From Listeria ivanovii subsp. londoniensis (GTDB taxonomy: Bacteria > Bacillota > Bacilli > Lactobacillales > Listeriaceae), in contig NZ_CP009576.1 in assembly GCF_000763495.1 (NCBI RefSeq), positions 1,064,001-1,128,000 of the forward strand: a DNA stretch of 64,000 bases, in the 5' to 3' direction. Position 1 is the stretch's first letter. The number at the start of each line of letters is the position of its first letter. Both the position numbers and the translations under genes were made by a program. The notes under the pieces are model-generated. The model was not told the DNA's origin. It made no database searches and was given only the letters and a program-made list of their open reading frames with translations. Positions 1-64,000 of the stretch are shown piece by piece.

Positions 1-137
1 TTACGGATGTAGAAATTTTACAAGTAGAAGATGGCAGACCTCATGTGACAATGCCAATAAAACCAGATGAGACGGTGTTTGTGAGTATTACCCACACGGC
101 AAGATCTGCTGCGGCACAAGTGATTATTGAAGTTTAG
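1..137 (+). CDS. acpS: Holo-[acyl-carrier-protein] synthase, C-terminal fragment
   Basis: The left edge cuts this gene; the frame read from base 3 runs to the TAG at 135-137. The tail [17 protein letters not shown] is the typical C-terminus of AcpS, which transfers 4'-phosphopantetheine from CoA to apo-ACP. It ends 17 bp before alr, the acpS-alr-mazEF-sigB order known in Listeria and Bacillus, and probably shares a transcript with alr. Only about 45 residues are visible, so the call rests on the C-terminal motif plus synteny. Confidence 0.85.
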
Positions 138-154
138 AAAGGAAAGTGGAAATT

Positions 155-1261
155 ATGGTGACAGGCTGGCATCGTCCAACATGGATTGAAATCGACCGTG
201 CAGCAATACGTGAAAACATCCAAAATGAACAAAAACATCTTCCAAAAAACGTAGCAGTCTGGGCAGTGGTGAAAGCAAACGCCTATGGTCATGGTATTAT
301 TGAAGTGGCAAAAATCGCCAAAGAAGCAGGAGCAAAAGGATTTTGTGTAGCTATTTTGGATGAAGCACTGGCTTTACGAGAAGCTGGTTTTCGGGATGAT
401 TTTATTTTAGTCTTAGGAGCAACAAGAAAAGAGGATGCAAATTTAGCAGCACGCGAAAATATTTCACTAACGATTTACAGTGAAGATTGGTTAGAAGCTC
501 TGAATCCTGAAGTACCATTGAAAGTGCATTTGAAAATCGATAGTGGCATGGGGCGTCTAGGTATTCGAGAGGCGGAAGAAGCAGCGCAAATCGAAGCGAA
601 AATTGCTGGGAATATGAACTTGATTTTAGAAGGAGCCTACACGCATTTTGCTACCGCCGATCAGCTGGAAACCAGTTATTTTGACCAACAATTAGCGAGG
701 TTTCATACTATTTTAAGAGCTTTAAATGAACGACCAACATTTGTTCACACAGCAAATTCAGCTGCATCTTTACTACAATCTCAAGTAGGCTTTGATGCGA
801 TTCGTTTTGGGATTTCCATGTATGGTTTAACGCCATCAATCGAAATTAAAGCAAGTTTACCATTTAAGCTAAAGCCGGCACTTGCACTTTATACCGAGAT
901 AGTTCATGTGAAAGAACTTGCGCCTGGTGATAGTGTCAGCTATGGAGCGACCTATACAGCAACGGAAAAAGAATGGGTTGCAACACTACCGATTGGTTAT
1001 GCAGATGGGCTTATTCGTCACTACAGTGGATTTCACGTGCTAGTAAATGGAGAAAAAGTTCCGATAATTGGGCGAGTATGTATGGATCAAACAATCATCA
1101 AACTACCTTATAAATTTCAAACTGGTTCAAAAGTAACGATAATTGGTACTGACGAAGCGAATACGGTAACAGCTGATGATGCAGCTGAATATTTAGACAC
1201 AATTAATTATGAAGTTACCTGTATGTTAACTGAGCGTATACCTAGAAAATACATCAATTAG
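155..1261 (+). CDS. alr: Alanine racemase
   Basis: PLP-dependent racemase making D-alanine for peptidoglycan and teichoic acid D-alanylation. The PLP-binding motif [10 protein letters not shown] places the Schiff-base lysine at residue 40, RFGISMYGL follows mid-protein, and the C-terminal domain carries SYGATYTA with the catalytic tyrosine. A GTG at 146 is in frame, but GGAAA at 141-145 is correctly spaced only for the ATG at 155, giving 368 residues, the usual family length. No convincing intrinsic terminator was seen in the 205 bp before mazE. Confidence 0.95.
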
Positions 1262-1466
1262 AAGGTAATATTCGTGCTTTTTTGAGGAGAAGCGTTTATA
1301 ATCTAACATATGAAACTTTATAGCTACATCTAGGACTTAAGAGAGGATGTTGGATAAAACGACAACAATCTTAACAAGTAAATGCGAAATAACTCTTTTC
1401 TTCATGGCTTGATAATGGTACGATATAGTTGTTACTTACAGGTACGAGGCTTTGGGGGTGTGACAC

Positions 1467-1745
1467 GTGTTAGAGAAAGAAAAGCGGATGATAATATCCG
1501 TAGAACTGACACAGGAAATGGTACAGGAACTCGACGTAGTTGTAGAAAAAGAAAAAATGGGGCGGAGTGAAGTTATAATGGAAGCAACGCAACAATTTTT
1601 GCAAGAGAAAAGGGCACGTGAGTTGAGAGACGAGATGGAGCGCGGCTATGCGGAGATGGCGACAATTAACTTTGCTATTGCATGCGAGTGTACCCATGTC
1701 GAAGCAGAAGCAGAAGACAGGAATATTAGTATATTAGGAGGTTAA
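1467..1745 (+). CDS. mazE: MazE-type antitoxin (ribbon-helix-helix)
   Basis: A 92-residue protein with an N-terminal ribbon-helix-helix-like segment (MIISVELTQEMVQELD, then GRSEVIMEATQQFL) and an acidic C-terminal tail, as expected for an antitoxin that binds DNA and wraps MazF. The start is GTG with GGGGGTG six bases upstream. The stop overlaps the ribosome binding site of mazF. The pair sits directly before the sigma-B operon, as in other Firmicutes. The call rests on context and fold pattern. Confidence 0.8.
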   Translation: MLEKEKRMIISVELTQEMVQELDVVVEKEKMGRSEVIMEATQQFLQEKRARELRDEMERGYAEMATINFAIACECTHVEAEAEDRNISILGG

Positions 1746-1751
1746 TGGCTG

Positions 1752-2096
1752 ATGGTGAAGCGTGGTGACGTGTACTACGCGGACCTTTCCCCCGTGGTCG
1801 GAAGCGAGCAAGGGGGAATACGGCCTGTTCTCATCATTCAAAACGACATTGGTAATAGATTCAGTCCAACTGTGATTGTGGCAGCAATAACCGCAAAAAT
1901 TCAAAAAGCAAAGTTGCCAACACATGTGGAAGCTACTCGTAAAGATGGCTTTGAAAGAGATTCTGTCATTCTTTTAGAACAAATTAGAACAATTGACAAA
2001 CAACGCCTGACAGATAAGATTACACATTTGGACGAGGAACTAATGGTCAAGGTAAACCAGGCGCTGGAAGTCAGTCTAGGAGTAGTAGAATTCTAA
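1752..2096 (+). CDS. mazF: MazF-type endoribonuclease toxin
   Basis: A 114-residue PemK/MazF toxin, a sequence-specific mRNA interferase. The N-terminus [22 protein letters not shown] followed by RPVLIIQND is the hallmark of the family, including the catalytic Arg in GGIRPVL. AGGAGG at 1736-1741 gives good spacing; an ATG at 1745 is out of frame. It is co-transcribed with the antitoxin and lies 249 bp before rsbR. That gap holds no terminator I could recognise, so read-through into the stress operon is possible. Confidence 0.93.
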
Positions 2097-2345
2097 ACAA
2101 CCTAAAAATATAACATAGAATGATGAACGCAGGATAGTAAATAAAGTCCGACGTAGAAAGATACCAAATACATAATGAACTAATTAACCACTTTACAAGA
2201 TTTAAGGGACATCAGAAACCTACAAACAATGCGTATGATTTATCCTTCGCTAAAGTTGTTTCTAATGTCTTTTTTTGAAAAGTAGTTAATCAAATTACAG
2301 AAAAAAGAGAGATCTTGAGAGTGGAGAAAGGTTGGAAAATAATCA

Positions 2346-3182
2346 ATGTATAAAGATTTTGCAAACTTCATCCGGACCAATAAGGCAGACTTACTAAATA
2401 ATTGGATGAATGAAATGGAGAAACAATCAGACCAATTAATAAATGATATTGCAAAAGAACCTATGTATGAAGAAACGAGTAAAGAGTTTGTTGATTTGAT
2501 TGTTTCGAACATAACAGAAAATGGTTCTAAATTTAACGAAAAGTTAGATGATTTTGCAGAAAAAGTGGTCCATTTAGGTTGGCCCATTCATTTTGTCACC
2601 ACAGGCCTGCGTGTTTTCGGGCTTTTAGTATATACAGCTATGAGAGAGGAAGATTTATTTTTAAAAAGAGAAGAAAAACCAGAGGATGACGCCTATTATC
2701 GCTTTGAAACATGGCTTTCAACCATGTATAACAAAGTGGTGACAGCCTACGCGGATACGTGGGAAAAAACAGTTTCGATTCAAAAAAGTGCTTTACAGGA
2801 ATTATCGGCACCACTTTTGCCAATATTTGAAAAAATTTCTGTCATGCCACTAATTGGAACGATTGACACAGAAAGAGCTAAGTTAATCATCGAAAACTTA
2901 TTAATAGGCGTTGTAAAAAATCGGTCAGAAGTGGTATTGATTGATATTACGGGAGTTCCAGTAGTTGATACGATGGTTGCACATCATATCATTCAAGCAT
3001 CAGAAGCAGTTAGACTTGTCGGCTGTCAGGCAATGCTCGTAGGTATTAGACCAGAAATAGCGCAAACAATCGTTAATCTAGGAATTGAATTAGATCAAAT
3101 AATCACGACCAACACAATGAAAAAAGGCATGGAGCGTGCGCTTGCCTTGACGAACAGAGAGATAGTAGAAAAAGAGGGGTGA
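2346..3182 (+). CDS. rsbR: Stressosome sensor/scaffold RsbR
   Basis: A 278-residue protein with an N-terminal globin-like non-haem sensor domain (about residues 1-130), a linker, and a C-terminal STAS domain (about 155-265). The STAS core has [18 protein letters not shown] with threonines of the type phosphorylated by RsbT. RsbR and RsbS form the 1.8 MDa stressosome that holds RsbT until stress. It is the first gene of the eight-gene sigma-B operon. The 249-bp upstream gap should hold the vegetative promoter, but no clear -35/-10 pair was found. Confidence 0.95.
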
Positions 3183-3187
3183 ATACT

Positions 3188-3544
3188 GTGGGGATACCAA
3201 TCTTAAAGTTAGGTGAATGTTTATTAATTTCTATTCAAAGTGAATTAGATGATCAAACTGCGGTAGAATTCCAAGAAGACTTGCTAGCGAAAATCCATGA
3301 AACGTCGGCCAGAGGAGTAGTCATTGATATAACCTCAATCGATTTTATTGATTCGTTTATTGCAAAAATTCTTGGAGACGTAGTAAGTATGTCTAAGCTA
3401 ATGGGTGCAAAAGTGGTTGTAACTGGGATACAGCCTGCAGTTGCGATTACCTTAATTGAACTCGGAATTACTTTTAGTGGAGTGCTTTCGGCGATGGATC
3501 TTGAAAGTGGTCTGGAAAAACTTAAACAGGAATTGGGGGAATGA
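3188..3544 (+). CDS. rsbS: Stressosome antagonist RsbS (STAS domain)
   Basis: A single STAS-domain protein. [20 protein letters not shown] contains the serine that RsbT phosphorylates to dissolve the stressosome. A GTG at 3179 overlaps the rsbR stop, but GAGGGG at 3174-3179 is properly spaced for the GTG at 3188, giving 118 residues starting [10 protein letters not shown], the usual N-terminus. The stop overlaps the next ATG, indicating translational coupling to rsbT. Confidence 0.93.
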
Positions 3545-3546
3545 AT

Positions 3547-3957
3547 ATGACATTCCAATCCTGTGTAAAGATAATTAATGAGTGGGACATTGTGGCTGCA
3601 AGGCAACTAGGTAGAAAAATATCCAAAGAAATTGGCTTTGGAACAGTTGACCAGGCGAGAATAACGACAGCCATCAGTGAACTAGCAAGAAATATTTTCC
3701 TTTATGCTGGTCGAGGAGAAATCTGTATTGAGAAAGTAAGTGAAGCAGGCAAGCAAGGTATGATAATTGTTGCCAAAGATAAAGGACCGGGAATTGTTGA
3801 CCTTAGAAAAGTCATGCAAGATGGCTATACAACATCAGGTGGACTTGGTGCAGGCTTGCCAGGAGTTAAACGTTTAATGGATAGTTTTGATATTGAATCC
3901 AGTATTGAAGGAAATTCTAAAGGAACGGTAATCACAACAACGAAATGGGTTCGGTAA
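3547..3957 (+). CDS. rsbT: Serine kinase RsbT (GHKL ATPase)
   Basis: An anti-sigma-factor-type GHKL kinase. The N-box is ISELARNIFLYAG, the G1 box DKGPGIVD and the G2 box SGGLGAGLPGVKRL. Under stress RsbT phosphorylates RsbR and RsbS, leaves the stressosome and activates the phosphatase RsbU. The ATG at 3541 abuts GGGGGA, so the ATG at 3547, six bases downstream, is the more likely start (136 residues). The protein looks intact, but its target RsbU is disrupted in this sequence. Confidence 0.93.
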   Translation: MTFQSCVKIINEWDIVAARQLGRKISKEIGFGTVDQARITTAISELARNIFLYAGRGEICIEKVSEAGKQGMIIVAKDKGPGIVDLRKVMQDGYTTSGGLGAGLPGVKRLMDSFDIESSIEGNSKGTVITTTKWVR

Positions 3958-3973
3958 GGGGAGCTAGAAAACA

Positions 3974-4977
3974 ATGGAAAAAGCCTTTGAGGGAAGATAC
4001 CGTGATATTCTTATTCAATATCTAGAACATCAAGATGAAGAACTACTTTATACTTGTGAAAAGTTGTCCCGAGAGGCAATGGAGGAACGTGTTTCACCAG
4101 AAGAAATTGTTCATTTACATCGTTCGGTACTAGAACTTTATGAAAAAGAATTACCAGAATTTGTGCGTTTATCGTTTGATGTGCTACTAGAAATAATGGT
4201 CGGCTATGGCTTAGCATATATGGAACATTTAAGCCTTAGAACAGAACAAAAAGAACTACGTAGTGAAATCGCTCAAGCAGAAGATATGCAAAAAACATTA
4301 ATGAAAACCGAACTACCAGAACATGATGAAATTGAGTTTGGTGTTATTAGTGTAGCAGCTAGACAAATGAGTGGCGACTATTATAGTTTTACAGAAGAAG
4401 GTGACAAAAAAATTGGTATCGCTCTTGCGGATGTTATTGGTAAAGGTATTCCAGCAGCATTTAGCATTTCGATGATCAAATATGCTTTAGCCGGGATGAC
4501 AGGGATGATAGGAAACCGTCTATCGTACTTGAATTACTAAACCAAGTAGCAGAAGAGAATATCAATGATAACATGTTTATTACGATGTTTTATGGACTTT
4601 ATCATGAAGAAACCCATTTATTTGAATACGGTTCTGCTGGACACGAACTGGGATTGTACTACCAACATCAAGAACGAATGTTTTCGGATTTATACGCAAA
4701 AGGTTTACCACTTGGTGTGGATAAAAATGCAGTCTATCGCCAATTTGACAAAAAGATTGAAGTGGGCGATATTGTTTTTATCATGTCAGATGGCGTGACT
4801 GAGACTAGAACAGCAGATGGCTTTATTGAACGAGAAGAATTAACGGAGATTATTGCTACATACATTCATCTGCCTGCTGAAAAAATGGTGCGAGCAATTT
4901 ACGATCAGTTAGTTAAATTGCAAAATTTTGAACTGCATGATGATTTTACACTAATTTGTATTAAACGAACAAATTGA
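3974..4977 (+). pseudogene. rsbU: RsbU PP2C-type phosphatase, frameshifted
   Basis: RsbU dephosphorylates RsbV-P when bound by RsbT and so frees SigB. Here the ATG at 3974 (after AAGGGGAGC) reads the RsbT-binding N-terminal domain and the first PPM metal motif ALADVIGKGIP, then stops at 4540 after 188 residues with the out-of-frame tail GNRLSYLNY. The homologous continuation (RKPSIVLELLNQVAEEN, then NMFITMFYG, SAGHE, MSDGVTETRT and DDFTLICI) lies one frame back from about 4507 to the TGA at 4975-4977. One extra base near 4507 (ATGAT to ATGGAT) restores a 334-residue protein, matching family length. The second half also has HELG where I expect HEPG. Without the second half the metal-binding aspartates of SDG and DD are lost, so the product should be inactive. 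Confidence 0.92.
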
Positions 4978-4978
4978 T

Positions 4979-5060
4979 AAAATAAAAACGTTTTGCATTC
5001 ATCGCTTCTCCACATTTATGTATGTGAGTAAACGTAAAATTAGTGAGACGTTTTTATTTT
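4979..5060 (+). terminator. Long-loop hairpin with T-run between rsbU and rsbV
   Basis: AAAATAAAAACGT at 4979-4991 is perfectly complementary to ACGTTTTTATTTT at 5048-5060, a 13-bp stem. The 56-nt loop holds a smaller CACAT/ATGTG hairpin. A T-rich run follows and merges with the sigma-B promoter. It could weaken read-through from the upstream half of the operon or serve as a processing site. The large loop makes it an atypical terminator. Confidence 0.5.
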
Positions 5061-5064
5061 TTAT

Positions 5065-5089
5065 GTTTTGTTTTTATTTGTTAGGGTAA
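5065..5089 (+). promoter_or_regulatory. Sigma-B promoter of rsbV-rsbW-sigB-rsbX
   Basis: GTTT at 5065-5068, a 15-bp spacer, then GGGTAA at 5084-5089 match the sigma-B consensus. It lies 38 bp before rsbV, the known autoregulatory promoter position in Listeria and Bacillus, and lets SigB amplify its own four-gene half-operon. Confidence 0.93.
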
Positions 5090-5126
5090 ACTGGAAAGAT
5101 ACTTAAATTTAAGATGGGGTGAAGTG

Positions 5127-5471
5127 ATGAATATTAGTATAGAAATAAAAGAACGAGATACGAAGCACATAGACATATTTGTTGCTGGGGAGATTGATGC
5201 TTACACAGCTCCAAAGGTAAAAGAAGCGTTAGAACTTTATCAAGTAAAAGAGGGTATTGTACTTCGAATTGACTTAACAGATGTAAGTTATATGGATAGT
5301 ACTGGCTTAGGTGTGTTTGTAGGAGCGTTCAAAAGCTTACGCCAACGTCAAAGTGAACTTGTCTTGTTTGGGTTGAGCGATCGGATTTTCCGATTGTTTG
5401 AAATCACAGGATTGTCTGATATCATTGAAATCAAAAATGTAGAGGGTGAAATGAATGGCAACAATGCATGA
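5127..5471 (+). CDS. rsbV: Anti-anti-sigma factor RsbV
   Basis: A 114-residue STAS protein. [19 protein letters not shown] contains the serine phosphorylated by RsbW. Unphosphorylated RsbV sequesters RsbW and releases SigB. GGGGTGA at 5116-5122 supports the ATG at 5127 rather than the GTG three bases upstream. The 3' end overlaps rsbW by 17 bp. With RsbU broken, RsbV should stay mostly phosphorylated unless another phosphatase acts. Confidence 0.95.
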
Positions 5472-5928
5472 CAAAATTACGTTACAACTTCCTGCCAAGC
5501 CTGAATATGTTAGTTTAGGTAGACTTTCATTATCAGGAATAGCGAGTCGTGCAGGATTTTCTTATGAGGCAATTGAAGATTTAAAAATAGCTGTGAGTGA
5601 AGCCATCACTAATTCTGTGAAACATGCATTCAAAGAAGAAGATGGCGGTGAAATCACAGTAGAATATCTTGTCTATGAAGATAAACTTGAAGTTCGTGTT
5701 TCCGATAACGGAACAAGCTTTGATTTAGAAAGTCGTAAACAAGAAATTGGCCCATATGATGTCGGTGAAGATGCAGAAATGATGCGTATTGGTGGACTAG
5801 GTTTATTTTTAATCGAAACATTAATGGATGATGTGAAACTTTATTATGATGAAGGGGTTTCCGTCGTAATGACCAAATATATTAATGAAAAGCAGGTGGA
5901 GGAGAATGCCAAAAGTATCTCAACCTGA
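5455..5928 (+). CDS. rsbW: Anti-sigma-B factor and serine kinase RsbW
   Basis: A GHKL-fold kinase of 157 residues that binds SigB and phosphorylates RsbV. The N-box is [14 protein letters not shown], the G1 box SDNGTSFDL and the G2 box [15 protein letters not shown]. The start ATG at 5455 lies inside rsbV and has AGAGGGTGAA just before it. The 3' end overlaps sigB by 23 bp, so the three products are translationally coupled and made in fixed ratio. Confidence 0.95.
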
Positions 5929-6685
5929 TAAAGAAGCAAAAGAAAAAGTGTATATTTGGATTGCTGCCTATCAAGAAAACGGTGATCAAGATGCTCAGTA
6001 TAACTTAGTGGTGCATTATAAAAACTTAGTAGAATCCATTGCACGTAAGTATTCTCAGGGTAAGTCTTTTCACGAAGACTTAGTCCAAGTAGGAAATATT
6101 GGATTGCTAGGTGCGATTAGACGTTATGATGCAACGTTCGGAAAAAGCTTTGAAGCATTTGCTGTGCCAACAATAGTTGGTGAGATTAAACGTTTTTTAC
6201 GCGATAAAACATGGAGTGTTCATGTACCACGTCGCATAAAAGAACTTGGTCCGAAAATTAAGAATGCCGTCGAAGAGCTAACAAGAGAATTGCAAAGCTC
6301 ACCCCAAATTAGCGATATTGCAGATTTCATCGGTGTGACGGAAGAAGAAGTTTTAGAAGCAATGGAAATGGGTAAAAGCTATCAAGCGCTCTCAGTAGAC
6401 CATTCAATTGAAGCGGATTCTGATGGGAGTACTATCACGCTACTTGATGTAGTTGGTGGCACAGATGATGGATTTGAACGTGTGAATCAACGAATGCTTT
6501 TAGAGAAAGTTCTCCCAGTTTTAGACGAGCGAGAACAGAAAATTTTGCAATATACTTTTATTGAAAATCGCAGCCAAAAAGAAACAGGAGAGCTGCTCGA
6601 TATATCGCAAATGCATGTGTCTAGAATCCAACGTCAAGCAATTAAAAAACTTCGAGAGGCGTTGCAGAATGAGGAAGTGGAGTAA
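5906..6685 (+). CDS. sigB: RNA polymerase sigma factor SigB
   Basis: The general-stress sigma factor, 259 residues. Region 2 holds [23 protein letters not shown] and the following [11 protein letters not shown]; the region 4 helix-turn-helix is [16 protein letters not shown] near the C-terminus. An in-frame ATG at 5885 exists, but GGTGGAGGAG at 5895-5904 points to the ATG at 5906 (MPKVSQPDK). It recognises GTTT-N14-16-GGGWAT promoters, of which several good matches occur in this window. The gene is intact. Confidence 0.97.
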
Positions 6686-7285
6686 ATGAACAAGGCGGTT
6701 GAATCAAATAATTTATTTGTATTTCAACGTTCTAAAGCATTACAACAATACTGCGGGGATGTTTATTTTACCCATGAAGACGAAAATGGTTTTCTATATG
6801 TTCTTTCTGATGGGCTTGGTAGTGGTCTAGAAGCTAATAGAGCTGCAAAAGCGACTATTGAAGCCATAAAAGAAGATATCCATGCTGACTTAACTCATAT
6901 GCTCGAAAAGGCGAACCAAGCTGTCTCAGGCCTTCGTGGCGCTGCAATTGCGATTATTAAAGCAGATTACTTAACAAAAACGATTTATTATACCGGTATG
7001 GGCAATATTCGTTTTTATATGATTGGGTCTGAGGATAAACTTATTTTTCCTCTTTCTGGGTCTGGCTTTTTGTCAGGCAGGAAACAGAAATATCGTTTGC
7101 AGAACTTTAAATATAAATCTGGAAGTAAGTTTTTGCTCCACTCAGATGGGCTGGTTCTTTCTCGTGTTAGAAAGAATTTAGAATCACCACTTTGTGTAGT
7201 GAAGCTTGGTCATCTCATCGAACAATCCATTTTAGATATACCAACTGATGATGTTACTTTCTTGCTCGGTCAATTTCCAAACTAA
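6686..7285 (+). CDS. rsbX: Feedback phosphatase RsbX
   Basis: A 199-residue PPM/SpoIIE-type phosphatase. LYVLSDGLGSGLEANRAA carries the first metal motif and DVTFLLG the last. RsbX dephosphorylates RsbS and RsbR to reset the stressosome after stress. The ATG follows the sigB stop directly. It is the last gene of the operon, followed by a strong terminator. Despite its fold it is not known to act on RsbV, so it should not simply replace RsbU. Confidence 0.92.
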   Translation: MNKAVESNNLFVFQRSKALQQYCGDVYFTHEDENGFLYVLSDGLGSGLEANRAAKATIEAIKEDIHADLTHMLEKANQAVSGLRGAAIAIIKADYLTKTIYYTGMGNIRFYMIGSEDKLIFPLSGSGFLSGRKQKYRLQNFKYKSGSKFLLHSDGLVLSRVRKNLESPLCVVKLGHLIEQSILDIPTDDVTFLLGQFPN

Positions 7286-7288
7286 CCA

Positions 7289-7332
7289 AAACATCTTTTG
7301 AGCTAGAAATAGTTTAAAAGATGTTTTTTATT
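7289..7332 (+). terminator. Terminator of the sigma-B operon
   Basis: AAACATCTTTT at 7289-7299 pairs with AAAAGATGTTT at 7316-7326 and runs into a T-tract. It ends the rsbR-rsbX operon. Confidence 0.85.
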
Positions 7333-7488
7333 TTTTGGGGGAGAAAATGCTATAACTATGGTATATTAGAAATAGCAGTAATTTTAAGGTTTAATCATGT
7401 GAAAATAATCACTTAATATTCGTGAAGCAATGTTGCTTTGCGTTTTTTCGCGCGGATTAAAATATATACATAAGAAAGAAGGAGCAAA

Positions 7489-9123
7489 TTGAAGAAAGTG
7501 TTATGGAACAGTGTCAAAGGTTATACGTGGGCGAGATTTAGGAAAGACTTGCTAGCGGGGATTATTGTGGGGGTTATTGCTCTTCCGCTTGCGATGTCGT
7601 TTGCAATTGCAAGTGGTGTAAAACCAGAGTACGGGATTTATTCCAGTTTTGTGGCTGGTATTATTGTGTCGATTTTTGGCGGATCTAAATTCCAAATCGC
7701 TGGACCAACTGGCGCATTTATTCCGGTCTTACTTGGAATCGTATTAACTTATGGCTATCAAGATTTACTGGTGGCTGGCATGATTGCTGGTGTTTTACTT
7801 TGTTTAATGGGGATATTTAAACTTGGCACATTAATAAAATTTATTCCGCGACCTGTGACAATTGGGTTTACAGCTGGTATTGCGGTAACAATTTTTATGG
7901 GACAAGTTGGAAATTTTCTCGGATTAACTGGAATGAAAAAACAGGAAGCTTTTATTGATAATATGAAAGAAATTTGGATTCATTTGGATTCATGGAACTT
8001 TTATAGTATTCTCATTTCATGTATTTGTTTGCTAGTCTTATTTTTATTTCCGAAAATAGTACCAAAAATTCCAGCGCCATTAATAGGCTTAGTTATTACA
8101 ACAGGAATTGCGATGATTTTCTTCCCAGATGCACTCCCAACGATTGGATCTTCTTATGGAGAAATTCCGAGTAGCTTTCCACCATTTCATTTACCAGATA
8201 TCAGTTTTGAAAATATGAGTAAACTGATTGGACCAGCCTTTGTAATTGCGATGCTTGGGGGGATAGAGTCATTACTTTCAGCAGTAGTTGCAGACGGGAT
8301 GACAAATACGAAACATAACAGTAATCGAGAGTTAATTGGTCAAGGAATTGCGAATATTGTCACACCGATGTTTGGTGGAATTCCTGCTACAGGAGCAATT
8401 GCTCGGACAGCGACAAATATTAACAATGGCGCAACAAGTAGAATGTCTGGTATTATTCATGGTATTTTTGTTTTACTCACATTACTTGTTCTTGCTCCAG
8501 TAGCTGTTAACATTCCGATTGCTGCGATGGCGCCAATTCTGATGCTTGTTGCATGGAATATGAGTGAACGTAAAACCTTCCAACATATTTTAAAACTAAA
8601 ATCTGGGGATACGTTAGTTTTGGTAATTACTTTTTTACTTACGGTGTTTGCTAGCTTAACTGTTGCCGTTGAAGTAGGCTTATTACTGGCAGTCGTTCTT
8701 TTTGCCAAACAGATGGGTAGCGCGATGCAAATCGTTGAAATCGAACCAGAAGGCGCTGAAATTGCCCCTCAGCTTTATAATAAAATTAGCATATTTACAA
8801 TTCGTGGACCACTCTTCTTTGGTGCAGCACAAATTTTCCAACAAAACATTATGAAAGCTATTCACGTCAAGCCTGAATACCTGATTTTAAGAATGGGAAA
8901 AGTGCCAATTATCGATGCTACTGCAGAAGGTTATTTTCACCAAATTGAAAAAGAATTTTCGAAGCATGGTGGACAAATTTTAATTACAGGGCTGAATGAA
9001 AAAGCAAAAGAGAGTCTCCAAGATAGCGGGCTCTATGACCGAATTGGCGAGGAGCATTTCTTTTTACATACAGAAGATGCAATTCATTATGCCGAAACAG
9101 CTTTAAACCAAGAGAATAGATAG
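7489..9123 (+). CDS. SulP-family anion permease with STAS domain
   Basis: A 544-residue inner-membrane transporter. The signature region GVIALPLAMSFAIASGVKPEYGIYSS lies near residue 30 (only the pattern is quoted in part), followed by about a dozen hydrophobic helices and a C-terminal STAS domain from about residue 430. SulP proteins carry sulfate, bicarbonate or other anions; the substrate cannot be read from sequence. The start is TTG with AAGGAG at 7478-7484. Recalled equivalent: lmo0897. It is monocistronic. Confidence 0.88.
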   Translation: MKKVLWNSVKGYTWARFRKDLLAGIIVGVIALPLAMSFAIASGVKPEYGIYSSFVAGIIVSIFGGSKFQIAGPTGAFIPVLLGIVLTYGYQDLLVAGMIAGVLLCLMGIFKLGTLIKFIPRPVTIGFTAGIAVTIFMGQVGNFLGLTGMKKQEAFIDNMKEIWIHLDSWNFYSILISCICLLVLFLFPKIVPKIPAPLIGLVITTGIAMIFFPDALPTIGSSYGEIPSSFPPFHLPDISFENMSKLIGPAFVIAMLGGIESLLSAVVADGMTNTKHNSNRELIGQGIANIVTPMFGGIPATGAIARTATNINNGATSRMSGIIHGIFVLLTLLVLAPVAVNIPIAAMAPILMLVAWNMSERKTFQHILKLKSGDTLVLVITFLLTVFASLTVAVEVGLLLAVVLFAKQMGSAMQIVEIEPEGAEIAPQLYNKISIFTIRGPLFFGAAQIFQQNIMKAIHVKPEYLILRMGKVPIIDATAEGYFHQIEKEFSKHGGQILITGLNEKAKESLQDSGLYDRIGEEHFFLHTEDAIHYAETALNQENR

Positions 9124-9188
9124 CTTTTGTCAGTTGATTCCTAGTTATGTTACACTTAATAAATAATGAATATTGGAGGCAACCAAGT

Positions 9189-11366
9189 ATGGAACAAGTG
9201 CAAGATAAAATCATCAAATTAGTGCATAAAACACTAAACTATAAACCAAATCAAATTAATGCAGTGATAAAATTAATGGAAGAAGGCAATACCGTTCCAT
9301 TTATCGCCCGTTATCGTAAAGAAATGACTGGCAGCTTGGATGAAGTGGAGATTCGAGATATTGAAGAAACCTTTGAATATGTCACTAAATTAGAAAATCG
9401 CAAAGAAGAAATTATTCGTTTAATTGATGAACAAGGAAAACTCACGGATGAACTAAAAAATGCCATTATTAAAGCGGAAAAACATCAAGCTTTAGAAGAT
9501 TTATACCGTCCTTACAAGCAGAAAAAACGCACCAAAGCAACTATTGCTAAAGAAAAAGGGTTAGAACCGCTAGCTAATTGGCTGATGAGTTTTCCAAATA
9601 ACGCTGAACCACTAGAAGAAGCAGCAAACTACATTTCAGAAGAAAAAGAAGTCGAGTCAGCAGAGTTGGCCTTACTTGGCGCGCACGAGATTATCGCCGA
9701 GCAAATTAGTGATGAACCGGCTTTCCGAGAGTGGATTCGTAATTTTACACGTAAATTCGGAATGGTTGAATCAAGAGGGAAAAATATCGAAGCCGATGAA
9801 AAAGGCGTTTATGAAATGTATTATGAATTCAATGAAATGATTGGCAAAGTAGCAAGCCACCGAGTTCTCGCCTTTAATCGCGGGGAAAAAGAAGATATTT
9901 TACGCGTACAAGTGCAAGTAGATACAACCAAAATCTTCGCTTACTTATTTGAAAAAGTGATTCAAAATCGAAATTCCAATACACGACCATATGTAGAAGA
10001 AGCTATTTTGGATGCTTATAAACGTTTTATTGGTCCAGCAATCGAGCGTGAAATACGCGGGGAACTAACAGAAAAAGCGGAAGAACAAGCAATTCATATT
10101 TTCTCGGAGAACTTACGTAAACTACTTTTACAACCACCTTTAAAAGGAAAAATAATTCTTGGAGTAGATCCAGCATTCCGAACTGGTTGTAAATTTTCTG
10201 TGCTTGATAAAACTGGAAAAGTTCTAGAAATAGGAGTTGTTTATCCACATACTGCCAAAGCCCGTCGACCAGAAGCTAAACAGAAAATTGCAGAAATATT
10301 AGCTACTTATCAAGTAGAAGTAATTGCAATTGGTAACGGAACAGCCTCTCGTGAAACAGAACAATTTATTGTCGAAGTAATTCGCGAGTCTAATTCAAAT
10401 GCTTATTATTGTATCGTAAATGAAGCGGGGGCAAGTGTTTATTCGGCAAGCGAAACAGCTCGTGAAGAATTCCCAGATTATCAAGTAGAAGAACGTAGCG
10501 CCGTTTCTATTGGGAGACGTTTACAAGATCCACTTGCAGAACTCGTAAAAATTGATCCGAAATCAGTTGGAGTAGGTCAATATCAACATGACGTTGCCCA
10601 AAAACGCTTAAATGAAACGCTTACATTTGTTGTGGAAACAGCGGTTAACCAAGTAGGTGTGAATGTGAATACCGCATCTGCTTCCTTACTACAATATGTA
10701 GCTGGCTTAAATAAAACAGTAGCCAACAATATTCGCAAGTTCCGTGAAGAAAATGGTTCTTTCACATCTCGAAAAGAATTGAAAAAAGTTCCTCGTCTTG
10801 GAGCAAAATCATATGAACAAAGTATCGGCTTTTTACGAATTTTGGAAGGGGAAAATCCACTTGATCGTACTGCGATTCATCCAGAAAGCTATAAAGCAGC
10901 GGAAGAAATCGTTCAAGCTACTGGATTTGAATTAAAAGATATTGGTAGCGAGGATTTAAAAGAAGCGCTTCAAGCATTGAGCATTCCAGAAGAAGCAGAA
11001 AAGCTAGCAATTGGTAAAGAAACGATGCGTGATATTATTGATAACTTAATAGCACCAGGACGCGATCTTCGTGATGAGCTTCCTGCACCGCTCTTAAAAC
11101 AAGATGTTATTTCAATGGATGATTTAAAACAAGGAATGGAATTACAAGGTACCGTTCGTAATGTGGTTGATTTTGGCGCTTTTGTCGATATTGGCGTTAA
11201 ACAAGATGGACTTGTGCATATCTCGAAATTGAGCAATTCGTTCGTCAAAAATCCAATGGATATTGTTTCAGTTGGAGATGTTGTGACAGTTTGGGTGGAT
11301 GAAGTAGATACGAAAAAAAATCGTATTGCGCTAACGATGCGTAATCCAAACGGAAGTGTCAAATAA
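9189..11366 (+). CDS. tex: Tex-family RNA-binding transcription accessory protein
   Basis: A 725-residue protein with full Tex architecture: N-terminal helical/HTH part, a YqgF/RNase H-like domain around residues 325-450 (ILGVDPAFRTGCKFSVLD), helix-hairpin-helix repeats (VNTASASLLQYVAGL, KVPRLGAKSYEQSIGFL) and a C-terminal S1 domain (GTVRNVVDFGAFVDIGV). It is a conserved nucleic-acid binding factor tied to transcription. GGAGGC at 9175-9180 selects the ATG at 9189 over the upstream in-frame start at 9147. The stop overlaps the next start by one base. Confidence 0.95.
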   Translation: MEQVQDKIIKLVHKTLNYKPNQINAVIKLMEEGNTVPFIARYRKEMTGSLDEVEIRDIEETFEYVTKLENRKEEIIRLIDEQGKLTDELKNAIIKAEKHQALEDLYRPYKQKKRTKATIAKEKGLEPLANWLMSFPNNAEPLEEAANYISEEKEVESAELALLGAHEIIAEQISDEPAFREWIRNFTRKFGMVESRGKNIEADEKGVYEMYYEFNEMIGKVASHRVLAFNRGEKEDILRVQVQVDTTKIFAYLFEKVIQNRNSNTRPYVEEAILDAYKRFIGPAIEREIRGELTEKAEEQAIHIFSENLRKLLLQPPLKGKIILGVDPAFRTGCKFSVLDKTGKVLEIGVVYPHTAKARRPEAKQKIAEILATYQVEVIAIGNGTASRETEQFIVEVIRESNSNAYYCIVNEAGASVYSASETAREEFPDYQVEERSAVSIGRRLQDPLAELVKIDPKSVGVGQYQHDVAQKRLNETLTFVVETAVNQVGVNVNTASASLLQYVAGLNKTVANNIRKFREENGSFTSRKELKKVPRLGAKSYEQSIGFLRILEGENPLDRTAIHPESYKAAEEIVQATGFELKDIGSEDLKEALQALSIPEEAEKLAIGKETMRDIIDNLIAPGRDLRDELPAPLLKQDVISMDDLKQGMELQGTVRNVVDFGAFVDIGVKQDGLVHISKLSNSFVKNPMDIVSVGDVVTVWVDEVDTKKNRIALTMRNPNGSVK

Positions 11367-11833
11367 TGAATCAAGCAGAATTGCAGCGACACATGGAAGA
11401 AGTGTCGCTGCAATTTTTCCACAAAGAATTCCGGCATCAAGCTACTTTTAATAGTAGATTACGCACGACAGGTGGCAGATATTTACTTCAAAGTCATCGC
11501 ATTGAAATGAATCCCAAATATCTGGAAAATTTTGGAATAGCGTATTTCATTGATATCATGAAACACGAACTATGTCATTATCACCTTCACTTAGAGAAAA
11601 AGGGCTACCAACACCGTGATAAAGACTTTCGAGATTTGCTGAAAAAAGTAGGAGCGCCACGATTTTGTGCGACCATTCCTCGCGAACTCACAATGCATGA
11701 ATATACATGTAAAAGTTGCTCAAAATCATTTTTAAGGCAGCGTAGATTTAATGTAAACCGTTATCGTTGTGGGGATTGTGGTGGGGAATTAACAGAAACT
11801 GGCTCCAAAAAAATTTATACAGAAAATACCTAA
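11366..11833 (+). CDS. SprT-like zinc metalloprotein
   Basis: A 155-residue SprT family protein. The zinc-protease motif is KHELCHYHLH (HExxH) and a C-terminal zinc ribbon has paired cysteines, CKSC and CGDC. SprT proteins resemble the protease core of SPRTN, but bacterial substrates are unknown. The ATG overlaps the tex stop (TAATG), implying coupled translation; no strong independent ribosome binding site is visible. Recalled equivalent: lmo0899. Confidence 0.88.
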   Translation: MNQAELQRHMEEVSLQFFHKEFRHQATFNSRLRTTGGRYLLQSHRIEMNPKYLENFGIAYFIDIMKHELCHYHLHLEKKGYQHRDKDFRDLLKKVGAPRFCATIPRELTMHEYTCKSCSKSFLRQRRFNVNRYRCGDCGGELTETGSKKIYTENT

Positions 11834-11839
11834 AAAGTG

Positions 11840-11869
11840 TTGCATTTTAGTGTCGTTCTACCGTATACT
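11840..11869 (+). promoter_or_regulatory. Promoter of the tRNA-Asn/tRNA-Ser pair
   Basis: TTGCAT at 11840-11845, an 18-bp spacer and TATACT at 11864-11869 lie 17 bp before the first tRNA, the distance expected for a stable-RNA promoter. Confidence 0.75.
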
Positions 11870-11886
11870 TATGGGAGTCAGATAAT

Positions 11887-11959
11887 TCCACAGTAGCTCA
11901 GTTGGTAGAGCAATCGGCTGTTAACCGATCGGTCGCAGGTTCGAGTCCTGCCTGTGGAG
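11887..11959 (+). tRNA. tRNA-Asn (GTT)
   Basis: The acceptor TCCACAG pairs with CTGTGGA, the anticodon arm is CGGCT-GTT-AACCG, and GGTTCGAGTCC forms the T arm. CCA is not encoded. As a GUN-anticodon tRNA it is a substrate for queuosine modification, whose last step is made by queG at 45.4 kb. Confidence 0.97.
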
Positions 11960-11962
11960 TTT

Positions 11963-12050
11963 GGGGAAGTACTCAAGTGGCTGAAGAGGCGCCCCTGCTA
12001 AGGGTGTAGGTCGCTCGCGCGGCGCGAGGGTTCAAATCCCTCCTTCTCCG
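11963..12050 (+). tRNA. tRNA-Ser (GCT)
   Basis: An 88-nt type II tRNA with a long variable arm (GGTCGCTCGCGCGGC region). The acceptor GGGGAAG pairs with CTTCTCC with one G-U, and the anticodon loop CCT-GCT-AAGG reads AGC/AGU. It lies three bases after tRNA-Asn, on the same transcript. Confidence 0.97.
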
Positions 12051-12055
12051 TAATC

Positions 12056-12112
12056 AAAAGTTACCTTAAAACAGATGGTTAGAAAATCATTTTGTGGTAA
12101 GGTAACTTTTTT
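12056..12112 (+). terminator. Terminator after the tRNA-Asn/Ser pair
   Basis: AAAAGTTACCTTA pairs with TAAGGTAACTTTT across a 30-nt loop and ends in a T-run. Confidence 0.85.
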
Positions 12113-12146
12113 GTATAGTTGGGTATTTGCCATTATCTTCTTAAAG

Positions 12147-12175
12147 TTGGGTTTCATAAACATAGTTGGTATAAT
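12147..12175 (+). promoter_or_regulatory. Promoter of the DUF1801 gene
   Basis: TTGGGT at 12147-12152, a 17-bp spacer and a perfect TATAAT at 12170-12175 lie 29 bp before the ATG at 12205. Confidence 0.65.
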
Positions 12176-12204
12176 AATAAAAAGGTTTCAAGAAAGGAAT
12201 AGAT

Positions 12205-12594
12205 ATGGATAATAAATTAGAGTTTTCAACGATTGATGAGTATATCGCAGGAACACCCCCAGAAACACAACCAATTCTACAGAAAATTAGAGAAACTATC
12301 CAAGCGGCGGCTCCGGAAGCAACAGAGAAAATTAGCTACCAAATGCCAACTTTTTATTTTGAAGGAAATCTTGTCCATTTTGCATTAGCGAAAAAGCACT
12401 ACGGTTTTTATCCTGCTCCAAGTGGTATCAAGGCATTTGAAGCAGAATTAATTGCGTATAAGTATTCTAAAGGCGCCGTTCAATTCCCGATTGACCAACC
12501 AGTTCCATATGATTTAATTGCAAAAATGGTCACTTTCCGCTTGGCTGAAAACAAACAAAAAGTGGCAGAAAAGCTATCGAAAAAAAACAAATAA
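12205..12594 (+). CDS. DUF1801 (YdhG-like) protein
   Basis: A 129-residue protein with the pattern of the DUF1801/YdhG family: IDEYIAGTPPETQPILQKIRETI at the start, then EKISYQMPTFYF and HYGFYPAPSGI. Some members are called frataxin-like iron chaperones, but that role is not shown by sequence. AAAGGAA precedes the ATG. It is a single-gene unit with its own promoter and terminator. Recalled equivalent: lmo0900. Confidence 0.8.
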   Translation: MDNKLEFSTIDEYIAGTPPETQPILQKIRETIQAAAPEATEKISYQMPTFYFEGNLVHFALAKKHYGFYPAPSGIKAFEAELIAYKYSKGAVQFPIDQPVPYDLIAKMVTFRLAENKQKVAEKLSKKNK

Positions 12595-12598
12595 TTAG

Positions 12599-12635
12599 TA
12601 AAAGCTTTTTCCTAATCAGGTGAAAGCTTATTTTT
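12599..12635 (+). terminator. Terminator of the DUF1801 gene
   Basis: TAAAAGCTTT at 12599-12608 pairs with AAAGCTTA at 12623-12630, followed by a T-run. Confidence 0.75.
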
Positions 12636-12660
12636 GTTTGGACATTGATTTTAAAAAGAC

Positions 12661-12688
12661 TAGACATTTAAAATTAAATGAGTATAAT
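12661..12688 (+). promoter_or_regulatory. Promoter of the orphan PTS IIC gene
   Basis: TAGACA at 12661-12666, a 16-bp spacer and TATAAT at 12683-12688. The predicted start point falls beside the cre-like site at 12696. Confidence 0.7.
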
Positions 12689-12695
12689 AATAAAT

Positions 12696-12709
12696 AGAAA
12701 ACGTTTTCT
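12696..12709 (+). promoter_or_regulatory. cre-like CcpA operator
   Basis: AGAAAACGTTTTCT is a perfect palindrome around CG and differs from the cre consensus TGWAANCGNTNWCA mainly at the outer bases. It sits just after the -10 of the PTS IIC promoter, a position typical of carbon catabolite repression. Confidence 0.65.
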
Positions 12710-12742
12710 TTTTAGAAATATATCATGTTTGGGGGAAGTAAA

Positions 12743-14029
12743 TTGAATAAGTTTATGGAGTTACTTGGGGAGAAGTTAATGCCTTTTGCTGCAAAACTGG
12801 GAGAGAATAGGTATTTAACAACATTACGAGATGCATTTATGTTGGCATTCCCACTAACTATGTTTGGTTCGATTGCTGTTGTTTTAATGAATTTACCATT
12901 TTGGAGCGATGAGACAAAAGCGGTATTACAGTTATATCTTGGAAATGCACAAAGCGCCACGATGAGTATTATGACTGTTTTTGTTGTTTTTGGAATCGGG
13001 TATTCTTTATCTAAATATTATAAAGTGGAAGCAATTTACGGGGGTGCAGTTGCCCTTGCTAGTTTCTTGATTTTAACGCCATTTTTCTTTAATAGTCCTG
13101 ATGGAGAACTTATTACTGGAGCTCTTTCACTTGATCGTCTTGGAGCGAAAGGAATGTTTATCGGGATGATTAGTGGTTTTATTGCTGCAGAATTATATCG
13201 ATTTTTCGTTCAACGCGATTGGACAATTAAAATGCCAGCAGGAGTTCCACCAGCAGTAGCTAAATCTTTTGCAGCACTAATTCCTGCGATTTTAACATTA
13301 AGTATCTTTTTAATAATTAACGTTATTGTACAATTCTTCTTCGATACAAACTTACATGATGTTGTTTATACAGTTATTCAAAAGCCATTAGTAGGACTAG
13401 GTTCTGGAATTGTTCCAACTTTAATTGCGCTATTTTTTATTCAAGTATTGTGGTTTTTCGGACTACATGGGCAAATTATTGTCAACTCGGTGATGGATCC
13501 AATTTGGAACACTTTAATGCTGGAAAACTTAGATGCATATAAGGCTGGGTTACCATTACCGCACATAGTTACCAAACCATTTATGGAAGTATTTACAGTT
13601 GGTATGGGTGGCTCTGGGATGACTCTAGCTGTTGTAATTGCGCTAGCCTTCCTAATGAAAAGTAAACAAAGTAAAGAAATTGGTCGATTGGCGCTTGGAC
13701 CTGGAATTTTTAACGTAAATGAACCGGTGCTTTTCGGGATGCCAATCGTATTGAATGCCACGATTTTAATTCCATGGATTATCGCTCCGCTGATTGTCAC
13801 TACACTGAATTATTTTGTAATGGCAGCTGGTATTGTTCCAACTCCAACAGGGGTTGCTGTTCCTTGGACTGTGCCAATTGTAATTAATGGTATTCTTGCA
13901 ACTAACTCTTGGCTAGGAGGCGCACTACAAGTAGTTGATTTCTTTATTGTACTAGTAATCTGGTATCCATTCTTAAAACTAGTTGATCGTACTAATATCG
14001 CGAGAGAATCACAAGCGGTTGATGAATAA
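12743..14029 (+). CDS. PTS cellobiose/oligo-beta-glucoside-type EIIC
   Basis: A membrane permease subunit of the Lac/cellobiose PTS family with about ten hydrophobic segments. The conserved block GPGIFNVNEPVLFGMPIV is diagnostic. GGGGGAAG at 12730-12737 points to the TTG at 12743 (428 residues); an in-frame ATG at 12725 lies before that site. No EIIA or EIIB is adjacent, so it must borrow subunits from another operon such as the one at 25.4 kb. It is followed by a HutC-type regulator. Recalled equivalent: lmo0901. Confidence 0.88.
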   Translation: MNKFMELLGEKLMPFAAKLGENRYLTTLRDAFMLAFPLTMFGSIAVVLMNLPFWSDETKAVLQLYLGNAQSATMSIMTVFVVFGIGYSLSKYYKVEAIYGGAVALASFLILTPFFFNSPDGELITGALSLDRLGAKGMFIGMISGFIAAELYRFFVQRDWTIKMPAGVPPAVAKSFAALIPAILTLSIFLIINVIVQFFFDTNLHDVVYTVIQKPLVGLGSGIVPTLIALFFIQVLWFFGLHGQIIVNSVMDPIWNTLMLENLDAYKAGLPLPHIVTKPFMEVFTVGMGGSGMTLAVVIALAFLMKSKQSKEIGRLALGPGIFNVNEPVLFGMPIVLNATILIPWIIAPLIVTTLNYFVMAAGIVPTPTGVAVPWTVPIVINGILATNSWLGGALQVVDFFIVLVIWYPFLKLVDRTNIARESQAVDE

Positions 14030-14110
14030 GTTATGTTTTTTTTATTCGATATGCTATAATTTGATTGAAAATGGCTAGTCATTTTTAATTTAAATGAAGG
14101 AGCGTTCGAA

Positions 14111-14824
14111 TTGGTTAAGTATGAAATGATTGCAGCAGATATTCGTGAAAAAATAAACGACGGTACTTATCCACCGGAATCCATTCTTCCTGATCAAGTT
14201 AGTTTATGCAAGATGTATGATTGTAGCAGAATGACGATAAAAAAAGCTTTTGATGTATTAGCACTCGAAGGACTCGTTTACCGGCAACGAGGAGCAGGCA
14301 CTTTTGTGATGAAAAATGCGCTTGCTAACAAGCAAGATGCGAGCCTACGGGATTATGATGGTCTGACAAAAATGATGGGAGATAATCGAATTACAAGTGA
14401 AATTATTGCATTTGATATCGCCTTTCCAGATGAAAAAATTCAAGAACAACTTTTAATTAAAGCAACCCAACCAGTATACAAATTAATTCGTTTACGTCTA
14501 CTGGACGAGAAACCTTATGTGCTAGAACATACAACGATGCCAGCAGATATAGTTCCAGGACTTACAAAAGATATTTTACATCATTCGATTTATGCTTATT
14601 TACAGGATTCACTTGGGCTCGTGCTAAGTGGCGCTTTTCGGAAAATTAATGCCGATAAACCTTCTTCCTATGATAAAGAGTACTTGGCATGCGGGGAACA
14701 TGATCCAGTGCTTGAAGTAGAACAAGTTGTTTATTTAAAAGACGGAAGACCTGTTGAATATTCGAGGTCTAGACATCGCTATGATACAAGAAGTTTTATT
14801 ATGGTTGATCATCGCGAAAAATAA
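14111..14824 (+). CDS. GntR-family (HutC/UTRA) transcription regulator
   Basis: A 237-residue regulator with an N-terminal winged helix (QVSLCKMYDCSRMTIKKAFD, then LVYRQRGAGTFV) and a C-terminal UTRA effector domain (YKLIRLRLLDEKPYVLEHT, VEYSRSRHRYD). The start is TTG with GGAG eight bases upstream. UTRA domains often bind phosphosugars, and the position after an orphan PTS permease suggests it controls that gene. No obvious operator was found upstream. Recalled equivalent: lmo0902. Confidence 0.88.
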   Translation: MVKYEMIAADIREKINDGTYPPESILPDQVSLCKMYDCSRMTIKKAFDVLALEGLVYRQRGAGTFVMKNALANKQDASLRDYDGLTKMMGDNRITSEIIAFDIAFPDEKIQEQLLIKATQPVYKLIRLRLLDEKPYVLEHTTMPADIVPGLTKDILHHSIYAYLQDSLGLVLSGAFRKINADKPSSYDKEYLACGEHDPVLEVEQVVYLKDGRPVEYSRSRHRYDTRSFIMVDHREK

Positions 14825-14869
14825 AACAAAGTTAGAGGGCGGAAGTAAGCTTTTCTGACTTTGTTTTTC
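14824..14869 (+). terminator. Terminator of the GntR gene
   Basis: AAACAAAGTTAGA pairs with TCTGACTTTGTTT (13 bp, one G-U) and ends in T residues. The stem starts on the last base of the stop codon. Confidence 0.8.
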
Positions 14870-14940
14870 TATTTTAAAAATGTATAAAAAAGTAGTTATT
14901 AACAAAATTAAAAAATACTAAATAAAAATAAGAAAAGGCG

Positions 14941-14968
14941 TTGACAGTGTCTCAGATTATGTTATAAT
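14941..14968 (+). promoter_or_regulatory. Promoter of the tRNA-Glu/tRNA-Asp pair
   Basis: A perfect TTGACA at 14941-14946 and a perfect TATAAT at 14963-14968 are separated by 16 bp, 64 bp before tRNA-Glu. This is the strongest sigma-A promoter in the window. Confidence 0.85.
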
Positions 14969-15031
14969 AAAAAAGCTGGTGTAAGAGAAATGAATTTTGT
15001 TGAATATATATTCATTTTTTGTTTTTTATCT

Positions 15032-15103
15032 GGCCCGTTGGTCAAGCGGTTAAGACACCGCCCTTTCACGGCGGTAACACGGGTTCGATTCCCGTACGGG
15101 TCA
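15032..15103 (+). tRNA. tRNA-Glu (TTC)
   Basis: The acceptor GGCCCGT pairs with ACGGGTC (one G-U), the anticodon arm is CCGCCC-TTTCA-CGGCGG with TTC, and the T arm is GGGTTCGATTCCC. CCA is not encoded. Confidence 0.96.
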
Positions 15104-15129
15104 CTTTTTTATTCATTTTGTATACATAT

Positions 15130-15202
15130 GGTTCCGTGGTGTAGGGGTTAACATGCCTGCCTGTCACGCAGGAGATCGCGGGTTCAAATCCCGTCGGGAC
15201 CG
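15130..15202 (+). tRNA. tRNA-Asp (GTC)
   Basis: The acceptor GGTTCCG pairs with CGGGACC (one G-U) and the anticodon arm is CTGCCT-GTC-ACGCAG. It is co-transcribed with tRNA-Glu and is a queuosine-type GUN tRNA. Confidence 0.96.
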
Positions 15203-15249
15203 CTACGAAAAAGAATTCGAGTTTTACTTGGATTCTTTTTTTTGTAGCG
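15201..15249 (+). terminator. Terminator after the tRNA-Glu/Asp pair
   Basis: CGCTAC pairs with GTAGCG outside an inner AAAAAGAAT/ATTCTTTTT stem with a T-run. It starts at the last bases of tRNA-Asp. Confidence 0.75.
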
Positions 15250-15254
15250 GAAAT

Positions 15255-15283
15255 TGGACAAGTATTTTTATTTGCGCTATAAT
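15255..15283 (+). promoter_or_regulatory. Promoter of the OsmC gene
   Basis: TGGACA at 15255-15260, a 17-bp spacer and a perfect TATAAT at 15278-15283 lie 49 bp before the ATG. Confidence 0.7.
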
Positions 15284-15332
15284 CTTATTAATCACATAAG
15301 AATTGTAAGGTATAAATTAGGGGGAATAAGTT

Positions 15333-15713
15333 ATGGATTTAGTGAAGAACGGAAAAGTATTAGAACTTGTTCATCCAAATGGAAACTGGACATTAATTAA
15401 AGAAGAAGGTTTTTCTCCAGTTCAAATCACAGTCGCGGCAGTTGCTGCTTGTAGCGGTTATGTTTATCAAACTTTACTTGAAAAGAAACGAATTGAGTTA
15501 AATGATATTACTATTCATACTGACTATGAGCAAGATCAAGAAAGTGCCGTTCATGTTTTAACCAAAATCAATGTCACTTTTACAGTTGATTTAGTAGATA
15601 AAAGCAATCAAGCAAAGGCGGAAAAAGCAGTTCATTTAGTAAAGGATGCATGCCCGGTTGCCAAAAGTTTAGATTCTTCCATTGAAATTAATGAAATAGT
15701 CGTTTTTAAATAA
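15333..15713 (+). CDS. OsmC/Ohr-family protein
   Basis: A 126-residue OsmC-fold protein. One cysteine lies in VAAVAACSGYVYQTLL, and the second in KDACPVAKSLDSS, the two-cysteine arrangement of thiol peroxidases that reduce organic hydroperoxides. The start ATG follows AGGGGGAA. It has its own promoter and terminator. OsmC proteins are split into several subgroups, so the peroxide substrate is inferred. Recalled equivalent: lmo0903. Confidence 0.85.
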   Translation: MDLVKNGKVLELVHPNGNWTLIKEEGFSPVQITVAAVAACSGYVYQTLLEKKRIELNDITIHTDYEQDQESAVHVLTKINVTFTVDLVDKSNQAKAEKAVHLVKDACPVAKSLDSSIEINEIVVFK

Positions 15714-15720
15714 TGAATCC

Positions 15721-15752
15721 AAAGACGGAGCTGTGCTGCTCGGTCTTTTTTT
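15721..15752 (+). terminator. Terminator of the OsmC gene
   Basis: AAAGAC-GAGC pairs with GCTC-GTCTTT around a short loop, followed by seven T. Confidence 0.8.
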
Positions 15753-15826
15753 GTAGTTAGTTTGGCTTGCTTACCAAAAGAGAACGATTTATACTGAAAG
15801 CAAACAATTGAATGAGGTGGCTTGAA

Positions 15827-16501
15827 ATGGAAGAAAAGACAATAGTAGAGAAATTACAACTAGCAAAATATCAAGAAGCGGTTATACTTGATATACCAAA
15901 GGATTCAGATTATTTTCGGAATTTATCAAGCTATGGGAAAGAAATGACTACTAAAAAGTATGATTTGATTTTTAAATTTGTACAAAATTTGAATGAGTTA
16001 GTTGGATTTGTTCATCAAATAATTTCAGAGGATAAACTGTTAGCAGATGGTTATGTATTTATCGCTTACCCGAAAAAAGGAAATAAAAAATGGGATACAT
16101 ATGTTCACCGTGATGAGCTGATGCCAGCGCTTAAAACGGACGAGGAAGGATACATTGGACAAAGCAACTTGAAATTTGCTCGAATGGTTGCGCTTGATGA
16201 AACTTATACAGTTGTTGGAATGAAAGAGGCAACAAAGTTAAAAATAAAAGGTGTTAAGAAAAATAATCCTTCCGCCGATGAATATGCCGATTATGTTCCG
16301 CAAGTGGTAGCTTTTTTAGCGGATAAAGGAGATTTAGCAACTTTTTATAGTAATTTAGCGACTGGTTATCAACGAGTCTGGGCGAGGTATATTTATTCTG
16401 CCAAACAAGCAGCTACACAAGAAAAAAGGCGACTGGAAATGGTAGATATATTAAGTCAAGGTTATAAGACCAAAGAACATTTTAGACAAGGGAAAAAGTA
16501 A
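15827..16501 (+). CDS. YdeI/OmdA-like domain protein
   Basis: A 224-residue protein. The C-terminus (FYSNLATGYQRVWARYIYSA, then KRRLEMVDILSQGYK) resembles the YdeI/OmdA family named for bacteriocin protection. The N-terminal 120 residues (VFIAYPKKGNKKWDTYVHRDEL) I do not recognise with certainty. GAGGTGG at 15814-15820 selects the ATG at 15827 over the one at 15812. Function unknown. Recalled equivalent: lmo0904. Confidence 0.7.
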   Translation: MEEKTIVEKLQLAKYQEAVILDIPKDSDYFRNLSSYGKEMTTKKYDLIFKFVQNLNELVGFVHQIISEDKLLADGYVFIAYPKKGNKKWDTYVHRDELMPALKTDEEGYIGQSNLKFARMVALDETYTVVGMKEATKLKIKGVKKNNPSADEYADYVPQVVAFLADKGDLATFYSNLATGYQRVWARYIYSAKQAATQEKRRLEMVDILSQGYKTKEHFRQGKK

Positions 16502-16526
16502 CCAAATATTTTTTGGTTATTTTTTG
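16499..16526 (+). terminator. Terminator of the YdeI-like gene
   Basis: TAACCAAA at the stop codon pairs with TTTGGTTA, followed by a T-run. Confidence 0.75.
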
Positions 16527-16631
16527 CGTTTGAAACAGCTTCCTTATGTAAAAAAACATAAGCATGTTAGAATAGAGAGGAAATGAATTGTAGAAAAAAT
16601 TTTGGTGAACCGAAAAAAGGGGACGTGCAGG

Positions 16632-17129
16632 ATGGCGAATTATATTAATAAAGCAAGGCGCCAAATTGACTTTGATCCATTTGATTTACGAATAGTTGCT
16701 GTGCCAGAAGTAGTAGCGGTTACTTTTAAACCACGAAACGAGCACACATTGCTTATTCGTATTGCGGATGTTGGTGCAACCTATCAGCCATTAAAAAATG
16801 AATCACTTTTCGAAGCTATTTTTCCTGTTCACTTTAACGATATAAACGAACAAGACGATTACTGGGGATTAAGTGAGAAAGAAGAAGCTGAAATGAAACT
16901 CTTTAATGAAGCGCATCGGGAAATGATTTATAAGTTTATTGACGCACATCCAGATTTCACTCAAATTATTGTCCATTGTCATGCTGGAGTAAGTAGAAGT
17001 AGTGCTGTTGCCATGGGTATTGCTGAGCATCTTGGTGACAATGATACGTTTACTAAACTCCAAGAAATCAAACGTTATTTACCAAATCCGCGGGTTCTCG
17101 CAATTATGCGAGGCGAGGCGTATTTATAG
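16632..17129 (+). CDS. Dual-specificity/tyrosine phosphatase-like protein
   Basis: A 165-residue protein whose [20 protein letters not shown] contains the cysteine-phosphatase loop HCxxGxSRS. Such proteins remove phosphate from Tyr/Ser/Thr or small phospho-compounds; the substrate is unknown. AAGGGGA upstream fits the ATG at 16632; the in-frame TTG at 16602 is less likely. It lies 28 bp before the reductase gene, so the two may form an operon. Recalled equivalent: lmo0905. Confidence 0.8.
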
Positions 17130-17157
17130 AAATGAAGAAATGTTAGGAGAGATTCAT

Positions 17158-18507
17158 ATGGAAAGTCATTATGATTATATTGCAATTGGCGGAGGAAGCG
17201 GGGGAATTGCCTCTATTAACCGAGCGGCAATGCACGGAGCAAAATGTGCACTAATTGAACCAAAATTCTTAGGTGGAACTTGTGTAAATGTAGGTTGTGT
17301 TCCTAAAAAAGTGATGTGGTATGGTGCGCAAATTAAAGAAGCGATGGATTTATATGCAGATGCTTACGGGTACAAAGTAGATGCAAGTTTCAACTTCCAA
17401 AAATTAGTTGAAAATCGGGAAGCTTATATTGAACGTATTCGTGGCTCGTACAAAAACGGGCTTGATAATAATAAAGTCGATTGGATAAAAGGTTATGCAG
17501 AATTTGTGGATGAAAATACCTTACGAGTAAACGGTGAAATAATCACTGCTGATCATATTCTAATTGCAACTGGCGGAAAACCAGCTTTACCTTCTATCCC
17601 AGGAGCCGCGTTTGGAATCACATCAGATGGTTTTTTCGCTTTAAAACAATTACCAAAAAAAGTAGCAATAGTTGGTGCAGGCTATATTGCAGTCGAGCTT
17701 GCGGGTGTTTTACAACAACTTGGATCAGAGACTCATTTGTTTGTGCGTAAACATGCACCGCTTCGGAATTTTGATCCTATTTTAACAGATACATTAACTG
17801 AAATAATCGAAGAGTCAAACATGACCTTACATAAACACGCCGTTCCTCAAAAAGTCGAAAAAAATATGGATGAAAGTTTAACTTTATATTTAGAGGATGG
17901 TCGAACAGAAACAGTGGACGTGCTTATTTGGGCAATTGGAAGAAAACCGGTCATAGATGGTTTGCAAATCGAAAAAGCTGGTGTAAAGCTTCTAGAAAGT
18001 GGACATATAGCGGTAGATAAATTTCAAAATACGAATGTTTCTGGAATCTATGCAGTTGGAGATGTTACTGGACATTATGAATTAACGCCAGTCGCGATTG
18101 CAGCTGGTAGACGCCTATCAGAACGTCTTTTTAATAATAACGAAAATGCGCATCTTACCTATGAAAACATTCCGACAGTCGTATTTAGCCATCCAGCAAT
18201 TGGAACTGTTGGTTTAACGGAGCCAGAAGCTATTAAAAAATATGGCAAAGAAAATATCAAAGTTTACACATCTAAATTTACTTCTATGTATACTGCTATA
18301 ACAGATTACCGTGAACCCTGTCGAATGAAATTGATTTGTGAGGGTGAAACAGAACGGGTTATCGGCTTACATGGGATTGGATATGGTGTGGATGAAATGA
18401 TTCAAGGGTTTGCAGTTGCGATTAATATGGGGGCGACGAAAGCGGATTTCGATAATACAGTTGCCATTCACCCAACAGGATCAGAAGAATTTGTTACAAT
18501 GAAATAA
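17158..18507 (+). CDS. Glutathione-disulfide reductase-like flavoprotein
   Basis: A 449-residue class I pyridine nucleotide-disulfide oxidoreductase. The N-terminal FAD loop is GGGSGG, the redox pair is CVNVGC in [16 protein letters not shown], the NADPH site is [11 protein letters not shown] with arginines in [10 protein letters not shown] that favour NADPH, and the C-terminal active-site HPTGSEE is present. These fit glutathione reductase, which keeps glutathione reduced. AGGAGA at 17145-17150 sets the ATG at 17158; the in-frame starts upstream lie inside the phosphatase gene. Recalled equivalent: lmo0906. Confidence 0.92.
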
Positions 18508-18536
18508 GAAACAACCTATGAAGGAGGATTAACTTA

Positions 18537-19211
18537 ATGGGAAAAAAATTATCATTATATTTTGTCAGACACGGACAAACGTATCTAAACAAAAATTTGC
18601 GGATGCAAGGCTGGGCTGATACGCCACTTACACCAGAAGGAATTGAAGTTGTGAAGGAAAGTGGACGTGGACTTGCTGAAACGGAATTTATTGCTGCGTA
18701 TTCCAGCGACTTGCACCGAACGATTGCAACAGCGGGTCATCTTTTAAAAGAAAACAAGCATGCATTTGGTTTAACTTTAGAACCGCTAAGTGAATTTCGT
18801 GAAACTTTCTTTGGTTCTTACGAAGGCGAAAAAGGCGATGTTGCTTGGAATGAAATTGCGAAACATATGGGTTATGCAAACCAAGAAGAACTATTTCAAA
18901 AAGCAGATGTTCGCGAAACAATGAATGGAACAAAAGCAGCAGATCCGACTGGTGATGCAGAAGATTTTATGACCTTTTGGACACGCGTAGAGCAAGGATT
19001 TTTACATGTGATTAATCGTCACCGCGAAACAGGTGGAAATGTTTTAATCGTTGCACACGGTAATACCATCCGCAATATCGTTCATGAGTTGGACCCTTCT
19101 CTTGATGAAACAGTAATACTCGATAATGCAAGTGTTACTGTACTAGCTTACGAAAATGGTTTATTTAAATTAGAACGATTAAATGATACTTCTCATTTTA
19201 CAAAAGCATAA
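18537..19211 (+). CDS. Histidine phosphatase (phosphoglycerate mutase-like)
   Basis: A 224-residue protein of the histidine phosphatase superfamily. The catalytic motif is FVRHGQTYLN near residue 11 and the second histidine is in VAHGNTIRNI. It is more likely a small-molecule phosphatase than the glycolytic mutase. AAGGAGG precedes the ATG and the gene follows the reductase by 29 bp. Its stop codon and last two codons (KA) lie inside the stem of the convergent terminator. Recalled equivalent: lmo0907. Confidence 0.87.
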   Translation: MGKKLSLYFVRHGQTYLNKNLRMQGWADTPLTPEGIEVVKESGRGLAETEFIAAYSSDLHRTIATAGHLLKENKHAFGLTLEPLSEFRETFFGSYEGEKGDVAWNEIAKHMGYANQEELFQKADVRETMNGTKAADPTGDAEDFMTFWTRVEQGFLHVINRHRETGGNVLIVAHGNTIRNIVHELDPSLDETVILDNASVTVLAYENGLFKLERLNDTSHFTKA

Positions 19212-19258
19212 GAAAAGAGCTTTAGGAATTAGTCCTAAAGCTCTTTTCTTATGCTTTT
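19202..19258. terminator. Bidirectional 26-bp perfect palindromic terminator
   Basis: The 26 bases at 19202-19227 are perfectly complementary to 19233-19258, with a 5-nt loop ATTAG. Both convergent genes end inside the stem: the + gene reads AAA-GCA-TAA from the left arm and the - gene reads the same codons from the right arm. Confidence 0.93.
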
Positions 19259-20385
19259 GGTGCGGGAGGATCAGGCGGATTATTTTCTAATGCAAGCTCA
19301 CCGCGCCTTAGTTTAATTAATCGATTAACATTCACAATAATAGTTTTAACAACGGCATAAACTGGAACACCTAGAATCATTCCAAAAATACCTGCCAAGT
19401 TACCTGCAACAATCAAGATGATAATAATTGTTAATGGATGAATGGATAAAGATTTACCCATGATATATGGAGAGAGTAAGTTGGAATCAAGTTGTTGCAC
19501 AATCGTTACGACAATAATAACAAGTAATGCTTGAAGTGGAGAAGTAAATAGCGCCACGATTACTGCTGGAGCTGCTCCAATGAACGGTCCAAGATAAGGA
19601 ATAATATTCGTCGCACCAGCAATTAAGCCAAAAAGAAGTGCATACGGTTGTCCAATGATTAAATAACCAATGAATGTAAACAAACCAACAACCAAGCAGT
19701 CGATTGCTTGCGAACTAATATAAGTGGAGATGGTCTTGTTCATTTCTTTAATAATTTGTTTTGCTTCTGCACGAATCGCAGCTGGGAAAAATTTACCAGA
19801 AGACTCTATAAACTTATGACCATCCTTAAACATGTAAAATACGATAAATGGTACCGTAACTAGAATCATCACAAAGCCAGATACAAACGAAACAATTGCT
19901 CCAAAGCTAGAAGCAACACCATCCACCACAACAGACATGATTTTTGGTAACGAAATGTTTAGTTTTTCAAGTTCTGCTTTCAAATCGACCCCTTGAAGGG
20001 AAGAATTTTTGGAAATTCCTTGTAGCCACTTCTCAAAATCTTGCCAGTAACCAGGTATGGCTTTAGCTAGTTCTGTTACTTGTTCAGCAAGCGTTGGACC
20101 AAGCTGCATAACTGCCAGAACAATAAGTCCAATAAATGTGATGAAAATGATAATAACACTAAGAATTCGTGGTACTTTTCTTTTTTCTAAAAATAGAACT
20201 AAAGGATTAAATAAATAGAACAGAAATCCTGCAACTAAAATTGGCATAAATAAAGTAGAAATGATAATGCCAATTGGAGAAAATATGTATTTCATTTGAA
20301 GCAGGATGAATATAACTGCAACAACCGCTAAAATTTCGATTGTCCAAAAAAACAGTTTACTATCCCTAAAACGTGATAATTTCAA
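19249..20385 (-). CDS. AI-2E family transporter (UPF0118)
   Basis: A 378-residue membrane protein with seven to eight hydrophobic helices and the family feature of a long amphipathic segment (about residues 95-150) between the second and third helices; LIAGATNIIPYLGPFIG is a conserved block. Members export AI-2 or Na+/Li+, so the name does not fix the substrate. The start is TTG after AAGAAGGGA. The C-terminus is proline-rich, PPDPPAPKA. A paralogue occurs at 57.1 kb. Recalled equivalent: lmo0908. Confidence 0.87.
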   Translation of the reverse strand: MKLSRFRDSKLFFWTIEILAVVAVIFILLQMKYIFSPIGIIISTLFMPILVAGFLFYLFNPLVLFLEKRKVPRILSVIIIFITFIGLIVLAVMQLGPTLAEQVTELAKAIPGYWQDFEKWLQGISKNSSLQGVDLKAELEKLNISLPKIMSVVVDGVASSFGAIVSFVSGFVMILVTVPFIVFYMFKDGHKFIESSGKFFPAAIRAEAKQIIKEMNKTISTYISSQAIDCLVVGLFTFIGYLIIGQPYALLFGLIAGATNIIPYLGPFIGAAPAVIVALFTSPLQALLVIIVVTIVQQLDSNLLSPYIMGKSLSIHPLTIIIILIVAGNLAGIFGMILGVPVYAVVKTIIVNVNRLIKLRRGELALENNPPDPPAPKA

Positions 20386-20467
20386 ATTTTTCCCTTCTTT
20401 CTAAAAGCTTATGGTTATTTTTTATAGTACCATTAACTGCTTTAAATAGCCACTGAATTTGCTGGCA

Positions 20468-20505
20468 TTGACTAATGATTATATGCGTTATACAATGTAT
20501 ATAAC
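20468..20505 (+). promoter_or_regulatory. Promoter with overlapping operator for the YtrA-type GntR gene
   Basis: TTGACT at 20468-20473, 17 bp, then TACAAT at 20491-20496. An inverted repeat GTTATA/TATAAC (20487-20505) straddles the -10, the expected place for autorepression by the GntR protein encoded next. Confidence 0.65.
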
Positions 20506-20526
20506 AGTTTGGAGAGAGGTGTTTTT

Positions 20527-20919
20527 ATGCTACTTACAATTGATTTACAATCGGATGAACCGATTTATACACAAATATGCAATCAAATAATTGAAGGAAT
20601 GGCAAAACGAGAACTTTTGCCTGGCGATAAACTTCCATCAGTAAGAAGTCTTGGAGCAGATATTGGTATTAATTTTCATACAGTCAATAAAGCCTATCAA
20701 ATTCTAAAACAAGAAGGATTTATTCAAATTCATCGCCAAAAAGGTGTGGTCATTCATCCTGATGGTGTAAAAAAAGCAGATGAACTTTTTTTTGCCAAAC
20801 TACAAAATAAATTAAAGCCACTAATAGCTGAATCAGTAGTTAGAAGTGTTACAGAAGAAAAATGGATGGAAGTAAGCAAAGTTATTTTTGATGAAATGAA
20901 CGGACGGAGCGTGAAATAG
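20527..20919 (+). CDS. GntR-family (YtrA subfamily) regulator
   Basis: A 130-residue regulator: a winged helix (LPSVRSLGADIGINFHTVNKAY) with only a short C-terminal helix pair, the YtrA layout. Such regulators control linked membrane-protein genes. GAGAGAGGTG supports the ATG at 20527; the TTG at 20509 lies before that site. It is two bases from the membrane gene. Recalled equivalent: lmo0909. Confidence 0.88.
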   Translation: MLLTIDLQSDEPIYTQICNQIIEGMAKRELLPGDKLPSVRSLGADIGINFHTVNKAYQILKQEGFIQIHRQKGVVIHPDGVKKADELFFAKLQNKLKPLIAESVVRSVTEEKWMEVSKVIFDEMNGRSVK

Positions 20920-20921
20920 AA

Positions 20922-22025
20922 ATGGAAATTATCATCTATATTTTTGTTAGTATTGCGATCATTTCATTGCAAGCAATTACGCCATTTATTATTCGGAAAT
21001 CAGAATGTTTTGGTGTAAATGTTGGAGAACGTGCTAATCGAAAAGCAGAATTAAAACAATTGAAAAAACAATATGTTGGGCAAGTTGTTTTATGGACAAG
21101 TTTAGTTGCTATTATCGGCATTGCTTTATTACAAGGATTTAACACAAGTGAAGATGTCCAAGCAGGAATTTTTATTTCATCGATGTTTGGACAACTAATT
21201 GTCTCTTTTGTTATTTATTACCGTTTCCACCAGACGACGCTACAATGGAAAAAAGAAAAAATCATGTCTGGGGAAATCTCAACAAATTCCATTATTATGG
21301 TAGATACTAGTTTTCATCGGAGGAAAATGGTTATTTCTTATACTTGGTTTATGGTGCCACTACTTCTTTTTATAATTACGCTCGCTATTACAGTAGTATT
21401 TTATCCACAAGCACCTATGGCGTTTCCAACGCATTTTGATATGCAAGGAAATATTACGAGCACCATGGCAAAATCGCCAAGAGCAGCTTTACTTTTTCCA
21501 ATGTTACAGCTGGTGATGATTGGGGTGTTTATGTTTATCAATTTTGTCATTGCGAGAAGTAAGCAACAAGTGGAAAATGAAAACCCATCAGATTCTTTAA
21601 AACGGAATATGCTATTTAGACAGATATCTAGTAAAGTAATGTTGATTATGTGTACTATTTTGATGATTGATTTCTTAGTAATGCAAGTTGTTATTTTGCT
21701 GGCCTTACCAGGTGAACTTATCATGATTACGATGATTATTTCGGTAGTACTGATTATGTTAGGCGTAGTTCTACTTGCAGTCAAGGTTGGTCAAGGTGGC
21801 AGTAGATTAAAATTCGCGAGTGGGCCTGATGGAGTGAGTAAACCAATTCGTGATGATGATGCTTTTTGGAAAGCGGGGATATTTTATTTCAATCGCAATG
21901 ATCCAGCTTTATTTGTTGAAAAACGTTTTGGAATTGGCTGGACGATAAATGCAGCACGACCAGTTGCTTGGTTATCTTTTCTATTTATAATTATTGTTAT
22001 TGTCCTAATCAGCTTGTGGTTTTAA
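20922..22025 (+). CDS. DUF1648/DUF5808-type membrane protein
   Basis: A 367-residue protein with about eight membrane helices. The segment AFPTHFDMQGNITSTMAKS matches the DUF1648 pattern, and the C-terminal DDAFWKAGIFYFNRNDPALFVEKR (quoted in part) matches the soluble motif of DUF5808. Related to the SdpI/YhgE-like membrane families; function unknown. It is in an operon with the YtrA-type regulator. Its stop codon overlaps the next sigma-B promoter. Recalled equivalent: lmo0910. Confidence 0.75.
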   Translation: MEIIIYIFVSIAIISLQAITPFIIRKSECFGVNVGERANRKAELKQLKKQYVGQVVLWTSLVAIIGIALLQGFNTSEDVQAGIFISSMFGQLIVSFVIYYRFHQTTLQWKKEKIMSGEISTNSIIMVDTSFHRRKMVISYTWFMVPLLLFIITLAITVVFYPQAPMAFPTHFDMQGNITSTMAKSPRAALLFPMLQLVMIGVFMFINFVIARSKQQVENENPSDSLKRNMLFRQISSKVMLIMCTILMIDFLVMQVVILLALPGELIMITMIISVVLIMLGVVLLAVKVGQGGSRLKFASGPDGVSKPIRDDDAFWKAGIFYFNRNDPALFVEKRFGIGWTINAARPVAWLSFLFIIIVIVLISLWF

Positions 22026-22044
22026 CTAAAGCTAGCCAGGGTAT
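22019..22044 (+). promoter_or_regulatory. Sigma-B promoter of the GyrI-like gene
   Basis: GTTT at 22019-22022, a 16-bp spacer and GGGTAT at 22039-22044 are a perfect consensus match. The -35 begins inside the last codons of the upstream gene. The start codon is 74 bp downstream. From memory, lmo0911 is in the L. monocytogenes SigB regulon. Confidence 0.85.
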
Positions 22045-22117
22045 TTACCATGTGTTATGCTTACGACAATATAAGCATCTTCTGGCATAATATTCTTTTA
22101 AAAAGGAGTAGATAGTC

Positions 22118-22621
22118 ATGGCGATTAAAGCAAAGCGATTAGAAGAATGGGAAGGATTCACAGGCATAGCGATTATTCGACAAGGACTAAAGACAGAAGC
22201 CTTTCATTCAGAAGTACAATTAGCATTTCGGCAAATGCTCTATTTAGCACAAAAATTAGATGATTTTTCGGAGCAAAAAATAGTGTATGGTATTTCTGTT
22301 CATAATATTGAAGACGGTTTAACGCATTATTCCGTTCTTCCTGTAACCCAAAAATACACTGAAATAAAAGAGCCATTAGAGTGGGTTGAGGTTCCTGCAC
22401 ATACTTATTTTGTTGCTGAACACATTCCAGGAACAGATCTAAATGAAAGCTATCTACAAATTGCCAAAGCGATTCAAGAGAAAAAATATAAGCCTTACAT
22501 TACAGCAAATAATCCTATTTTTGACCCACTTCCTTTCAAATTAGAAGTATATTCTAAAGAGGAAGATCAAGTGACCAATATCGAAATTAGAATCCCTGTA
22601 ATCAAAGAGCTTGATTCATAA
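22118..22621 (+). CDS. GyrI-like/AraC effector-binding domain protein
   Basis: A 167-residue single-domain protein with the SOUL/GyrI-like layout: IAIIRQGLKTEAFHSEV near the start, PLEWVEVPAHTYFVAEHIPG in the middle and a C-terminal LEVYSKEE strand. Stand-alone members are thought to bind small hydrophobic ligands. AAAAAGGAG precedes the ATG. Sigma-B promoter upstream and terminator downstream make it a one-gene stress unit. Recalled equivalent: lmo0911. Confidence 0.7.
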   Translation: MAIKAKRLEEWEGFTGIAIIRQGLKTEAFHSEVQLAFRQMLYLAQKLDDFSEQKIVYGISVHNIEDGLTHYSVLPVTQKYTEIKEPLEWVEVPAHTYFVAEHIPGTDLNESYLQIAKAIQEKKYKPYITANNPIFDPLPFKLEVYSKEEDQVTNIEIRIPVIKELDS

Positions 22622-22626
22622 AAAGG

Positions 22627-22657
22627 AAACCTAGGACTTTTTGTTCTAGGTTTTTTT
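22627..22657 (+). terminator. Terminator of the GyrI-like gene
   Basis: AAACCTAG pairs with CTAGGTTT, followed by T residues. Confidence 0.85.
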
Positions 22658-22737
22658 AATACTAGCAAGCTGTTTTTGATTGTGCTATAATAAGAACGCT
22701 ATTTTGTGATTATTTTAACAAGAAGGAAGGGATTCAT

Positions 22738-23550
22738 GTGGGATATTATAGCCCGCAGGAAGTAACAGAGATTACTATTGAGAAAGGGACCCAAAAAGCA
22801 AACTCTAGCACATTAACGCTTGTTTTACTTGGATTTTTGGGTGGTGCTTTCATCTCACTCGGTTACTTATTATACATACGTGCAGTTGGAACGATGCCTC
22901 GCGAATGGGGAAGTTTTGCGACACTAATTGGAGCAAGTCTTTTTCCAGTTGGTCTAGTTTGTATTTTATTAGGTGGAGGAGAGCTTATTACTGGCAATAT
23001 GATGGCGGTAGCAATTGCTTGGTATGACAAGAAGATATCTTTTCAACAATTACTTAGAAACTGGGCGATTGTGTCAGCAATGAACCTAGTCGGCGCCTTT
23101 TTTGTAGCTTATTTCTTTGGACACTTTGTCGGTCTTACAGAGGGGGACTTTTTACCAAAAACATTAGCAACAGCAGGGGCCAAAATTAATGATCCATTTT
23201 GGGTAGCTTTTGTATCTGGAATTGGTTGCAACTGGTTTGTTGGAATTGCCGTCTGGTTATGTTATGCAGCCAAAGACTTCGCTGGAAAAATTCTCGGGAT
23301 TTGGTTCCCGGTTATGGCTTTTGTAGCTATCGGATTCCAGCACGTTGTCGCCAACATGTTTATCATCCCAGCAGCCATTTTTGCCGGATATTTTTCCTGG
23401 GCAGACTTTATCTGGAATGTCATCCCGGTTTATTTAGGGAATGTAGTTGGTGGAGCAGTGTTTGTCAGCTTGTTTTATTTCCTCGCATATAAGAAAAATG
23501 CACCCAAAAAAATCAAAGAAGAAGTACACCGACCATTGGAAGAAAATTAA
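22738..23550 (+). CDS. Formate/nitrite channel (FNT family)
   Basis: A 270-residue membrane protein with six helices. The FNT signatures are seen: GGGELITGNMMAVAI, the internal repeat FVSGIGCNWFVGIAVWL, and GFQHVVANMFIIP with the pore histidine. It moves formate or nitrite across the membrane. The start is GTG with AAGGAAGGG upstream; the overlapping ATG is out of frame. It is monocistronic, with its own terminator. Recalled equivalent: lmo0912. Confidence 0.92.
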   Translation: MGYYSPQEVTEITIEKGTQKANSSTLTLVLLGFLGGAFISLGYLLYIRAVGTMPREWGSFATLIGASLFPVGLVCILLGGGELITGNMMAVAIAWYDKKISFQQLLRNWAIVSAMNLVGAFFVAYFFGHFVGLTEGDFLPKTLATAGAKINDPFWVAFVSGIGCNWFVGIAVWLCYAAKDFAGKILGIWFPVMAFVAIGFQHVVANMFIIPAAIFAGYFSWADFIWNVIPVYLGNVVGGAVFVSLFYFLAYKKNAPKKIKEEVHRPLEEN

Positions 23551-23557
23551 AGAGTAT

Positions 23558-23592
23558 AGGCTATCTGTATTTTATGCAGATAGCCTTTTTTT
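23558..23592 (+). terminator. Terminator of the formate/nitrite channel gene
   Basis: AGGCTATCTG pairs perfectly with CAGATAGCCT, followed by a T-run. Confidence 0.88.
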
Positions 23593-23636
23593 GAAAAAAG
23601 TTATGAACCGTTTCAAGACAATCATGCTGGGATGCG

Positions 23637-23657
23637 TGCACTTTTTTGACAAGTGCA
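23637..23657. repeat. Inverted repeat upstream of gabD
   Basis: TGCACTT at 23637-23643 and AAGTGCA at 23651-23657 form a perfect 7-bp inverted repeat with a 7-nt centre, about 100 bp before the dehydrogenase gene. It may be a regulator site. A degenerate sigma-B-like GTTT-N15-GGGATG lies just upstream at 23610-23634. Confidence 0.4.
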
Positions 23658-23753
23658 TTTTCCAAAATCTTGATTAACTTCTAAAATTTGTGGAAAACAT
23701 TACTATAGGCAACAAGATTTGCCGTCAGTAAAACTTATTTAGGAGTGATATTT

Positions 23754-25220
23754 TTGAGTATCAAAGAAACAGCTTTACCAAAAGTTCAAACGAAACTATT
23801 TATTAATGGAAAATGGATTGACGGAGATAGTAAAGAAGTAAAAGATATTATAAATCCAGCAACAGGCGAAGTTATCGCAAAGATTGCCCAAGCAGGACCT
23901 GGCGAAACGAAACAAGCAATTAAAGCGGCGAAAGATGCATTTCCGGACTGGGCAAACATGGAACTAGCTGAGCGAGTAAAAATTTTGCATAAAATAGCTG
24001 ATTTAATGGAACAAAAGGCAGATAAACTCGCAAAAATTATGACGCTAGAGCAAGGGAAACCTCTAAAAGAATCAAAAGGAGAAGTACTAACTGGTGTTGA
24101 AAACTTCCGGTTTGCTGCAGAAGAAGCAAGACGATTATATGGTGAAACAATTCCAGCACCTAACAATCATGCTTTCATTGTAAAAAAACAACCTATTGGT
24201 GTGGTTGCTGCGATTACTCCTTGGAATTTCCCAGGTGGAATGGTTACCAGGAAAATTGCTCCAGCACTTGCTACTGGTAATACCGTCATATTAAAACCTT
24301 CCGGAGATACACCACTTTCAGCCTTGGCGATTTTCGAAATTTTTGAAGAAGCGGGCTTACCAAAAGGTGTGGCGAATATCGTGATGGGCAGTTCAAAAGA
24401 AATCGGTGAAACTCTAACCGATAGCGATGATGTTCGAAAACTTACTTTTACCGGTTCTACTAAAGTCGGTCAAAGTTTATTTAAACAATCTGCAGGCACA
24501 TTGAAAAAAATATCGCTTGAGCTTGGAGGACACGCACCTTTCATCGTATTTGCAGATGCGAATTTAGAGCAAGCTACAAGTGATTTAGTCGCAGCAAAAT
24601 TCCGTAATAATGGACAAGTATGCGTATCACCCAACCGGATTTTTGTAGCCAAAGAAATAAAAGAAGCTTTTACAAAACTACTTATTACTAAAGTAGAAAA
24701 ATTAAAAGTTGGTAACGGTTTAGATGATGTAAATATTGGTCCGCTAATTCGCGAAGATGCGATGGACAAAATCGATCAACAACTAAAAAATGCTAAAGAT
24801 AAAGGTGCTAAAGTCTTAACTGGTGGTGGACGTTTGACAGGTAGCGATTATGATAAGGGTAACTTCTATCAACCAACTGTTTTGGATGAAGTAACGCGTG
24901 AGATGGATATATTCTACGAGGAAACTTTTGGGCCTGTTATACCTTTAATTAATTTTGAAACGGAAGATGAAGCAATTGAACTGGCCAATGATAGTGAATT
25001 TGGTTTAGCTTCCTACTTTTATACAAAAGATTTAGCAAGAGTCGAAAAAGTAAGTTCTGCATTAGAATACGGCATGGTTGGAGCAAACGAGATTGCCATT
25101 TCTAATCCGGAAACACCATTTGGTGGCGTTAAACATTCAGGATTTGGCCGAGAAAATGGACACTTCGGAATGGAAGAATATATTGACGTCAAATTTATCA
25201 ATCTAAAATATCGTGATTAA
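23754..25220 (+). CDS. gabD: NAD(P)-dependent succinate-semialdehyde dehydrogenase
   Basis: A 488-residue aldehyde dehydrogenase. Catalytic residues visible are ITPWNFP (Asn), the glutamate in LELGGHAPFIVF and the cysteine in FRNNGQVCVSPNRIFV. The pattern is closest to succinate-semialdehyde dehydrogenase, which feeds GABA-shunt carbon into succinate, relevant to Listeria acid tolerance. AGGAG at 23741-23745 supports the TTG at 23754. Recalled equivalent: lmo0913, a SigB-regulated gene in L. monocytogenes, although only a degenerate promoter is seen here. Confidence 0.9.
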   Translation: MSIKETALPKVQTKLFINGKWIDGDSKEVKDIINPATGEVIAKIAQAGPGETKQAIKAAKDAFPDWANMELAERVKILHKIADLMEQKADKLAKIMTLEQGKPLKESKGEVLTGVENFRFAAEEARRLYGETIPAPNNHAFIVKKQPIGVVAAITPWNFPGGMVTRKIAPALATGNTVILKPSGDTPLSALAIFEIFEEAGLPKGVANIVMGSSKEIGETLTDSDDVRKLTFTGSTKVGQSLFKQSAGTLKKISLELGGHAPFIVFADANLEQATSDLVAAKFRNNGQVCVSPNRIFVAKEIKEAFTKLLITKVEKLKVGNGLDDVNIGPLIREDAMDKIDQQLKNAKDKGAKVLTGGGRLTGSDYDKGNFYQPTVLDEVTREMDIFYEETFGPVIPLINFETEDEAIELANDSEFGLASYFYTKDLARVEKVSSALEYGMVGANEIAISNPETPFGGVKHSGFGRENGHFGMEEYIDVKFINLKYRD

Positions 25221-25247
25221 ACCTCCCTTTAAAAACTTCATGTTAGA

Positions 25248-25287
25248 GAAAAATCCTCTTCGCTGATTGCGTAGGGGATTTTTCCTA
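25248..25287 (+). terminator. Terminator of gabD
   Basis: AAAAATCCTCT pairs with AGGGGATTTTT (one G-U). A second hairpin TTTTTCCTA/TAGGAAAAA directly follows at about 25280-25300. Confidence 0.75.
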
Positions 25288-25307
25288 TTACTAGGAAAAA
25301 AATGTAT

Positions 25308-25336
25308 TTGTAAGCGAATTCAAAGGTTTATATAAT
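25308..25336 (+). promoter_or_regulatory. Promoter of the PTS/glycosidase operon
   Basis: TTGTAA at 25308-25313, a 17-bp spacer and TATAAT at 25331-25336, 32 bp before the EIIB gene. Confidence 0.65.
25309..25322 (+). promoter_or_regulatory. cre site (CcpA operator)
   Basis: TGTAAGCGAATTCA matches the cre consensus TGWAANCGNTNWCA at all but one position. It overlaps the -35 region, consistent with CcpA repression by preferred sugars. Confidence 0.8.
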
Positions 25337-25367
25337 TAGAATTAAGTTAAAGAAAGGGAGGATACAG

Positions 25368-25673
25368 ATGAAAAACATTTTACTTATTTGTGGTTCAGGA
25401 GCTTCAAGCGGATTTATGGCAGCAGCAATTAGAAAAGCAGCAAAGAAAAAAGGAGAACAAGTGACTGTAAAAGCTGCTAGTGAAGCTCAAATAGACGAAC
25501 GAATTAATGAAATTGATTACTTACTCATTGGTCCGCACTTATCATACATGTTAGATGATTTGAAGGAAAAAGTGAAAGACAAAGATGTACTTGTAACAGT
25601 TATTCCACAGTCTACGTATGGATCATTAAACGGTGAAAAAGCATTGGAATTAATTTTGAATATGGAGGGGTAA
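25368..25673 (+). CDS. PTS Lac-family EIIB subunit
   Basis: A 101-residue cytoplasmic EIIB. The phosphorylated cysteine is in ILLICGSGASSGFMA near residue 8. It accepts phosphate from EIIA and passes it to the sugar entering through EIIC. AAGGGAGG precedes the ATG. First gene of an EIIB-EIIC-EIIA-GH1-regulator cluster. Recalled equivalent: lmo0914. Confidence 0.93.
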   Translation: MKNILLICGSGASSGFMAAAIRKAAKKKGEQVTVKAASEAQIDERINEIDYLLIGPHLSYMLDDLKEKVKDKDVLVTVIPQSTYGSLNGEKALELILNMEG

Positions 25674-25676
25674 ACG

Positions 25677-26945
25677 ATGAACAACAAAGTGATGGATTTT
25701 ATGACGAATAAATTTGCTCCAAAAGTAAATAAAGTTGTTAAAAATCCTTGGGTCTCTGCGATACAAGATGCAATTATGTCAGCACTTCCGTTAGTTTTTG
25801 TCGGTTCTTTAGTGACCATTGTTTCCTTACTCAAAAATTTATTTCCTAAGATGCCTGATTTCTCCATGATTAGTAACTTTTCTTTTGGGATGTTTGGTTT
25901 GGTTGTAGCTTTTTTGATTCCATATTATGTAATGGAAAAAAAAGGCAATAGTAGCCAAAAATTAATCGCTGGTGCGACGGGATTGGTGCTCTTCTTGATG
26001 CTCTTATTTCCGACAATTACAGCAGATGGGAATGCCGTTTATATTTTATCAAGGTTTGGGGCAACTGGGATGTTTTTATCGATTACAACAGGTTTATTTG
26101 TGGGAGTAGTAATGAATTTTGCCGCAAAACGCTCGTTGTTTAGTGAAGATACACCTATACCAGATTTTGTTGTTGGCTGGTTTAATAGTCTTTTACCAAT
26201 TACGTTCATATTAATAGTAGGATGGTTAATTACCGTTCAATTTAATATTGATTTCTTTGAAGTAATTGTTGCTGTTTTTAGTCCACTTGCATCAATTGTA
26301 CAATCTTATCCAGGGTTTGTTTTATCTGTATTCATTCCAGCATTCCTTTATACATTTGGGATTTCAGGGTGGGTGATGATGCCGGCGATTTATCCAGTTT
26401 ATATGGCCGGACTCGCAGCAAATGCAGAAGCTGTGACGAGTGGTGGAACTGCCTCAAACATCGCAACGCAAGAAACTGTCTATGCCTTAATTTCCATTGG
26501 CGGGGTAGGCACGACTTTATCGCTTTCCGTGATGATGCTCGTTTTAAGTAAATCGATTCAACTGAAGGCAATCGGAAAAGCCGTGATCGTTCCTTCCATT
26601 TTTAATATTAATGAACCGTTATTTTTCGGAGCACCAATTGCCTTCAATCCTTACTTAATGATTCCAACATGGATAAATGCTTTATTAGTACCAAGTATCG
26701 CGTACTTTGTTATGACAGTTAATTTAGTTAATATACCAGCACAGTCATTTTTACTTTGGTATATGCCTTATCCAGTAACATCCTATTTAGCAACACAAGA
26801 TTGGCGCGGGATTATTGCTTGTTTAGCGATTATCGTGATAACTTGGCTCGTATACCTGCCATTCTTTAAAGCATATGACAACTCTTTGCTCAAAAAAGAA
26901 AAACTAGAAGCACAAGAAACAACCAGTGAAATGGCAACAAATTGA
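25677..26945 (+). CDS. PTS Lac-family EIIC permease
   Basis: A 422-residue membrane permease with about ten helices; VPSIFNINEPLFFGAPIAFNP is the substrate-site signature of the cellobiose/lichenan group. It starts four bases after the EIIB stop, with GGAGGGG upstream. The adjacent EIIA, EIIB and GH1 enzyme indicate uptake and phosphorylation of a beta-glycoside. Recalled equivalent: lmo0915. Confidence 0.92.
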   Translation: MNNKVMDFMTNKFAPKVNKVVKNPWVSAIQDAIMSALPLVFVGSLVTIVSLLKNLFPKMPDFSMISNFSFGMFGLVVAFLIPYYVMEKKGNSSQKLIAGATGLVLFLMLLFPTITADGNAVYILSRFGATGMFLSITTGLFVGVVMNFAAKRSLFSEDTPIPDFVVGWFNSLLPITFILIVGWLITVQFNIDFFEVIVAVFSPLASIVQSYPGFVLSVFIPAFLYTFGISGWVMMPAIYPVYMAGLAANAEAVTSGGTASNIATQETVYALISIGGVGTTLSLSVMMLVLSKSIQLKAIGKAVIVPSIFNINEPLFFGAPIAFNPYLMIPTWINALLVPSIAYFVMTVNLVNIPAQSFLLWYMPYPVTSYLATQDWRGIIACLAIIVITWLVYLPFFKAYDNSLLKKEKLEAQETTSEMATN

Positions 26946-26959
26946 TTGGAGGAAACAAA

Positions 26960-28773
<1,814 letters not shown>

Positions 28774-28776
28774 CCT

Positions 28777-28815
28777 GATAAAGCCAGTTGTGGCCCTCAT
28801 ACAACTGGCTTTATC
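28777..28815. terminator. Perfect 15-bp hairpin between the GH1 and regulator genes
   Basis: GATAAAGCCAGTTGT at 28777-28791 is perfectly complementary to ACAACTGGCTTTATC at 28801-28815, with a 9-nt loop. No T-run follows, so termination would be weak; it may instead protect the 3' end of the structural-gene mRNA or lower regulator expression. Confidence 0.6.
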
Positions 28816-28835
28816 TATATAGGGGGTAACAAGAA

Positions 28836-30734
28836 ATGGATACGCAAAAAGAAGTACTAGCTTATTTGGCCAAACATACGAGTAAGTGGGTTACCTCAAA
28901 TGAGTTAGCAGATTTTTGTGAATGCACGACACGAACAATCCGTGCAAAAGTTTTCAAAATAAATGAAGCAACACCTGGTTTAATTAAATCCACTCAAAAA
29001 GGTTATAAGATTAATGAAAATGTGAAATTGGAAGTGCAAACAGAAAGTGATTCGACAGAACGTAAATCACAATTATTGCTTCAATTAATTAAAAATTCGA
29101 CTAAAGGCGTTGATTTATTTGATCTCGCCGATATTTTGTATATTTCAGAAGTTACTTTAAAAAAAGATATCCAGCAATTAAAAAAAGAACTTCGAGATGC
29201 CCATGTCCAAATCGTCATAAGTAAAAATCGAATTAAATTAATTGGCAAAGAGACAGCTAAAAGAAAATACATGATTTCTTTACTATATGAAGAAGGCGGC
29301 TACAGAGAAAGTATTAAAGGACACATTCAAGAAATGATTGGTGCTATTTCGATAGATAAGCTACAAACTATCATTGGAGAAGTACTTACAAAAGAAGCAA
29401 TCACAACGAATCAATATTCGATGATGAACATTGTGTTACATTATGCTATCAGTATGGTGCGTATTGGGCAAGGAAACACGCTAATTGAAACTAAAAATGC
29501 CCTCATAAAAAAAACCTCCCAAGAATATCAAATATCGAAAAAAATTGCCAGAATCCTTTCTAAAGAATATCAACTAGAATTCTCAGAAGAAGAAATACAA
29601 CAATTAGCTTTACAATATGTTGGATTACAAAATGAAAAATCAGCCAATGCCAAACAAGAAGAATTAGAAAAATTTGTCGATAGTAAAATCATTCATGCCT
29701 TAGAATTAGCCCTTACAAACGTCGAGGAAACCTATTTAATTGATTTACAAAACGAACAACTTTTCATCAAACTCGCGATTCATATTCAAAGTTTATACTA
29801 CCGAGCATGTTACAAAACCTATACAAGGAACTTAAGCCTGTTAGACATAAAAACATCTTATCCGGTCACATTTGATATTGCTGTATACATCTCTTCATTA
29901 TTACAAGAAAAATTGGATATCGATTTTAATGAAGACGAAATCTCCTTTATTGCCCTACATATCGGCTCCTTTTTAGAAAGTCAAAACCATAACAATGTGA
30001 AACTGACAATCGGATTATTGGTCGATGATTACCATGATTTAAGAGTTAACATGTTAAATAAACTGCAAGAGTTATTTGAAAAGGAAGCAGAAATTAAAGT
30101 AATCAAAAAAGAAATAGCAGAAAAAGAGTTAGACATTCTGCTAACTACCAACCGAGACATAGCTTTAGAAAAAGCTGGCTCGATTTTCATCCACCCATTA
30201 CTAACTAATAAAGACATCAAAAAAATCACTAGTCGAATTCAGACAAAGCGGCGAATACTCGAAAATAACCAACTTGCCAAACAAATAGATCAGTATGTCG
30301 TCAAGTCGCTATACTCCAACCAAATTGACCCTTCAGAACTAACTCCACTAAAAATTAGAGCGCAAATGGTAACTAAAATGGAAAAACAAGCGTTTGTTAC
30401 TCCGGATTTCTATGAAAATGTGGAGAGACGCGAACAAATGGCACCAACTAGTTTTCCATCAGGCATCGCAATACCACACTCCATCGAAAACGATGCGGAG
30501 AAAAGCGGTGTTTCGATTATGACTCTTCAAGAATCCATTTTTTGGAATGAAGTGGAGGTAAAGTTAATTGCTCTTGTCGCCATTAGTAAAAACGATGCTA
30601 ATCAATTTAATGATTTTTTTGAGAAATTTGTTGAAATCGTTTCGGAACAAGTAAATGCTAAAAGACTGTCTATGGCGGAAAGTTTTGATGAGTTTGTTCA
30701 AAAATTAAAAATAATGATTGAAGAAAATGAGTAG
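28836..30734 (+). CDS. LicR-type transcription activator with PRDs and PTS EIIA domain
   Basis: A 632-residue regulator with two N-terminal helix-turn-helix units (about residues 1-60 and 75-130), two PTS-regulation domains with the histidines in VLHYAISMV and IALHIGSFL, an EIIB-like segment (TIGLLVDDYHD onward) and a C-terminal EIIA domain with GIAIPHSIEND. HPr/EII-dependent phosphorylation tunes such activators to sugar supply. AGGGGGTAA precedes the ATG. It most likely activates the PTS operon just upstream. Recalled equivalent: lmo0918. Confidence 0.9.
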   Translation: MDTQKEVLAYLAKHTSKWVTSNELADFCECTTRTIRAKVFKINEATPGLIKSTQKGYKINENVKLEVQTESDSTERKSQLLLQLIKNSTKGVDLFDLADILYISEVTLKKDIQQLKKELRDAHVQIVISKNRIKLIGKETAKRKYMISLLYEEGGYRESIKGHIQEMIGAISIDKLQTIIGEVLTKEAITTNQYSMMNIVLHYAISMVRIGQGNTLIETKNALIKKTSQEYQISKKIARILSKEYQLEFSEEEIQQLALQYVGLQNEKSANAKQEELEKFVDSKIIHALELALTNVEETYLIDLQNEQLFIKLAIHIQSLYYRACYKTYTRNLSLLDIKTSYPVTFDIAVYISSLLQEKLDIDFNEDEISFIALHIGSFLESQNHNNVKLTIGLLVDDYHDLRVNMLNKLQELFEKEAEIKVIKKEIAEKELDILLTTNRDIALEKAGSIFIHPLLTNKDIKKITSRIQTKRRILENNQLAKQIDQYVVKSLYSNQIDPSELTPLKIRAQMVTKMEKQAFVTPDFYENVERREQMAPTSFPSGIAIPHSIENDAEKSGVSIMTLQESIFWNEVEVKLIALVAISKNDANQFNDFFEKFVEIVSEQVNAKRLSMAESFDEFVQKLKIMIEENE

Positions 30735-30736
30735 TT

Positions 30737-30769
30737 AAAAGCCGTGTATTTCAAGTGCATGGCTTTTTT
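30737..30769 (+). terminator. Terminator of the LicR-type gene
   Basis: AAAAGCC at 30737-30743 pairs with GGCTTTT at 30761-30767, followed by a T-run. Confidence 0.8.
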
Positions 30770-30772
30770 CTG

Positions 30773-30801
30773 TTGAAGAATCGATTAAATTGAGCTATAA
30801 T
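30773..30801 (+). promoter_or_regulatory. Promoter of the ABC-F leader
   Basis: TTGAAG at 30773-30778, a 17-bp spacer and a perfect TATAAT at 30796-30801. It lies 208 bp before the ABC-F start codon, leaving a 200-nt leader. Confidence 0.8.
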
Positions 30802-30807
30802 AAAACT

Positions 30808-31009
30808 ATCAAGCATAAAGGAGTGTTATCTTAAGCCAATGAAATTCTAATCCTGTACTATAAGAAAAAATGAAGAAAGCTATCTTAATTTAGGATAGAA
30901 ACTATTTTTTCGGACGGGATTCGTATGTTCATTTCGCATGATAACACAGCCATCATTTTTTTGGCGTAGTTTGCGGATTCCTCTCTGAAATTTCAGGAGG
31001 TTATTTTTT
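30808..31009 (+). ncRNA. rli53: Rli53-like attenuator leader of the ABC-F gene
   Basis: The 200-nt untranslated leader has a ribosome binding site AAAGGAG at 30817-30823 and a minimal reading frame ATG-AAA-TTC-TAA at 30839-30850 (MKF). Stem CTATC/GATAG at 30880-30898 is followed by a T-run, and a weaker ATGAT/ATCAT stem at 30938-30956 also has a T-run. A last hairpin covers the ABC-F ribosome binding site. In L. monocytogenes the leader of lmo0919 is Rli53, an antibiotic-sensing attenuator in which ribosomes stalled on a tiny upstream frame prevent termination. The position fits; which hairpin is the terminator is inferred. The short frame is 15 nt from the SD, longer than usual. Confidence 0.75.
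30980..31009 (+). terminator. Leader terminator / SD-sequestering hairpin
   Basis: CCTC-CTGAAA pairs with TTTCAG-GAGG (one bulged T), followed at once by TTATTTTTT. The 3' arm contains AGGAGG, the ribosome binding site for the GTG at 31010. One fold can therefore stop both transcription and translation. Confidence 0.7.
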
Positions 31010-32581
31010 GTGTCTATAATCGAAATAAATCAATTGAAAATAGAAGTGGCAGATCGCGTGTTAGTTGAAATTCCGAACCTACTCGTAAACCCAAAAGCAA
31101 GAGTCGGTATTATCGGCCAAAATGGGCTTGGTAAAACAACGCTTATCGAAGTTATCGCGGGTGTCCAAGAACCAGCTGGAGGTAAAGTTACTATTCAAGG
31201 AAGGCTTGCTTACATTAAACAACTGCCAACAGATAAAAGTACAAAAAGTGGTGGGGAAAAAACAAGAAAAGCAATCCAACAAGCAATGCGCCAAAATCCG
31301 AGTGTTTTGCTAGCAGATGAACCAACTAGTAACTTGGATGTGAAAAGCGTAAAACACTTAGAACGACAGTGGAAAGACTGGCATGGTGCCTTAATTATCA
31401 TCTCGCATGACCGGGCATTTTTAAATAGTCTTTGTACGGAAATCTGGGAAATTAAAGACCAAAAAATCCAAGTATACCAAGGAAACTACCAAGCCTATTT
31501 AAAGCAAAGAAAACAGCAACAAAACCAAGCAGAATTGGCCTACAAAGAATTTAAAAATAAAAAGAAACAATTAGAAGCTTCTCAAAATTACCATGAAGTC
31601 GAAGCAGGACGAATTGTAAAACCCGGAAAACGACTCAATGCGAAAGAAGCAAGCGCCTTTAAAGCTGGAAAAAGGACACAGCAGAAAAAGCAACATAGCA
31701 CTATTAAGGCACTTGATAAGCGAATTGAACGGCTTGGAAACGTGGAAAAGCCACATAAAGCGAAACCAATAAAAATTTCCACCCCAGAGAACCGAATAAT
31801 AAAAAAGGGAAATACCGTTCTAACTGCCATAGAAGCAACATACGAAATTGCCGGAAAAAAGCTATTCTCAACAACGGACTTTTCTATTAAGTCAGGAGAC
31901 AAAGTAGCACTAATTGGCGAAAATGCCAGTGGGAAAACGAGCTTTTTAAAACAAATCCTTCAAAATAATTCTAAGTTAGTATGCAGTAATCAAGCAAAAA
32001 TTGCCTATTTTGATCAGGAACTACAAGGTTTAGACTTAACAAAAACATTATTAGAAAATATGACAGACATTAGTGTTCAAAGCAAACAAATGACTAAAGA
32101 AGTCCTTGGAAGCATGCATTTCAAAGAAACAGATTGGCTCAAAAAAGCGAGCTTACTTTCAGGCGGAGAACGAGTAAAACTACTCCTTAGTATGCTCCTT
32201 GTAAGTGATGCAAATTTCCTAATCCTCGATGAACCAACGAATTACTTAGATATTTTTGCAATGGAGGCATTGGAAACGCTAATTCAAAATTTCACAGGTA
32301 CCGTACTTTTTGTTTCCCATGATAGAACTTTTGTAAGTCAAGTAGCAGAACAGCTTCTAGTTATTGAATCAGGCAAAATGGCTTTTTACCGAATGACCAT
32401 CACGGAATATGAGGCTAGTATAACGCCAAGTCGTATTACAGAAGAAGATAAGCTTATTCTGGAAATGCGAATGTCTGAAATTGCCGCCAAGCTGATGCAG
32501 CCTAACCTAAAGGAAGAAGATAAGGCATTACTGGAAAAAGATTACCAAGAAGTTATTACAAAAAGAAGACAGTTCAATTGA
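31010..32581 (+). CDS. vgaL: ABC-F ribosome-protection ATPase (VgaL-like)
   Basis: A 523-residue ABC-F protein with no membrane segments. It has two ATPase domains: Walker A GQNGLGKTT and GENASGKTS, signatures KSGGEKTRK and LSGGERVKL, Walker B VLLADEPTSNLD and FLILDEPTNYLD. A basic linker of about 80 residues joins them, longer than in housekeeping ABC-Fs. Such proteins pull lincosamides, streptogramin A and pleuromutilins off the ribosome; lmo0919 (VgaL) does this in L. monocytogenes. The start is GTG. Its own leader is the likely drug sensor. The stop codon lies in the loop region of its terminator. Confidence 0.88.
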   Translation: MSIIEINQLKIEVADRVLVEIPNLLVNPKARVGIIGQNGLGKTTLIEVIAGVQEPAGGKVTIQGRLAYIKQLPTDKSTKSGGEKTRKAIQQAMRQNPSVLLADEPTSNLDVKSVKHLERQWKDWHGALIIISHDRAFLNSLCTEIWEIKDQKIQVYQGNYQAYLKQRKQQQNQAELAYKEFKNKKKQLEASQNYHEVEAGRIVKPGKRLNAKEASAFKAGKRTQQKKQHSTIKALDKRIERLGNVEKPHKAKPIKISTPENRIIKKGNTVLTAIEATYEIAGKKLFSTTDFSIKSGDKVALIGENASGKTSFLKQILQNNSKLVCSNQAKIAYFDQELQGLDLTKTLLENMTDISVQSKQMTKEVLGSMHFKETDWLKKASLLSGGERVKLLLSMLLVSDANFLILDEPTNYLDIFAMEALETLIQNFTGTVLFVSHDRTFVSQVAEQLLVIESGKMAFYRMTITEYEASITPSRITEEDKLILEMRMSEIAAKLMQPNLKEEDKALLEKDYQEVITKRRQFN

Positions 32582-32597
32582 ATTGTCTTCTTTTTTG
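32562..32597 (+). terminator. Terminator of the ABC-F gene, overlapping the coding end
   Basis: AGAAGACA and TGTCTTCT flank a palindromic TTCAATTGAA core; a T-run follows. The final codons and the TGA are inside the palindrome. Confidence 0.85.
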
Positions 32598-32703
32598 AAG
32601 ATAGAATGTAATAAAGTTAACTACTTCACCTTTTGCTTGATTTCTTCAAAAGATAGGCTTAGAATCAAATAGTTATTAAAAGAGCAAAGAAAGAAGGAAT
32701 CCC

Positions 32704-33732
32704 ATGTTTAGTCATCTTCCGGATTCATTCCTACAAATGAACACTATTTTTATCTCTATTTTGATTGAGGCATTACCATTTGTGCTTATTGGAGTGTTTA
32801 TTGCCGGTTTTATCCAAATGTTTATTTCAGAAAAATTCATCGCGCGAGTAATCCCTAAAAATAAATTTCTAGCAGTCATTGTTGGTTCGTTAATAGGTGT
32901 ATTTTTCCCTTCTTGTGAGTGCGGAATTGTTCCGATTGTACGTAATTTACTCGCAAAAGGAGTACCACTTCACGCTGGAATTGCTTTTATGCTTACAGCT
33001 CCAATTATTAATCCTGTTGTATTATTTTCGACTTATGTGGCATTTGGTAGTACATGGGAAGTTCCGCTACTACGCGTTGCTGGAAGTCTCGTCGTTGCAT
33101 TAGTTGTTGGCAATATTATCGCTTATTTTTATAAAGGGACAGGACTTAAGGATCGTTTTCTAAAATATGAAACTGCCGGTGAAAAAATGGCAGTACCAGC
33201 TGCGAATTTAGCTACGGTTGGTCCAAATAATGGAATGGTTACTCCTCATTTCCAAGTTTTAGAGGCGGAGACAGAAGCTAACCATATTCACCACCATCAC
33301 CATCACGGCGAAGCACATATTCACGTGGAAATGCCGCTAAGCCAAAAAGTATGGCATACAGTACAACACGCTGTAGATGAGTTTTTCTCGGTTGGAAAAT
33401 ACTTAGTTTTTGGTGCTTTGCTAGCTGCAGCAATGCAAACATACATCAAAACATCTACGCTAGTTTCTATTGGTCACGGACCTGTGCTATCGATTTTATT
33501 GATGATGGTACTCGCATTTGTGCTTTCACTATGTTCCGAAGCAGATGCTTTTATTGCTGCTTCATTTCGTAGTGTTTTCTCCACCCAGTCTATCGTTGCA
33601 TTTTTAGTGTTCGGTCCGATGCTGGATATTAAAAATTTAATGATGATGTTAGGGGCATTTAAAGCAAAATTCGTGCTATTAATTGTTACTAGCGTTACGA
33701 TTGTTGTCTTTTTATATGCTTTGGTTATTTAA
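32704..33732 (+). CDS. DUF318/UPF0718 permease with His-rich loop
   Basis: A 342-residue membrane protein with eight or so helices in two halves. The first half has the conserved FFPSCECGIVPIVRNLL and the second VLSLCSEADAFIAASF. Between them is a cytosolic or external loop (about residues 195-215) with IHHHHHHGEAHIHVE, a run of histidines suited to metal binding. The gene is paired with a TIGR03943-type protein, as in B. subtilis ycgR-ycgQ. Substrate unknown; a metal is plausible. Recalled equivalent: lmo0920. Confidence 0.8.
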   Translation: MFSHLPDSFLQMNTIFISILIEALPFVLIGVFIAGFIQMFISEKFIARVIPKNKFLAVIVGSLIGVFFPSCECGIVPIVRNLLAKGVPLHAGIAFMLTAPIINPVVLFSTYVAFGSTWEVPLLRVAGSLVVALVVGNIIAYFYKGTGLKDRFLKYETAGEKMAVPAANLATVGPNNGMVTPHFQVLEAETEANHIHHHHHHGEAHIHVEMPLSQKVWHTVQHAVDEFFSVGKYLVFGALLAAAMQTYIKTSTLVSIGHGPVLSILLMMVLAFVLSLCSEADAFIAASFRSVFSTQSIVAFLVFGPMLDIKNLMMMLGAFKAKFVLLIVTSVTIVVFLYALVI

Positions 33733-33750
33733 ACGAAAGAAGGTGAACAA

Positions 33751-34590
33751 ATGTTTCGTGTGTTTATTTTATTTGGATTTGGCTTTTATTTAATGCAGCT
33801 CCATATTTCAGGGGATATAAGTAAATATATCAATATGAAGTATTCTTATTTATCATTTTCAGCAATGATTGCTGCTTTTTTACTTGCAATTGTACAGCTT
33901 ATTATGGTTTTCCGAGATGAAGATATTGGTGCAAAAACAGAGCACCTAGGACATACTCATGAAGGAGAAAATACGTTTTGGAAAAAAATTCTAGTATACG
34001 GATTACTTTCTTATGCTTTAATTGCTGGATTTATGTTTCCAGTGGCGACACTTGATTCGACAATAGTTTCTGCGAAAGGATTCCACTTTCCGAAAAATAA
34101 TGAAGCAGGGGATGATCCCTATGCCGCGAACCAATTTTTACGTCCAGATACAAGTGGCTATTTTGGTCAAACCGATTATGAAAAAATGATGGAAAAAGAA
34201 AAAGCAACAATTATTGATCAAAACCCTATCAAAGTAACTGATAGTAATTACTTGATGACAATGGAGATTTTATATAATTATCCTGGTGAATTTGCAGGAA
34301 AACAAATTGAATTTACTGGTTTTGTTTACAACGATAATGTGACGAAAGATAATAATTTATTTTTATTTCGCTTTGGTATCATTCATTGTGTGGCAGATTC
34401 TGGTGTGTTCGGAATGCTCGTTCAAATGCCTGAGAAAACTAGCTATTCAAATGATACATGGCTTTCTGTGAAAGGAACCATTGCCCAAGAATATTATGCT
34501 CCTTTCAAAATGACGATTCCCTCTGTCAAAGTGGATTCATACAAAGAAATAGGGAAACCAAAATCAGTTTATGTCTATCGTAAATATTAA
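33751..34590 (+). CDS. TIGR03943/DUF1980 family protein
   Basis: A 279-residue protein with two or three N-terminal membrane helices, a short His-containing stretch (EHLGHTHEGE) and a C-terminal soluble domain with FTGFVYNDN and IIHCVADSGVFGMLV. It follows the permease by 18 bp and the two are nearly always neighbours in Firmicutes, which suggests one membrane complex. The role is unknown. Recalled equivalent: lmo0921. Confidence 0.8.
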   Translation: MFRVFILFGFGFYLMQLHISGDISKYINMKYSYLSFSAMIAAFLLAIVQLIMVFRDEDIGAKTEHLGHTHEGENTFWKKILVYGLLSYALIAGFMFPVATLDSTIVSAKGFHFPKNNEAGDDPYAANQFLRPDTSGYFGQTDYEKMMEKEKATIIDQNPIKVTDSNYLMTMEILYNYPGEFAGKQIEFTGFVYNDNVTKDNNLFLFRFGIIHCVADSGVFGMLVQMPEKTSYSNDTWLSVKGTIAQEYYAPFKMTIPSVKVDSYKEIGKPKSVYVYRKY

Positions 34591-34680
34591 AATCGCTACT
34601 TGCAGATTTAATCAGCTTGCGTTATCCTTATATAAAGCTGTTTACGTTTTCACGAATGAATAAAAGGATGGAACAATCGA

Positions 34681-35601
34681 ATGAATGATTATAATCACTA
34701 CTTCCATTTCCAAAGAGAAGAATGGCGCAAGCTGGAAGTGAGTAAAGACCAAATTTTAACTGCCGAGGAATTGGAAGAAATTCGTGGTTTAAACGACCGG
34801 ATTTCACTGCAAGATATCTCGGAAATTTATTTACCGTTAATTAAATTAATTGCGATTCAATATCATGAAGCCATTTTTATCCACGGGGAAAAAATGGAAT
34901 ACTTAAAGAAAAAAGAATCACGCGCACCGTTTATTATTGCACTAGCAGGAAGTGTTGCTGTCGGTAAAAGTACAACGGCACGTGTTTTTAAGCTAATGCT
35001 AGATCGCTGGTTCTCCAAAACAAGACAAGTAGAGCTAGTAACAACAGACGGTTTTTTGTATCCAAATAAGGTATTAGAAGAACAAGGAATCATGAACAAA
35101 AAAGGATTCCCAGAAAGCTATGACCGCGAACGCTTTGCCAAGTTTTTAACGGATCTAAAAGCGAATAAAGAAGATGTAGAAGTACCACTTTACTCACATT
35201 TCACCTATGATGTGTTAGAAGAGGTCCGGACAATGCATAATCCTGATATTGTCATTATTGAAGGGATCAATGTCTTACAAGCCGATCAACACGAAAGCTT
35301 ATTTCCAAGTGACTTTTTTGACTTCTCGGTTTATATGGATGCAGCTGAAGACGATATTAAGAAATGGTATTTAGAACGTTTCTTTATGCTTCGTGAAACA
35401 GCTTTTCAAGATGAAAGCTCTTATTTCCATCCTTATACGAAAATTAGTAAACAAGAAGCCGAAGATTTTGCGCTAGATGTATGGGATACGATTAATGGCG
35501 TCAACTTAAAAGAAAATATCGAAAAAACAAAGTATCGAGCGGATCTAGTCCTTCATAAAGGCACTGATCACCTTATTTCCGATATATATTTACGAAAATA
35601 A
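34681..35601 (+). CDS. coaA: Pantothenate kinase, type I
   Basis: A 306-residue prokaryotic type I kinase that makes 4'-phosphopantothenate, the first committed CoA step. The P-loop is AGSVAVGKSTTAR near residue 98, followed by VTTDGFLYPN and IIEGINVLQ. Length and motifs match CoaA. The ATG at 34681 has AAAAGGATGG upstream. It is a single-gene unit. Recalled equivalent: lmo0922. Confidence 0.95.
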   Translation: MNDYNHYFHFQREEWRKLEVSKDQILTAEELEEIRGLNDRISLQDISEIYLPLIKLIAIQYHEAIFIHGEKMEYLKKKESRAPFIIALAGSVAVGKSTTARVFKLMLDRWFSKTRQVELVTTDGFLYPNKVLEEQGIMNKKGFPESYDRERFAKFLTDLKANKEDVEVPLYSHFTYDVLEEVRTMHNPDIVIIEGINVLQADQHESLFPSDFFDFSVYMDAAEDDIKKWYLERFFMLRETAFQDESSYFHPYTKISKQEAEDFALDVWDTINGVNLKENIEKTKYRADLVLHKGTDHLISDIYLRK

Positions 35602-35645
35602 CCGATTGCCATTAGAGGAGAACTTCTAAAAGCATTCGGTTTTTC
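35600..35645 (+). terminator. Terminator of coaA
   Basis: AACCGA-TGC at the stop codon pairs with GCA-TCGGTT, followed by T residues; a smaller inner hairpin is also possible. Confidence 0.75.
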
Positions 35646-35646
35646 C

Positions 35647-35694
35647 TTTACTTTTACATAAAAATGCGTACAATTAGAAGTGAGTAATCACTCA
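35647..35694 (+). promoter_or_regulatory. Promoter and inverted-repeat operator of the ABC exporter operon
   Basis: TTTACT at 35647-35652, 16 bp, then TACAAT at 35669-35674. TGAGT at 35681-35685 and ACTCA at 35690-35694 form an inverted repeat at the expected transcription start, a likely operator for the TetR protein encoded by the third gene. Confidence 0.6.
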
Positions 35695-35714
35695 TTTTAA
35701 AAGGAGGGAAAATA

Positions 35715-36437
35715 ATGACAGAAATAGCAATTAAAGTGACCAATTTAGATGTTCAAATTGGCAAAAAACAAATTTTGTCTAATATGTCACTCGAAATCAA
35801 AAAAGGAGAAATTTTTGGCTTAATTGGACCATCTGGAGCAGGTAAAACAACGCTTGTAAAAACGATTATTGGTATGGAAAAAGCAACAACAGGACAAACA
35901 GAAGTACTAAACAAGGTGATGCCAAGTCTGCCTGTCATTAGTAAAATTGGTTATATGGCTCAGTCTGATGCACTTTATACTGATTTAACAGCGAAAGAAA
36001 ATCTCGATTTTTTTGCTTCACTTTATTCTATCAAAGGTAACACTAAGAAAGAGCGAATATGCTATGCCGCTGATTTAGTTAATTTACAACCTGATTTAAC
36101 GAAAAAGGTGAGCAATTATTCCGGTGGTATGAAGCGTCGACTTTCACTTGCTATTTCTGTCCTTGCTAATCCTGATGTCCTTATTTTGGATGAACCAACA
36201 GTTGGAATTGATCCAGAATTACGTAAAAGTATCTGGGATGAACTTGGAGAACTTAAGGCGAATGGCAAATGCATCCTTGTAACGACGCACGTGATGGATG
36301 AGGCCGAAAAATGCGACCGGCTTGCGATGATTAGAAATGGAAAAATAATCGCTGTTGGGACGCCTCAGGAGCTCTCAAGCAAAACGTCCTCGGGAAAACT
36401 TGAAGATGCCTTTTTAGAGTTTGGAGGAGAAAGTTGA
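35715..36437 (+). CDS. ABC-type exporter ATP-binding protein
   Basis: A 240-residue ATPase: Walker A GPSGAGKTTL, signature YSGGMKRRLSL, Walker B VLILDEPTVGID and the H-loop in TTHVMDEAE. The DrrA/NatA-like sequence indicates a type-2 ABC exporter. AAAGGAGGG precedes the ATG. Its TGA shares one base with the permease ATG. Recalled equivalent: lmo0923. Confidence 0.92.
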   Translation: MTEIAIKVTNLDVQIGKKQILSNMSLEIKKGEIFGLIGPSGAGKTTLVKTIIGMEKATTGQTEVLNKVMPSLPVISKIGYMAQSDALYTDLTAKENLDFFASLYSIKGNTKKERICYAADLVNLQPDLTKKVSNYSGGMKRRLSLAISVLANPDVLILDEPTVGIDPELRKSIWDELGELKANGKCILVTTHVMDEAEKCDRLAMIRNGKIIAVGTPQELSSKTSSGKLEDAFLEFGGES

Positions 36438-37552
36438 TGCGGATTTTTGCTATTGTTAAACGAATCATTAACCAATTTAGACGTGATAAACGCACACTTG
36501 CCTTAATGTTTATTGCGCCACTGCTGTTGATTACATTATTAACCTATTTATTTGAAGGGGACACAGTAAAACCGGTTGTTGGTGTGAGTGATATTTCCGA
36601 CTCTATGATAAAAGAACTAAAGGCTAACGATTTAACTATTAAAAGCTACCCGGAAAATACAAATGTTGGCGATAAAATAAAGGATGCCGATTTAGATGCC
36701 TTTTTTCAACAAGATGGCGATAAAATAGCAGTAACTTACGAAAATAGCGAACCATCCATCAGTAAAGAAATTGGTTTAAAACTACAAAAAACATTAATGC
36801 AAGAGCAACAAAAACAAGTGAAAAGTCAGGCAAAAGCAACTGGAGAGGCGCTTGCAAAGGCCGGGATAGACCCAAACACCATTCCTTCACTTTCAACTAG
36901 ACCTGAAAAGTTAACCATTTCAACCGATTATGTATATGGCGATAAAGATACTAACTTTTTTGATACTATAAGTCCGATTTTCATTGGCTTTTTTGTCTTC
37001 TTCTTTGTCTTTCTAATTGCCGGTATATCTTTCTTAAGAGAGCGAACAACTGGGACATTAGAACGTTTAATGGCGACACCAATCAAAAGAATCGAATTAG
37101 AGCTAGGCTATTTAATTGGCTTTGGAATTTTCGCTTTGCTTCAATCGATTCTTGTTGCAGTATTCTCGATTCAAGTATTAAATATGATGCAAAATGGTTC
37201 CTTGTTCTATGTCTTGTTAATTACGCTAACCTTAGGGCTCGTATCACTTGCACTGGGAATCCTGCTTTCGACATTCGCGAATAATGAATTCCAAATTGTC
37301 CAATTTATACCAATTGTCATCGTTCCCCAAATCTTGTTCTGTGGCATTTTCCCGCTAGATGGAATGGCGGACTGGCTCGTATGGATTGCTCATATTATGC
37401 CACTTTATTACGGAGCAGATGCTTTAACGACTATTATGGTAAAAGGGGAAGGCTTTGCATCATTTGCTACAGATTTTTACATTTTACTTGGATTTGTTCT
37501 CGTATTCGTCGTATTAAATATTTTTGCTTTAAAAAAATATCGAAAAGTCTAA
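36437..37552 (+). CDS. ABC-2 type permease
   Basis: A 371-residue permease with one N-terminal helix, a large external domain (about residues 45-180) and five C-terminal helices, the YhgE/DrrB-like ABC-2 layout. RERTTGTLERLMATPI and FCGIFPLDGMADWL are conserved blocks. The ATG at 36437 has AGGAGA six bases upstream. With the ATPase it probably exports a lipid, drug or peptide. Recalled equivalent: lmo0924. Confidence 0.9.
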   Translation: MRIFAIVKRIINQFRRDKRTLALMFIAPLLLITLLTYLFEGDTVKPVVGVSDISDSMIKELKANDLTIKSYPENTNVGDKIKDADLDAFFQQDGDKIAVTYENSEPSISKEIGLKLQKTLMQEQQKQVKSQAKATGEALAKAGIDPNTIPSLSTRPEKLTISTDYVYGDKDTNFFDTISPIFIGFFVFFFVFLIAGISFLRERTTGTLERLMATPIKRIELELGYLIGFGIFALLQSILVAVFSIQVLNMMQNGSLFYVLLITLTLGLVSLALGILLSTFANNEFQIVQFIPIVIVPQILFCGIFPLDGMADWLVWIAHIMPLYYGADALTTIMVKGEGFASFATDFYILLGFVLVFVVLNIFALKKYRKV

Positions 37553-37573
37553 TCAGAAAGGAAGCGATCGAAA

Positions 37574-38230
37574 GTGGATGCAGAAGGAGATATCTTGCGC
37601 CAAATGCTTGATTTAACAGAAAAAGAAACAAAAATGAGTGATAAACAACGTCGGATTGTAGCTGCTTCCATCGAATTATTTGCAGAGAAAGGTTACGCTG
37701 GAACATCAACAAACGAAATCGCCAAGAAAGCAGGCGTCGCTGAAGGAACCATTTTCAGGCATTATAAAACCAAAAAAGATTTACTTATGGCAATTACAAT
37801 GCCGACTTTGATTGGTGGTGTTATTCCTTTCTTAGCGCAAAGCTTTGTCAAAGAAGTTTTTGAAAGTGAGTATCCAGATTTCCAATCATTTATTCGAGAA
37901 ATCATCGTGAATCGATTTGATTTTGCTAAAGAAAATGGAAAAGTTATCAAAATTTACTTCATGGAATTGTTTTATCATGATGAGCTACGGGCTCAATTTT
38001 CCGAAATTTTTATGACCCATGTGAAAGGCCAATTTGATCAAATGATTGATTACTATAAAGAATGCGGCGAAATTGTTGATATGCCAAACAGTACTATAAT
38101 GCGGGCTTTAATAACGAATATCGTTGGTTTTATGCTAACAAGGTTTGTTGTGATGCCAGAAGCTAATTGGGACGATCCAAAAGAAATTGATGATACGGTG
38201 TTGTACATTATGCGTGGATTAGGTAAGTAA
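37574..38230 (+). CDS. TetR-family repressor
   Basis: A 218-residue regulator. The DNA-binding helices are in IVAASIELFAEKGYAGTSTN and EIAKKAGVAEGTIFRHYKTK. The start is GTG with AGAAAGGAAG nine bases upstream, giving an N-terminal extension of about 20 residues before the HTH. As the third gene of the exporter operon it most likely represses that operon through the TGAGT/ACTCA repeat at 35681. Recalled equivalent: lmo0925. Confidence 0.88.
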   Translation: MDAEGDILRQMLDLTEKETKMSDKQRRIVAASIELFAEKGYAGTSTNEIAKKAGVAEGTIFRHYKTKKDLLMAITMPTLIGGVIPFLAQSFVKEVFESEYPDFQSFIREIIVNRFDFAKENGKVIKIYFMELFYHDELRAQFSEIFMTHVKGQFDQMIDYYKECGEIVDMPNSTIMRALITNIVGFMLTRFVVMPEANWDDPKEIDDTVLYIMRGLGK

Positions 38231-38326
38231 ACGAACAAAACGGTAATTAGAGATAACATAAAAGGGCTTAAACATTAAAATTCTCTCTTTGCATGAATTA
38301 ACAATAATGAAAGAGGGCGTTAGTCA

Positions 38327-38746
38327 GTGAAGCAATCGATTGTGCATATTGCATTAGTTGTTAAAGATTATGATGAAGCTATTCAATTTTACACAGAAAA
38401 ATTGAATTTTGAATTAGTGGAAGATACCTATCAATCTGAACAAGATAAAAGATGGGTAGTAGTTGCTCCACCTAATTCTAGAGGAACAACGATTTTACTT
38501 GCAAGAGCCTCCAAACCAATTCAAACTAATTTTATTGGTAATCAAGCAGGAGGAAGAGTCTTTTTGTTTCTAGGAACAGATGACTTTTACCGGGATTATA
38601 ATAATATGATAGAAAAAGGAATAGAGTTTGTAAGAGAACCAAAGACGGCGGATTACGGGGAAGTTGCAGTATTTAAAGATCTATACGGAAATTTATGGGA
38701 TTTGGTTCAATTCTCGGAAAATCATTTAATGAATGGACGAATCTAA
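38327..38746 (+). CDS. VOC-fold (glyoxalase/bleomycin-resistance) protein
   Basis: A 139-residue VOC protein with two beta-alpha-beta-beta-beta halves: KQSIVHIALVVKDYDEAIQFYT and GRVFLFLGTDDFYRDYNNMI, ending FKDLYGNLWDLVQ. The histidine in VHIAL and the glutamate in YGEVAVF could be metal ligands. The substrate is unknown. The start is GTG after AGAGGGCG. Confidence 0.82.
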   Translation: MKQSIVHIALVVKDYDEAIQFYTEKLNFELVEDTYQSEQDKRWVVVAPPNSRGTTILLARASKPIQTNFIGNQAGGRVFLFLGTDDFYRDYNNMIEKGIEFVREPKTADYGEVAVFKDLYGNLWDLVQFSENHLMNGRI

Positions 38747-38758
38747 TAACTAGTAAAT

Positions 38759-38802
38759 AAAAAGAAGCGAGCTCCGATAACGGGAAACTCGCTTCTTTTT
38801 TT
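38759..38802. terminator. Bidirectional terminator between the VOC gene and ltaS
   Basis: AAAGAAGCGAG pairs with CTCGCTTCTTT; A-tract on one side and T-tract on the other suit both strands. Confidence 0.85.
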
Positions 38803-40762
38803 ACTTATCATCTGAATCTGTTGTTTTTTTCTTGTTATAGTTATATTTACTTGGATCTACTTTTTCAAAGCCATCAGGAGCATAGAAACGTAACAAGTCA
38901 CCTTGTAAGACCGAATCAGACAGTTCTAGCTCTTTCGCTACTTTTTCTTTCGTGTCTTTCATTTCTTTTGTTTCTGTCGCAATTGGTTCACCTGATTTTT
39001 GGTTATACATATTGCCACCAATCATGGAATAATCAGGAGTAATATAATCACCATTTCGGAATGGAACTAGTTGCTTATGGTCTTTTGAAAGTAAGTCTGT
39101 ACCAAATTGCAAGTATTCTTTGTTATCAATGCCAAGTAAATGAAGTAACGTTGGCAAGAGGTCCACTTGACCGCCATATTGTTCTTGAACGCCACCTTCA
39201 ACACCAGGAACATGAATCATTAAAGGAACACGTTGCGCTTGAGCATTTTCAAAAGAGTTGTATTCTTTACCAAGAATTTTTGTCATTGCTTCTTCATGAT
39301 TATCAGAAATACCATAGTGATCACCATACATAATAATCACAGAATTATCGTAAAGTCCAGATTTCTTCAAGTAATCAACAAAACTTTTCACGGATTCATC
39401 TAGATAACGTGCTGTTTGGAAATACGTATCAACGGATGAATCACCAGTTGTCGCTGGAGCAATCGTTGCGTCCTTCTCATCAATTGGATAAGGGAAGTGA
39501 TTGGTTAGCGTAATGAATTTGGTATAGAATGGTTGCGGTAGGGAAGATAGGTATTCTTCAGACTCTTGGAAGAACGGCTTATCTTTTAATCCATAGTTAG
39601 AAACATCCGCTTCATTCATATCATAGTAACTAGCATCAAAGAAGTGATCATAACCAAATTGTTTATAAATTTCGTCACGATTCCAGAAGCTCTTATAGTT
39701 ACCGTGGAATACAGCGCTTGTATAACCTTGTTGACCTAAAATAGCAGATGCAGATTCATAAGTGTTTTGACCTTTTGTTGTAAAGGCAGAACCTTGAGCT
39801 AATCCGTAAAGCGAATTCTCTAGTAACATCTCAGAATCAGCTGTTTTACCTTGACCAGTTTGGTGGAAGAAGTTTGTAAAGCTTAGTGTATTTTGATCTT
39901 TAAAGAAAGAGTTAATAAATGGCGTTACTTCTTCTCCGTTTAATTTATAATTCACTAGGAATTGTTGGAAACTTTCTAAATGAATATAAATAACATTCTT
40001 GCCTTTTGCTTTACCATAGTATTCTGGGTTTGGCGCGGCATATTTTGATTTCGTATAATTCAGTACTTCTGTTACATCACTACTATCAGCAAGAGCTCGC
40101 TGCGTGGAAGATTCTGTACTTTTCACTGCATCATAAATTTGATAGTTAGTCATACCAAGATATTTTACAATATAATTTCTATCAAATGTTCTTGTTAATA
40201 ATTGCGGACGATCAATTTCAGCAAGTCCTAAGTTAGCAAAGAACATGGCGATACCAAGTGTAAGAACACCAACCACTTTTCTTGCACGAATACGGGCGGA
40301 TCTATCAGGTTTTACAAAGCGGAAAGCAAGCAGTGCAATTAAAAGCACAATGTCCACAAAGTAAATAATATCATGCCAGCTGAGTAATGCTGTGATACTG
40401 CTACCCATGTCACCCATATTTTGCATTTGCTTTGGATTTAGATTCGGAAGTGTAATAAAATCACTAAAGAATCGGTAGTACACAATATTTGCGTAAAGGA
40501 TAAAAGTCATTAAAAAATCAATGACAATGATCCAGATAAAGGAACGACGCCCTTTCGCGAAAAGCGCGAGACCTAAAAAGAAAATGGCCCCACTTAACGG
40601 ATTAATGAACAGCAATATTTGCTGCATAACATTTTCAATTCCAAGTTTGAATTCCATTTGATATGCAATATACGTTTTTAGCCAATAAAGAATGACGGCT
40701 AGAACAAAAAATCCATAATTCTTGCTTAAAAACGTTTGGATTTTTATTTTCCAATCCTTCAT
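38801..40762 (-). CDS. ltaS: Lipoteichoic acid synthase
   Basis: A 653-residue enzyme with five N-terminal membrane helices (about residues 1-210) and an extracellular alkaline-phosphatase-fold sulfatase domain. GQGKTADSEMLLENSLYG holds the nucleophilic threonine; IIMYGDHYGISDNHEE holds metal ligands. It polymerises glycerol phosphate from phosphatidylglycerol. AGGAGAGGTG precedes the ATG. The C-terminus is Lys-rich. Recalled equivalent: lmo0927. Confidence 0.94.
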   Translation of the reverse strand: MKDWKIKIQTFLSKNYGFFVLAVILYWLKTYIAYQMEFKLGIENVMQQILLFINPLSGAIFFLGLALFAKGRRSFIWIIVIDFLMTFILYANIVYYRFFSDFITLPNLNPKQMQNMGDMGSSITALLSWHDIIYFVDIVLLIALLAFRFVKPDRSARIRARKVVGVLTLGIAMFFANLGLAEIDRPQLLTRTFDRNYIVKYLGMTNYQIYDAVKSTESSTQRALADSSDVTEVLNYTKSKYAAPNPEYYGKAKGKNVIYIHLESFQQFLVNYKLNGEEVTPFINSFFKDQNTLSFTNFFHQTGQGKTADSEMLLENSLYGLAQGSAFTTKGQNTYESASAILGQQGYTSAVFHGNYKSFWNRDEIYKQFGYDHFFDASYYDMNEADVSNYGLKDKPFFQESEEYLSSLPQPFYTKFITLTNHFPYPIDEKDATIAPATTGDSSVDTYFQTARYLDESVKSFVDYLKKSGLYDNSVIIMYGDHYGISDNHEEAMTKILGKEYNSFENAQAQRVPLMIHVPGVEGGVQEQYGGQVDLLPTLLHLLGIDNKEYLQFGTDLLSKDHKQLVPFRNGDYITPDYSMIGGNMYNQKSGEPIATETKEMKDTKEKVAKELELSDSVLQGDLLRFYAPDGFEKVDPSKYNYNKKKTTDSDDK

Positions 40763-40823
40763 GAAACACCTCTCCTACACACTATTTACTCGATTTATTT
40801 GTTTTTTGAAATGAAAAAAAGAA

Positions 40824-40857
40824 GCTGTATTTATGTAAAAAAATAATACCATACAGC
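40824..40857. repeat. Inverted repeat in the ltaS/mpg intergenic region
   Basis: GCTGTAT at 40824-40830 and ATACAGC at 40851-40857 form a perfect 7-bp inverted repeat with a 20-nt spacer, 62-95 bp before the ltaS ATG. A TATTAT (- strand) lies within it, so it may be an operator over the ltaS promoter. The rest of the 260-bp region shows a second short repeat ACCTA/TAGGT near 40945-40960. Confidence 0.4.
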
Positions 40858-41023
40858 ACCCACTTTAACATAATTCTAACACAAGATTAATAAAAGGCAA
40901 GTTATAACACATGCGACTCAAGGATGATTTTGACTGAAATAGACCTATTTTACTAGGTGAAAAAAGACCAAATAAGCGTCGATTTCTGCTAAAATTAAGA
41001 AGAAAAAAGAGAGGTGGAAAGTG

Positions 41024-41644
41024 ATGCCAAAAATTTCTAGAGATTTTTTCGAAAATAAGCCAACGATTGAAGTAGCACGAGACTTGCTTGGCATACGTTT
41101 AGTTCATGAAACAAGAGACGGCTTACTGAGTGGTTACATCATCGAAACAGAAGCCTATTTAGGTGTCACTGATAGGGCAGCGTATAGTTTCAATAATCTT
41201 CAAACGAAACGAACGAATATTATGTTTCAATCAGCAGGGGCGGTTTATATGTACCAGATGCACCGCCAAGTATTACTTAATTTTATTACGATGAAAGAAG
41301 GCATTCCGGAAGCGGTTTTAATACGAGCTTTGGAACCTGACGAAGCCTCCAAAAAGCAGATGGAACATAATAGAAATGGGAAAACGGGTATAGAGTTAAC
41401 AAACGGCCCTGGGAAAATGACACAAGCGCTAGGATTAACTATGCAAGATTACGGGAAAACTCTCTTTGATAGCAATATCTGGTTAGAAGAAGCAAAAAAA
41501 CCACATTCAATAGAAGCAACTAATCGAATTGGTGTACCTAATAAAGGTATTGCCACCTATTATCCGCTCAGATTTACTGTCAAAGGTAGTCCCTATATTT
41601 CAGCTCAACGAAAAGGACTAATTTCCACGAACATTTGGCAATAA
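41024..41644 (+). CDS. 3-methyladenine DNA glycosylase (AAG/MPG family)
   Basis: A 206-residue base-excision repair enzyme. The catalytic glutamate is in [18 protein letters not shown] and the conserved [14 protein letters not shown] and [14 protein letters not shown] are present. It removes alkylated purines. GAGGTGG at 41011-41017 supports the ATG at 41024 rather than the GTG at 41021. Recalled equivalent: lmo0928. Confidence 0.92.
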
Positions 41645-41699
41645 ATTTACAAAGTTGTCACAGATAGAGCATATTCTTTGAATTGCTTATCAATATTCT

Positions 41700-41728
41700 T
41701 TGCTTCAAAAGGATGGCTACTATATAAT
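41700..41728 (+). promoter_or_regulatory. Promoter of srtA
   Basis: TTGCTT at 41700-41705, a 17-bp spacer and TATAAT at 41723-41728, 24 bp before the ATG. Confidence 0.7.
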
Positions 41729-41752
41729 AAAATAGTTACAAGGAGGAATTAT

Positions 41753-42418
41753 ATGTTAAAGAAAACAATCGCAATAATTATTTTAGTCATCGGTTTACTA
41801 TTAATTTTTTCCCCATTCATTAAAAATGGGATCGTAAAGTATTTAAGTGGGCACGAAACTATCGAGCAATATCAGCCAGAAGACATTAAGAAGAATAATG
41901 ATAAAGAAGCTACTTTTGATTTTGAAAGTGTGCAACTTCCATCGATGACCTCTGTTGTCAAAGGTGCAGCAAATTATGATAAAGATGCTGTTGTTGGTTC
42001 TATTGCGGTTCCTTCTGTAGATGTTAATTTACTTGTTTTTAAGGGAACAAATACAGCTAATTTACTTGCTGGAGCAACAACTATGCGGTCTGATCAAGCA
42101 ATGGGGAAAGGTAATTATCCACTCGCTGGACACCATATGCGTGATGAATCCATGCTGTTTGGTCCAATTATGAAAATCAAAGAAGGCGACAAAATTTACT
42201 TGACTGATCTAGAAAATCTATACGAATATGAAGTAACAGAAACAAAAACAATTGATGAGACTGAAGTTAGTGTTATAGATGAAACAAAAGATGCAAGAAT
42301 TACGCTAATTACATGTGATAAACCAACTGAAACAACGAAACGCTTTGTGGCAGTTGGTGAACTAGAAAAAACAGAAAAACTAACAAAAGAACTTGAAAAT
42401 AAATATTTCCCTAAATAA
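41753..42418 (+). CDS. srtA: Sortase A
   Basis: A 221-residue class A sortase that anchors LPXTG surface proteins to peptidoglycan. One N-terminal signal anchor (residues 4-22), the catalytic histidine in LAGHHMRDES, the catalytic cysteine in ITLITCDKPTE and the arginine in KRFVAVG are all visible. AAGGAGGAA precedes the ATG at 41753; the longer upstream frame has no ribosome binding site. Promoter and terminator make it monocistronic. Recalled equivalent: lmo0929. Confidence 0.96.
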   Translation: MLKKTIAIIILVIGLLLIFSPFIKNGIVKYLSGHETIEQYQPEDIKKNNDKEATFDFESVQLPSMTSVVKGAANYDKDAVVGSIAVPSVDVNLLVFKGTNTANLLAGATTMRSDQAMGKGNYPLAGHHMRDESMLFGPIMKIKEGDKIYLTDLENLYEYEVTETKTIDETEVSVIDETKDARITLITCDKPTETTKRFVAVGELEKTEKLTKELENKYFPK

Positions 42419-42420
42419 AA

Positions 42421-42461
42421 AGCAAAGACAGCTAATTTTTAAAGCTGTCTTTGTTTTTTTT
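42421..42461 (+). terminator. Terminator of srtA
   Basis: CAAAGACAGCT pairs with AGCTGTCTTTG, followed by a long T-run. Confidence 0.9.
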
Positions 42462-42535
42462 CTGGATAATTTCTCCTTTTATTCCAAATGTTGTATCATA
42501 TAAGGGAGGTTTATATTGAGAAAGGAAGTGCAGTG

Positions 42536-43267
42536 ATGAAACTAACCGTTTTTGGACATTGGGGTGGCTATCCGGTTGCAAATGAAGGGACATCCAGCTA
42601 TTTGCTAGAAGAGGATGGCTTTAAACTGTTAATCGATGTTGGTGCAAGTGCCGTTTCTATTATGCAAAATTATATCGACCCAGATGAAATTGATGCGGCG
42701 ATAATTTCTCATTACCATCCAGACCATGTAGCAGATGTAGGGATTTTGCAGCATATTCGTCTATTATCACCCAAAAAGAAAAAAACGCCCATATTACCAA
42801 TCTATGGACATAACGAAGATGAACGCGGCTACTCTTATTTAGAAATGCCAAATGTCACCAAAGGAATAGCATATAAAGCAGATGAAACTTTAGAAATTGG
42901 CCCATTTAAAGTTACTTTTTTAAAAACTATTCATCCAGTTGTTTGTTATGCAATGCGGATAGAAGCAGCGGGGAAAGTGTTTGTATACACCGCAGATAGT
43001 GCTTACCAAGATAGCTTTATTCCTTTTTCGGAAGAAGCAAACTTACTTGTAGCTGATACGAATTTTTTCCATGACCTAGCTGGGAAAACAAAAGTGCACA
43101 TGGCAAGCGTAGAAGTGGCAAAAATTGCGAAAGAAGCAAACGTGAAATCGTTGCTACTTAGTCATTTACCAGAAGTTGGAGATTTGGAAGTGCTGAAACA
43201 AGAAGCAGCAACGATTTATAAAGGAGAAATAGCACTCGCGTCAAAAGGGTTTACAAAAACATTTTAA
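42536..43267 (+). CDS. Metallo-beta-lactamase-fold hydrolase (YhfI-like)
   Basis: A 243-residue MBL-fold protein with the metal motif SHYHPDHVAD near residue 60, further ligands in KTIHPV, TADSAY and LLSHLPE. It resembles RNase Z-like hydrolases. It is 22 bp before lplA1; B. subtilis yhfI is likewise next to the lipoate ligase gene, which hints at a role in lipoate or cofactor handling. AAAGGAAGTG fixes the ATG. Recalled equivalent: lmo0930. Confidence 0.85.
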   Translation: MKLTVFGHWGGYPVANEGTSSYLLEEDGFKLLIDVGASAVSIMQNYIDPDEIDAAIISHYHPDHVADVGILQHIRLLSPKKKKTPILPIYGHNEDERGYSYLEMPNVTKGIAYKADETLEIGPFKVTFLKTIHPVVCYAMRIEAAGKVFVYTADSAYQDSFIPFSEEANLLVADTNFFHDLAGKTKVHMASVEVAKIAKEANVKSLLLSHLPEVGDLEVLKQEAATIYKGEIALASKGFTKTF

Positions 43268-43289
43268 TATAGAAGGAGTAGATAGGGGT

Positions 43290-44285
43290 ATGTACTTTGT
43301 AGATAATAATAATGAAAAAGACCCACGTATTAACTTAGCGGTGGAAGAATTTATTTTAACGGAATTACAATTAGATGAACCGGTGTTGTTATTTTATATC
43401 AATAAACCATCGATTATTATTGGGCGGAATCAAAATACAATTGAAGAAATCGATACAGAATATGTGGAAAAAAATGATGTGATTGTCGTTCGTAGACTTT
43501 CAGGTGGTGGTGCAGTTTATCATGACGAAGGGAATTTGAATTTTAGCTTTATTACTGAAGATGATGGTGAATCTTTCCATAATTTTGCGAAGTTTACCCA
43601 ACCGATTGTAGAAGCATTGAAGCGACTTGGTGTAAATGCGGAATTAAAAGGACGAAATGATTTACTTATTGATGGTTTTAAGGTCTCTGGAAATGCTCAG
43701 TTTGCGACAAAAGGAAAAATGTTCTCGCATGGGACATTAATGTACAACTTGAACATCGACAATGTCGTGGCCTCGTTAAAACCGAGGAAAGACAAAATCG
43801 AGTCAAAGGGAATCAAATCTGTTCGAAGTCGTGTAGCTAATATTTCCGATTTTATGAAACAAGAAATGACAACCGAAGAATTCCGGGACTTGTTATTACT
43901 TTATATTTTCGGCGTGGATAAAGTGGAAGAGGTCAAAGAATACAAGTTAACTGAAAAAGACTGGGAAAAAATCCGAGAAATTTCTGCAAAACGTTACGGT
44001 AATTGGGAGTGGAATTACGGAAAATCACCAAAATTTGACTTAGACCGAACAAAACGTTTTCCAGTTGGATCTGTTGATGTTCGTTTGAATGTCAAAAAAG
44101 GAATTATCACGGATATTAAAATTTTTGGGGACTTCTTTGGAGTGAAAAATGTAGCAGACATCGAACAAAAACTGTTAAATGTCACTTATAAACGAGATGC
44201 TCTGGCTGAAGCACTATCTGATATCGAAGTAAAAGAGTATTTTGGAAACATTACAAAAGATGAATTTCTAGACTTACTTTATTAA
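43290..44285 (+). CDS. lplA1: Lipoate-protein ligase
   Basis: A 331-residue ligase that activates free lipoate with ATP and attaches it to E2 and GcvH lysines. The lipoate/AMP loop RRLSGGGAVYHDEGNLNFSF (residues about 70-90) and the catalytic-lysine region GFKVSGNAQF are clear. In L. monocytogenes LplA1 supports cytosolic growth on host lipoyl peptides. It forms an operon with the MBL gene. Recalled equivalent: lmo0931. Confidence 0.95.
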   Translation: MYFVDNNNEKDPRINLAVEEFILTELQLDEPVLLFYINKPSIIIGRNQNTIEEIDTEYVEKNDVIVVRRLSGGGAVYHDEGNLNFSFITEDDGESFHNFAKFTQPIVEALKRLGVNAELKGRNDLLIDGFKVSGNAQFATKGKMFSHGTLMYNLNIDNVVASLKPRKDKIESKGIKSVRSRVANISDFMKQEMTTEEFRDLLLLYIFGVDKVEEVKEYKLTEKDWEKIREISAKRYGNWEWNYGKSPKFDLDRTKRFPVGSVDVRLNVKKGIITDIKIFGDFFGVKNVADIEQKLLNVTYKRDALAEALSDIEVKEYFGNITKDEFLDLLY

Positions 44286-44290
44286 AAAAA

Positions 44291-44330
44291 CGGAAAGTAC
44301 GCTAGTTTGACGTACTTTCCGCTTTATTTT
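44291..44330. terminator. Bidirectional terminator between lplA1 and the VTT gene
   Basis: CGGAAAGTACG at 44291-44301 pairs perfectly with CGTACTTTCCG at 44311-44321, with A- and T-rich flanks on both sides. Confidence 0.88.
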
Positions 44331-44929
44331 AGATTTTTTCCAGACATCCAATGTTCCAATCGTTTTCCGACAAACCAAAGAATTACCACACAAAGGGTGA
44401 GAATAGCCAGCTTGAGGGGCTCATGAATCAAATCAACAAAATCATAACCAATGTAACTAATAGCAAAGACTTTGACAATTTTCCCGCCTATAAGGGCAAG
44501 AAGGAACTGATAGATTCTTATTTTCGAAAGTCCTGCAACAATGTTAACTGCAGAAGATGGGGTAAAAGGCATAACGAGTAAAATGAATATCGGACTGAAA
44601 CCATGTCTATCAATCCATTCCATGACTCGTTTGATTTCTTTATGACCAGAAATAAATCGTAAAAAGCGAGTTTGTCCAAATTTTCGCGCAAGAAGAAAGA
44701 CACAAAGACTGCCAGCAATTGCAGCGGTGACAGAAATGACAAATCCACCAAGTAGCCCGTAAGCATTCACATTCACGACAACAAATAAAATAAACGGTAA
44801 AAAAGGTAAAAATGCTTCAATGAAAGGTAATAGAAAAGCTAAAAGAGGTCCCAAACTCCGATACTCACTTAGCCAGTACATCAAATTATCATAAGAAAAG
44901 AAGTTCATCATATCCTGCCACAAATTCAT
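44324..44929 (-). CDS. VTT-domain (TVP38/DedA-like) membrane protein
   Basis: A 201-residue protein with about five hydrophobic segments. The VTT pattern is seen in FLPFIEAFLPFLPFILFVVV, GSLCVFLLARKFG and FILLVMPFTPSSAVNIVAGL. Family members act as lipid scramblases or in membrane homeostasis. GGAGGC lies before the ATG. Recalled equivalent: lmo0932. I recall a glycosyltransferase gene (lmo0933) after this position in EGD-e that is absent here. Confidence 0.85.
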   Translation of the reverse strand: MNLWQDMMNFFSYDNLMYWLSEYRSLGPLLAFLLPFIEAFLPFLPFILFVVVNVNAYGLLGGFVISVTAAIAGSLCVFLLARKFGQTRFLRFISGHKEIKRVMEWIDRHGFSPIFILLVMPFTPSSAVNIVAGLSKIRIYQFLLALIGGKIVKVFAISYIGYDFVDLIHEPLKLAILTLCVVILWFVGKRLEHWMSGKNLK

Positions 44930-45119
44930 AGAGAAGCCTCCAGTAGTCTACAAATAACATGCTTTATTTTCTCACATAAAAGGGATAAAGAGCTAATAAA
45001 AGAACTTGGAAAAAGATAAAAACCTAGCTTTACCCAGGATTTTATTTATCTTTATCTAGAAAAACCATTCTCTAATAAAGTAGATATTTTATTTTTAAAA
45101 AGAAATTATCGAAAAAGTC

Positions 45120-45148
45120 TTGTCAAAACTCGCGTGGAATGGTATTAT
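45120..45148 (+). promoter_or_regulatory. Promoter of tRNA-Gly
   Basis: TTGTCA at 45120-45125, a 17-bp spacer and TATTAT at 45143-45148, 36 bp before the tRNA. Confidence 0.75.
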
Positions 45149-45184
45149 ATAAAAGTTGTTAAAACACTATGTACTACTTACTTT

Positions 45185-45255
45185 GCGGGTGTAGTTTAGT
45201 GGTAAAACTACAGCCTTCCAAGCTGTTGTCGTGGGTTCGATTCCCATCACCCGCT
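45185..45255 (+). tRNA. tRNA-Gly (TCC)
   Basis: The acceptor GCGGGTG pairs with CACCCGC, the anticodon arm is ACAGCCT-TCC-AAGCTGT, and the T arm is GTGGGTTCGATTCCCAT. CCA is not encoded. Read-through into queG is possible because no terminator separates them. Confidence 0.97.
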
Positions 45256-45361
45256 TTATATTTTAAAAAATTCTGTTATCAACGCAGTGTTTCGACCTTT
45301 TTAAGCGAAGCATTGCGTTTATTTTATTGCCCGAAAACAAGGAGAGGGGGGGCTTGGGAGC

Positions 45362-46495
45362 ATGGATACAGAACCAAATTATAGTAAATTAAAAAAAGAA
45401 TTTATTGCTTATGCATATGAAATTGGTATTCAAAAAATCGGCTTCACAACAGCTGACCCGTTTTTGTTTTTGAAAGAGCGTTTATTAGAATCAGAAGCAT
45501 TAGATTTGTTTACAGGTTTTGAACATCCTGTTATTGACGAAAGGGTGTATCCAGAACTCATCTTCCAAGAACCACAGTCGATTATTGCGATTGCACTTGC
45601 TTACCCTTCCAAATTAAAAGAAGCACCAGTAAGTAAAAAAGAAGGAAGACGCGGTGTATTTGCTAGAGCTTCTTGGGGGATTGATTATCACACCATTTTA
45701 CGAGAAAAATTAGCGCTACTAGAAACTTTTTTGGCCGAGCGATTACCAGATGTTCGGATGAAATCAATGGTTGATACAGGAGAACTTTCTGATGTAGCAG
45801 TTGCGGAACGAGCAGGTATTGGGTGGCGAGGGAAAAATACCCTACTGATAACCCCAGAATACGGCTCGTGGGTCTATTTAGGTGAAATGATAACTAATAT
45901 TCCTTTTGAACCAGATCAACCCGCGAGTGACCTCTGTGCGAGTTGTAATCAATGCGTTAAAGCTTGCCCAACAAGTTCACTTCTTGGTGAGGGGAAAATG
46001 AATCCTAAAATATGTTTAAGCTATCTTACGCAAACAAAAGACTTCTTAGATGAAAAATATCGTGAAGTGTTGCATAATCGTTTGTATGGCTGTGATACTT
46101 GCCAAGTTGTTTGTCCATACAACCGGGGGCATGATTTTCATTTTCATGAAGAAATGGAACCAAATCCGGAACTTGTTCGTCCAGAATTGAAGCCGTTACT
46201 TAAAATATCTAATCGCGCATTTAAAGAGCAGTTCGGTGATATGGCTGGATCATGGCGGGGGAAAAAGCCCATTCAGCGCAATGCTATTATTATATTAGCG
46301 CGTTATAAAGATAAAACAGCTATTCCAGATTTAATAGAGTGTTTACAAAATGATCCACGACCAGTTATCCGAGGAACTGCTGGCTGGGCATTACGCAAAA
46401 TTGGCGGTGATGAGGCAGAAAAGGCCATCGAAGAAGCTCTCCAAATCGAACAAGATGCGCAAGTACTCCAAGAATTAACAGCTATACCAAATTAA
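45362..46495 (+). CDS. queG: Epoxyqueuosine reductase
   Basis: A 377-residue cobalamin-dependent iron-sulfur enzyme for the last step of queuosine synthesis on GUN-anticodon tRNAs. Two 4Fe-4S clusters are marked by CASCNQCVKACP and CDTCQVVCPYNRG. A C-terminal HEAT-like repeat (RPVIRGTAGWALRKIGG) follows, as in the B. subtilis enzyme. GGAGAGG precedes the ATG. The tRNA-Asn and tRNA-Asp in this window are substrates. Recalled equivalent: lmo0934. Confidence 0.94.
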   Translation: MDTEPNYSKLKKEFIAYAYEIGIQKIGFTTADPFLFLKERLLESEALDLFTGFEHPVIDERVYPELIFQEPQSIIAIALAYPSKLKEAPVSKKEGRRGVFARASWGIDYHTILREKLALLETFLAERLPDVRMKSMVDTGELSDVAVAERAGIGWRGKNTLLITPEYGSWVYLGEMITNIPFEPDQPASDLCASCNQCVKACPTSSLLGEGKMNPKICLSYLTQTKDFLDEKYREVLHNRLYGCDTCQVVCPYNRGHDFHFHEEMEPNPELVRPELKPLLKISNRAFKEQFGDMAGSWRGKKPIQRNAIIILARYKDKTAIPDLIECLQNDPRPVIRGTAGWALRKIGGDEAEKAIEEALQIEQDAQVLQELTAIPN

Positions 46496-46515
46496 TAGAA
46501 ACCAGGTGAAAAGAA

Positions 46516-47025
46516 ATGCCAAACCATATTGTACTTTATCAACCAGAAATCCCCGCAAATACAGGAAATATATCTAGAACTTGTGCTGGAACCGATACTT
46601 ATTTACACTTAATACGGCCACTTGGTTTTTCCACAGATGACAAAATGTTAAAACGTGCAGGGCTTGATTACTGGGATAATGTAAAACTTACTTATTATGA
46701 TTCTATCGATGAGTTTTTTGAGAAGAATCAAGGTGGAGAATTCTACTTTATTACTAAATTCGGTCGCCATGTTTATAGTGACATTGATTATAGCGATACA
46801 TCGAAAAATTATTTTTTCATTTTCGGTAAAGAAACGACTGGATTACCAGATGCACTTTTACAAGAAAATGAAGAGAATTGTTTGCGGATTCCAATGACAG
46901 ACCATATCCGCTCACTTAACTTATCCAACACAGCGGCTGTTTTAGCCTATGAAGCACTTCGTCAACAGAATTTTGGGGCGCTTTTACAAGAACCAAATTA
47001 TGATAGAAAGATTTTTAAAGATTAA
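46516..47025 (+). CDS. trmL: tRNA (cytidine/uridine-34 2'-O)-methyltransferase
   Basis: A 169-residue SPOUT enzyme that methylates the wobble ribose of tRNA-Leu. The knot motifs PEIPANTGNISRTCAGT, FIFGKETTGLP and IPMTDHIRSLNLSNTAAV match TrmL. AGGTGA precedes the ATG. With queG it forms a small tRNA wobble-modification operon. Recalled equivalent: lmo0935. Confidence 0.94.
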   Translation: MPNHIVLYQPEIPANTGNISRTCAGTDTYLHLIRPLGFSTDDKMLKRAGLDYWDNVKLTYYDSIDEFFEKNQGGEFYFITKFGRHVYSDIDYSDTSKNYFFIFGKETTGLPDALLQENEENCLRIPMTDHIRSLNLSNTAAVLAYEALRQQNFGALLQEPNYDRKIFKD

Positions 47026-47046
47026 ATTGTTTTAGGGGGGATTAAG

Positions 47047-47787
47047 GTGAATCAAGCAATTGACACGATACTAGGGCATTATTCAGTTCGGAAATTTGAA
47101 GATACGGCACTAACAAAAGAAGAACTAGCGATACTTATAAAAAGCGCACAAGCTGCTTCGACATCTAGTTTTGTTCAAGCTTATTCGATTGTCGGTATAG
47201 CGGATAAACAAATTCGTGAAAAAGTTTCCGCAATTGCTGGAAATCAACCATATACAGTCCAAACGGGGCAACTATTTATATTTGTCGCGGATTTAGCAAG
47301 ACATCATACTATTTTAGAAAGCGAAGAATTAGATATAGAAGCACTGTCAACTTCGGAAAAATGGCTTGTCGCAGTAATTGATGCCGCTCTTGCAGCACAA
47401 AATATGGCTATAGCAGCTGAATCACTGGGCTTAGGTATTTGCTATATCGGCGGAATTAGAAATGATGTCGAAAAAATAGCAGAAATTTTAGAATTACCAC
47501 CATATACGATGCCGTTATTTGGTCTGACGGTCGGACATCCTGTAACAAATCAAGAAGCGGCAAAGCCAAGATTACCACAAGAGTTGATTTATCACCAAAA
47601 TACCTATCAAAAAATGAATCCAGCAATTTTAGCAGACTACGATGAAAAAATAAAACAGTATTATGATGATAGAACCGCTGGAAAACGTGTCGAAAGCTGG
47701 TCTGAACAAATCGCGCGTGGCTTAAGTAGGAAAAGCCGGCTAGATTTAAAAGCATTCTTAGAAAAACAACATTTAAGTCAAAAATAA
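47047..47787 (+). CDS. NfsA/NfrA-type FMN nitroreductase
   Basis: A 246-residue flavin oxidoreductase. HYSVRKFEDTALTKEEL is the FMN-binding N-terminus and GLGICYIGGIRNDVEKI and the following PLFGLTVGHP are typical of the NfsA subgroup, which uses NADPH to reduce nitro-compounds or free flavin. The start is GTG after AGGGGGG. Recalled equivalent: lmo0936. Confidence 0.9.
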   Translation: MNQAIDTILGHYSVRKFEDTALTKEELAILIKSAQAASTSSFVQAYSIVGIADKQIREKVSAIAGNQPYTVQTGQLFIFVADLARHHTILESEELDIEALSTSEKWLVAVIDAALAAQNMAIAAESLGLGICYIGGIRNDVEKIAEILELPPYTMPLFGLTVGHPVTNQEAAKPRLPQELIYHQNTYQKMNPAILADYDEKIKQYYDDRTAGKRVESWSEQIARGLSRKSRLDLKAFLEKQHLSQK

Positions 47788-47830
47788 AAAGAGAACACCC
47801 GCCGTCGAAACAGCGAGTGTTCTCTTTTGC
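47787..47830. terminator. Bidirectional terminator after the nitroreductase
   Basis: AAAAGAGAACAC-CGC pairs with GCG-GTGTTCTCTTTT, flanked by A and T residues; it also ends the small - strand gene. Confidence 0.88.
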
Positions 47831-47831
47831 T

Positions 47832-47993
47832 CTATTTGTGTTTGTTTCTAGCCATTTGAATTAAATTCCAAATAACAAGTATTAAAACAATAACGAGCAA
47901 GATATTAATTAATCCACCCGCAATATGGAAAATAATTCCAATTAACCATACAACTAACAAAATAACAATAATTCCCCAAATAAGTCCTAACAT
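47832..47993 (-). CDS. 53-residue hydrophobic membrane protein (lmo0937 family)
   Basis: A short gene reading MLGLIWGIIVILLVVWLIG at its start, then HIAGGLINILLVIVLILVIW and ending ARNKHK. Two closely spaced transmembrane helices and a basic tail match the family actually named after lmo0937. AGAGG lies before the ATG. A consensus sigma-B promoter is 46 bp upstream. Function is unknown; small hydrophobic SigB proteins of this kind are common in stress regulons. Confidence 0.88.
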   Translation of the reverse strand: MLGLIWGIIVILLVVWLIGIIFHIAGGLINILLVIVLILVIWNLIQMARNKHK

Positions 47994-48038
47994 TAAAAAA
48001 ACCTCTTTCTACATAAACATTTGAATGTACTGTAATAT

Positions 48039-48063
48039 ATTCCCGTAAGGCCTTACTTTAAAC
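48039..48063 (-). promoter_or_regulatory. Sigma-B promoter of the 53-residue membrane protein gene
   Basis: On the - strand GTTT (48063-48060), a 15-bp spacer and GGGAAT (48044-48039) are a full consensus match. The -35 is 16 bp from the stop codon of the phosphatase gene upstream. Confidence 0.88.
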
Positions 48064-48078
48064 ATAGGAGATGAAAAA

Positions 48079-48543
48079 CTAATTAATTTGTTTCATTATA
48101 TATCCAAGTAATGCTTTCACACCAGCCGTTACCATTTGTTCCGTTTCATTAAAGTCACCAGTATAGTATGGGTCAGGGATGTCTTTATCTTCCTGGCCTG
48201 GAACAAAGGACATCAGTGAGCGTATGGTTGCATTTGAATCATTTGCAAGCGAGCGCAAATCACTTAAATTTTGTTGATCCATCCCAATAATAAAATCAGC
48301 TTCTGCAAAATCTGTAGCAGAAATTTTTCTAGCTTTCATAGATTGGTAATCCACATGATGTTTTTTCAAAATTTCTTTCGTCCCTCTATGCGGTGGTTTG
48401 CCTAAGTTCCATGTGCCAGTCGCAGCAGAATCAATCACTATTTTATCCGTTAACCCAGCTTTTTCTACCTCTGCTCGGAAAAGTCCTTCAGCCATAGGAG
48501 AACGGCAAATATTTCCTAAACATACAAATACTACTTTTATCAA
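48079..48543 (-). CDS. Low-molecular-weight protein tyrosine phosphatase
   Basis: A 154-residue LMW-PTP. The P-loop VFVCLGNICRSPMAEG sits at the N-terminus with the catalytic cysteine at residue 8, and the general acid is in IPDPYYTGD. The start is TTG with GAAGGAGG upstream. It lies 18 bp after the SUKH gene and is probably co-transcribed. Recalled equivalent: lmo0938. Confidence 0.93.
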   Translation of the reverse strand: MIKVVFVCLGNICRSPMAEGLFRAEVEKAGLTDKIVIDSAATGTWNLGKPPHRGTKEILKKHHVDYQSMKARKISATDFAEADFIIGMDQQNLSDLRSLANDSNATIRSLMSFVPGQEDKDIPDPYYTGDFNETEQMVTAGVKALLGYIMKQIN

Positions 48544-48561
48544 TGTTTTTCCTCCTTCTAA

Positions 48562-49314
48562 TCAATCAATCCATTCTTTTTTTAACAAAGCTAATTCGTT
48601 CCCATTTATCCCGTCACTTTTTGAAAGTAGATGAAAAATGGTCTCTACTAATTCAGGGACAAGTTTGCGCCTGAAATAAATTAATTGATTTTCAAATAAA
48701 CTGTATGCAATTAAATTATCGGGGATTTCTTGTTTTTTTAAAAGCACAATCAGTGTTTCCAAATACCAGTTTTTATCCCCATAATCTTCCAATGTCTCCA
48801 TTAATTGCTTGGTTTTTTGTACATTGCTTGAAGCGAGAATCTGATCTAATTTCTTCCGAGGAAAACGTTCAGCTAAATCAATCGGAAATGGACTGAAATA
48901 GAGCTGCTCCAAAAAATCCGTCAAATTTTCTGCCACAATAAGGGTCTGTAAAGTTTCAAAATCCACATAAATAATACTTGGATTTTCAATATCGTTACTG
49001 TAAGAAAAGCCGATATAGCGGGATTCGTCTTGATGAAAAAATACTTGTTTTCCCGCAAGCTCCACATCTTTTTGTTCTGGAATAGCAGGCAGCAATTCAT
49101 TTAAACCTGCAAGATAATAAATTTCGCCAAAATCAAGCCCGTAAGAAGTAGGTTCCGTTGTTTTAAAATGGTTTTTCCTAATGAGTCCACCGTTTTGTTG
49201 CTGTATTAACTGTTTATATTCAACCGGCAAAGTGACTCCAAGTTCGATTTCTTTTGCTAAAATAGCTTGATTTGTCGCACCTTCGTGGTCATTTTTCACC
49301 CAAATACTCATCAT
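48562..49314 (-). CDS. SUKH (SMI1/KNR4) domain protein
   Basis: A 250-residue protein with an N-terminal SUKH domain: VTLPVEYKQLIQQQNGG, GLDFGEIYYLAGLNEL, YIGFSYSNDIENPSIIYVDF and TLIVAENLTDFLEQL. The C-terminal 100 residues are helical and unassigned. SUKH proteins are often immunity proteins to contact-dependent toxins, but no toxin gene is near. GGGAGGAG fixes the ATG at 49314. Recalled equivalent: lmo0939. Confidence 0.75.
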   Translation of the reverse strand: MMSIWVKNDHEGATNQAILAKEIELGVTLPVEYKQLIQQQNGGLIRKNHFKTTEPTSYGLDFGEIYYLAGLNELLPAIPEQKDVELAGKQVFFHQDESRYIGFSYSNDIENPSIIYVDFETLQTLIVAENLTDFLEQLYFSPFPIDLAERFPRKKLDQILASSNVQKTKQLMETLEDYGDKNWYLETLIVLLKKQEIPDNLIAYSLFENQLIYFRRKLVPELVETIFHLLSKSDGINGNELALLKKEWID

Positions 49315-49359
49315 CCTCAACTCCTCCCTGTATTATCCTAGAAAAACGCCACAAGCGCA

Positions 49360-49412
49360 AATAAAAAACATGACCAGAAAATACCGAGTTTTCGCGGTTT
49401 TTCTGGTCATGT
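49360..49412 (-). terminator. Terminator of the HSP90-like/TPR operon
   Basis: A 15-bp perfect stem AACATGACCAGAAAA/TTTTCTGGTCATGTT; on the - strand it ends in a T-run. It separates this operon from the SUKH gene. Confidence 0.88.
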
Positions 49413-49422
49413 TAGTAGAGAA

Positions 49423-50385
49423 TTACATTAAACGTTCACTATAATAATTGTTTTCATTACGTGCATCAAATTTAGCCGTTAGTGACTTTGTTAACTCAAT
49501 TAAATCAGCTTCGGTTTCTTTATCGAAAAGTGGGTAAGCTGCTTGTAAAAATAACAGTCGGTCGAGACCACTTTCAGATTGTAGCGCGGTTTCTTTATTT
49601 GCATTAATCACTTCCCGTGCTTTTTCCACTTGCTCGGTACGAACTAAGAAAGTAAGCAGATTAGCAAGTGACGAAATTAGTGCACCTTGATTTTTTACAA
49701 GTGGGTAACCTTTGTCAAAACACTCTTGCGCCATTTTTTCATGGCCAAGTTCTAAATAAGCAAGCGCCATATTACCGTAAGTTAAATGTGGAACCTCGGC
49801 ACAGCGCTGTTTCCCTTTGATAATGGGCTTAGCAACTTTGACAGCTGTTTTGTAATCTTGGGCAAAACAATAATAATGTGCTTGATCATTCGTCTCACAA
49901 GCACCACAATCATTCAAATAATCCGCTTTTGTTGCGTGCCATTTTCCGAAAAATTGTTTGGCTTTTTCGGTATCACCCATGCGCATTGCTGCAAGCGTTG
50001 TAACCTTATAGTAGGGGCGTAGGGAATAATTATATTGTTCAAATTTAGCTTTCATATCTTGTAAAAGGGTGTCCACTTGCTTTTTAGAAACTTCTTCAAA
50101 TGTTGGGATAGATTCGCTAATCCATTTGTATTTCCAAAGCATGTCGTAAGTATCAATGTCCTCTTCATCATCTTCCCATTTCTTCACTAACCAACTGAAG
50201 GCTTGGAGTTGTTTTTTCGGAAAGCCAATTTCCATACAAGTATCAATTAATATCTCACGTGCTTCAATAGAATTTGGTAAATCATTATACATATCTGCAC
50301 TTGCAATCGCACGTTCAAGTACTTTAATTTTTTCAGCAGTATTTTCCATTTGCCATGCTATTTCTAAATCTTCTAAATAACTCAT
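49423..50385 (-). CDS. TPR-like helical repeat protein linked to HSP90-like gene
   Basis: A 320-residue all-helical protein. TPR-like repeats are seen (TYGNMALAYLELGHEKMAQECFDKG; TTLAAMRMGDTEKAKQFFGKW, quoted in part). A cysteine-bearing loop DYLNDCGACETNDQAHYYCF interrupts the repeats, which could bind metal. It begins 10 bp after the HSP90-like gene, with its GGAGG formed right at that stop codon, so the two are co-translated. TPR proteins are classical HSP90 partners in eukaryotes. Function unknown. Confidence 0.75.
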   Translation of the reverse strand: MSYLEDLEIAWQMENTAEKIKVLERAIASADMYNDLPNSIEAREILIDTCMEIGFPKKQLQAFSWLVKKWEDDEEDIDTYDMLWKYKWISESIPTFEEVSKKQVDTLLQDMKAKFEQYNYSLRPYYKVTTLAAMRMGDTEKAKQFFGKWHATKADYLNDCGACETNDQAHYYCFAQDYKTAVKVAKPIIKGKQRCAEVPHLTYGNMALAYLELGHEKMAQECFDKGYPLVKNQGALISSLANLLTFLVRTEQVEKAREVINANKETALQSESGLDRLLFLQAAYPLFDKETEADLIELTKSLTAKFDARNENNYYSERLM

Positions 50386-50395
50386 TGTGTGCCTC

Positions 50396-52198
50396 CTATA
50401 GCATTTCTAAAATTCTTAACATATTTTGGTTCATTAATTCCATTTCTTTGCGTTTAAGTGGATAATGGCCGAGCAACAACGCTTGAATATATAGCACATT
50501 GACGATAACACTAAGTTCATCCACTGTTTTACCAGATGTAAAAAGTCGTTTAATCAATTCATTATCCAAATTTAAATACAAATGAGCGAGCGGGGCAGGG
50601 GCTTGTTCCTTTTGAATACTTTCCAGAATATCACTGAAAACAGAACTAGTTTCTTCCGCCGCACGTTCTAATTCACGAGTCGCCTGAGTGGCAGTAGAAT
50701 GAATGAAAATTATCGGCAAGCTTTGCGGTTCAAAATGTTTAATTGTTACATCCGCATCAAATTCCGCCATCATTTCGTTCATTTCCCGTAAAATTGGCTG
50801 ATAAGAAGCTTCTTCTTCTAACGTCATTGGAAAAAGCTTATCGGTTATTTCTTCTGGTTGAATTAAAATAAAATTTGTTTCAGCTAGCAAATGGTTTAGC
50901 TGTGCCAAAATAGGCGTATCATAAGAATATCCACCATTTATTAGCGTCATCCCACTAGAACGAGCAATATCAGACATTTGTCTAAAATCATCGACAGAGA
51001 ATGTATAATAAATAGTTGTTTCCTCTTTCAATATATCTGCTAACTTTTCTTCGCCGTTCAATGTTCTAAACGTCAAATATGGATAAATCAGTTGTAAAAA
51101 GGGAGTATCTTCACTTGCAAGCGCTTTAAAACCAAGATAATGCGTCATCAGTAATTTAGTGAGCGCTTTTTCCGGCAAAGTTTCGATTCCTTTTTTTAAG
51201 GCGGCACCAAGTTCGGTTGCGACAGTCGTTAAGCGCTCGTTTTTATAAAATGATTCTCGTGAGGCTACTGGTTGAAGTTCGTTCGTCCAAAGCACACATT
51301 CTGCAAAAAACGCCCAATCAGGCAGTACATTATTTGCTTCACTTGTGACAAACATATTATTTAAAAATACTGTTTGTTTTCGAACAGCATTCATTTGCAC
51401 AGTATATGGAATCATATAAGCTATTCCATAAGTACGTCCAGAATCATTCTCAATTAAAAAATAATCTTCAAAATGCGTTCCGAGGATATACTCTCCGTAA
51501 CGAATAATTTGCTCTCTAGAAAGATTTTTTAACATCTCTTTATCAGCAAACTGTTTTGTCCATTCGTTTATTTTTTCTTCATAACCATCTTTTTCTATTG
51601 ATATAGTACTTTCTAAAGAGGAACCGTATTTTTTAAGTGTATTCATTAAATATTCGGTTTCTTCGCACTCAGGATGTTCTTCTAGACCAGCTCGAAGGCG
51701 CAAATATACCTGTGTTCCAGGCTCACGTGTTTCCGTCTCTAATTTTCGAACAGAGTAAGTTCCATCCGCTTTTCCGCGCCATTCAGTCGTTTCATTATTT
51801 TTTTTTGAAGTGGAAATCATCACAATTTCATCACTTACAATAAAACAAGAAAGTAAGCCAATTCCAAATCGTCCAATAAAGTCATTTGCTTCTTGTCCTT
51901 CAAATTTTTTCTCGCCTTTAGATGAATTAGCAATGGTTGCCAGAAACGCGTGAACTTCTTCTTCCGTTAATCCAATACCGTTATCTTCTAAAATCAATGT
52001 TTTTTCATCCGGTTTACCAGATAAAGAAACATGGATTTCTCCTTCTATTTCAGGTTCTAATTTTTTCCTAGCTCTAATCGCATCGGTAGCATTTTGCAAT
52101 AATTCTCGAATATACACATCTTTTTCATCATATAAGTGATTAGAGAGGATATCAATCATACCAGCTAAATTCACTTGAAAGCGGTGAGAATAATCCAT
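50396..52198 (-). CDS. HSP90-family ATPase (HtpG-like paralogue)
   Basis: A 600-residue HSP90-family protein. The GHKL ATP site is intact: RELLQNATDAIRARK (Glu, Asn, Asp), LEDNGIGLTEEEV and GRFGIGLLSCF. The middle-domain catalytic arginine is in ELQPVASRESFY. The C-terminal third is divergent from HtpG. It is closer to the small group of non-canonical bacterial HSP90 proteins. AAGGAGG precedes the ATG. It shares an operon with a TPR-like gene. Recalled equivalent: lmo0942. Confidence 0.87.
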   Translation of the reverse strand: MDYSHRFQVNLAGMIDILSNHLYDEKDVYIRELLQNATDAIRARKKLEPEIEGEIHVSLSGKPDEKTLILEDNGIGLTEEEVHAFLATIANSSKGEKKFEGQEANDFIGRFGIGLLSCFIVSDEIVMISTSKKNNETTEWRGKADGTYSVRKLETETREPGTQVYLRLRAGLEEHPECEETEYLMNTLKKYGSSLESTISIEKDGYEEKINEWTKQFADKEMLKNLSREQIIRYGEYILGTHFEDYFLIENDSGRTYGIAYMIPYTVQMNAVRKQTVFLNNMFVTSEANNVLPDWAFFAECVLWTNELQPVASRESFYKNERLTTVATELGAALKKGIETLPEKALTKLLMTHYLGFKALASEDTPFLQLIYPYLTFRTLNGEEKLADILKEETTIYYTFSVDDFRQMSDIARSSGMTLINGGYSYDTPILAQLNHLLAETNFILIQPEEITDKLFPMTLEEEASYQPILREMNEMMAEFDADVTIKHFEPQSLPIIFIHSTATQATRELERAAEETSSVFSDILESIQKEQAPAPLAHLYLNLDNELIKRLFTSGKTVDELSVIVNVLYIQALLLGHYPLKRKEMELMNQNMLRILEML

Positions 52199-52318
52199 AA
52201 ACTTGTCCTCCTTGTTGAATAAATCTAGTTTTTATTCTATCATAAAAGAGTAGCTAAAAGATGTGGATATTTGAAGAAATGTTTAATAAAAAAAATCAGT
52301 GGTAAATAGTTTGTGATG

Positions 52319-52342
52319 GTTTCCACACTGGACATGGGGAAC
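52319..52342 (+). promoter_or_regulatory. Sigma-B-like promoter of fri
   Basis: GTTT at 52319-52322, a 14-bp spacer and GGGAAC at 52337-52342 match the consensus at 9 of 10 positions. fri is known to be partly SigB-dependent in L. monocytogenes. Confidence 0.7.
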
Positions 52343-52350
52343 GAAATAGA

Positions 52351-52366
52351 TTATACTTATTATTAA
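52351..52366 (+). promoter_or_regulatory. PerR-box-like site upstream of fri
   Basis: TTATACTTATTATTAA resembles the PerR box TTATAATNATTATAA with two mismatches. PerR control of fri is established in Listeria; the exact site here is inferred. Confidence 0.6.
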
Positions 52367-52367
52367 G

Positions 52368-52381
52368 TGATAATCATTATA
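52368..52381 (+). promoter_or_regulatory. Fur-box-like site upstream of fri
   Basis: TGATAATCATTATA contains the core of the Fur consensus GATAAT-GATAATCATTATC. It lies directly after the PerR-like site and 18 bp before the ATG. Confidence 0.55.
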
Positions 52382-52399
52382 AACAGGAGGAAGATAAAT

Positions 52400-52870
52400 A
52401 TGAAAACAATCAATTCAGTAGACACAAAGGAATTTTTGAATCATCAAGTAGCGAACTTAAATGTATTCACGGTAAAAATTCATCAGATCCACTGGTATAT
52501 GAGAGGGCACAACTTCTTCACTTTACATGAAAAAATGGATGATTTATATAGTGAATTCGGTGAACAAATGGATGAAGTAGCAGAACGTTTGCTAGCGATT
52601 GGTGGCAGTCCGTTTTCCACTTTAAAAGAGTTCTTAGAAAATGCAAGTGTGGAAGAAGCTCCATATACTAAACCAAAAACAATGGATCAATTAATGGAAG
52701 ATTTAGTTGGGACACTGGAATTACTTAGAGATGAATATCAACAAGGTATTGAACTAACTGACAAAGAAGGCGACAATGTAACAAACGATATGTTAATTGC
52801 CTTCAAAGCAAGCATTGATAAACATATCTGGATGTTCAAAGCTTTCTTAGGGAAAGCACCATTAGAATAA
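52400..52870 (+). CDS. fri: Dps-type ferritin Fri
   Basis: A 156-residue Dps-like ferritin forming a 12-mer that oxidises iron with peroxide and protects DNA and proteins. The inter-subunit ferroxidase ligands are in KIHQIHWYMRGHNFFTLHEK and DDLYSEFGEQMDEVAER. CAGGAGGAAG fixes the ATG at 52400; the longer upstream frame overlaps the operators. Stacked SigB, PerR-like and Fur-like sites precede it. Recalled equivalent: lmo0943. Confidence 0.96.
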   Translation: MKTINSVDTKEFLNHQVANLNVFTVKIHQIHWYMRGHNFFTLHEKMDDLYSEFGEQMDEVAERLLAIGGSPFSTLKEFLENASVEEAPYTKPKTMDQLMEDLVGTLELLRDEYQQGIELTDKEGDNVTNDMLIAFKASIDKHIWMFKAFLGKAPLE

Positions 52871-52877
52871 ATTATAT

Positions 52878-52916
52878 AAAACTGTGTGGATATTTTATTT
52901 CCACACAGTTTTTTTG
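52878..52916 (+). terminator. Terminator of fri
   Basis: AAACTGTGTGGA pairs perfectly with TCCACACAGTTT, followed by T residues. Confidence 0.92.
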
Positions 52917-52970
52917 TGCATTCTGTTATAGTACAATAGTAATATTTTTTCGTTGTTTTAATACAAATTG

Positions 52971-52996
52971 GTTTGAAAAATTGTAGAAAGAGGTAT
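52971..52996 (+). promoter_or_regulatory. Possible sigma-B promoter of the YneR-like gene
   Basis: GTTT at 52971-52974, a 16-bp spacer and AGGTAT at 52991-52996 match the consensus with one mismatch. It lies 112 bp before the gene; support is moderate only. Confidence 0.4.
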
Positions 52997-53107
52997 ATTA
53001 ACTTCATAACAAAAAGCAGAAAAAGTGAATTTAAACGAAAATTCTGCTATTCTTAAGTAACAAAGAACGGGATTTCCGTACAAAAATTTGGAACGAGGAG
53101 TGATTGC

Positions 53108-53416
53108 ATGAATATCGAGGTAACAGACCAAGCAAATAAATGGTTCCACGATGAATTTAATGTAGCAAATGGCAATGGCATCCGACTTTTTGCCAAGTAT
53201 GGTGGTTCAAATAGTTCCTTGCACCCTGGTTTCTCCATTGGTTTAACCGCTGAAAAGCCGCAAGAAGCAGCAGTTTCCGAGAAAAAGGAAGATTTAGTTT
53301 TCTTCATTGAAGACCATGATTATTGGTACTTTAAAGATCATGATTGGAAAATTGACTATGAACCAAAAACGGAAGAAGTTTCATTTTCTTTTAAAGAAAA
53401 AGTGAAACAAGACTAA
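53108..53416 (+). CDS. HesB/YneR-like protein
   Basis: A 102-residue protein with the IscA/HesB fold pattern (MNIEVTDQANKWFHDEF, then GIRLFAKYGGSNSSLHPGFSIG) but without the cysteines that bind Fe-S clusters in IscA. It matches the cysteine-free YneR group of Firmicutes; function unknown. GAACGAGGAG precedes the ATG. Recalled equivalent: lmo0944. Confidence 0.82.
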   Translation: MNIEVTDQANKWFHDEFNVANGNGIRLFAKYGGSNSSLHPGFSIGLTAEKPQEAAVSEKKEDLVFFIEDHDYWYFKDHDWKIDYEPKTEEVSFSFKEKVKQD

Positions 53417-53425
53417 CATAAATTG

Positions 53426-53461
53426 CCGTATGTAATCCATTTGATTTCATACGGTTTTTTC
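53426..53461 (+). terminator. Terminator of the YneR-like gene
   Basis: CCGTATG pairs with CATACGG, followed by six T. Confidence 0.82.
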
Positions 53462-53526
53462 TTTAAAAAAAGCCTTTACTGTTTTCTTGCTGTTTGCTAT
53501 TCTACTAAGAGAGCAGGAGGAATAGC

Positions 53527-54657
53527 ATGACAAAGAAATTAGTAATATGTATCAGTATAATTGCGCTATTTTTAGGCGGTTGTAGCTTTTTAAATCAATC
53601 AGAAAATGCATCAAGTGTGACAGAAAAAACATTAACAGGAGCAGAATTCCAGTTTTTTGATGTTGGACAAGGTGATAGTACACTTATTCAGTCAGAAGAT
53701 GGGACCACTATCCTGATTGATACAGGTAGACAAGATGATGACCGAATTTTAACTCTTTTAAAAGAAGCGAAGGTAGAGAAGATAGATTTATTGTTACTGA
53801 CACACCCCCATGCAGACCATATTGGTAATGCAGATAAAGTAATTGCTACATATAAACCAAAAGAAATCTGGATGGACGGGCTACCTTTTTCCAGTAGTAT
53901 TTACGAAAAGGTCATTGACGCAGCACTTGCTTCTAATGCGACTTATAAAGAACCAAGACGCGGTGATAAGGCTTCATTTGGTCCATTTGATTTGACGGTC
54001 CTAAGTCCGGATAAATTAGAAAATGATGCCAATAATGATTCGATAGCGGTAAAAATTTCCTATAAAGACATTTCAGCTATTTTCACTGGTGATGCGGAAA
54101 AAGGGCGTGAAAAAGAAATGGTCGAGTCTGGTGCGGATATGGAAGCTGATATTTTAGATTTAGGACATCATGGTTCTTCTACATCTAATCAACCTTTTTT
54201 CTTAGATAAAATAAATCCGCAAGTGGCTGTTTATTCTGCAGAACTTGCGAACAGTTATGGTCACCCGCACGTAGAGGTACTAGAATGGCTAAAAGATCGT
54301 AATATCAAAACATTTGGTACTGATGTAAATGGCACTATCACAATCGAAACAGATGGTGAAAAAATCCATGTGCAAACTGAAAAAGATGGGACACCCAAAC
54401 CTGGGAGTAGCTACAACAAAGAAAATAGTACACAAAAAACAGAAGACGCAACTTCTGAAGAATTACCTGAAACAATCAATATTAATAAGGCCTCTAGCGA
54501 AGAACTGGAACTATTACCACTTATTGGCCCAGCACTTGCAGAGAAAATTATCGCGGAACGCCCCTATCAATCAATTGACGACTTGAAAAAAATTAATGGC
54601 ATTGGCGATGGAATCGTACGGCAAATCAAAGAACAAGGCATTGCCGCCACAAAGTAG
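53527..54657 (+). CDS. ComEC-like MBL lipoprotein with helix-hairpin-helix tail
   Basis: A 376-residue secreted lipoprotein: signal peptide with lipobox FLGGC (Cys near residue 19), an MBL domain (FFDVGQGDSTLIQ, LLTHPHADHIGNAD, DLGHHGSSTSNQ) as in the ComEC nuclease domain, and a C-terminal ComEA-like HhH domain (INKASSEELELLPLIGPALA). The two domains together suggest an extracellular nuclease anchored to the membrane that grips DNA. It is coupled to a DUF3006 gene. Recalled equivalent: lmo0945. Confidence 0.88.
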   Translation: MTKKLVICISIIALFLGGCSFLNQSENASSVTEKTLTGAEFQFFDVGQGDSTLIQSEDGTTILIDTGRQDDDRILTLLKEAKVEKIDLLLLTHPHADHIGNADKVIATYKPKEIWMDGLPFSSSIYEKVIDAALASNATYKEPRRGDKASFGPFDLTVLSPDKLENDANNDSIAVKISYKDISAIFTGDAEKGREKEMVESGADMEADILDLGHHGSSTSNQPFFLDKINPQVAVYSAELANSYGHPHVEVLEWLKDRNIKTFGTDVNGTITIETDGEKIHVQTEKDGTPKPGSSYNKENSTQKTEDATSEELPETININKASSEELELLPLIGPALAEKIIAERPYQSIDDLKKINGIGDGIVRQIKEQGIAATK

Positions 54658-54666
54658 GTGATTAGC

Positions 54667-54894
54667 TTGAAAAAAGCAATTTTAGATAGAATTGAGGAAG
54701 GGAGAGCAGTTTTTCTGCTAGAGCCAGATAATACGGAATGGGTAGTAGAACAAACAAGACTAAATGAGGCGATAAAAGAAGGGGATGTAGTCATTATTTC
54801 AGCTACAAATGAAATAACAAAACAACCCCAAGAAACAGAAGCTATGAAAAAACGTATTGCTGATAAACTAGATAAACTCCGTGAGGAAAAGTGA
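54667..54894 (+). CDS. DUF3006 small protein
   Basis: A 75-residue acidic/basic protein (AILDRIEEGRAVFLLEP, EGDVVIISATNEI, then a charged helix KRIADKLDKLREEK). DUF3006 genes commonly follow ComEC-like MBL genes. The start is uncertain: GTG at 54658 directly follows the upstream stop, but AGGTGA before the TTG at 54667 favours the latter. Recalled equivalent: lmo0946. Confidence 0.8.
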   Translation: MKKAILDRIEEGRAVFLLEPDNTEWVVEQTRLNEAIKEGDVVIISATNEITKQPQETEAMKKRIADKLDKLREEK

Positions 54895-54972
54895 GAAAAA
54901 CTTTGTTGAAATCTCATGGAATTATCATTTGCTTATCAGCGCATTCTTTTTTAGAAAAGTTATTATATGTAT

Positions 54973-55081
54973 AAGCTAACAACAAGCAAAACATTTTCAT
55001 TTCTTTCCCTTTTTAGAATGAAAATCCCAAACTCCCTTTTAGCTAGTGCGGTTTACTCCCTTTTTCCGCACTAGTTTTTTT
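54973..55081 (+). ncRNA. lhrC5: LhrC-family small RNA (LhrC5 position)
   Basis: About 110 nt. A 5' hairpin ATTTTCATT/AATGAAAAT (54992-55025) has TTTCCC in its loop, a single-stranded linker holds ATCCC and ACTCCC, and the terminator CTAGTGCGG/CCGCACTAG (55043-55074) has ACTCCC in its loop, then a T-run. These repeated UCCC motifs are the mRNA-binding sites of LhrC RNAs, and LhrC5 is known between lmo0946 and lmo0947. LhrC RNAs are induced by LisRK and repress surface-protein mRNAs such as lapB and oppA. TATTAT at 54964-54969 region is a plausible -10; the 5' end is approximate. Confidence 0.85.
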
Positions 55082-55091
55082 ATGCGCAAAA

Positions 55092-56309
55092 TTATTTTTC
55101 CTTTGAGAATAAGAATTTATTTCGACCAGCATCTAGGCCGCAATACAGCATTAATAAGGAAATGCCAATTAGCACAAATAAGGTTGGTTGCCAGCTACCT
55201 AGTAAATCGTGCAAAGTTCCGAACAGAATCGGACCGGAAGCAGCAAATAAATAACCAATCGATTGTGCCATTCCTGACAAATCCGCCGATTCAGTAGCGC
55301 TTGTTGTTCGCAAATTGAAGAACATCATCGAAAGACTGAATGACATCCCCGAACCTATACCATATAAAATAATAACCAGCGACAAAATAAATAAGTTCCC
55401 ATTCGCAAACATAATTCCAAAAATCCCAATAAGAAATAAGGAAATAGAAATTCCAACAAGTAGCTGTTGATTTTTCATTCGTCCAGCAATAATCGGAATA
55501 ATGAAAGTCACAGGCATGACAGCAAATTGCATCAACGATAACATTAACCCACTAGAAGTACTTGATAAACCTTGTTCTGCTAAAATATTAGGCAACCAAG
55601 CAATCGAAATATAATAAATCGCTGACTGGGAACCCATAAACAGGGAAATCTTCCAAGCGAGTGGTGCTTTCCAGACAGAAGTTGTCACTAAATGAGCTGC
55701 TATTTTTACAGTGTTTTTCTGATTATATTTCAATTGAGGCAGCCAAATAATGAATGCCAAAACACCTAAAAAGGCCCAGAAAATCATACTTCCTCTCCAA
55801 CTAAATGGATTATTCATTGCAATCGGAACCGTTAAGCCAGCCGCAATTGCCGAACATAAATTCATCGAAATCGAATATACCCCGGTCATTAGCCCCAATT
55901 TAAATGGAAATTCTTTTTTTATTAAACTAGGTAAAAGTACGTTCCCAACCGCAATTGCTAGTCCAATTAAAAAAGTACCCACAAATAAGTTTCCCATTCC
56001 TCCAAAGGGACGAAGAAAACTGCCGATAACTAGTGTTAAAAGGGCAATAAATAGCAACACTTCGATTCCTAAAGAGCGACTAAGTTTAGAAACAAACGGT
56101 GATAACCCAGCAAATGCCAGAAGTGGGATAGTTGTAAGCAGTCCGGCCATCGTATTAGTCAAATGTAAATCAGATTGAATCATTCCCATTAGTGGACCAA
56201 CAGAAGTAATAGGTGTTCGTAAATTTGCAGCAATTAAAATAATCCCAATAATAAGCATTACCTTACTTGGGCGAGTAAGGATTTTTTCTTTCGTTAAATC
56301 TACATTCAT
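55092..56309 (-). CDS. MFS transporter (CynX/NimT type)
   Basis: A 405-residue major facilitator with 12 helices. The N-terminal ANLRTPITSVGPLMGMIQ is the hallmark of the CynX/NimT subgroup (cyanate, 2-nitroimidazole and related solutes). It overlaps the GntR gene by one base (TAATG), so the pair is an operon under that regulator. The substrate is unknown. Its 3' end faces the sRNA terminator. Recalled equivalent: lmo0947. Confidence 0.88.
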   Translation of the reverse strand: MNVDLTKEKILTRPSKVMLIIGIILIAANLRTPITSVGPLMGMIQSDLHLTNTMAGLLTTIPLLAFAGLSPFVSKLSRSLGIEVLLFIALLTLVIGSFLRPFGGMGNLFVGTFLIGLAIAVGNVLLPSLIKKEFPFKLGLMTGVYSISMNLCSAIAAGLTVPIAMNNPFSWRGSMIFWAFLGVLAFIIWLPQLKYNQKNTVKIAAHLVTTSVWKAPLAWKISLFMGSQSAIYYISIAWLPNILAEQGLSSTSSGLMLSLMQFAVMPVTFIIPIIAGRMKNQQLLVGISISLFLIGIFGIMFANGNLFILSLVIILYGIGSGMSFSLSMMFFNLRTTSATESADLSGMAQSIGYLFAASGPILFGTLHDLLGSWQPTLFVLIGISLLMLYCGLDAGRNKFLFSKEK

Positions 56310-56995
56310 TATTGTGCTCCATTCTTTGCAGCAACTTGTTGGAAATAGGTAATATATTCCGTTACTTCATGTGCTGCACTTTCTTTATTTCGTTCTGTTA
56401 TAGCTGCTATAAGAGCCGTATGACCATGATGTTTATTTTCACTCGGGTTAATCTCTGTAGTACTCGTAATTGAAAACTGGATATCTTCCAAAATATTTGC
56501 ATACATATCAAGTAGTAATTTATTGTGAGCTGCTTTTACAATCGCTAAATGTAAAGAAGCATCAGCTTTTACAAACAGAGAGATATCTTTTTTAGTACTT
56601 GCATCTAGGCAGAGTTGCATAAATTTGTTCATCGCTTGTAAGTCATGTTCTGTACGATGTGTGCAGGCTAAAATAACAGCTTCTCGATCAAGCGCATGCC
56701 TGATTTCCAGTATTTCTTGCACAGAAGATTCCTGAATACGTTTTTGCAAAATAGCCTTAAGTTCACTATCATTTCGGACGAAAGTGCCATCGCCTTGTTT
56801 GGTTTCAAGTAGTCCAATATGAACAAGGGCGCGAATAGCCTCACGAAGCGTATTTCGACTAATACCGAATTGAGACATTAAATCAGCTTCTTTAGGGATA
56901 CGTTCACCAATTTCCCATGTGCCATTTGTAATTTCGCTTTTAATTTGTTCGTAAACTTGTTCAGCGAGGGATTTTCTTTCTACTTTCTTTACCAT
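56309..56995 (-). CDS. GntR-family regulator, FadR/FCD subgroup
   Basis: A 228-residue regulator with a winged helix (RIPKEADLMSQFGISRNTLRE, quoted in part; LLETKQGDGTFVRND) and a C-terminal FCD domain with the metal-type histidines in EAVILACTHRT and SLHLAIVKAAHN, then GHTALIAAI. GAAGGAG precedes the ATG. It probably binds the palindrome at 57034-57060 to control its own operon and perhaps the divergent transporter. Recalled equivalent: lmo0948. Confidence 0.9.
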   Translation of the reverse strand: MVKKVERKSLAEQVYEQIKSEITNGTWEIGERIPKEADLMSQFGISRNTLREAIRALVHIGLLETKQGDGTFVRNDSELKAILQKRIQESSVQEILEIRHALDREAVILACTHRTEHDLQAMNKFMQLCLDASTKKDISLFVKADASLHLAIVKAAHNKLLLDMYANILEDIQFSITSTTEINPSENKHHGHTALIAAITERNKESAAHEVTEYITYFQQVAAKNGAQ

Positions 56996-57033
56996 GCTTT
57001 CACTCCTTCGAAAGGTAGGATGATTGGTTCTAT

Positions 57034-57060
57034 TTTACAAACAATTATTGTTTTTGTAAA
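57034..57060. promoter_or_regulatory. Nested palindromic operator between the GntR and AI-2E genes
   Basis: TTTACAAA at 57034-57041 and TTTGTAAA at 57053-57060 enclose the perfect palindrome AACAATTATTGTT (57040-57052). It is centred in the 117-bp divergent region, the expected place for a FadR-type site. Confidence 0.65.
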
Positions 57061-57112
57061 CCTTATTTTTTGAATTATGATAGAATAGAGAAAGAAAAGG
57101 GCTGGTGAGAAG

Positions 57113-58159
57113 ATGAATTGGTTAGACAGACTAAAAGAGAATAACACGGCAAGGCGGGTGTTAGTGTTTGTTCTGATTGGAATGGTGCTCTATTTACTAA
57201 GAAGCATGATTGATTTAATATTGTTAACATTTATTTTTGCTTTTTTAGTTACCCGATTAGAGAATGTTATTTTAAAAAGAGTTCGAATACCAAGAAAGTT
57301 AATCGTGATTGTCTTGTATACACTAGTCGCGGCATTTTTATATATCGCTATCGTGCATTTTTTACCAATACTAATAGACCAAATTTCTCAGTTAGTGGGG
57401 TCATTAGTAAAAATCTATAATAACCCAAGCGATAATACAGTTGTAAAATGGGTTGTTGGATTTTTGAAAGAATCCAATATTCAAAAGTACTTGCAAACTG
57501 GAGTTGATTTTATCATTGCCTCGCTTTCGGGGATTGGTTCCGTTGGGTTATCTTTCTTTTTAGCACTAATCCTCAGTTTGTTTTTCTCACTTGAAAAAGA
57601 ACGGGTTACTTCTTTTACAGGTCAATTTTTAGCGAGTAAAGTTGGATTTATTTTCAAAGAAGCTGCTTTTTTTGGAAAGAAATTTGTTGCGACTTTCGGA
57701 GTAGTACTAGAGGCGCAATTAATGATTGCCCTTGTAAATACGATTATTACAACGATTGCCTTATATTTAATGGGTTTCCCACAATTACTTAGTTTGTCGA
57801 TAATGGTCTTTGTATTAGGATTGATTCCGGTAGCGGGGGTAATTATTTCCTGTGTGCCCCTTGTACTCATTGCATATACAGTTGGCGGATTCCAAGATGT
57901 ATTCTATATTCTTCTAACCGTTGTTATTGTCCATGCAATTGAAACTTATATTTTAAATCCAAAGTTAATGTCATCAAAAACAAACCTCCCTGTTTTCTAT
58001 ACCTTTATTGTTTTGATCTTTTCGGAAACATTTTTCGGTGTATGGGGATTGATAGTTGGGATTCCAGTATTTGTATTCTTACTAGATATTTTGGATGTGA
58101 GAAATGCAGAAGACAAAGAAAAACGAACGATATTTGGACGTAAGAAAAAAGTAGATTAA
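57113..58159 (+). CDS. AI-2E family transporter (UPF0118), second copy
   Basis: A 348-residue membrane protein with about eight helices and the conserved LSIMVFVLGLIPVAGVIIS and IETYILNPKLMSSKTNLP blocks. It is a distant paralogue of the gene at 19.2 kb and lacks that protein's proline-rich end. GGTGAGAAG precedes the ATG. The last residues KKVD and the stop lie in the stem of the shared terminator. Recalled equivalent: lmo0949. Confidence 0.87.
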   Translation: MNWLDRLKENNTARRVLVFVLIGMVLYLLRSMIDLILLTFIFAFLVTRLENVILKRVRIPRKLIVIVLYTLVAAFLYIAIVHFLPILIDQISQLVGSLVKIYNNPSDNTVVKWVVGFLKESNIQKYLQTGVDFIIASLSGIGSVGLSFFLALILSLFFSLEKERVTSFTGQFLASKVGFIFKEAAFFGKKFVATFGVVLEAQLMIALVNTIITTIALYLMGFPQLLSLSIMVFVLGLIPVAGVIISCVPLVLIAYTVGGFQDVFYILLTVVIVHAIETYILNPKLMSSKTNLPVFYTFIVLIFSETFFGVWGLIVGIPVFVFLLDILDVRNAEDKEKRTIFGRKKKVD

Positions 58160-58181
58160 GCACAAGCTTAGTCTACTTTTT
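58146..58181. terminator. Bidirectional palindromic terminator shared by convergent genes
   Basis: AAAAAGTAGATTAAGC at 58146-58161 pairs with GCTTAGTCTACTTTTT at 58166-58181 (one mismatch/wobble). Both stop codons lie in the stem, so both proteins end in KVD. Confidence 0.9.
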
Positions 58182-59079
58182 CTGTTCCCCATAAAAAATT
58201 TGCTGCTTTTGTATCAACATCATTATTTTCATGGAGCTTGCTATGAGCAGCATTTTTACCAGTAAAAGTTTTTTCCTCGTAACTTGCTACTTGGTTTTCA
58301 AAAATAAATTTACCGGAAAGGGCGCTAGCAACTGAAACACTTCCGTCACTTTTAGTACCATCCAATGTGTCGCCAGCTATATTTAATACTTGTAAATTAG
58401 AAGGGATATTTTGTTTGTTTTTCATGAATTCACTGTAGCGTTCAGAAGATTGTTTTGGTCCGTCATCCGTTAAGTCATAAGCTGTAACACCGTCGTCGCC
58501 GATAACGAGCCCATTAAGTGGTGCACCGATTAAAACTAATTTTTCAAGAACTGGATAAGTTTTGTCATTACCTATTTTTTCAATGTAGTTTGTTAAGCTA
58601 ACACCACCCATGGAATGACCGAGTGCATTCACTTTTTCAATGTGATAATTATTTTTAAGTTCTTTCATAACATTTTCTATCCACAAAGTTTGGTTGACCA
58701 TGGAACTTTTATTATCTTCAAAAATGACTTGAATGGTCGGATTATGGCTGAATTTATCATAAGTCCCAGTTGTAGATACTTTACCATCTGCAGACACCGT
58801 CATAACAAGTGATTTTGTTATGGAACCATCGCTTGCAAAACGATCAATCATTCCTCCGAGTGAATTCGCTGTTCCTGAATAACCGTGAATAAAAACTGTT
58901 GGAATTGCTATTTCTGATGCAGGTTTTGTTTCTTTAGCATTCGTTTCTTTTTTCTTTGCCTCAGCAGTTGTTGTGTCGGTATTTATAGTTTTTTTGGTCG
59001 GTTCGAAGTGAAGGAAAATCACACCGAATCCTGTAATAATAATGGCAAGCATCATAATACTGATAATAAATTTTTTCAT
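58168..59079 (-). CDS. DUF915 alpha/beta hydrolase, first copy
   Basis: A 303-residue exported or anchored hydrolase. One N-terminal hydrophobic segment is followed by the oxyanion motif TVFIHGYSGTANSLGGMI, the nucleophile elbow NALGHSMGGVSL and the C-terminal histidine in AAHSKLHEN. DUF915 proteins are lipase/esterase-like; substrates are unknown. Two ATGs occur in tandem; the second (59079) has better spacing from GGAAG. It is 16-20 bp downstream of a paralogue. Recalled equivalent: lmo0950. Confidence 0.85.
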   Translation of the reverse strand: MKKFIISIMMLAIIITGFGVIFLHFEPTKKTINTDTTTAEAKKKETNAKETKPASEIAIPTVFIHGYSGTANSLGGMIDRFASDGSITKSLVMTVSADGKVSTTGTYDKFSHNPTIQVIFEDNKSSMVNQTLWIENVMKELKNNYHIEKVNALGHSMGGVSLTNYIEKIGNDKTYPVLEKLVLIGAPLNGLVIGDDGVTAYDLTDDGPKQSSERYSEFMKNKQNIPSNLQVLNIAGDTLDGTKSDGSVSVASALSGKFIFENQVASYEEKTFTGKNAAHSKLHENNDVDTKAANFLWGTEKVD

Positions 59080-59098
59080 CATAAACTTCCTTTAACTT

Positions 59099-59920
59099 TT
59101 ATTTCTGACCCCATAAAAAATCGTCTACATATTTATCTACAACCGTGGATTCATGCATGCTACTGTGGGTTGCTTGAGGACCTTTAATTACATGTGTAAT
59201 CACTTTTTGGTGGGCAAATAATTTTTGCCCATATAATACACTGTCTAATTTTACTTCGCCGTCACTATTCGAACCATCTTCCAAGTTACCGCCAATAATC
59301 ATAATTTCCGTATTTGTTGGCAAGACCTTGGCCATTTTTTCGGCGAATTTTGCATGAACATTATTGGCGTTTTTGATATCTACCTGTTGGTCGCCATTAA
59401 CATATTCTTCTGGATAAAATGGCACAGCTAGAAAAATAATTTTATTTACTTGCGGATAGGATTTATTTTTCTCATAACTTGCTAAGTAGGCAACCCAAGC
59501 ACCACCGCCCATCGAGTGTCCGACTGCATTAAATTTTTTGATTCCGTAATTTTGTTGTAAATAGGACATGACTTTTTTGGTCCACATCGATTGTTGAGGC
59601 AAAGTGGCACGATTATCCTCAAAGACAATATTTATAAGCGGATTTTTAGCTGATTTAACATAAGTTCCTGTAGTAGAAATATTGCCATCTGGACTCACGT
59701 TTACCGTTAATGTCTCAGTGCCCCAGTCATATTTTTGGTCTAAGCGACGTATCATTCCGTGAAGTGAGCGGTCGGTTCCTCGGTATCCATGAATAAAAAT
59801 GGTTGGAATAGAATCATTTGCTGCTTTTGGATAAGAAGTATTGATAGTGAGTAGAATAGATATAGCTCCAATTAAACAGCCTAATGGTAAGATAATGGAG
59901 AAGAACACACGCTTTAGCAT
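59099..59920 (-). CDS. DUF915 alpha/beta hydrolase, second copy
   Basis: A 273-residue paralogue of the next gene: N-terminal hydrophobic anchor, TIFIHGYRGTDRSLHGMI, nucleophile elbow NAVGHSMGGGAWVAYL and the C-terminal histidine in QATHSSMHES. The two are tandem duplicates with moderate divergence and form an operon. AAAGGGGCG precedes the ATG. Recalled equivalent: lmo0951. Confidence 0.85.
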   Translation of the reverse strand: MLKRVFFSIILPLGCLIGAISILLTINTSYPKAANDSIPTIFIHGYRGTDRSLHGMIRRLDQKYDWGTETLTVNVSPDGNISTTGTYVKSAKNPLINIVFEDNRATLPQQSMWTKKVMSYLQQNYGIKKFNAVGHSMGGGAWVAYLASYEKNKSYPQVNKIIFLAVPFYPEEYVNGDQQVDIKNANNVHAKFAEKMAKVLPTNTEIMIIGGNLEDGSNSDGEVKLDSVLYGQKLFAHQKVITHVIKGPQATHSSMHESTVVDKYVDDFLWGQK

Positions 59921-60076
59921 TATTTTACGCCCCTTTATATTTCGTTATGAACAAATTATACATTTTTTTGGTTAAAAACGCACGACTGGTCTTCTTTAAC
60001 AAGGAAATTAAAGGTTTATTCTCATGAAAACATATAGTATACTGGAAAAATAAGTAAAGAAACGGGGGAATATAGA

Positions 60077-60535
60077 ATGATTAAACGAACAGGTGAGATT
60101 GTACTCGCTATTATCGGCCTTGTTTTTAGTGTATTAATGCAAGCTGCTATTGCTACTATAGGATTTTTAATGGTAAATGCTTCTAACGCCAAGGATGGAT
60201 TAACTACGTATTATAATAATTATTATCAAACTATGACAGAATGGGAAATTCCCAAAAATGATATTCCCGATGCTGACCGAGTTTTGGATTTTGTACATAC
60301 ATTGTCATGGGTAGCTTTATCAGGCGTGATAATTACTTTAGCGCTTGGTATTGCTGGCATTTTCTACATAATTAATAATAAAAAACCAGTATTTTCCGGA
60401 TTTGCATTTTTAGCAGCGGGAATAGTAACACTGGCTTCAACCATATTGATTGGTTTTTTCCCAGCACTACTGTTGGTGATTGCAGCAATGCTTTGTTTTA
60501 TCCGTAAACCAAAGAATAACTTTTCAGGATTTTAA
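60077..60535 (+). CDS. DUF4064-type membrane protein
   Basis: A 152-residue protein with four hydrophobic helices: one at residues 6-32, a polar loop of about 40 residues, then three helices with ALGIAGIFYIINNKKPVFSG between them, the DUF4064 layout. AACGGGGGAA precedes the ATG. Function unknown. Recalled equivalent: lmo0952. Confidence 0.78.
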   Translation: MIKRTGEIVLAIIGLVFSVLMQAAIATIGFLMVNASNAKDGLTTYYNNYYQTMTEWEIPKNDIPDADRVLDFVHTLSWVALSGVIITLALGIAGIFYIINNKKPVFSGFAFLAAGIVTLASTILIGFFPALLLVIAAMLCFIRKPKNNFSGF

Positions 60536-60538
60536 AAG

Positions 60539-60571
60539 GAAAGGAGTTTGGATTGTTCAAGCTCCTTTTTG
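60539..60571 (+). terminator. Terminator of the DUF4064 gene
   Basis: AAAGGAGTTTG pairs with CAAGCTCCTTT (one G-U), then T residues. The T-run merges with the -35 of the next sigma-B promoter. Confidence 0.8.
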
Positions 60572-60596
60572 TTTTATCTTTCTTTTTTTAGGGAAT
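60571..60596 (+). promoter_or_regulatory. Sigma-B promoter of the 74-residue gene
   Basis: GTTT at 60571-60574, a 16-bp spacer and GGGAAT at 60591-60596 are a perfect consensus match, 32 bp before the GTG. lmo0953 is a SigB-dependent gene in L. monocytogenes as I recall. Confidence 0.87.
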
Positions 60597-60628
60597 AAAA
60601 TAGTGGATTTCAAGAGGAGGTTGATAGT

Positions 60629-60853
60629 GTGAAAAATAAAGTTGGTATTATTGCTGGAACAATTGCTGGGGTCGTTACCTGCGTAGCGATTTATGTGGTG
60701 AAAAAACAACAGCCACCTACCCCTTTTGATGAGGTAAATGATATTCGCACTCGTTACGATGATGCAAATGCTTCGGAAACAGAATTAGAAGAAGATAATA
60801 TGATTTCAGAAGGCGCGGTTTCGTCCATCCAATACGAAGAAAAAATTAAATAG
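60629..60853 (+). CDS. Small anchored acidic protein (lmo0953-like)
   Basis: A 74-residue protein: a hydrophobic N-terminal anchor (VGIIAGTIAGVVTCVAIYVV) followed by a basic KK and a Pro-containing acidic tail (SETELEEDN, SIQYEEKIK). The start is GTG after AGAGGAGG. No family recognised; the layout resembles single-pass stress proteins. Sigma-B control is clear from the promoter. Confidence 0.8.
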   Translation: MKNKVGIIAGTIAGVVTCVAIYVVKKQQPPTPFDEVNDIRTRYDDANASETELEEDNMISEGAVSSIQYEEKIK

Positions 60854-60938
60854 GTCTTTAAAGTAGTTTGGTTCTTAGTTTTTGCGAGAAACAAGCTGCT
60901 TTTTCCTTGGAATTATTCCTTATTATAGGTGAAATATG

Positions 60939-61034
60939 TTATCTTTTAATTAGATAATAGGACTCAAGTTGTAGGAGAATTTCCTTCTACGGTGGGTTCT
61001 TCAAGTTGATACATAAGGTTATGATAGGTACAGT
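60939..61034 (+). promoter_or_regulatory. Control region of the LiaIH-like operon
   Basis: TTATCT/AGATAA inverted repeat at 60939-60957, then two TCAAGTTG copies at 60964-60971 and 61001-61008 that flank a GTAG-AGAA/TTCTAC hairpin. The second copy overlaps the -35 TTGATA (61006-61011), followed by 17 bp and TACAGT (61029-61034). The repeated TCAAGTTG is a candidate LiaR site; this is inference. Confidence 0.5.
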
Positions 61035-61084
61035 AATAAAAGAATAATAAATTAGCTACACTTGGAAGTAAGGAGGTAGACGTA

Positions 61085-61399
61085 TTGAGAGCAATATTGA
61101 TTGGCGTATTAATAGTTTTACTGATTGGATTGATACTTATCGTACTATGGCCAGCAATTATGGCTGCTATTGGTGCAGTATTAGGTTTTTGGTCTTTGAA
61201 GAAACTTCTCGAAGCAAGATCTTTAGGAGAAAAAATCATTTACGGTATTTTAATCGGCGTTGGTGCCTTAATCATTCTAGCTAACTTAAAAGGAATTTTA
61301 GTTGTCGCAATCATTGGAGCAATTATTTACTTCCTAACTAGAAATAAAAATAAACCTAGAAAAAATGATGATGTATTTGATTACCCATACAATAAATAA
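61085..61399 (+). CDS. LiaI-like membrane protein (lmo0954 family)
   Basis: A 104-residue protein with three or four hydrophobic segments and a basic, then acidic C-terminal tail (TRNKNKPRKNDDVFDYPYNK, quoted at 20). The start is TTG with AAGGAGG upstream. In L. monocytogenes lmo0954-lmo0955 are top LiaSR targets under cell-wall stress, and the pair corresponds to B. subtilis liaI-liaH. Confidence 0.8.
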   Translation: MRAILIGVLIVLLIGLILIVLWPAIMAAIGAVLGFWSLKKLLEARSLGEKIIYGILIGVGALIILANLKGILVVAIIGAIIYFLTRNKNKPRKNDDVFDYPYNK

Positions 61400-61414
61400 T
61401 TGGAGGAGAAAAAA

Positions 61415-62263
61415 ATGGCAAACCTTTTTGAAAAAATGAAACAATGGAATAAAGAAATCAGTGGAAAAATCGAGAAACGTGAAGAAAAACGTCGTAATTC
61501 AGTAAGTTACTATATGGATAAAACTAAACAAGAAATGAAAGATGCAGAACGTATGGTGGAAAAACAACGTGAATTAAAATCTCTTTTCTATAAAGAATAT
61601 AAAGAAATGGAAGTTTATGTTGAAAAACGCCGTCACCAAGCTACCATTGCGAAAGAAGCTGGTGAAACAAAACTTGCTGATTTTGCTTTAGAAGAAGTGG
61701 CGCAATATGAAGAACAACTACAAGCAACCAAAGCTCACTACGAACAAGCATCTGAACAACTTGAAAAGCTAGAACTTCGTATGCACGAAATGAGATTAAA
61801 ATGGAAAAATCTAAAAACACAACATTTGGCTGAAATGGCTGAAAAGAATGCCACTGAAACTTCCGAAAAAATGGATAAGGTTATCCATGATATGAGCTGG
61901 GGGAGTGTGAGCGATTACCATGAAGCACAAAAACAACGTGACTTAGCAGAAGAGGCCGAGAAAAAAGCAGACATGAGTAAAGAGCTTTCCCAATCATTTG
62001 ACGATTTAATGGATGAATTAGAAAAGAAAACGAAGAAAAGTAAAGAAGTTATCAAAGATAAAGCGCAAAACTTTACTACAATGGTAGATGAAATTATTGA
62101 ACGCGAAAAACAAAATTTCAAAAAAACAGAAAGAGCTTCTATGGAAGATCAATTGAATGAACTTGAAAAAGAAGCAGCAAAAGAAGAACCTAAAAAAGAA
62201 GAAAAAGAAGTGCTTATCCCAGAATTAGAAAAGAAAGACGAAACGAAAGAAGACGATAAGTAA
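61415..62263 (+). CDS. LiaH/PspA-like coiled-coil protein
   Basis: A 282-residue, highly charged, almost fully helical protein with long heptad patterns (KTKQEMKDAERMVEKQREL, QATIAKEAGETKLADFALEE). This is the PspA/IM30-type layout that assembles on stressed membranes. The C-terminal 40 residues are Lys/Glu repeats not typical of PspA. GGAGGAG fixes the ATG at 61415. It is co-transcribed with the LiaI-like gene. Recalled equivalent: lmo0955. Confidence 0.78.
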   Translation: MANLFEKMKQWNKEISGKIEKREEKRRNSVSYYMDKTKQEMKDAERMVEKQRELKSLFYKEYKEMEVYVEKRRHQATIAKEAGETKLADFALEEVAQYEEQLQATKAHYEQASEQLEKLELRMHEMRLKWKNLKTQHLAEMAEKNATETSEKMDKVIHDMSWGSVSDYHEAQKQRDLAEEAEKKADMSKELSQSFDDLMDELEKKTKKSKEVIKDKAQNFTTMVDEIIEREKQNFKKTERASMEDQLNELEKEAAKEEPKKEEKEVLIPELEKKDETKEDDK

Positions 62264-62295
62264 AAAAGGCACAGAACAAAAGCTCTGTACCTCGG

Positions 62296-62337
62296 ACTGT
62301 AAGTGAAGTGAGAAATCATTTTGCTTACAGTTTTTTA
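62296..62337 (+). terminator. Terminator of the LiaIH-like operon
   Basis: ACTGTAAG pairs with CTTACAGT, followed by six T; the T-run reaches the stop codon of the convergent HxlR gene. A smaller ACAGA/TCTGT hairpin lies at about 62270-62288. Confidence 0.8.
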
Positions 62338-62673
62338 TTCTGCTGTAGCTTTATTTTTGCGCATGGTATGATTTGTTCCCCAATCATGCATTGCTGTTAG
62401 AATTGGTTCCAAGCTTTTACCGTATTCTGAAATAGAATATTCCACTTTTGGTGGAACTTCTGGATAGACTTTGCGAATGATTATATCCTCTTTTTCCAGT
62501 TCGCGTAATTGATTGGTTAACATTTTTTGCGTAATACCAGGAACACGACGTTTTAATTCACTAAATCGCTTCGTTCCTTCTTGTAGTAAAATGAGTAAAA
62601 TAATCGGTTTCCATTTACCCACAATGATTCCAAGTGCATCATCCACACGGCATAGTTCTGGTTTTAATTCCAA
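62335..62673 (-). CDS. HxlR-family regulator
   Basis: A 112-residue winged-helix regulator with the typical N-terminal cysteine (LCRVDDALGIIVGKWKPIIL) and RFSELKRRVPGITQKMLTNQ. HxlR proteins sense aldehydes, quinones or thiol stress through that cysteine. The start is TTG after GGAGGGA. It is divergent from the LLM oxidoreductase with palindromes between, so it probably represses the redox cluster. Confidence 0.9.
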   Translation of the reverse strand: MELKPELCRVDDALGIIVGKWKPIILLILLQEGTKRFSELKRRVPGITQKMLTNQLRELEKEDIIIRKVYPEVPPKVEYSISEYGKSLEPILTAMHDWGTNHTMRKNKATAE

Positions 62674-62687
62674 TTTTATCCCTCCGT

Positions 62688-62710
62688 GGTATCTTTTAGT
62701 ATACTATACC
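62688..62710. promoter_or_regulatory. Palindromic HxlR operator candidate
   Basis: The perfect palindrome TAGTATACTA (62697-62706) lies within the GGTAT/ATACC repeat (62688-62710), 15 bp from the HxlR start. A second palindrome AAGTAAGTACTT follows at 62716-62727. Confidence 0.6.
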
Positions 62711-62786
62711 ACTATTAAGTAAGTACTTCCAATAAGAACTGCTTCGATTTATACTTAGAACAACAAGTACGAAGGGGTGGATGATA

Positions 62787-63842
62787 ATGAATAATTATCG
62801 TATAAATGATAAAAATGGCATGGAATTTGGTTTGTATACTCTTGGCGATCATATGCCAAACCCGCAGACAGGAGAAAGAATTTCGGCACAGCAACGTTTA
62901 AAAGAAATTATTGAAACCGCAACTTTGGCAGAACAAGCAGGAATTGATTTTTATAGCGTTGGGGAAAGCCATCAAGAATATTTCGTAACGCAAGCTCATG
63001 CAGTTGTTCTGGCAGCAATCGCACAAGCAACAGAAAAAATAAAAGTGGCTAGTTCCGCCACTATCCTTAGCACATCAGATCCAGTACGTGTTTTTGAAAA
63101 CTTCGCCACACTAGATTTAATTTCCAATGGACGGGCGGAATTGATTGCAGGGCGTGCATCTCGAATTGGTTTGTTTGATTTACTGGGTTATGACTTGCAA
63201 GATTATGAAGCACTTTTTGAAGAAAAATTTGATTTATTACTACAAATCAGTAGACAAGAACGAGTTAATTGGCATGGGAAGTTTCGTGCGCCGCTTAATG
63301 ATGCGCAAATTTTACCTCGTCCATTAAATAATTCTATGCCAATTTGGCGGGCTGTTGGTGGACCGCCAGCGAGTGCTATTAAGGCTGGTATTGCAGGTGT
63401 TCCAATGTCAATCGCTACTCTTGGTGGCCCAGCAAGTATTTTTAAACGCTCAATTGATGCTTACCGAGAGGCAGCAAATCGAATTGGTTATGATGCAAGT
63501 GAGCTTCCAGTTGCAGTTACAGGTTTATTCTATGTGGCTGAAACAACTCAGCTTGCACAACGAGAAGTATACCCTCATATTAATGAAGGCATGAAACTAA
63601 GCAATGGTTCTGGGTTTCCAAAGCAAACCTTCGCACAAGGGGCTAGTGTGAAAGATGTCTTAAACGTTGGGAGTCCGCAACAAATCATTGAAAAAATTCT
63701 TTATCAATATGAACTTTTCGGACATCAACGTTATATGGCTCAACTTGATTTTGGAGGCGTTCCTTTTCATAAAGTAATGGAAAATATCGAACTGATAGGA
63801 AATGAAATTCTTCCTGCAGTAAAAAAATATACAGCTAAATAA
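62787..63842 (+). CDS. LLM-class (luciferase-like) flavin oxidoreductase
   Basis: A 351-residue TIM-barrel monooxygenase-like protein: EFGLYTLGDHMPNPQTG at the start, FYSVGESHQEYF, KVASSATILSTSDPVRVFE and LISNGRAELIAGRASRIG, the pattern of the CE1758 group of flavin-dependent oxidoreductases. It uses FMNH2 supplied by a reductase, such as the next gene. AAGGGGTGG sets the ATG at 62787 rather than 62781. Confidence 0.9.
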   Translation: MNNYRINDKNGMEFGLYTLGDHMPNPQTGERISAQQRLKEIIETATLAEQAGIDFYSVGESHQEYFVTQAHAVVLAAIAQATEKIKVASSATILSTSDPVRVFENFATLDLISNGRAELIAGRASRIGLFDLLGYDLQDYEALFEEKFDLLLQISRQERVNWHGKFRAPLNDAQILPRPLNNSMPIWRAVGGPPASAIKAGIAGVPMSIATLGGPASIFKRSIDAYREAANRIGYDASELPVAVTGLFYVAETTQLAQREVYPHINEGMKLSNGSGFPKQTFAQGASVKDVLNVGSPQQIIEKILYQYELFGHQRYMAQLDFGGVPFHKVMENIELIGNEILPAVKKYTAK

Positions 63843-63857
63843 TAGGAGGGCTAACTC

Positions 63858-64000
63858 ATGAAATTAGTAGCATTATCAGGATCTAACGTAGGTTCTAAAA
63901 CAAGAACAGCGATGAATTATACCGTTGCAGAACTCAAAACAAAATACCCAGATGTGGAAGTCACATTAATTGATCTTGCTGATTATAAAATAGATTTTAG
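63858..64000 (+). CDS. NADPH-dependent FMN reductase, N-terminal fragment
   Basis: Cut by the right edge after 47 residues. KLVALSGSNVGSKTRTAM is the flavodoxin-like FMN phosphate loop (GSxxxxSxT) of the SsuE/NADPH-FMN reductase family. TAGGAGGGC precedes the ATG, 15 bp after the LLM gene. It most likely supplies reduced FMN to that enzyme. Confidence 0.85.
   Translation, partial: MKLVALSGSNVGSKTRTAMNYTVAELKTKYPDVEVTLIDLADYKIDF

What the first reader, a model, noticed from the sequence alone, without database searches (positions are those of the whole stretch)
4490..4600. Frameshifted rsbU: the stress-to-SigB signal relay is cut
Seen: the frame from 3974 stops at 4540, while the PPM homology continues one frame back from about 4507 to 4977; one added base near 4507 restores a 334-residue RsbU. 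Known: RsbU is the only RsbV-P phosphatase driven by the stressosome, and Listeria is not known to have RsbP. Inference: SigB activation by environmental stress should be strongly weakened while all other rsb genes and SigB remain intact. Loss-of-function sigB-operon mutations are reported in Listeria laboratory and natural isolates, so this may be selected, and may explain strain traits.
Basis: partly seen in the sequence, partly recalled or inferred. Interest (0 to 1): 0.85.

Follow-up and report, generated by a model that had tools for sequence, protein, structure and literature searches.

The report
Broken stress-switch gene in Listeria ivanovii
In this Listeria ivanovii reference genome the gene for RsbU, the phosphatase that passes stress signals on to the stress sigma factor SigB, is cut in two by a small frame break, which probably blunts the strain's stress response; breaks of this kind are already well known in Listeria strains.

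Summary
In the deposited sequence rsbU (3974-4977) is split into two frames that meet near 4504; the other seven sigB-operon genes are open. Of 25 Listeria genomes searched (this one included), 23 have an open RsbU frame; one other has an internal stop. The break separates conserved acidic residues of the phosphatase domain, so neither fragment should work. The genome's only other proteins matching this phosphatase family are RsbX and an Stp1-type phosphatase, so no RsbP-like substitute was found. Loss of the stress relay to SigB is likely but unmeasured; RsbV-independent activation, published for L. monocytogenes at 4 °C, could remain. Genome length and a prophage at a tRNA-Ser identify the strain as L. 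ivanovii subsp. londoniensis WSLC 30151, sequenced by PacBio alone. An assembly error cannot be excluded, although the break is not a homopolymer length change and few such breaks appear in 245 kb compared. Loss-of-function rsbU alleles are well documented in L. monocytogenes laboratory, field and collection strains, so this is a new instance of a known kind in another species. Three other representative genomes carry internal stops in rsbU, rsbV or sigB; the excess over flanking genes is not robust.

The parts
3974..4540 (+). 5' part of rsbU in its original frame: RsbU_N domain and the first part of the SpoIIE/PPM phosphatase domain, ending in a premature stop
   Evidence: N part matches solved RsbU structures such as 2j6y at 1e-22
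4465..4977 (+). 3' part of rsbU, open in another frame; homology starts near 4504; first ATG in this frame at 4573
4493..4508 (+). region of the frame break; the 7-mer GGGATGA occurs twice, 9 bases apart, across it; no homopolymer of 4 or more in the 4465-4540 overlap
   Evidence: 7-mer read by eye; break; overlap scan
2346..3182 (+). rsbR, full length (278 aa)
3188..3544 (+). rsbS, full length (118 aa from the GTG at 3188; the listed ORF starts at 3179)
3541..3957 (+). rsbT, full length
5065..5089 (+). SigB-type promoter consensus (GTTT, 15-base gap, GGGTAA) upstream of rsbV, present in 15 of the 15 genomes aligned (of 25); the consensus is recalled
5127..5471 (+). rsbV, full length
5455..5928 (+). 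rsbW, full length
5906..6685 (+). sigB, full length; NCBIfam Sigma_B equivalog above cut-off
6686..7285 (+). rsbX, full length

Best explanation
A young, net one-base frameshift has made rsbU a pseudogene in the L. ivanovii subsp. londoniensis WSLC 30151 lineage or in the culture that was sequenced. Shown: the break, the intact neighbours, intact copies in relatives, and the division of conserved acidic residues of the phosphatase between two frames. Inferred from the known pathway: without RsbU, RsbV stays phosphorylated, RsbW keeps SigB bound, and the stressosome's signal (RsbR, RsbS, RsbT) does not reach SigB. The SigB-type promoter upstream of rsbV would then also lose its positive feedback. 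Inferred from published work on L. monocytogenes: such losses can favour growth under mild conditions and spread in laboratory culture.
For: Frame break and homology switch at 4504. Intact RsbU in G021 and open RsbU frames in 23 of 25 genus genomes, own included. Five aspartates, D135 and D153 before the break and D273, D323 and D324 after it, are kept in 24 of 24 other genus genomes aligned to the G021 protein (G021 itself among them). dN/dS against G021 is 0.030 for the 5' part and 0.091 for the 3' part; the seven intact operon genes give 0.010-0.086, so little decay has followed the break. The break is not a homopolymer length change, and no X XXY YYZ slip heptamer or run of 4 or more lies in the frame overlap. 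No further RsbV-phosphatase candidate among PF07228 proteins. Precedents, all seen as passages: rsbU frameshift in two EGDe isolates with reduced chitinase activity (PMC7167478); three field strains with one-base rsbU frameshifts (PMC7574537); rsbU Q317* called loss of function, with a growth advantage at 30 °C (PMC13068326); rsbU frameshifts in evolved biofilms (PMC12824596); rsbS, rsbV and rsbU lesions in collection strains (PMC3556495).
Against: The genome was assembled from PacBio RS2 reads alone with HGAP3 at 184-fold coverage, and its announcement lists 3,015 genes and 104 pseudogenes, so a residual consensus error is possible. In the window's own letters the break borders a run of three identical bases. 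I had no second genome of the same strain or subspecies; the genome search holds one genome per species. I saw no measurement of SigB activity for this strain. The excess of broken genes in the sigB operon over flanking genes is not robust: p 0.027 in the most favourable cut, 0.094 in the next, 0.39-0.50 over all 25 genomes.
Confidence: 0.66

Rival explanations
1. Assembly error: the living strain has an intact rsbU, and the break is a residual PacBio consensus error.
For: PacBio-only HGAP3 assembly, 104 annotated pseudogenes; the held contig is 18 bases longer than the length in the announcement; a run of three identical bases borders the break in the window.
Against: The indel is not a length change within a run in the longer allele. 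In about 245 kb aligned to G021 I judge only two uncompensated indels to truncate a gene clearly well inside it: rsbU, and a T2SSE-type ATPase near 1,525,289 of the genome; a few other listed entries were not resolved. Stop-codon lesions, which I would expect less often from this kind of error, occur in the operon of three other genomes.
Confidence: 0.27
2. The break is real but RsbU activity survives through recoding, through reinitiation at the ATG at 4573, or through reassembly of the two fragments.
For: The two frames overlap from 4465 to 4540, and the downstream frame has an ATG with 32 bases between it and the stop.
Against: No slip heptamer and no run of 4 or more in the overlap; no strong ribosome-binding site is obvious by eye in the 20 bases upstream of 4573 printed there. 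The domain is cut within its core, and the 23 open copies need no recoding.
Confidence: 0.04
3. The break is real but has little effect on stress survival, because SigB is still activated without RsbV dephosphorylation or because another lesion compensates. (This overlaps with the best explanation, so the odds do not add up to one.)
For: RsbV-independent SigB activation at 4 °C (PMC3964741, abstract) and in an rpsU mutant (PMC10977602, passages) in L. monocytogenes.
Against: rsbW and rsbX are full length here; rpsU of this genome was not examined. Published rsbU lesions go with lower chitinase activity, nisin sensitivity or weaker acid survival (passages).
Confidence: 0.1

Closest known systems
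Loss-of-function rsbU alleles of L. monocytogenes (EGDe isolates; field strains N12-0551, N11-1846, N12-0570; MQ140025 rsbU Q317*)
   Same: Frameshift or stop in the same gene (passages)
   Different: Another species, L. ivanovii; another position in the gene; no phenotype measured here; MQ140025 also carries an rsbX change
sigB-operon lesions in culture-collection strains (rsbS in SLCC2372, rsbV in ATCC19117, rsbU in SLCC2379; PMC3556495, passages)
   Same: Lesion in a SigB regulator of a collection strain noticed by genome comparison
   Different: The paper calls them deletions, in L. monocytogenes; here it is a one-base frame break
Bacillus subtilis RsbU (solved N-terminal domains 1w53, 2j6y, 2j6z, 2j70; the organism is recalled)
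   Same: The N-terminal fragment matches over residues 4-109
   Different: Here the phosphatase domain is not continuous; the C-terminal fragment matches no solved chain at E 0.01

Membership tests
RsbU (stressosome-driven RsbV-P phosphatase) | RsbU_N domain | tested here: met
   PF08673, 7e-29, above cut-off
RsbU (stressosome-driven RsbV-P phosphatase) | One continuous frame carrying the whole SpoIIE/PPM domain | tested here: not met
   Profile positions 2-34 and 36-191 lie in different frames
RsbU (stressosome-driven RsbV-P phosphatase) | Position between rsbT and rsbV in the sigB operon | tested here: met
RsbU (stressosome-driven RsbV-P phosphatase) | Activated by RsbT and dephosphorylates RsbV-P | not testable with these tools
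   needs biochemistry
Loss-of-function sigB-operon alleles of Listeria | Disruptive lesion in a positive regulator with intact relatives | tested here: met
Loss-of-function sigB-operon alleles of Listeria | Lesion confirmed by independent reads | not testable with these tools
   No reads or second assembly of the strain held
Loss-of-function sigB-operon alleles of Listeria | Lowered SigB-dependent expression | not testable with these tools
   needs transcript measurement
Loss-of-function sigB-operon alleles of Listeria | Operon broken more often than flanking genes across genus representatives | tested here: inconclusive
   14 genomes chosen: 4 of 112 operon copies against 2 of 377 (p 0.027) or 5 of 428 (p 0.094); all 25: 6 of 199 against 12 of 515 or 15 of 549 (p 0.39, 0.50)
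Programmed frameshift gene | Slip heptamer in the frame overlap | tested here: not met
   none in 4465-4540

The most novel reading that the evidence does not exclude
Loss of SigB signalling is a recurrent, genus-wide outcome in Listeria strains used as species references. Besides this L. ivanovii strain, three of four mutually close genomes (G007, G010, G023, but not G014) carry an internal stop in sigB, rsbU or rsbV, so several reference genomes may describe stress-blind derivatives, selected on plates or in nature, rather than the wild type of their species.
Probability: 0.4. Interest if true: 0.45.

Novelty: new member of a known kind. Interest (0 to 1): 0.3.

Why it matters
If real, stress, acid-survival and biofilm phenotypes measured in WSLC 30151 may not stand for L. 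ivanovii subsp. londoniensis, and the strain would be a natural rsbU-negative comparison for its sister strain WSLC 30167. It would also carry a pattern known from L. monocytogenes into a second species. If it is an assembly error, the reference sequence needs a correction note.

Tried and rejected
Second copy of rsbU in the genome: one DNA match only. Programmed frameshift: rejected, no slip site. RsbP-like substitute: none among PF07228 proteins; the third one is an Stp1-type phosphatase. Other frame breaks in the window against G021: candidates near 47030 and 57002 look like longer 5' reading frames in G021 rather than broken genes in the window. For 57002, the GntR-type protein has an open frame of 226-294 codons in the 24 genomes with a strong match, 241 in the window's genome and 294 in G021 (whose list of further, weaker matches was cut); the nitroreductase at 47047 was checked by Pfam only.

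Operon-wide enrichment of lesions: not robust. The subset of 14 genomes was chosen. It drops G004 (83% complete, three breaks in flanking genes and none in the operon), the ten more distant or fragmented genomes, and two poorly conserved antisense frames; in the 14-genome counts a gene also had to match at over 70% identity, which drops one flanking-gene break in G024. These choices favour the enrichment.

The invariance of acidic residues printed came from 21 proteins picked with a motif filter that itself held two of the residues; I replaced it with an unfiltered count over 24 genomes. An idea not tested: the repeated 7-mer at the break may have templated the change. Paper searches for rsbU with Listeria ivanovii (4 papers listed; I read passages of one, PMC3556495) and for WSLC 30151 (only the announcement) showed no earlier report of this lesion in what I saw. 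One search (a paper search on RsbU structure) found nothing.

Full report
What is there. [quoted passage not shown] Seven genes are open over their full length. rsbU is not: its frame from 3974 ends at 4540, and the rest of the protein lies in another frame, open from 4465 to 4977, with the homology switching at 4504. The intact RsbU of G021, the best match after the window's own genome among the 60 genomes searched, has 334 residues; it matches the first frame over residues 1-177 and the second over 178-333.

Whose genome it is. The window lies in a single contig of 3,045,035 bases. The announcement of L. ivanovii subsp. londoniensis WSLC 30151 gives 3,045,017 bases and a prophage at 756388-792505 inserted into a tRNA-Ser (PMC4319588, whole text). 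In the contig a tRNA-Ser gene lies at 756,329-756,418 (in locus L142, which starts at 752,001) and a phage terminase match at 773,893. G021, with 2,919,550 bases and 94% identity, fits WSLC 3010 (2,919,538 bases). I take the strain identity as near certain; the 18-base difference in length is unexplained.

Is it in the organism? The assembly is PacBio RS2 only, HGAP3, 184-fold, with 104 pseudogenes reported, so this had to be tested. Against G021 the window shows 60 indels, 47 of one base, of which 26 lie in runs of 4 or more. The rsbU indel is not in a run in the longer allele, though the window's own letters form a run of three beside it. A second block of 200 kb (180,798 bases aligned) shows 142 indels. 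Of the 12 and 17 entries listed inside reading frames in the two blocks, many are compensated nearby or sit close to a frame's end. I judge two to truncate a gene clearly: rsbU, and a T2SSE-type ATPase (162 against 347 residues) near 1,525,289. I did not resolve every remaining entry (for example one near 1,446,856). This argues against an assembly full of indel errors, but it does not exclude one at this site.

Age. dN/dS against G021 is 0.030 for the first 175 codons and 0.091 for the last 134; the seven intact genes give 0.010-0.086. The gene shows no long decay, as expected of a recent loss, and equally of an assembly error.

What it does. Five aspartates of the phosphatase domain (D135 and D153; D273, D323 and D324 of the G021 protein) lie on opposite sides of the break and are kept in 24 of 24 other genus genomes, G021 included. 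That they bind the metal ions is recalled from related phosphatases; one paper states that rsbU Q317* removes a C-terminal Mn2+ site (PMC13068326, passages). The genome's matches to PF07228 are the two RsbU pieces, RsbX, and a 252-residue protein that is an Stp1-type phosphatase by NCBIfam (303 bits against a cut-off of 230). Hence no RsbP-like protein was found by this family, in line with a review on L. monocytogenes (PMC7358398, passages). By the pathway described there, RsbV should remain phosphorylated and SigB bound to RsbW. The promoter-like site upstream of rsbV, GTTT-N15-GGGTAA at 5065-5089, is present in 15 of the 15 genomes aligned, of 25.

Comparison across the genus. The operon was found in 25 of 25 genus genomes (in G009 the stretch ends at the contig end before rsbX). 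Five carry a broken gene in it: this one (rsbU), G010 (rsbU, TAA at residue 312 of 334), G007 (sigB, TGA at 189 of 259), G023 (rsbV, TGA at 60 of 114), and G017 (rsbR and rsbW, a draft 89% complete with further frame breaks in flanking genes). Against flanking genes the excess is suggestive only: 4 of 112 gene copies against 2 of 377 in 14 chosen genomes (p 0.027), 5 of 428 with rarer genes included (p 0.094), and 6 of 199 against 12 of 515 or 15 of 549 in all 25 (p 0.39, 0.50). The choice of 14 was made after seeing the data and favours the excess.

What is known. rsbU loss by frameshift or stop is reported in EGDe laboratory isolates (PMC7167478, passages), field strains (PMC7574537, passages), a clinical isolate with a growth advantage at 30 °C (PMC13068326, passages), and evolved biofilms (PMC12824596, passages); an rsbU deletion is reported in a culture-collection strain (PMC3556495, passages). 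The finding is therefore a new instance of a known kind, in another species. SigB activation without RsbV is reported at 4 °C (PMC3964741, abstract) and in an rpsU mutant (PMC10977602, passages), so the strain may keep some SigB activity.

Verdict. Interest is modest.

Noticed in passing
L066 position 3454 (G010), L063 position 5010 (G007), L079 position 3832 (G023): Internal stop codons in rsbU, sigB and rsbV of three other Listeria representative genomes.
   Followed up: partly
L128 5223-5708 (window's genome near 1,525,289): A T2SSE-type ATPase gene is cut to 162 residues by a frame break, against 347 in G021; its likely name, comGA, is recalled.
   Followed up: partly
1467-2096: Two small genes directly upstream of rsbR look like a MazEF-type toxin-antitoxin pair; recalled from position and sequence, not tested.
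   Followed up: no
L073 and L096 (G017): The draft G017 shows frame breaks or stops in rsbR, rsbW and three flanking genes, which looks like draft quality rather than biology.
   Followed up: no
17002-18507: A 501-residue pyridine nucleotide-disulphide oxidoreductase frame; the same stretch of G021 has one stop, perhaps only in a 5' extension.
   Followed up: no
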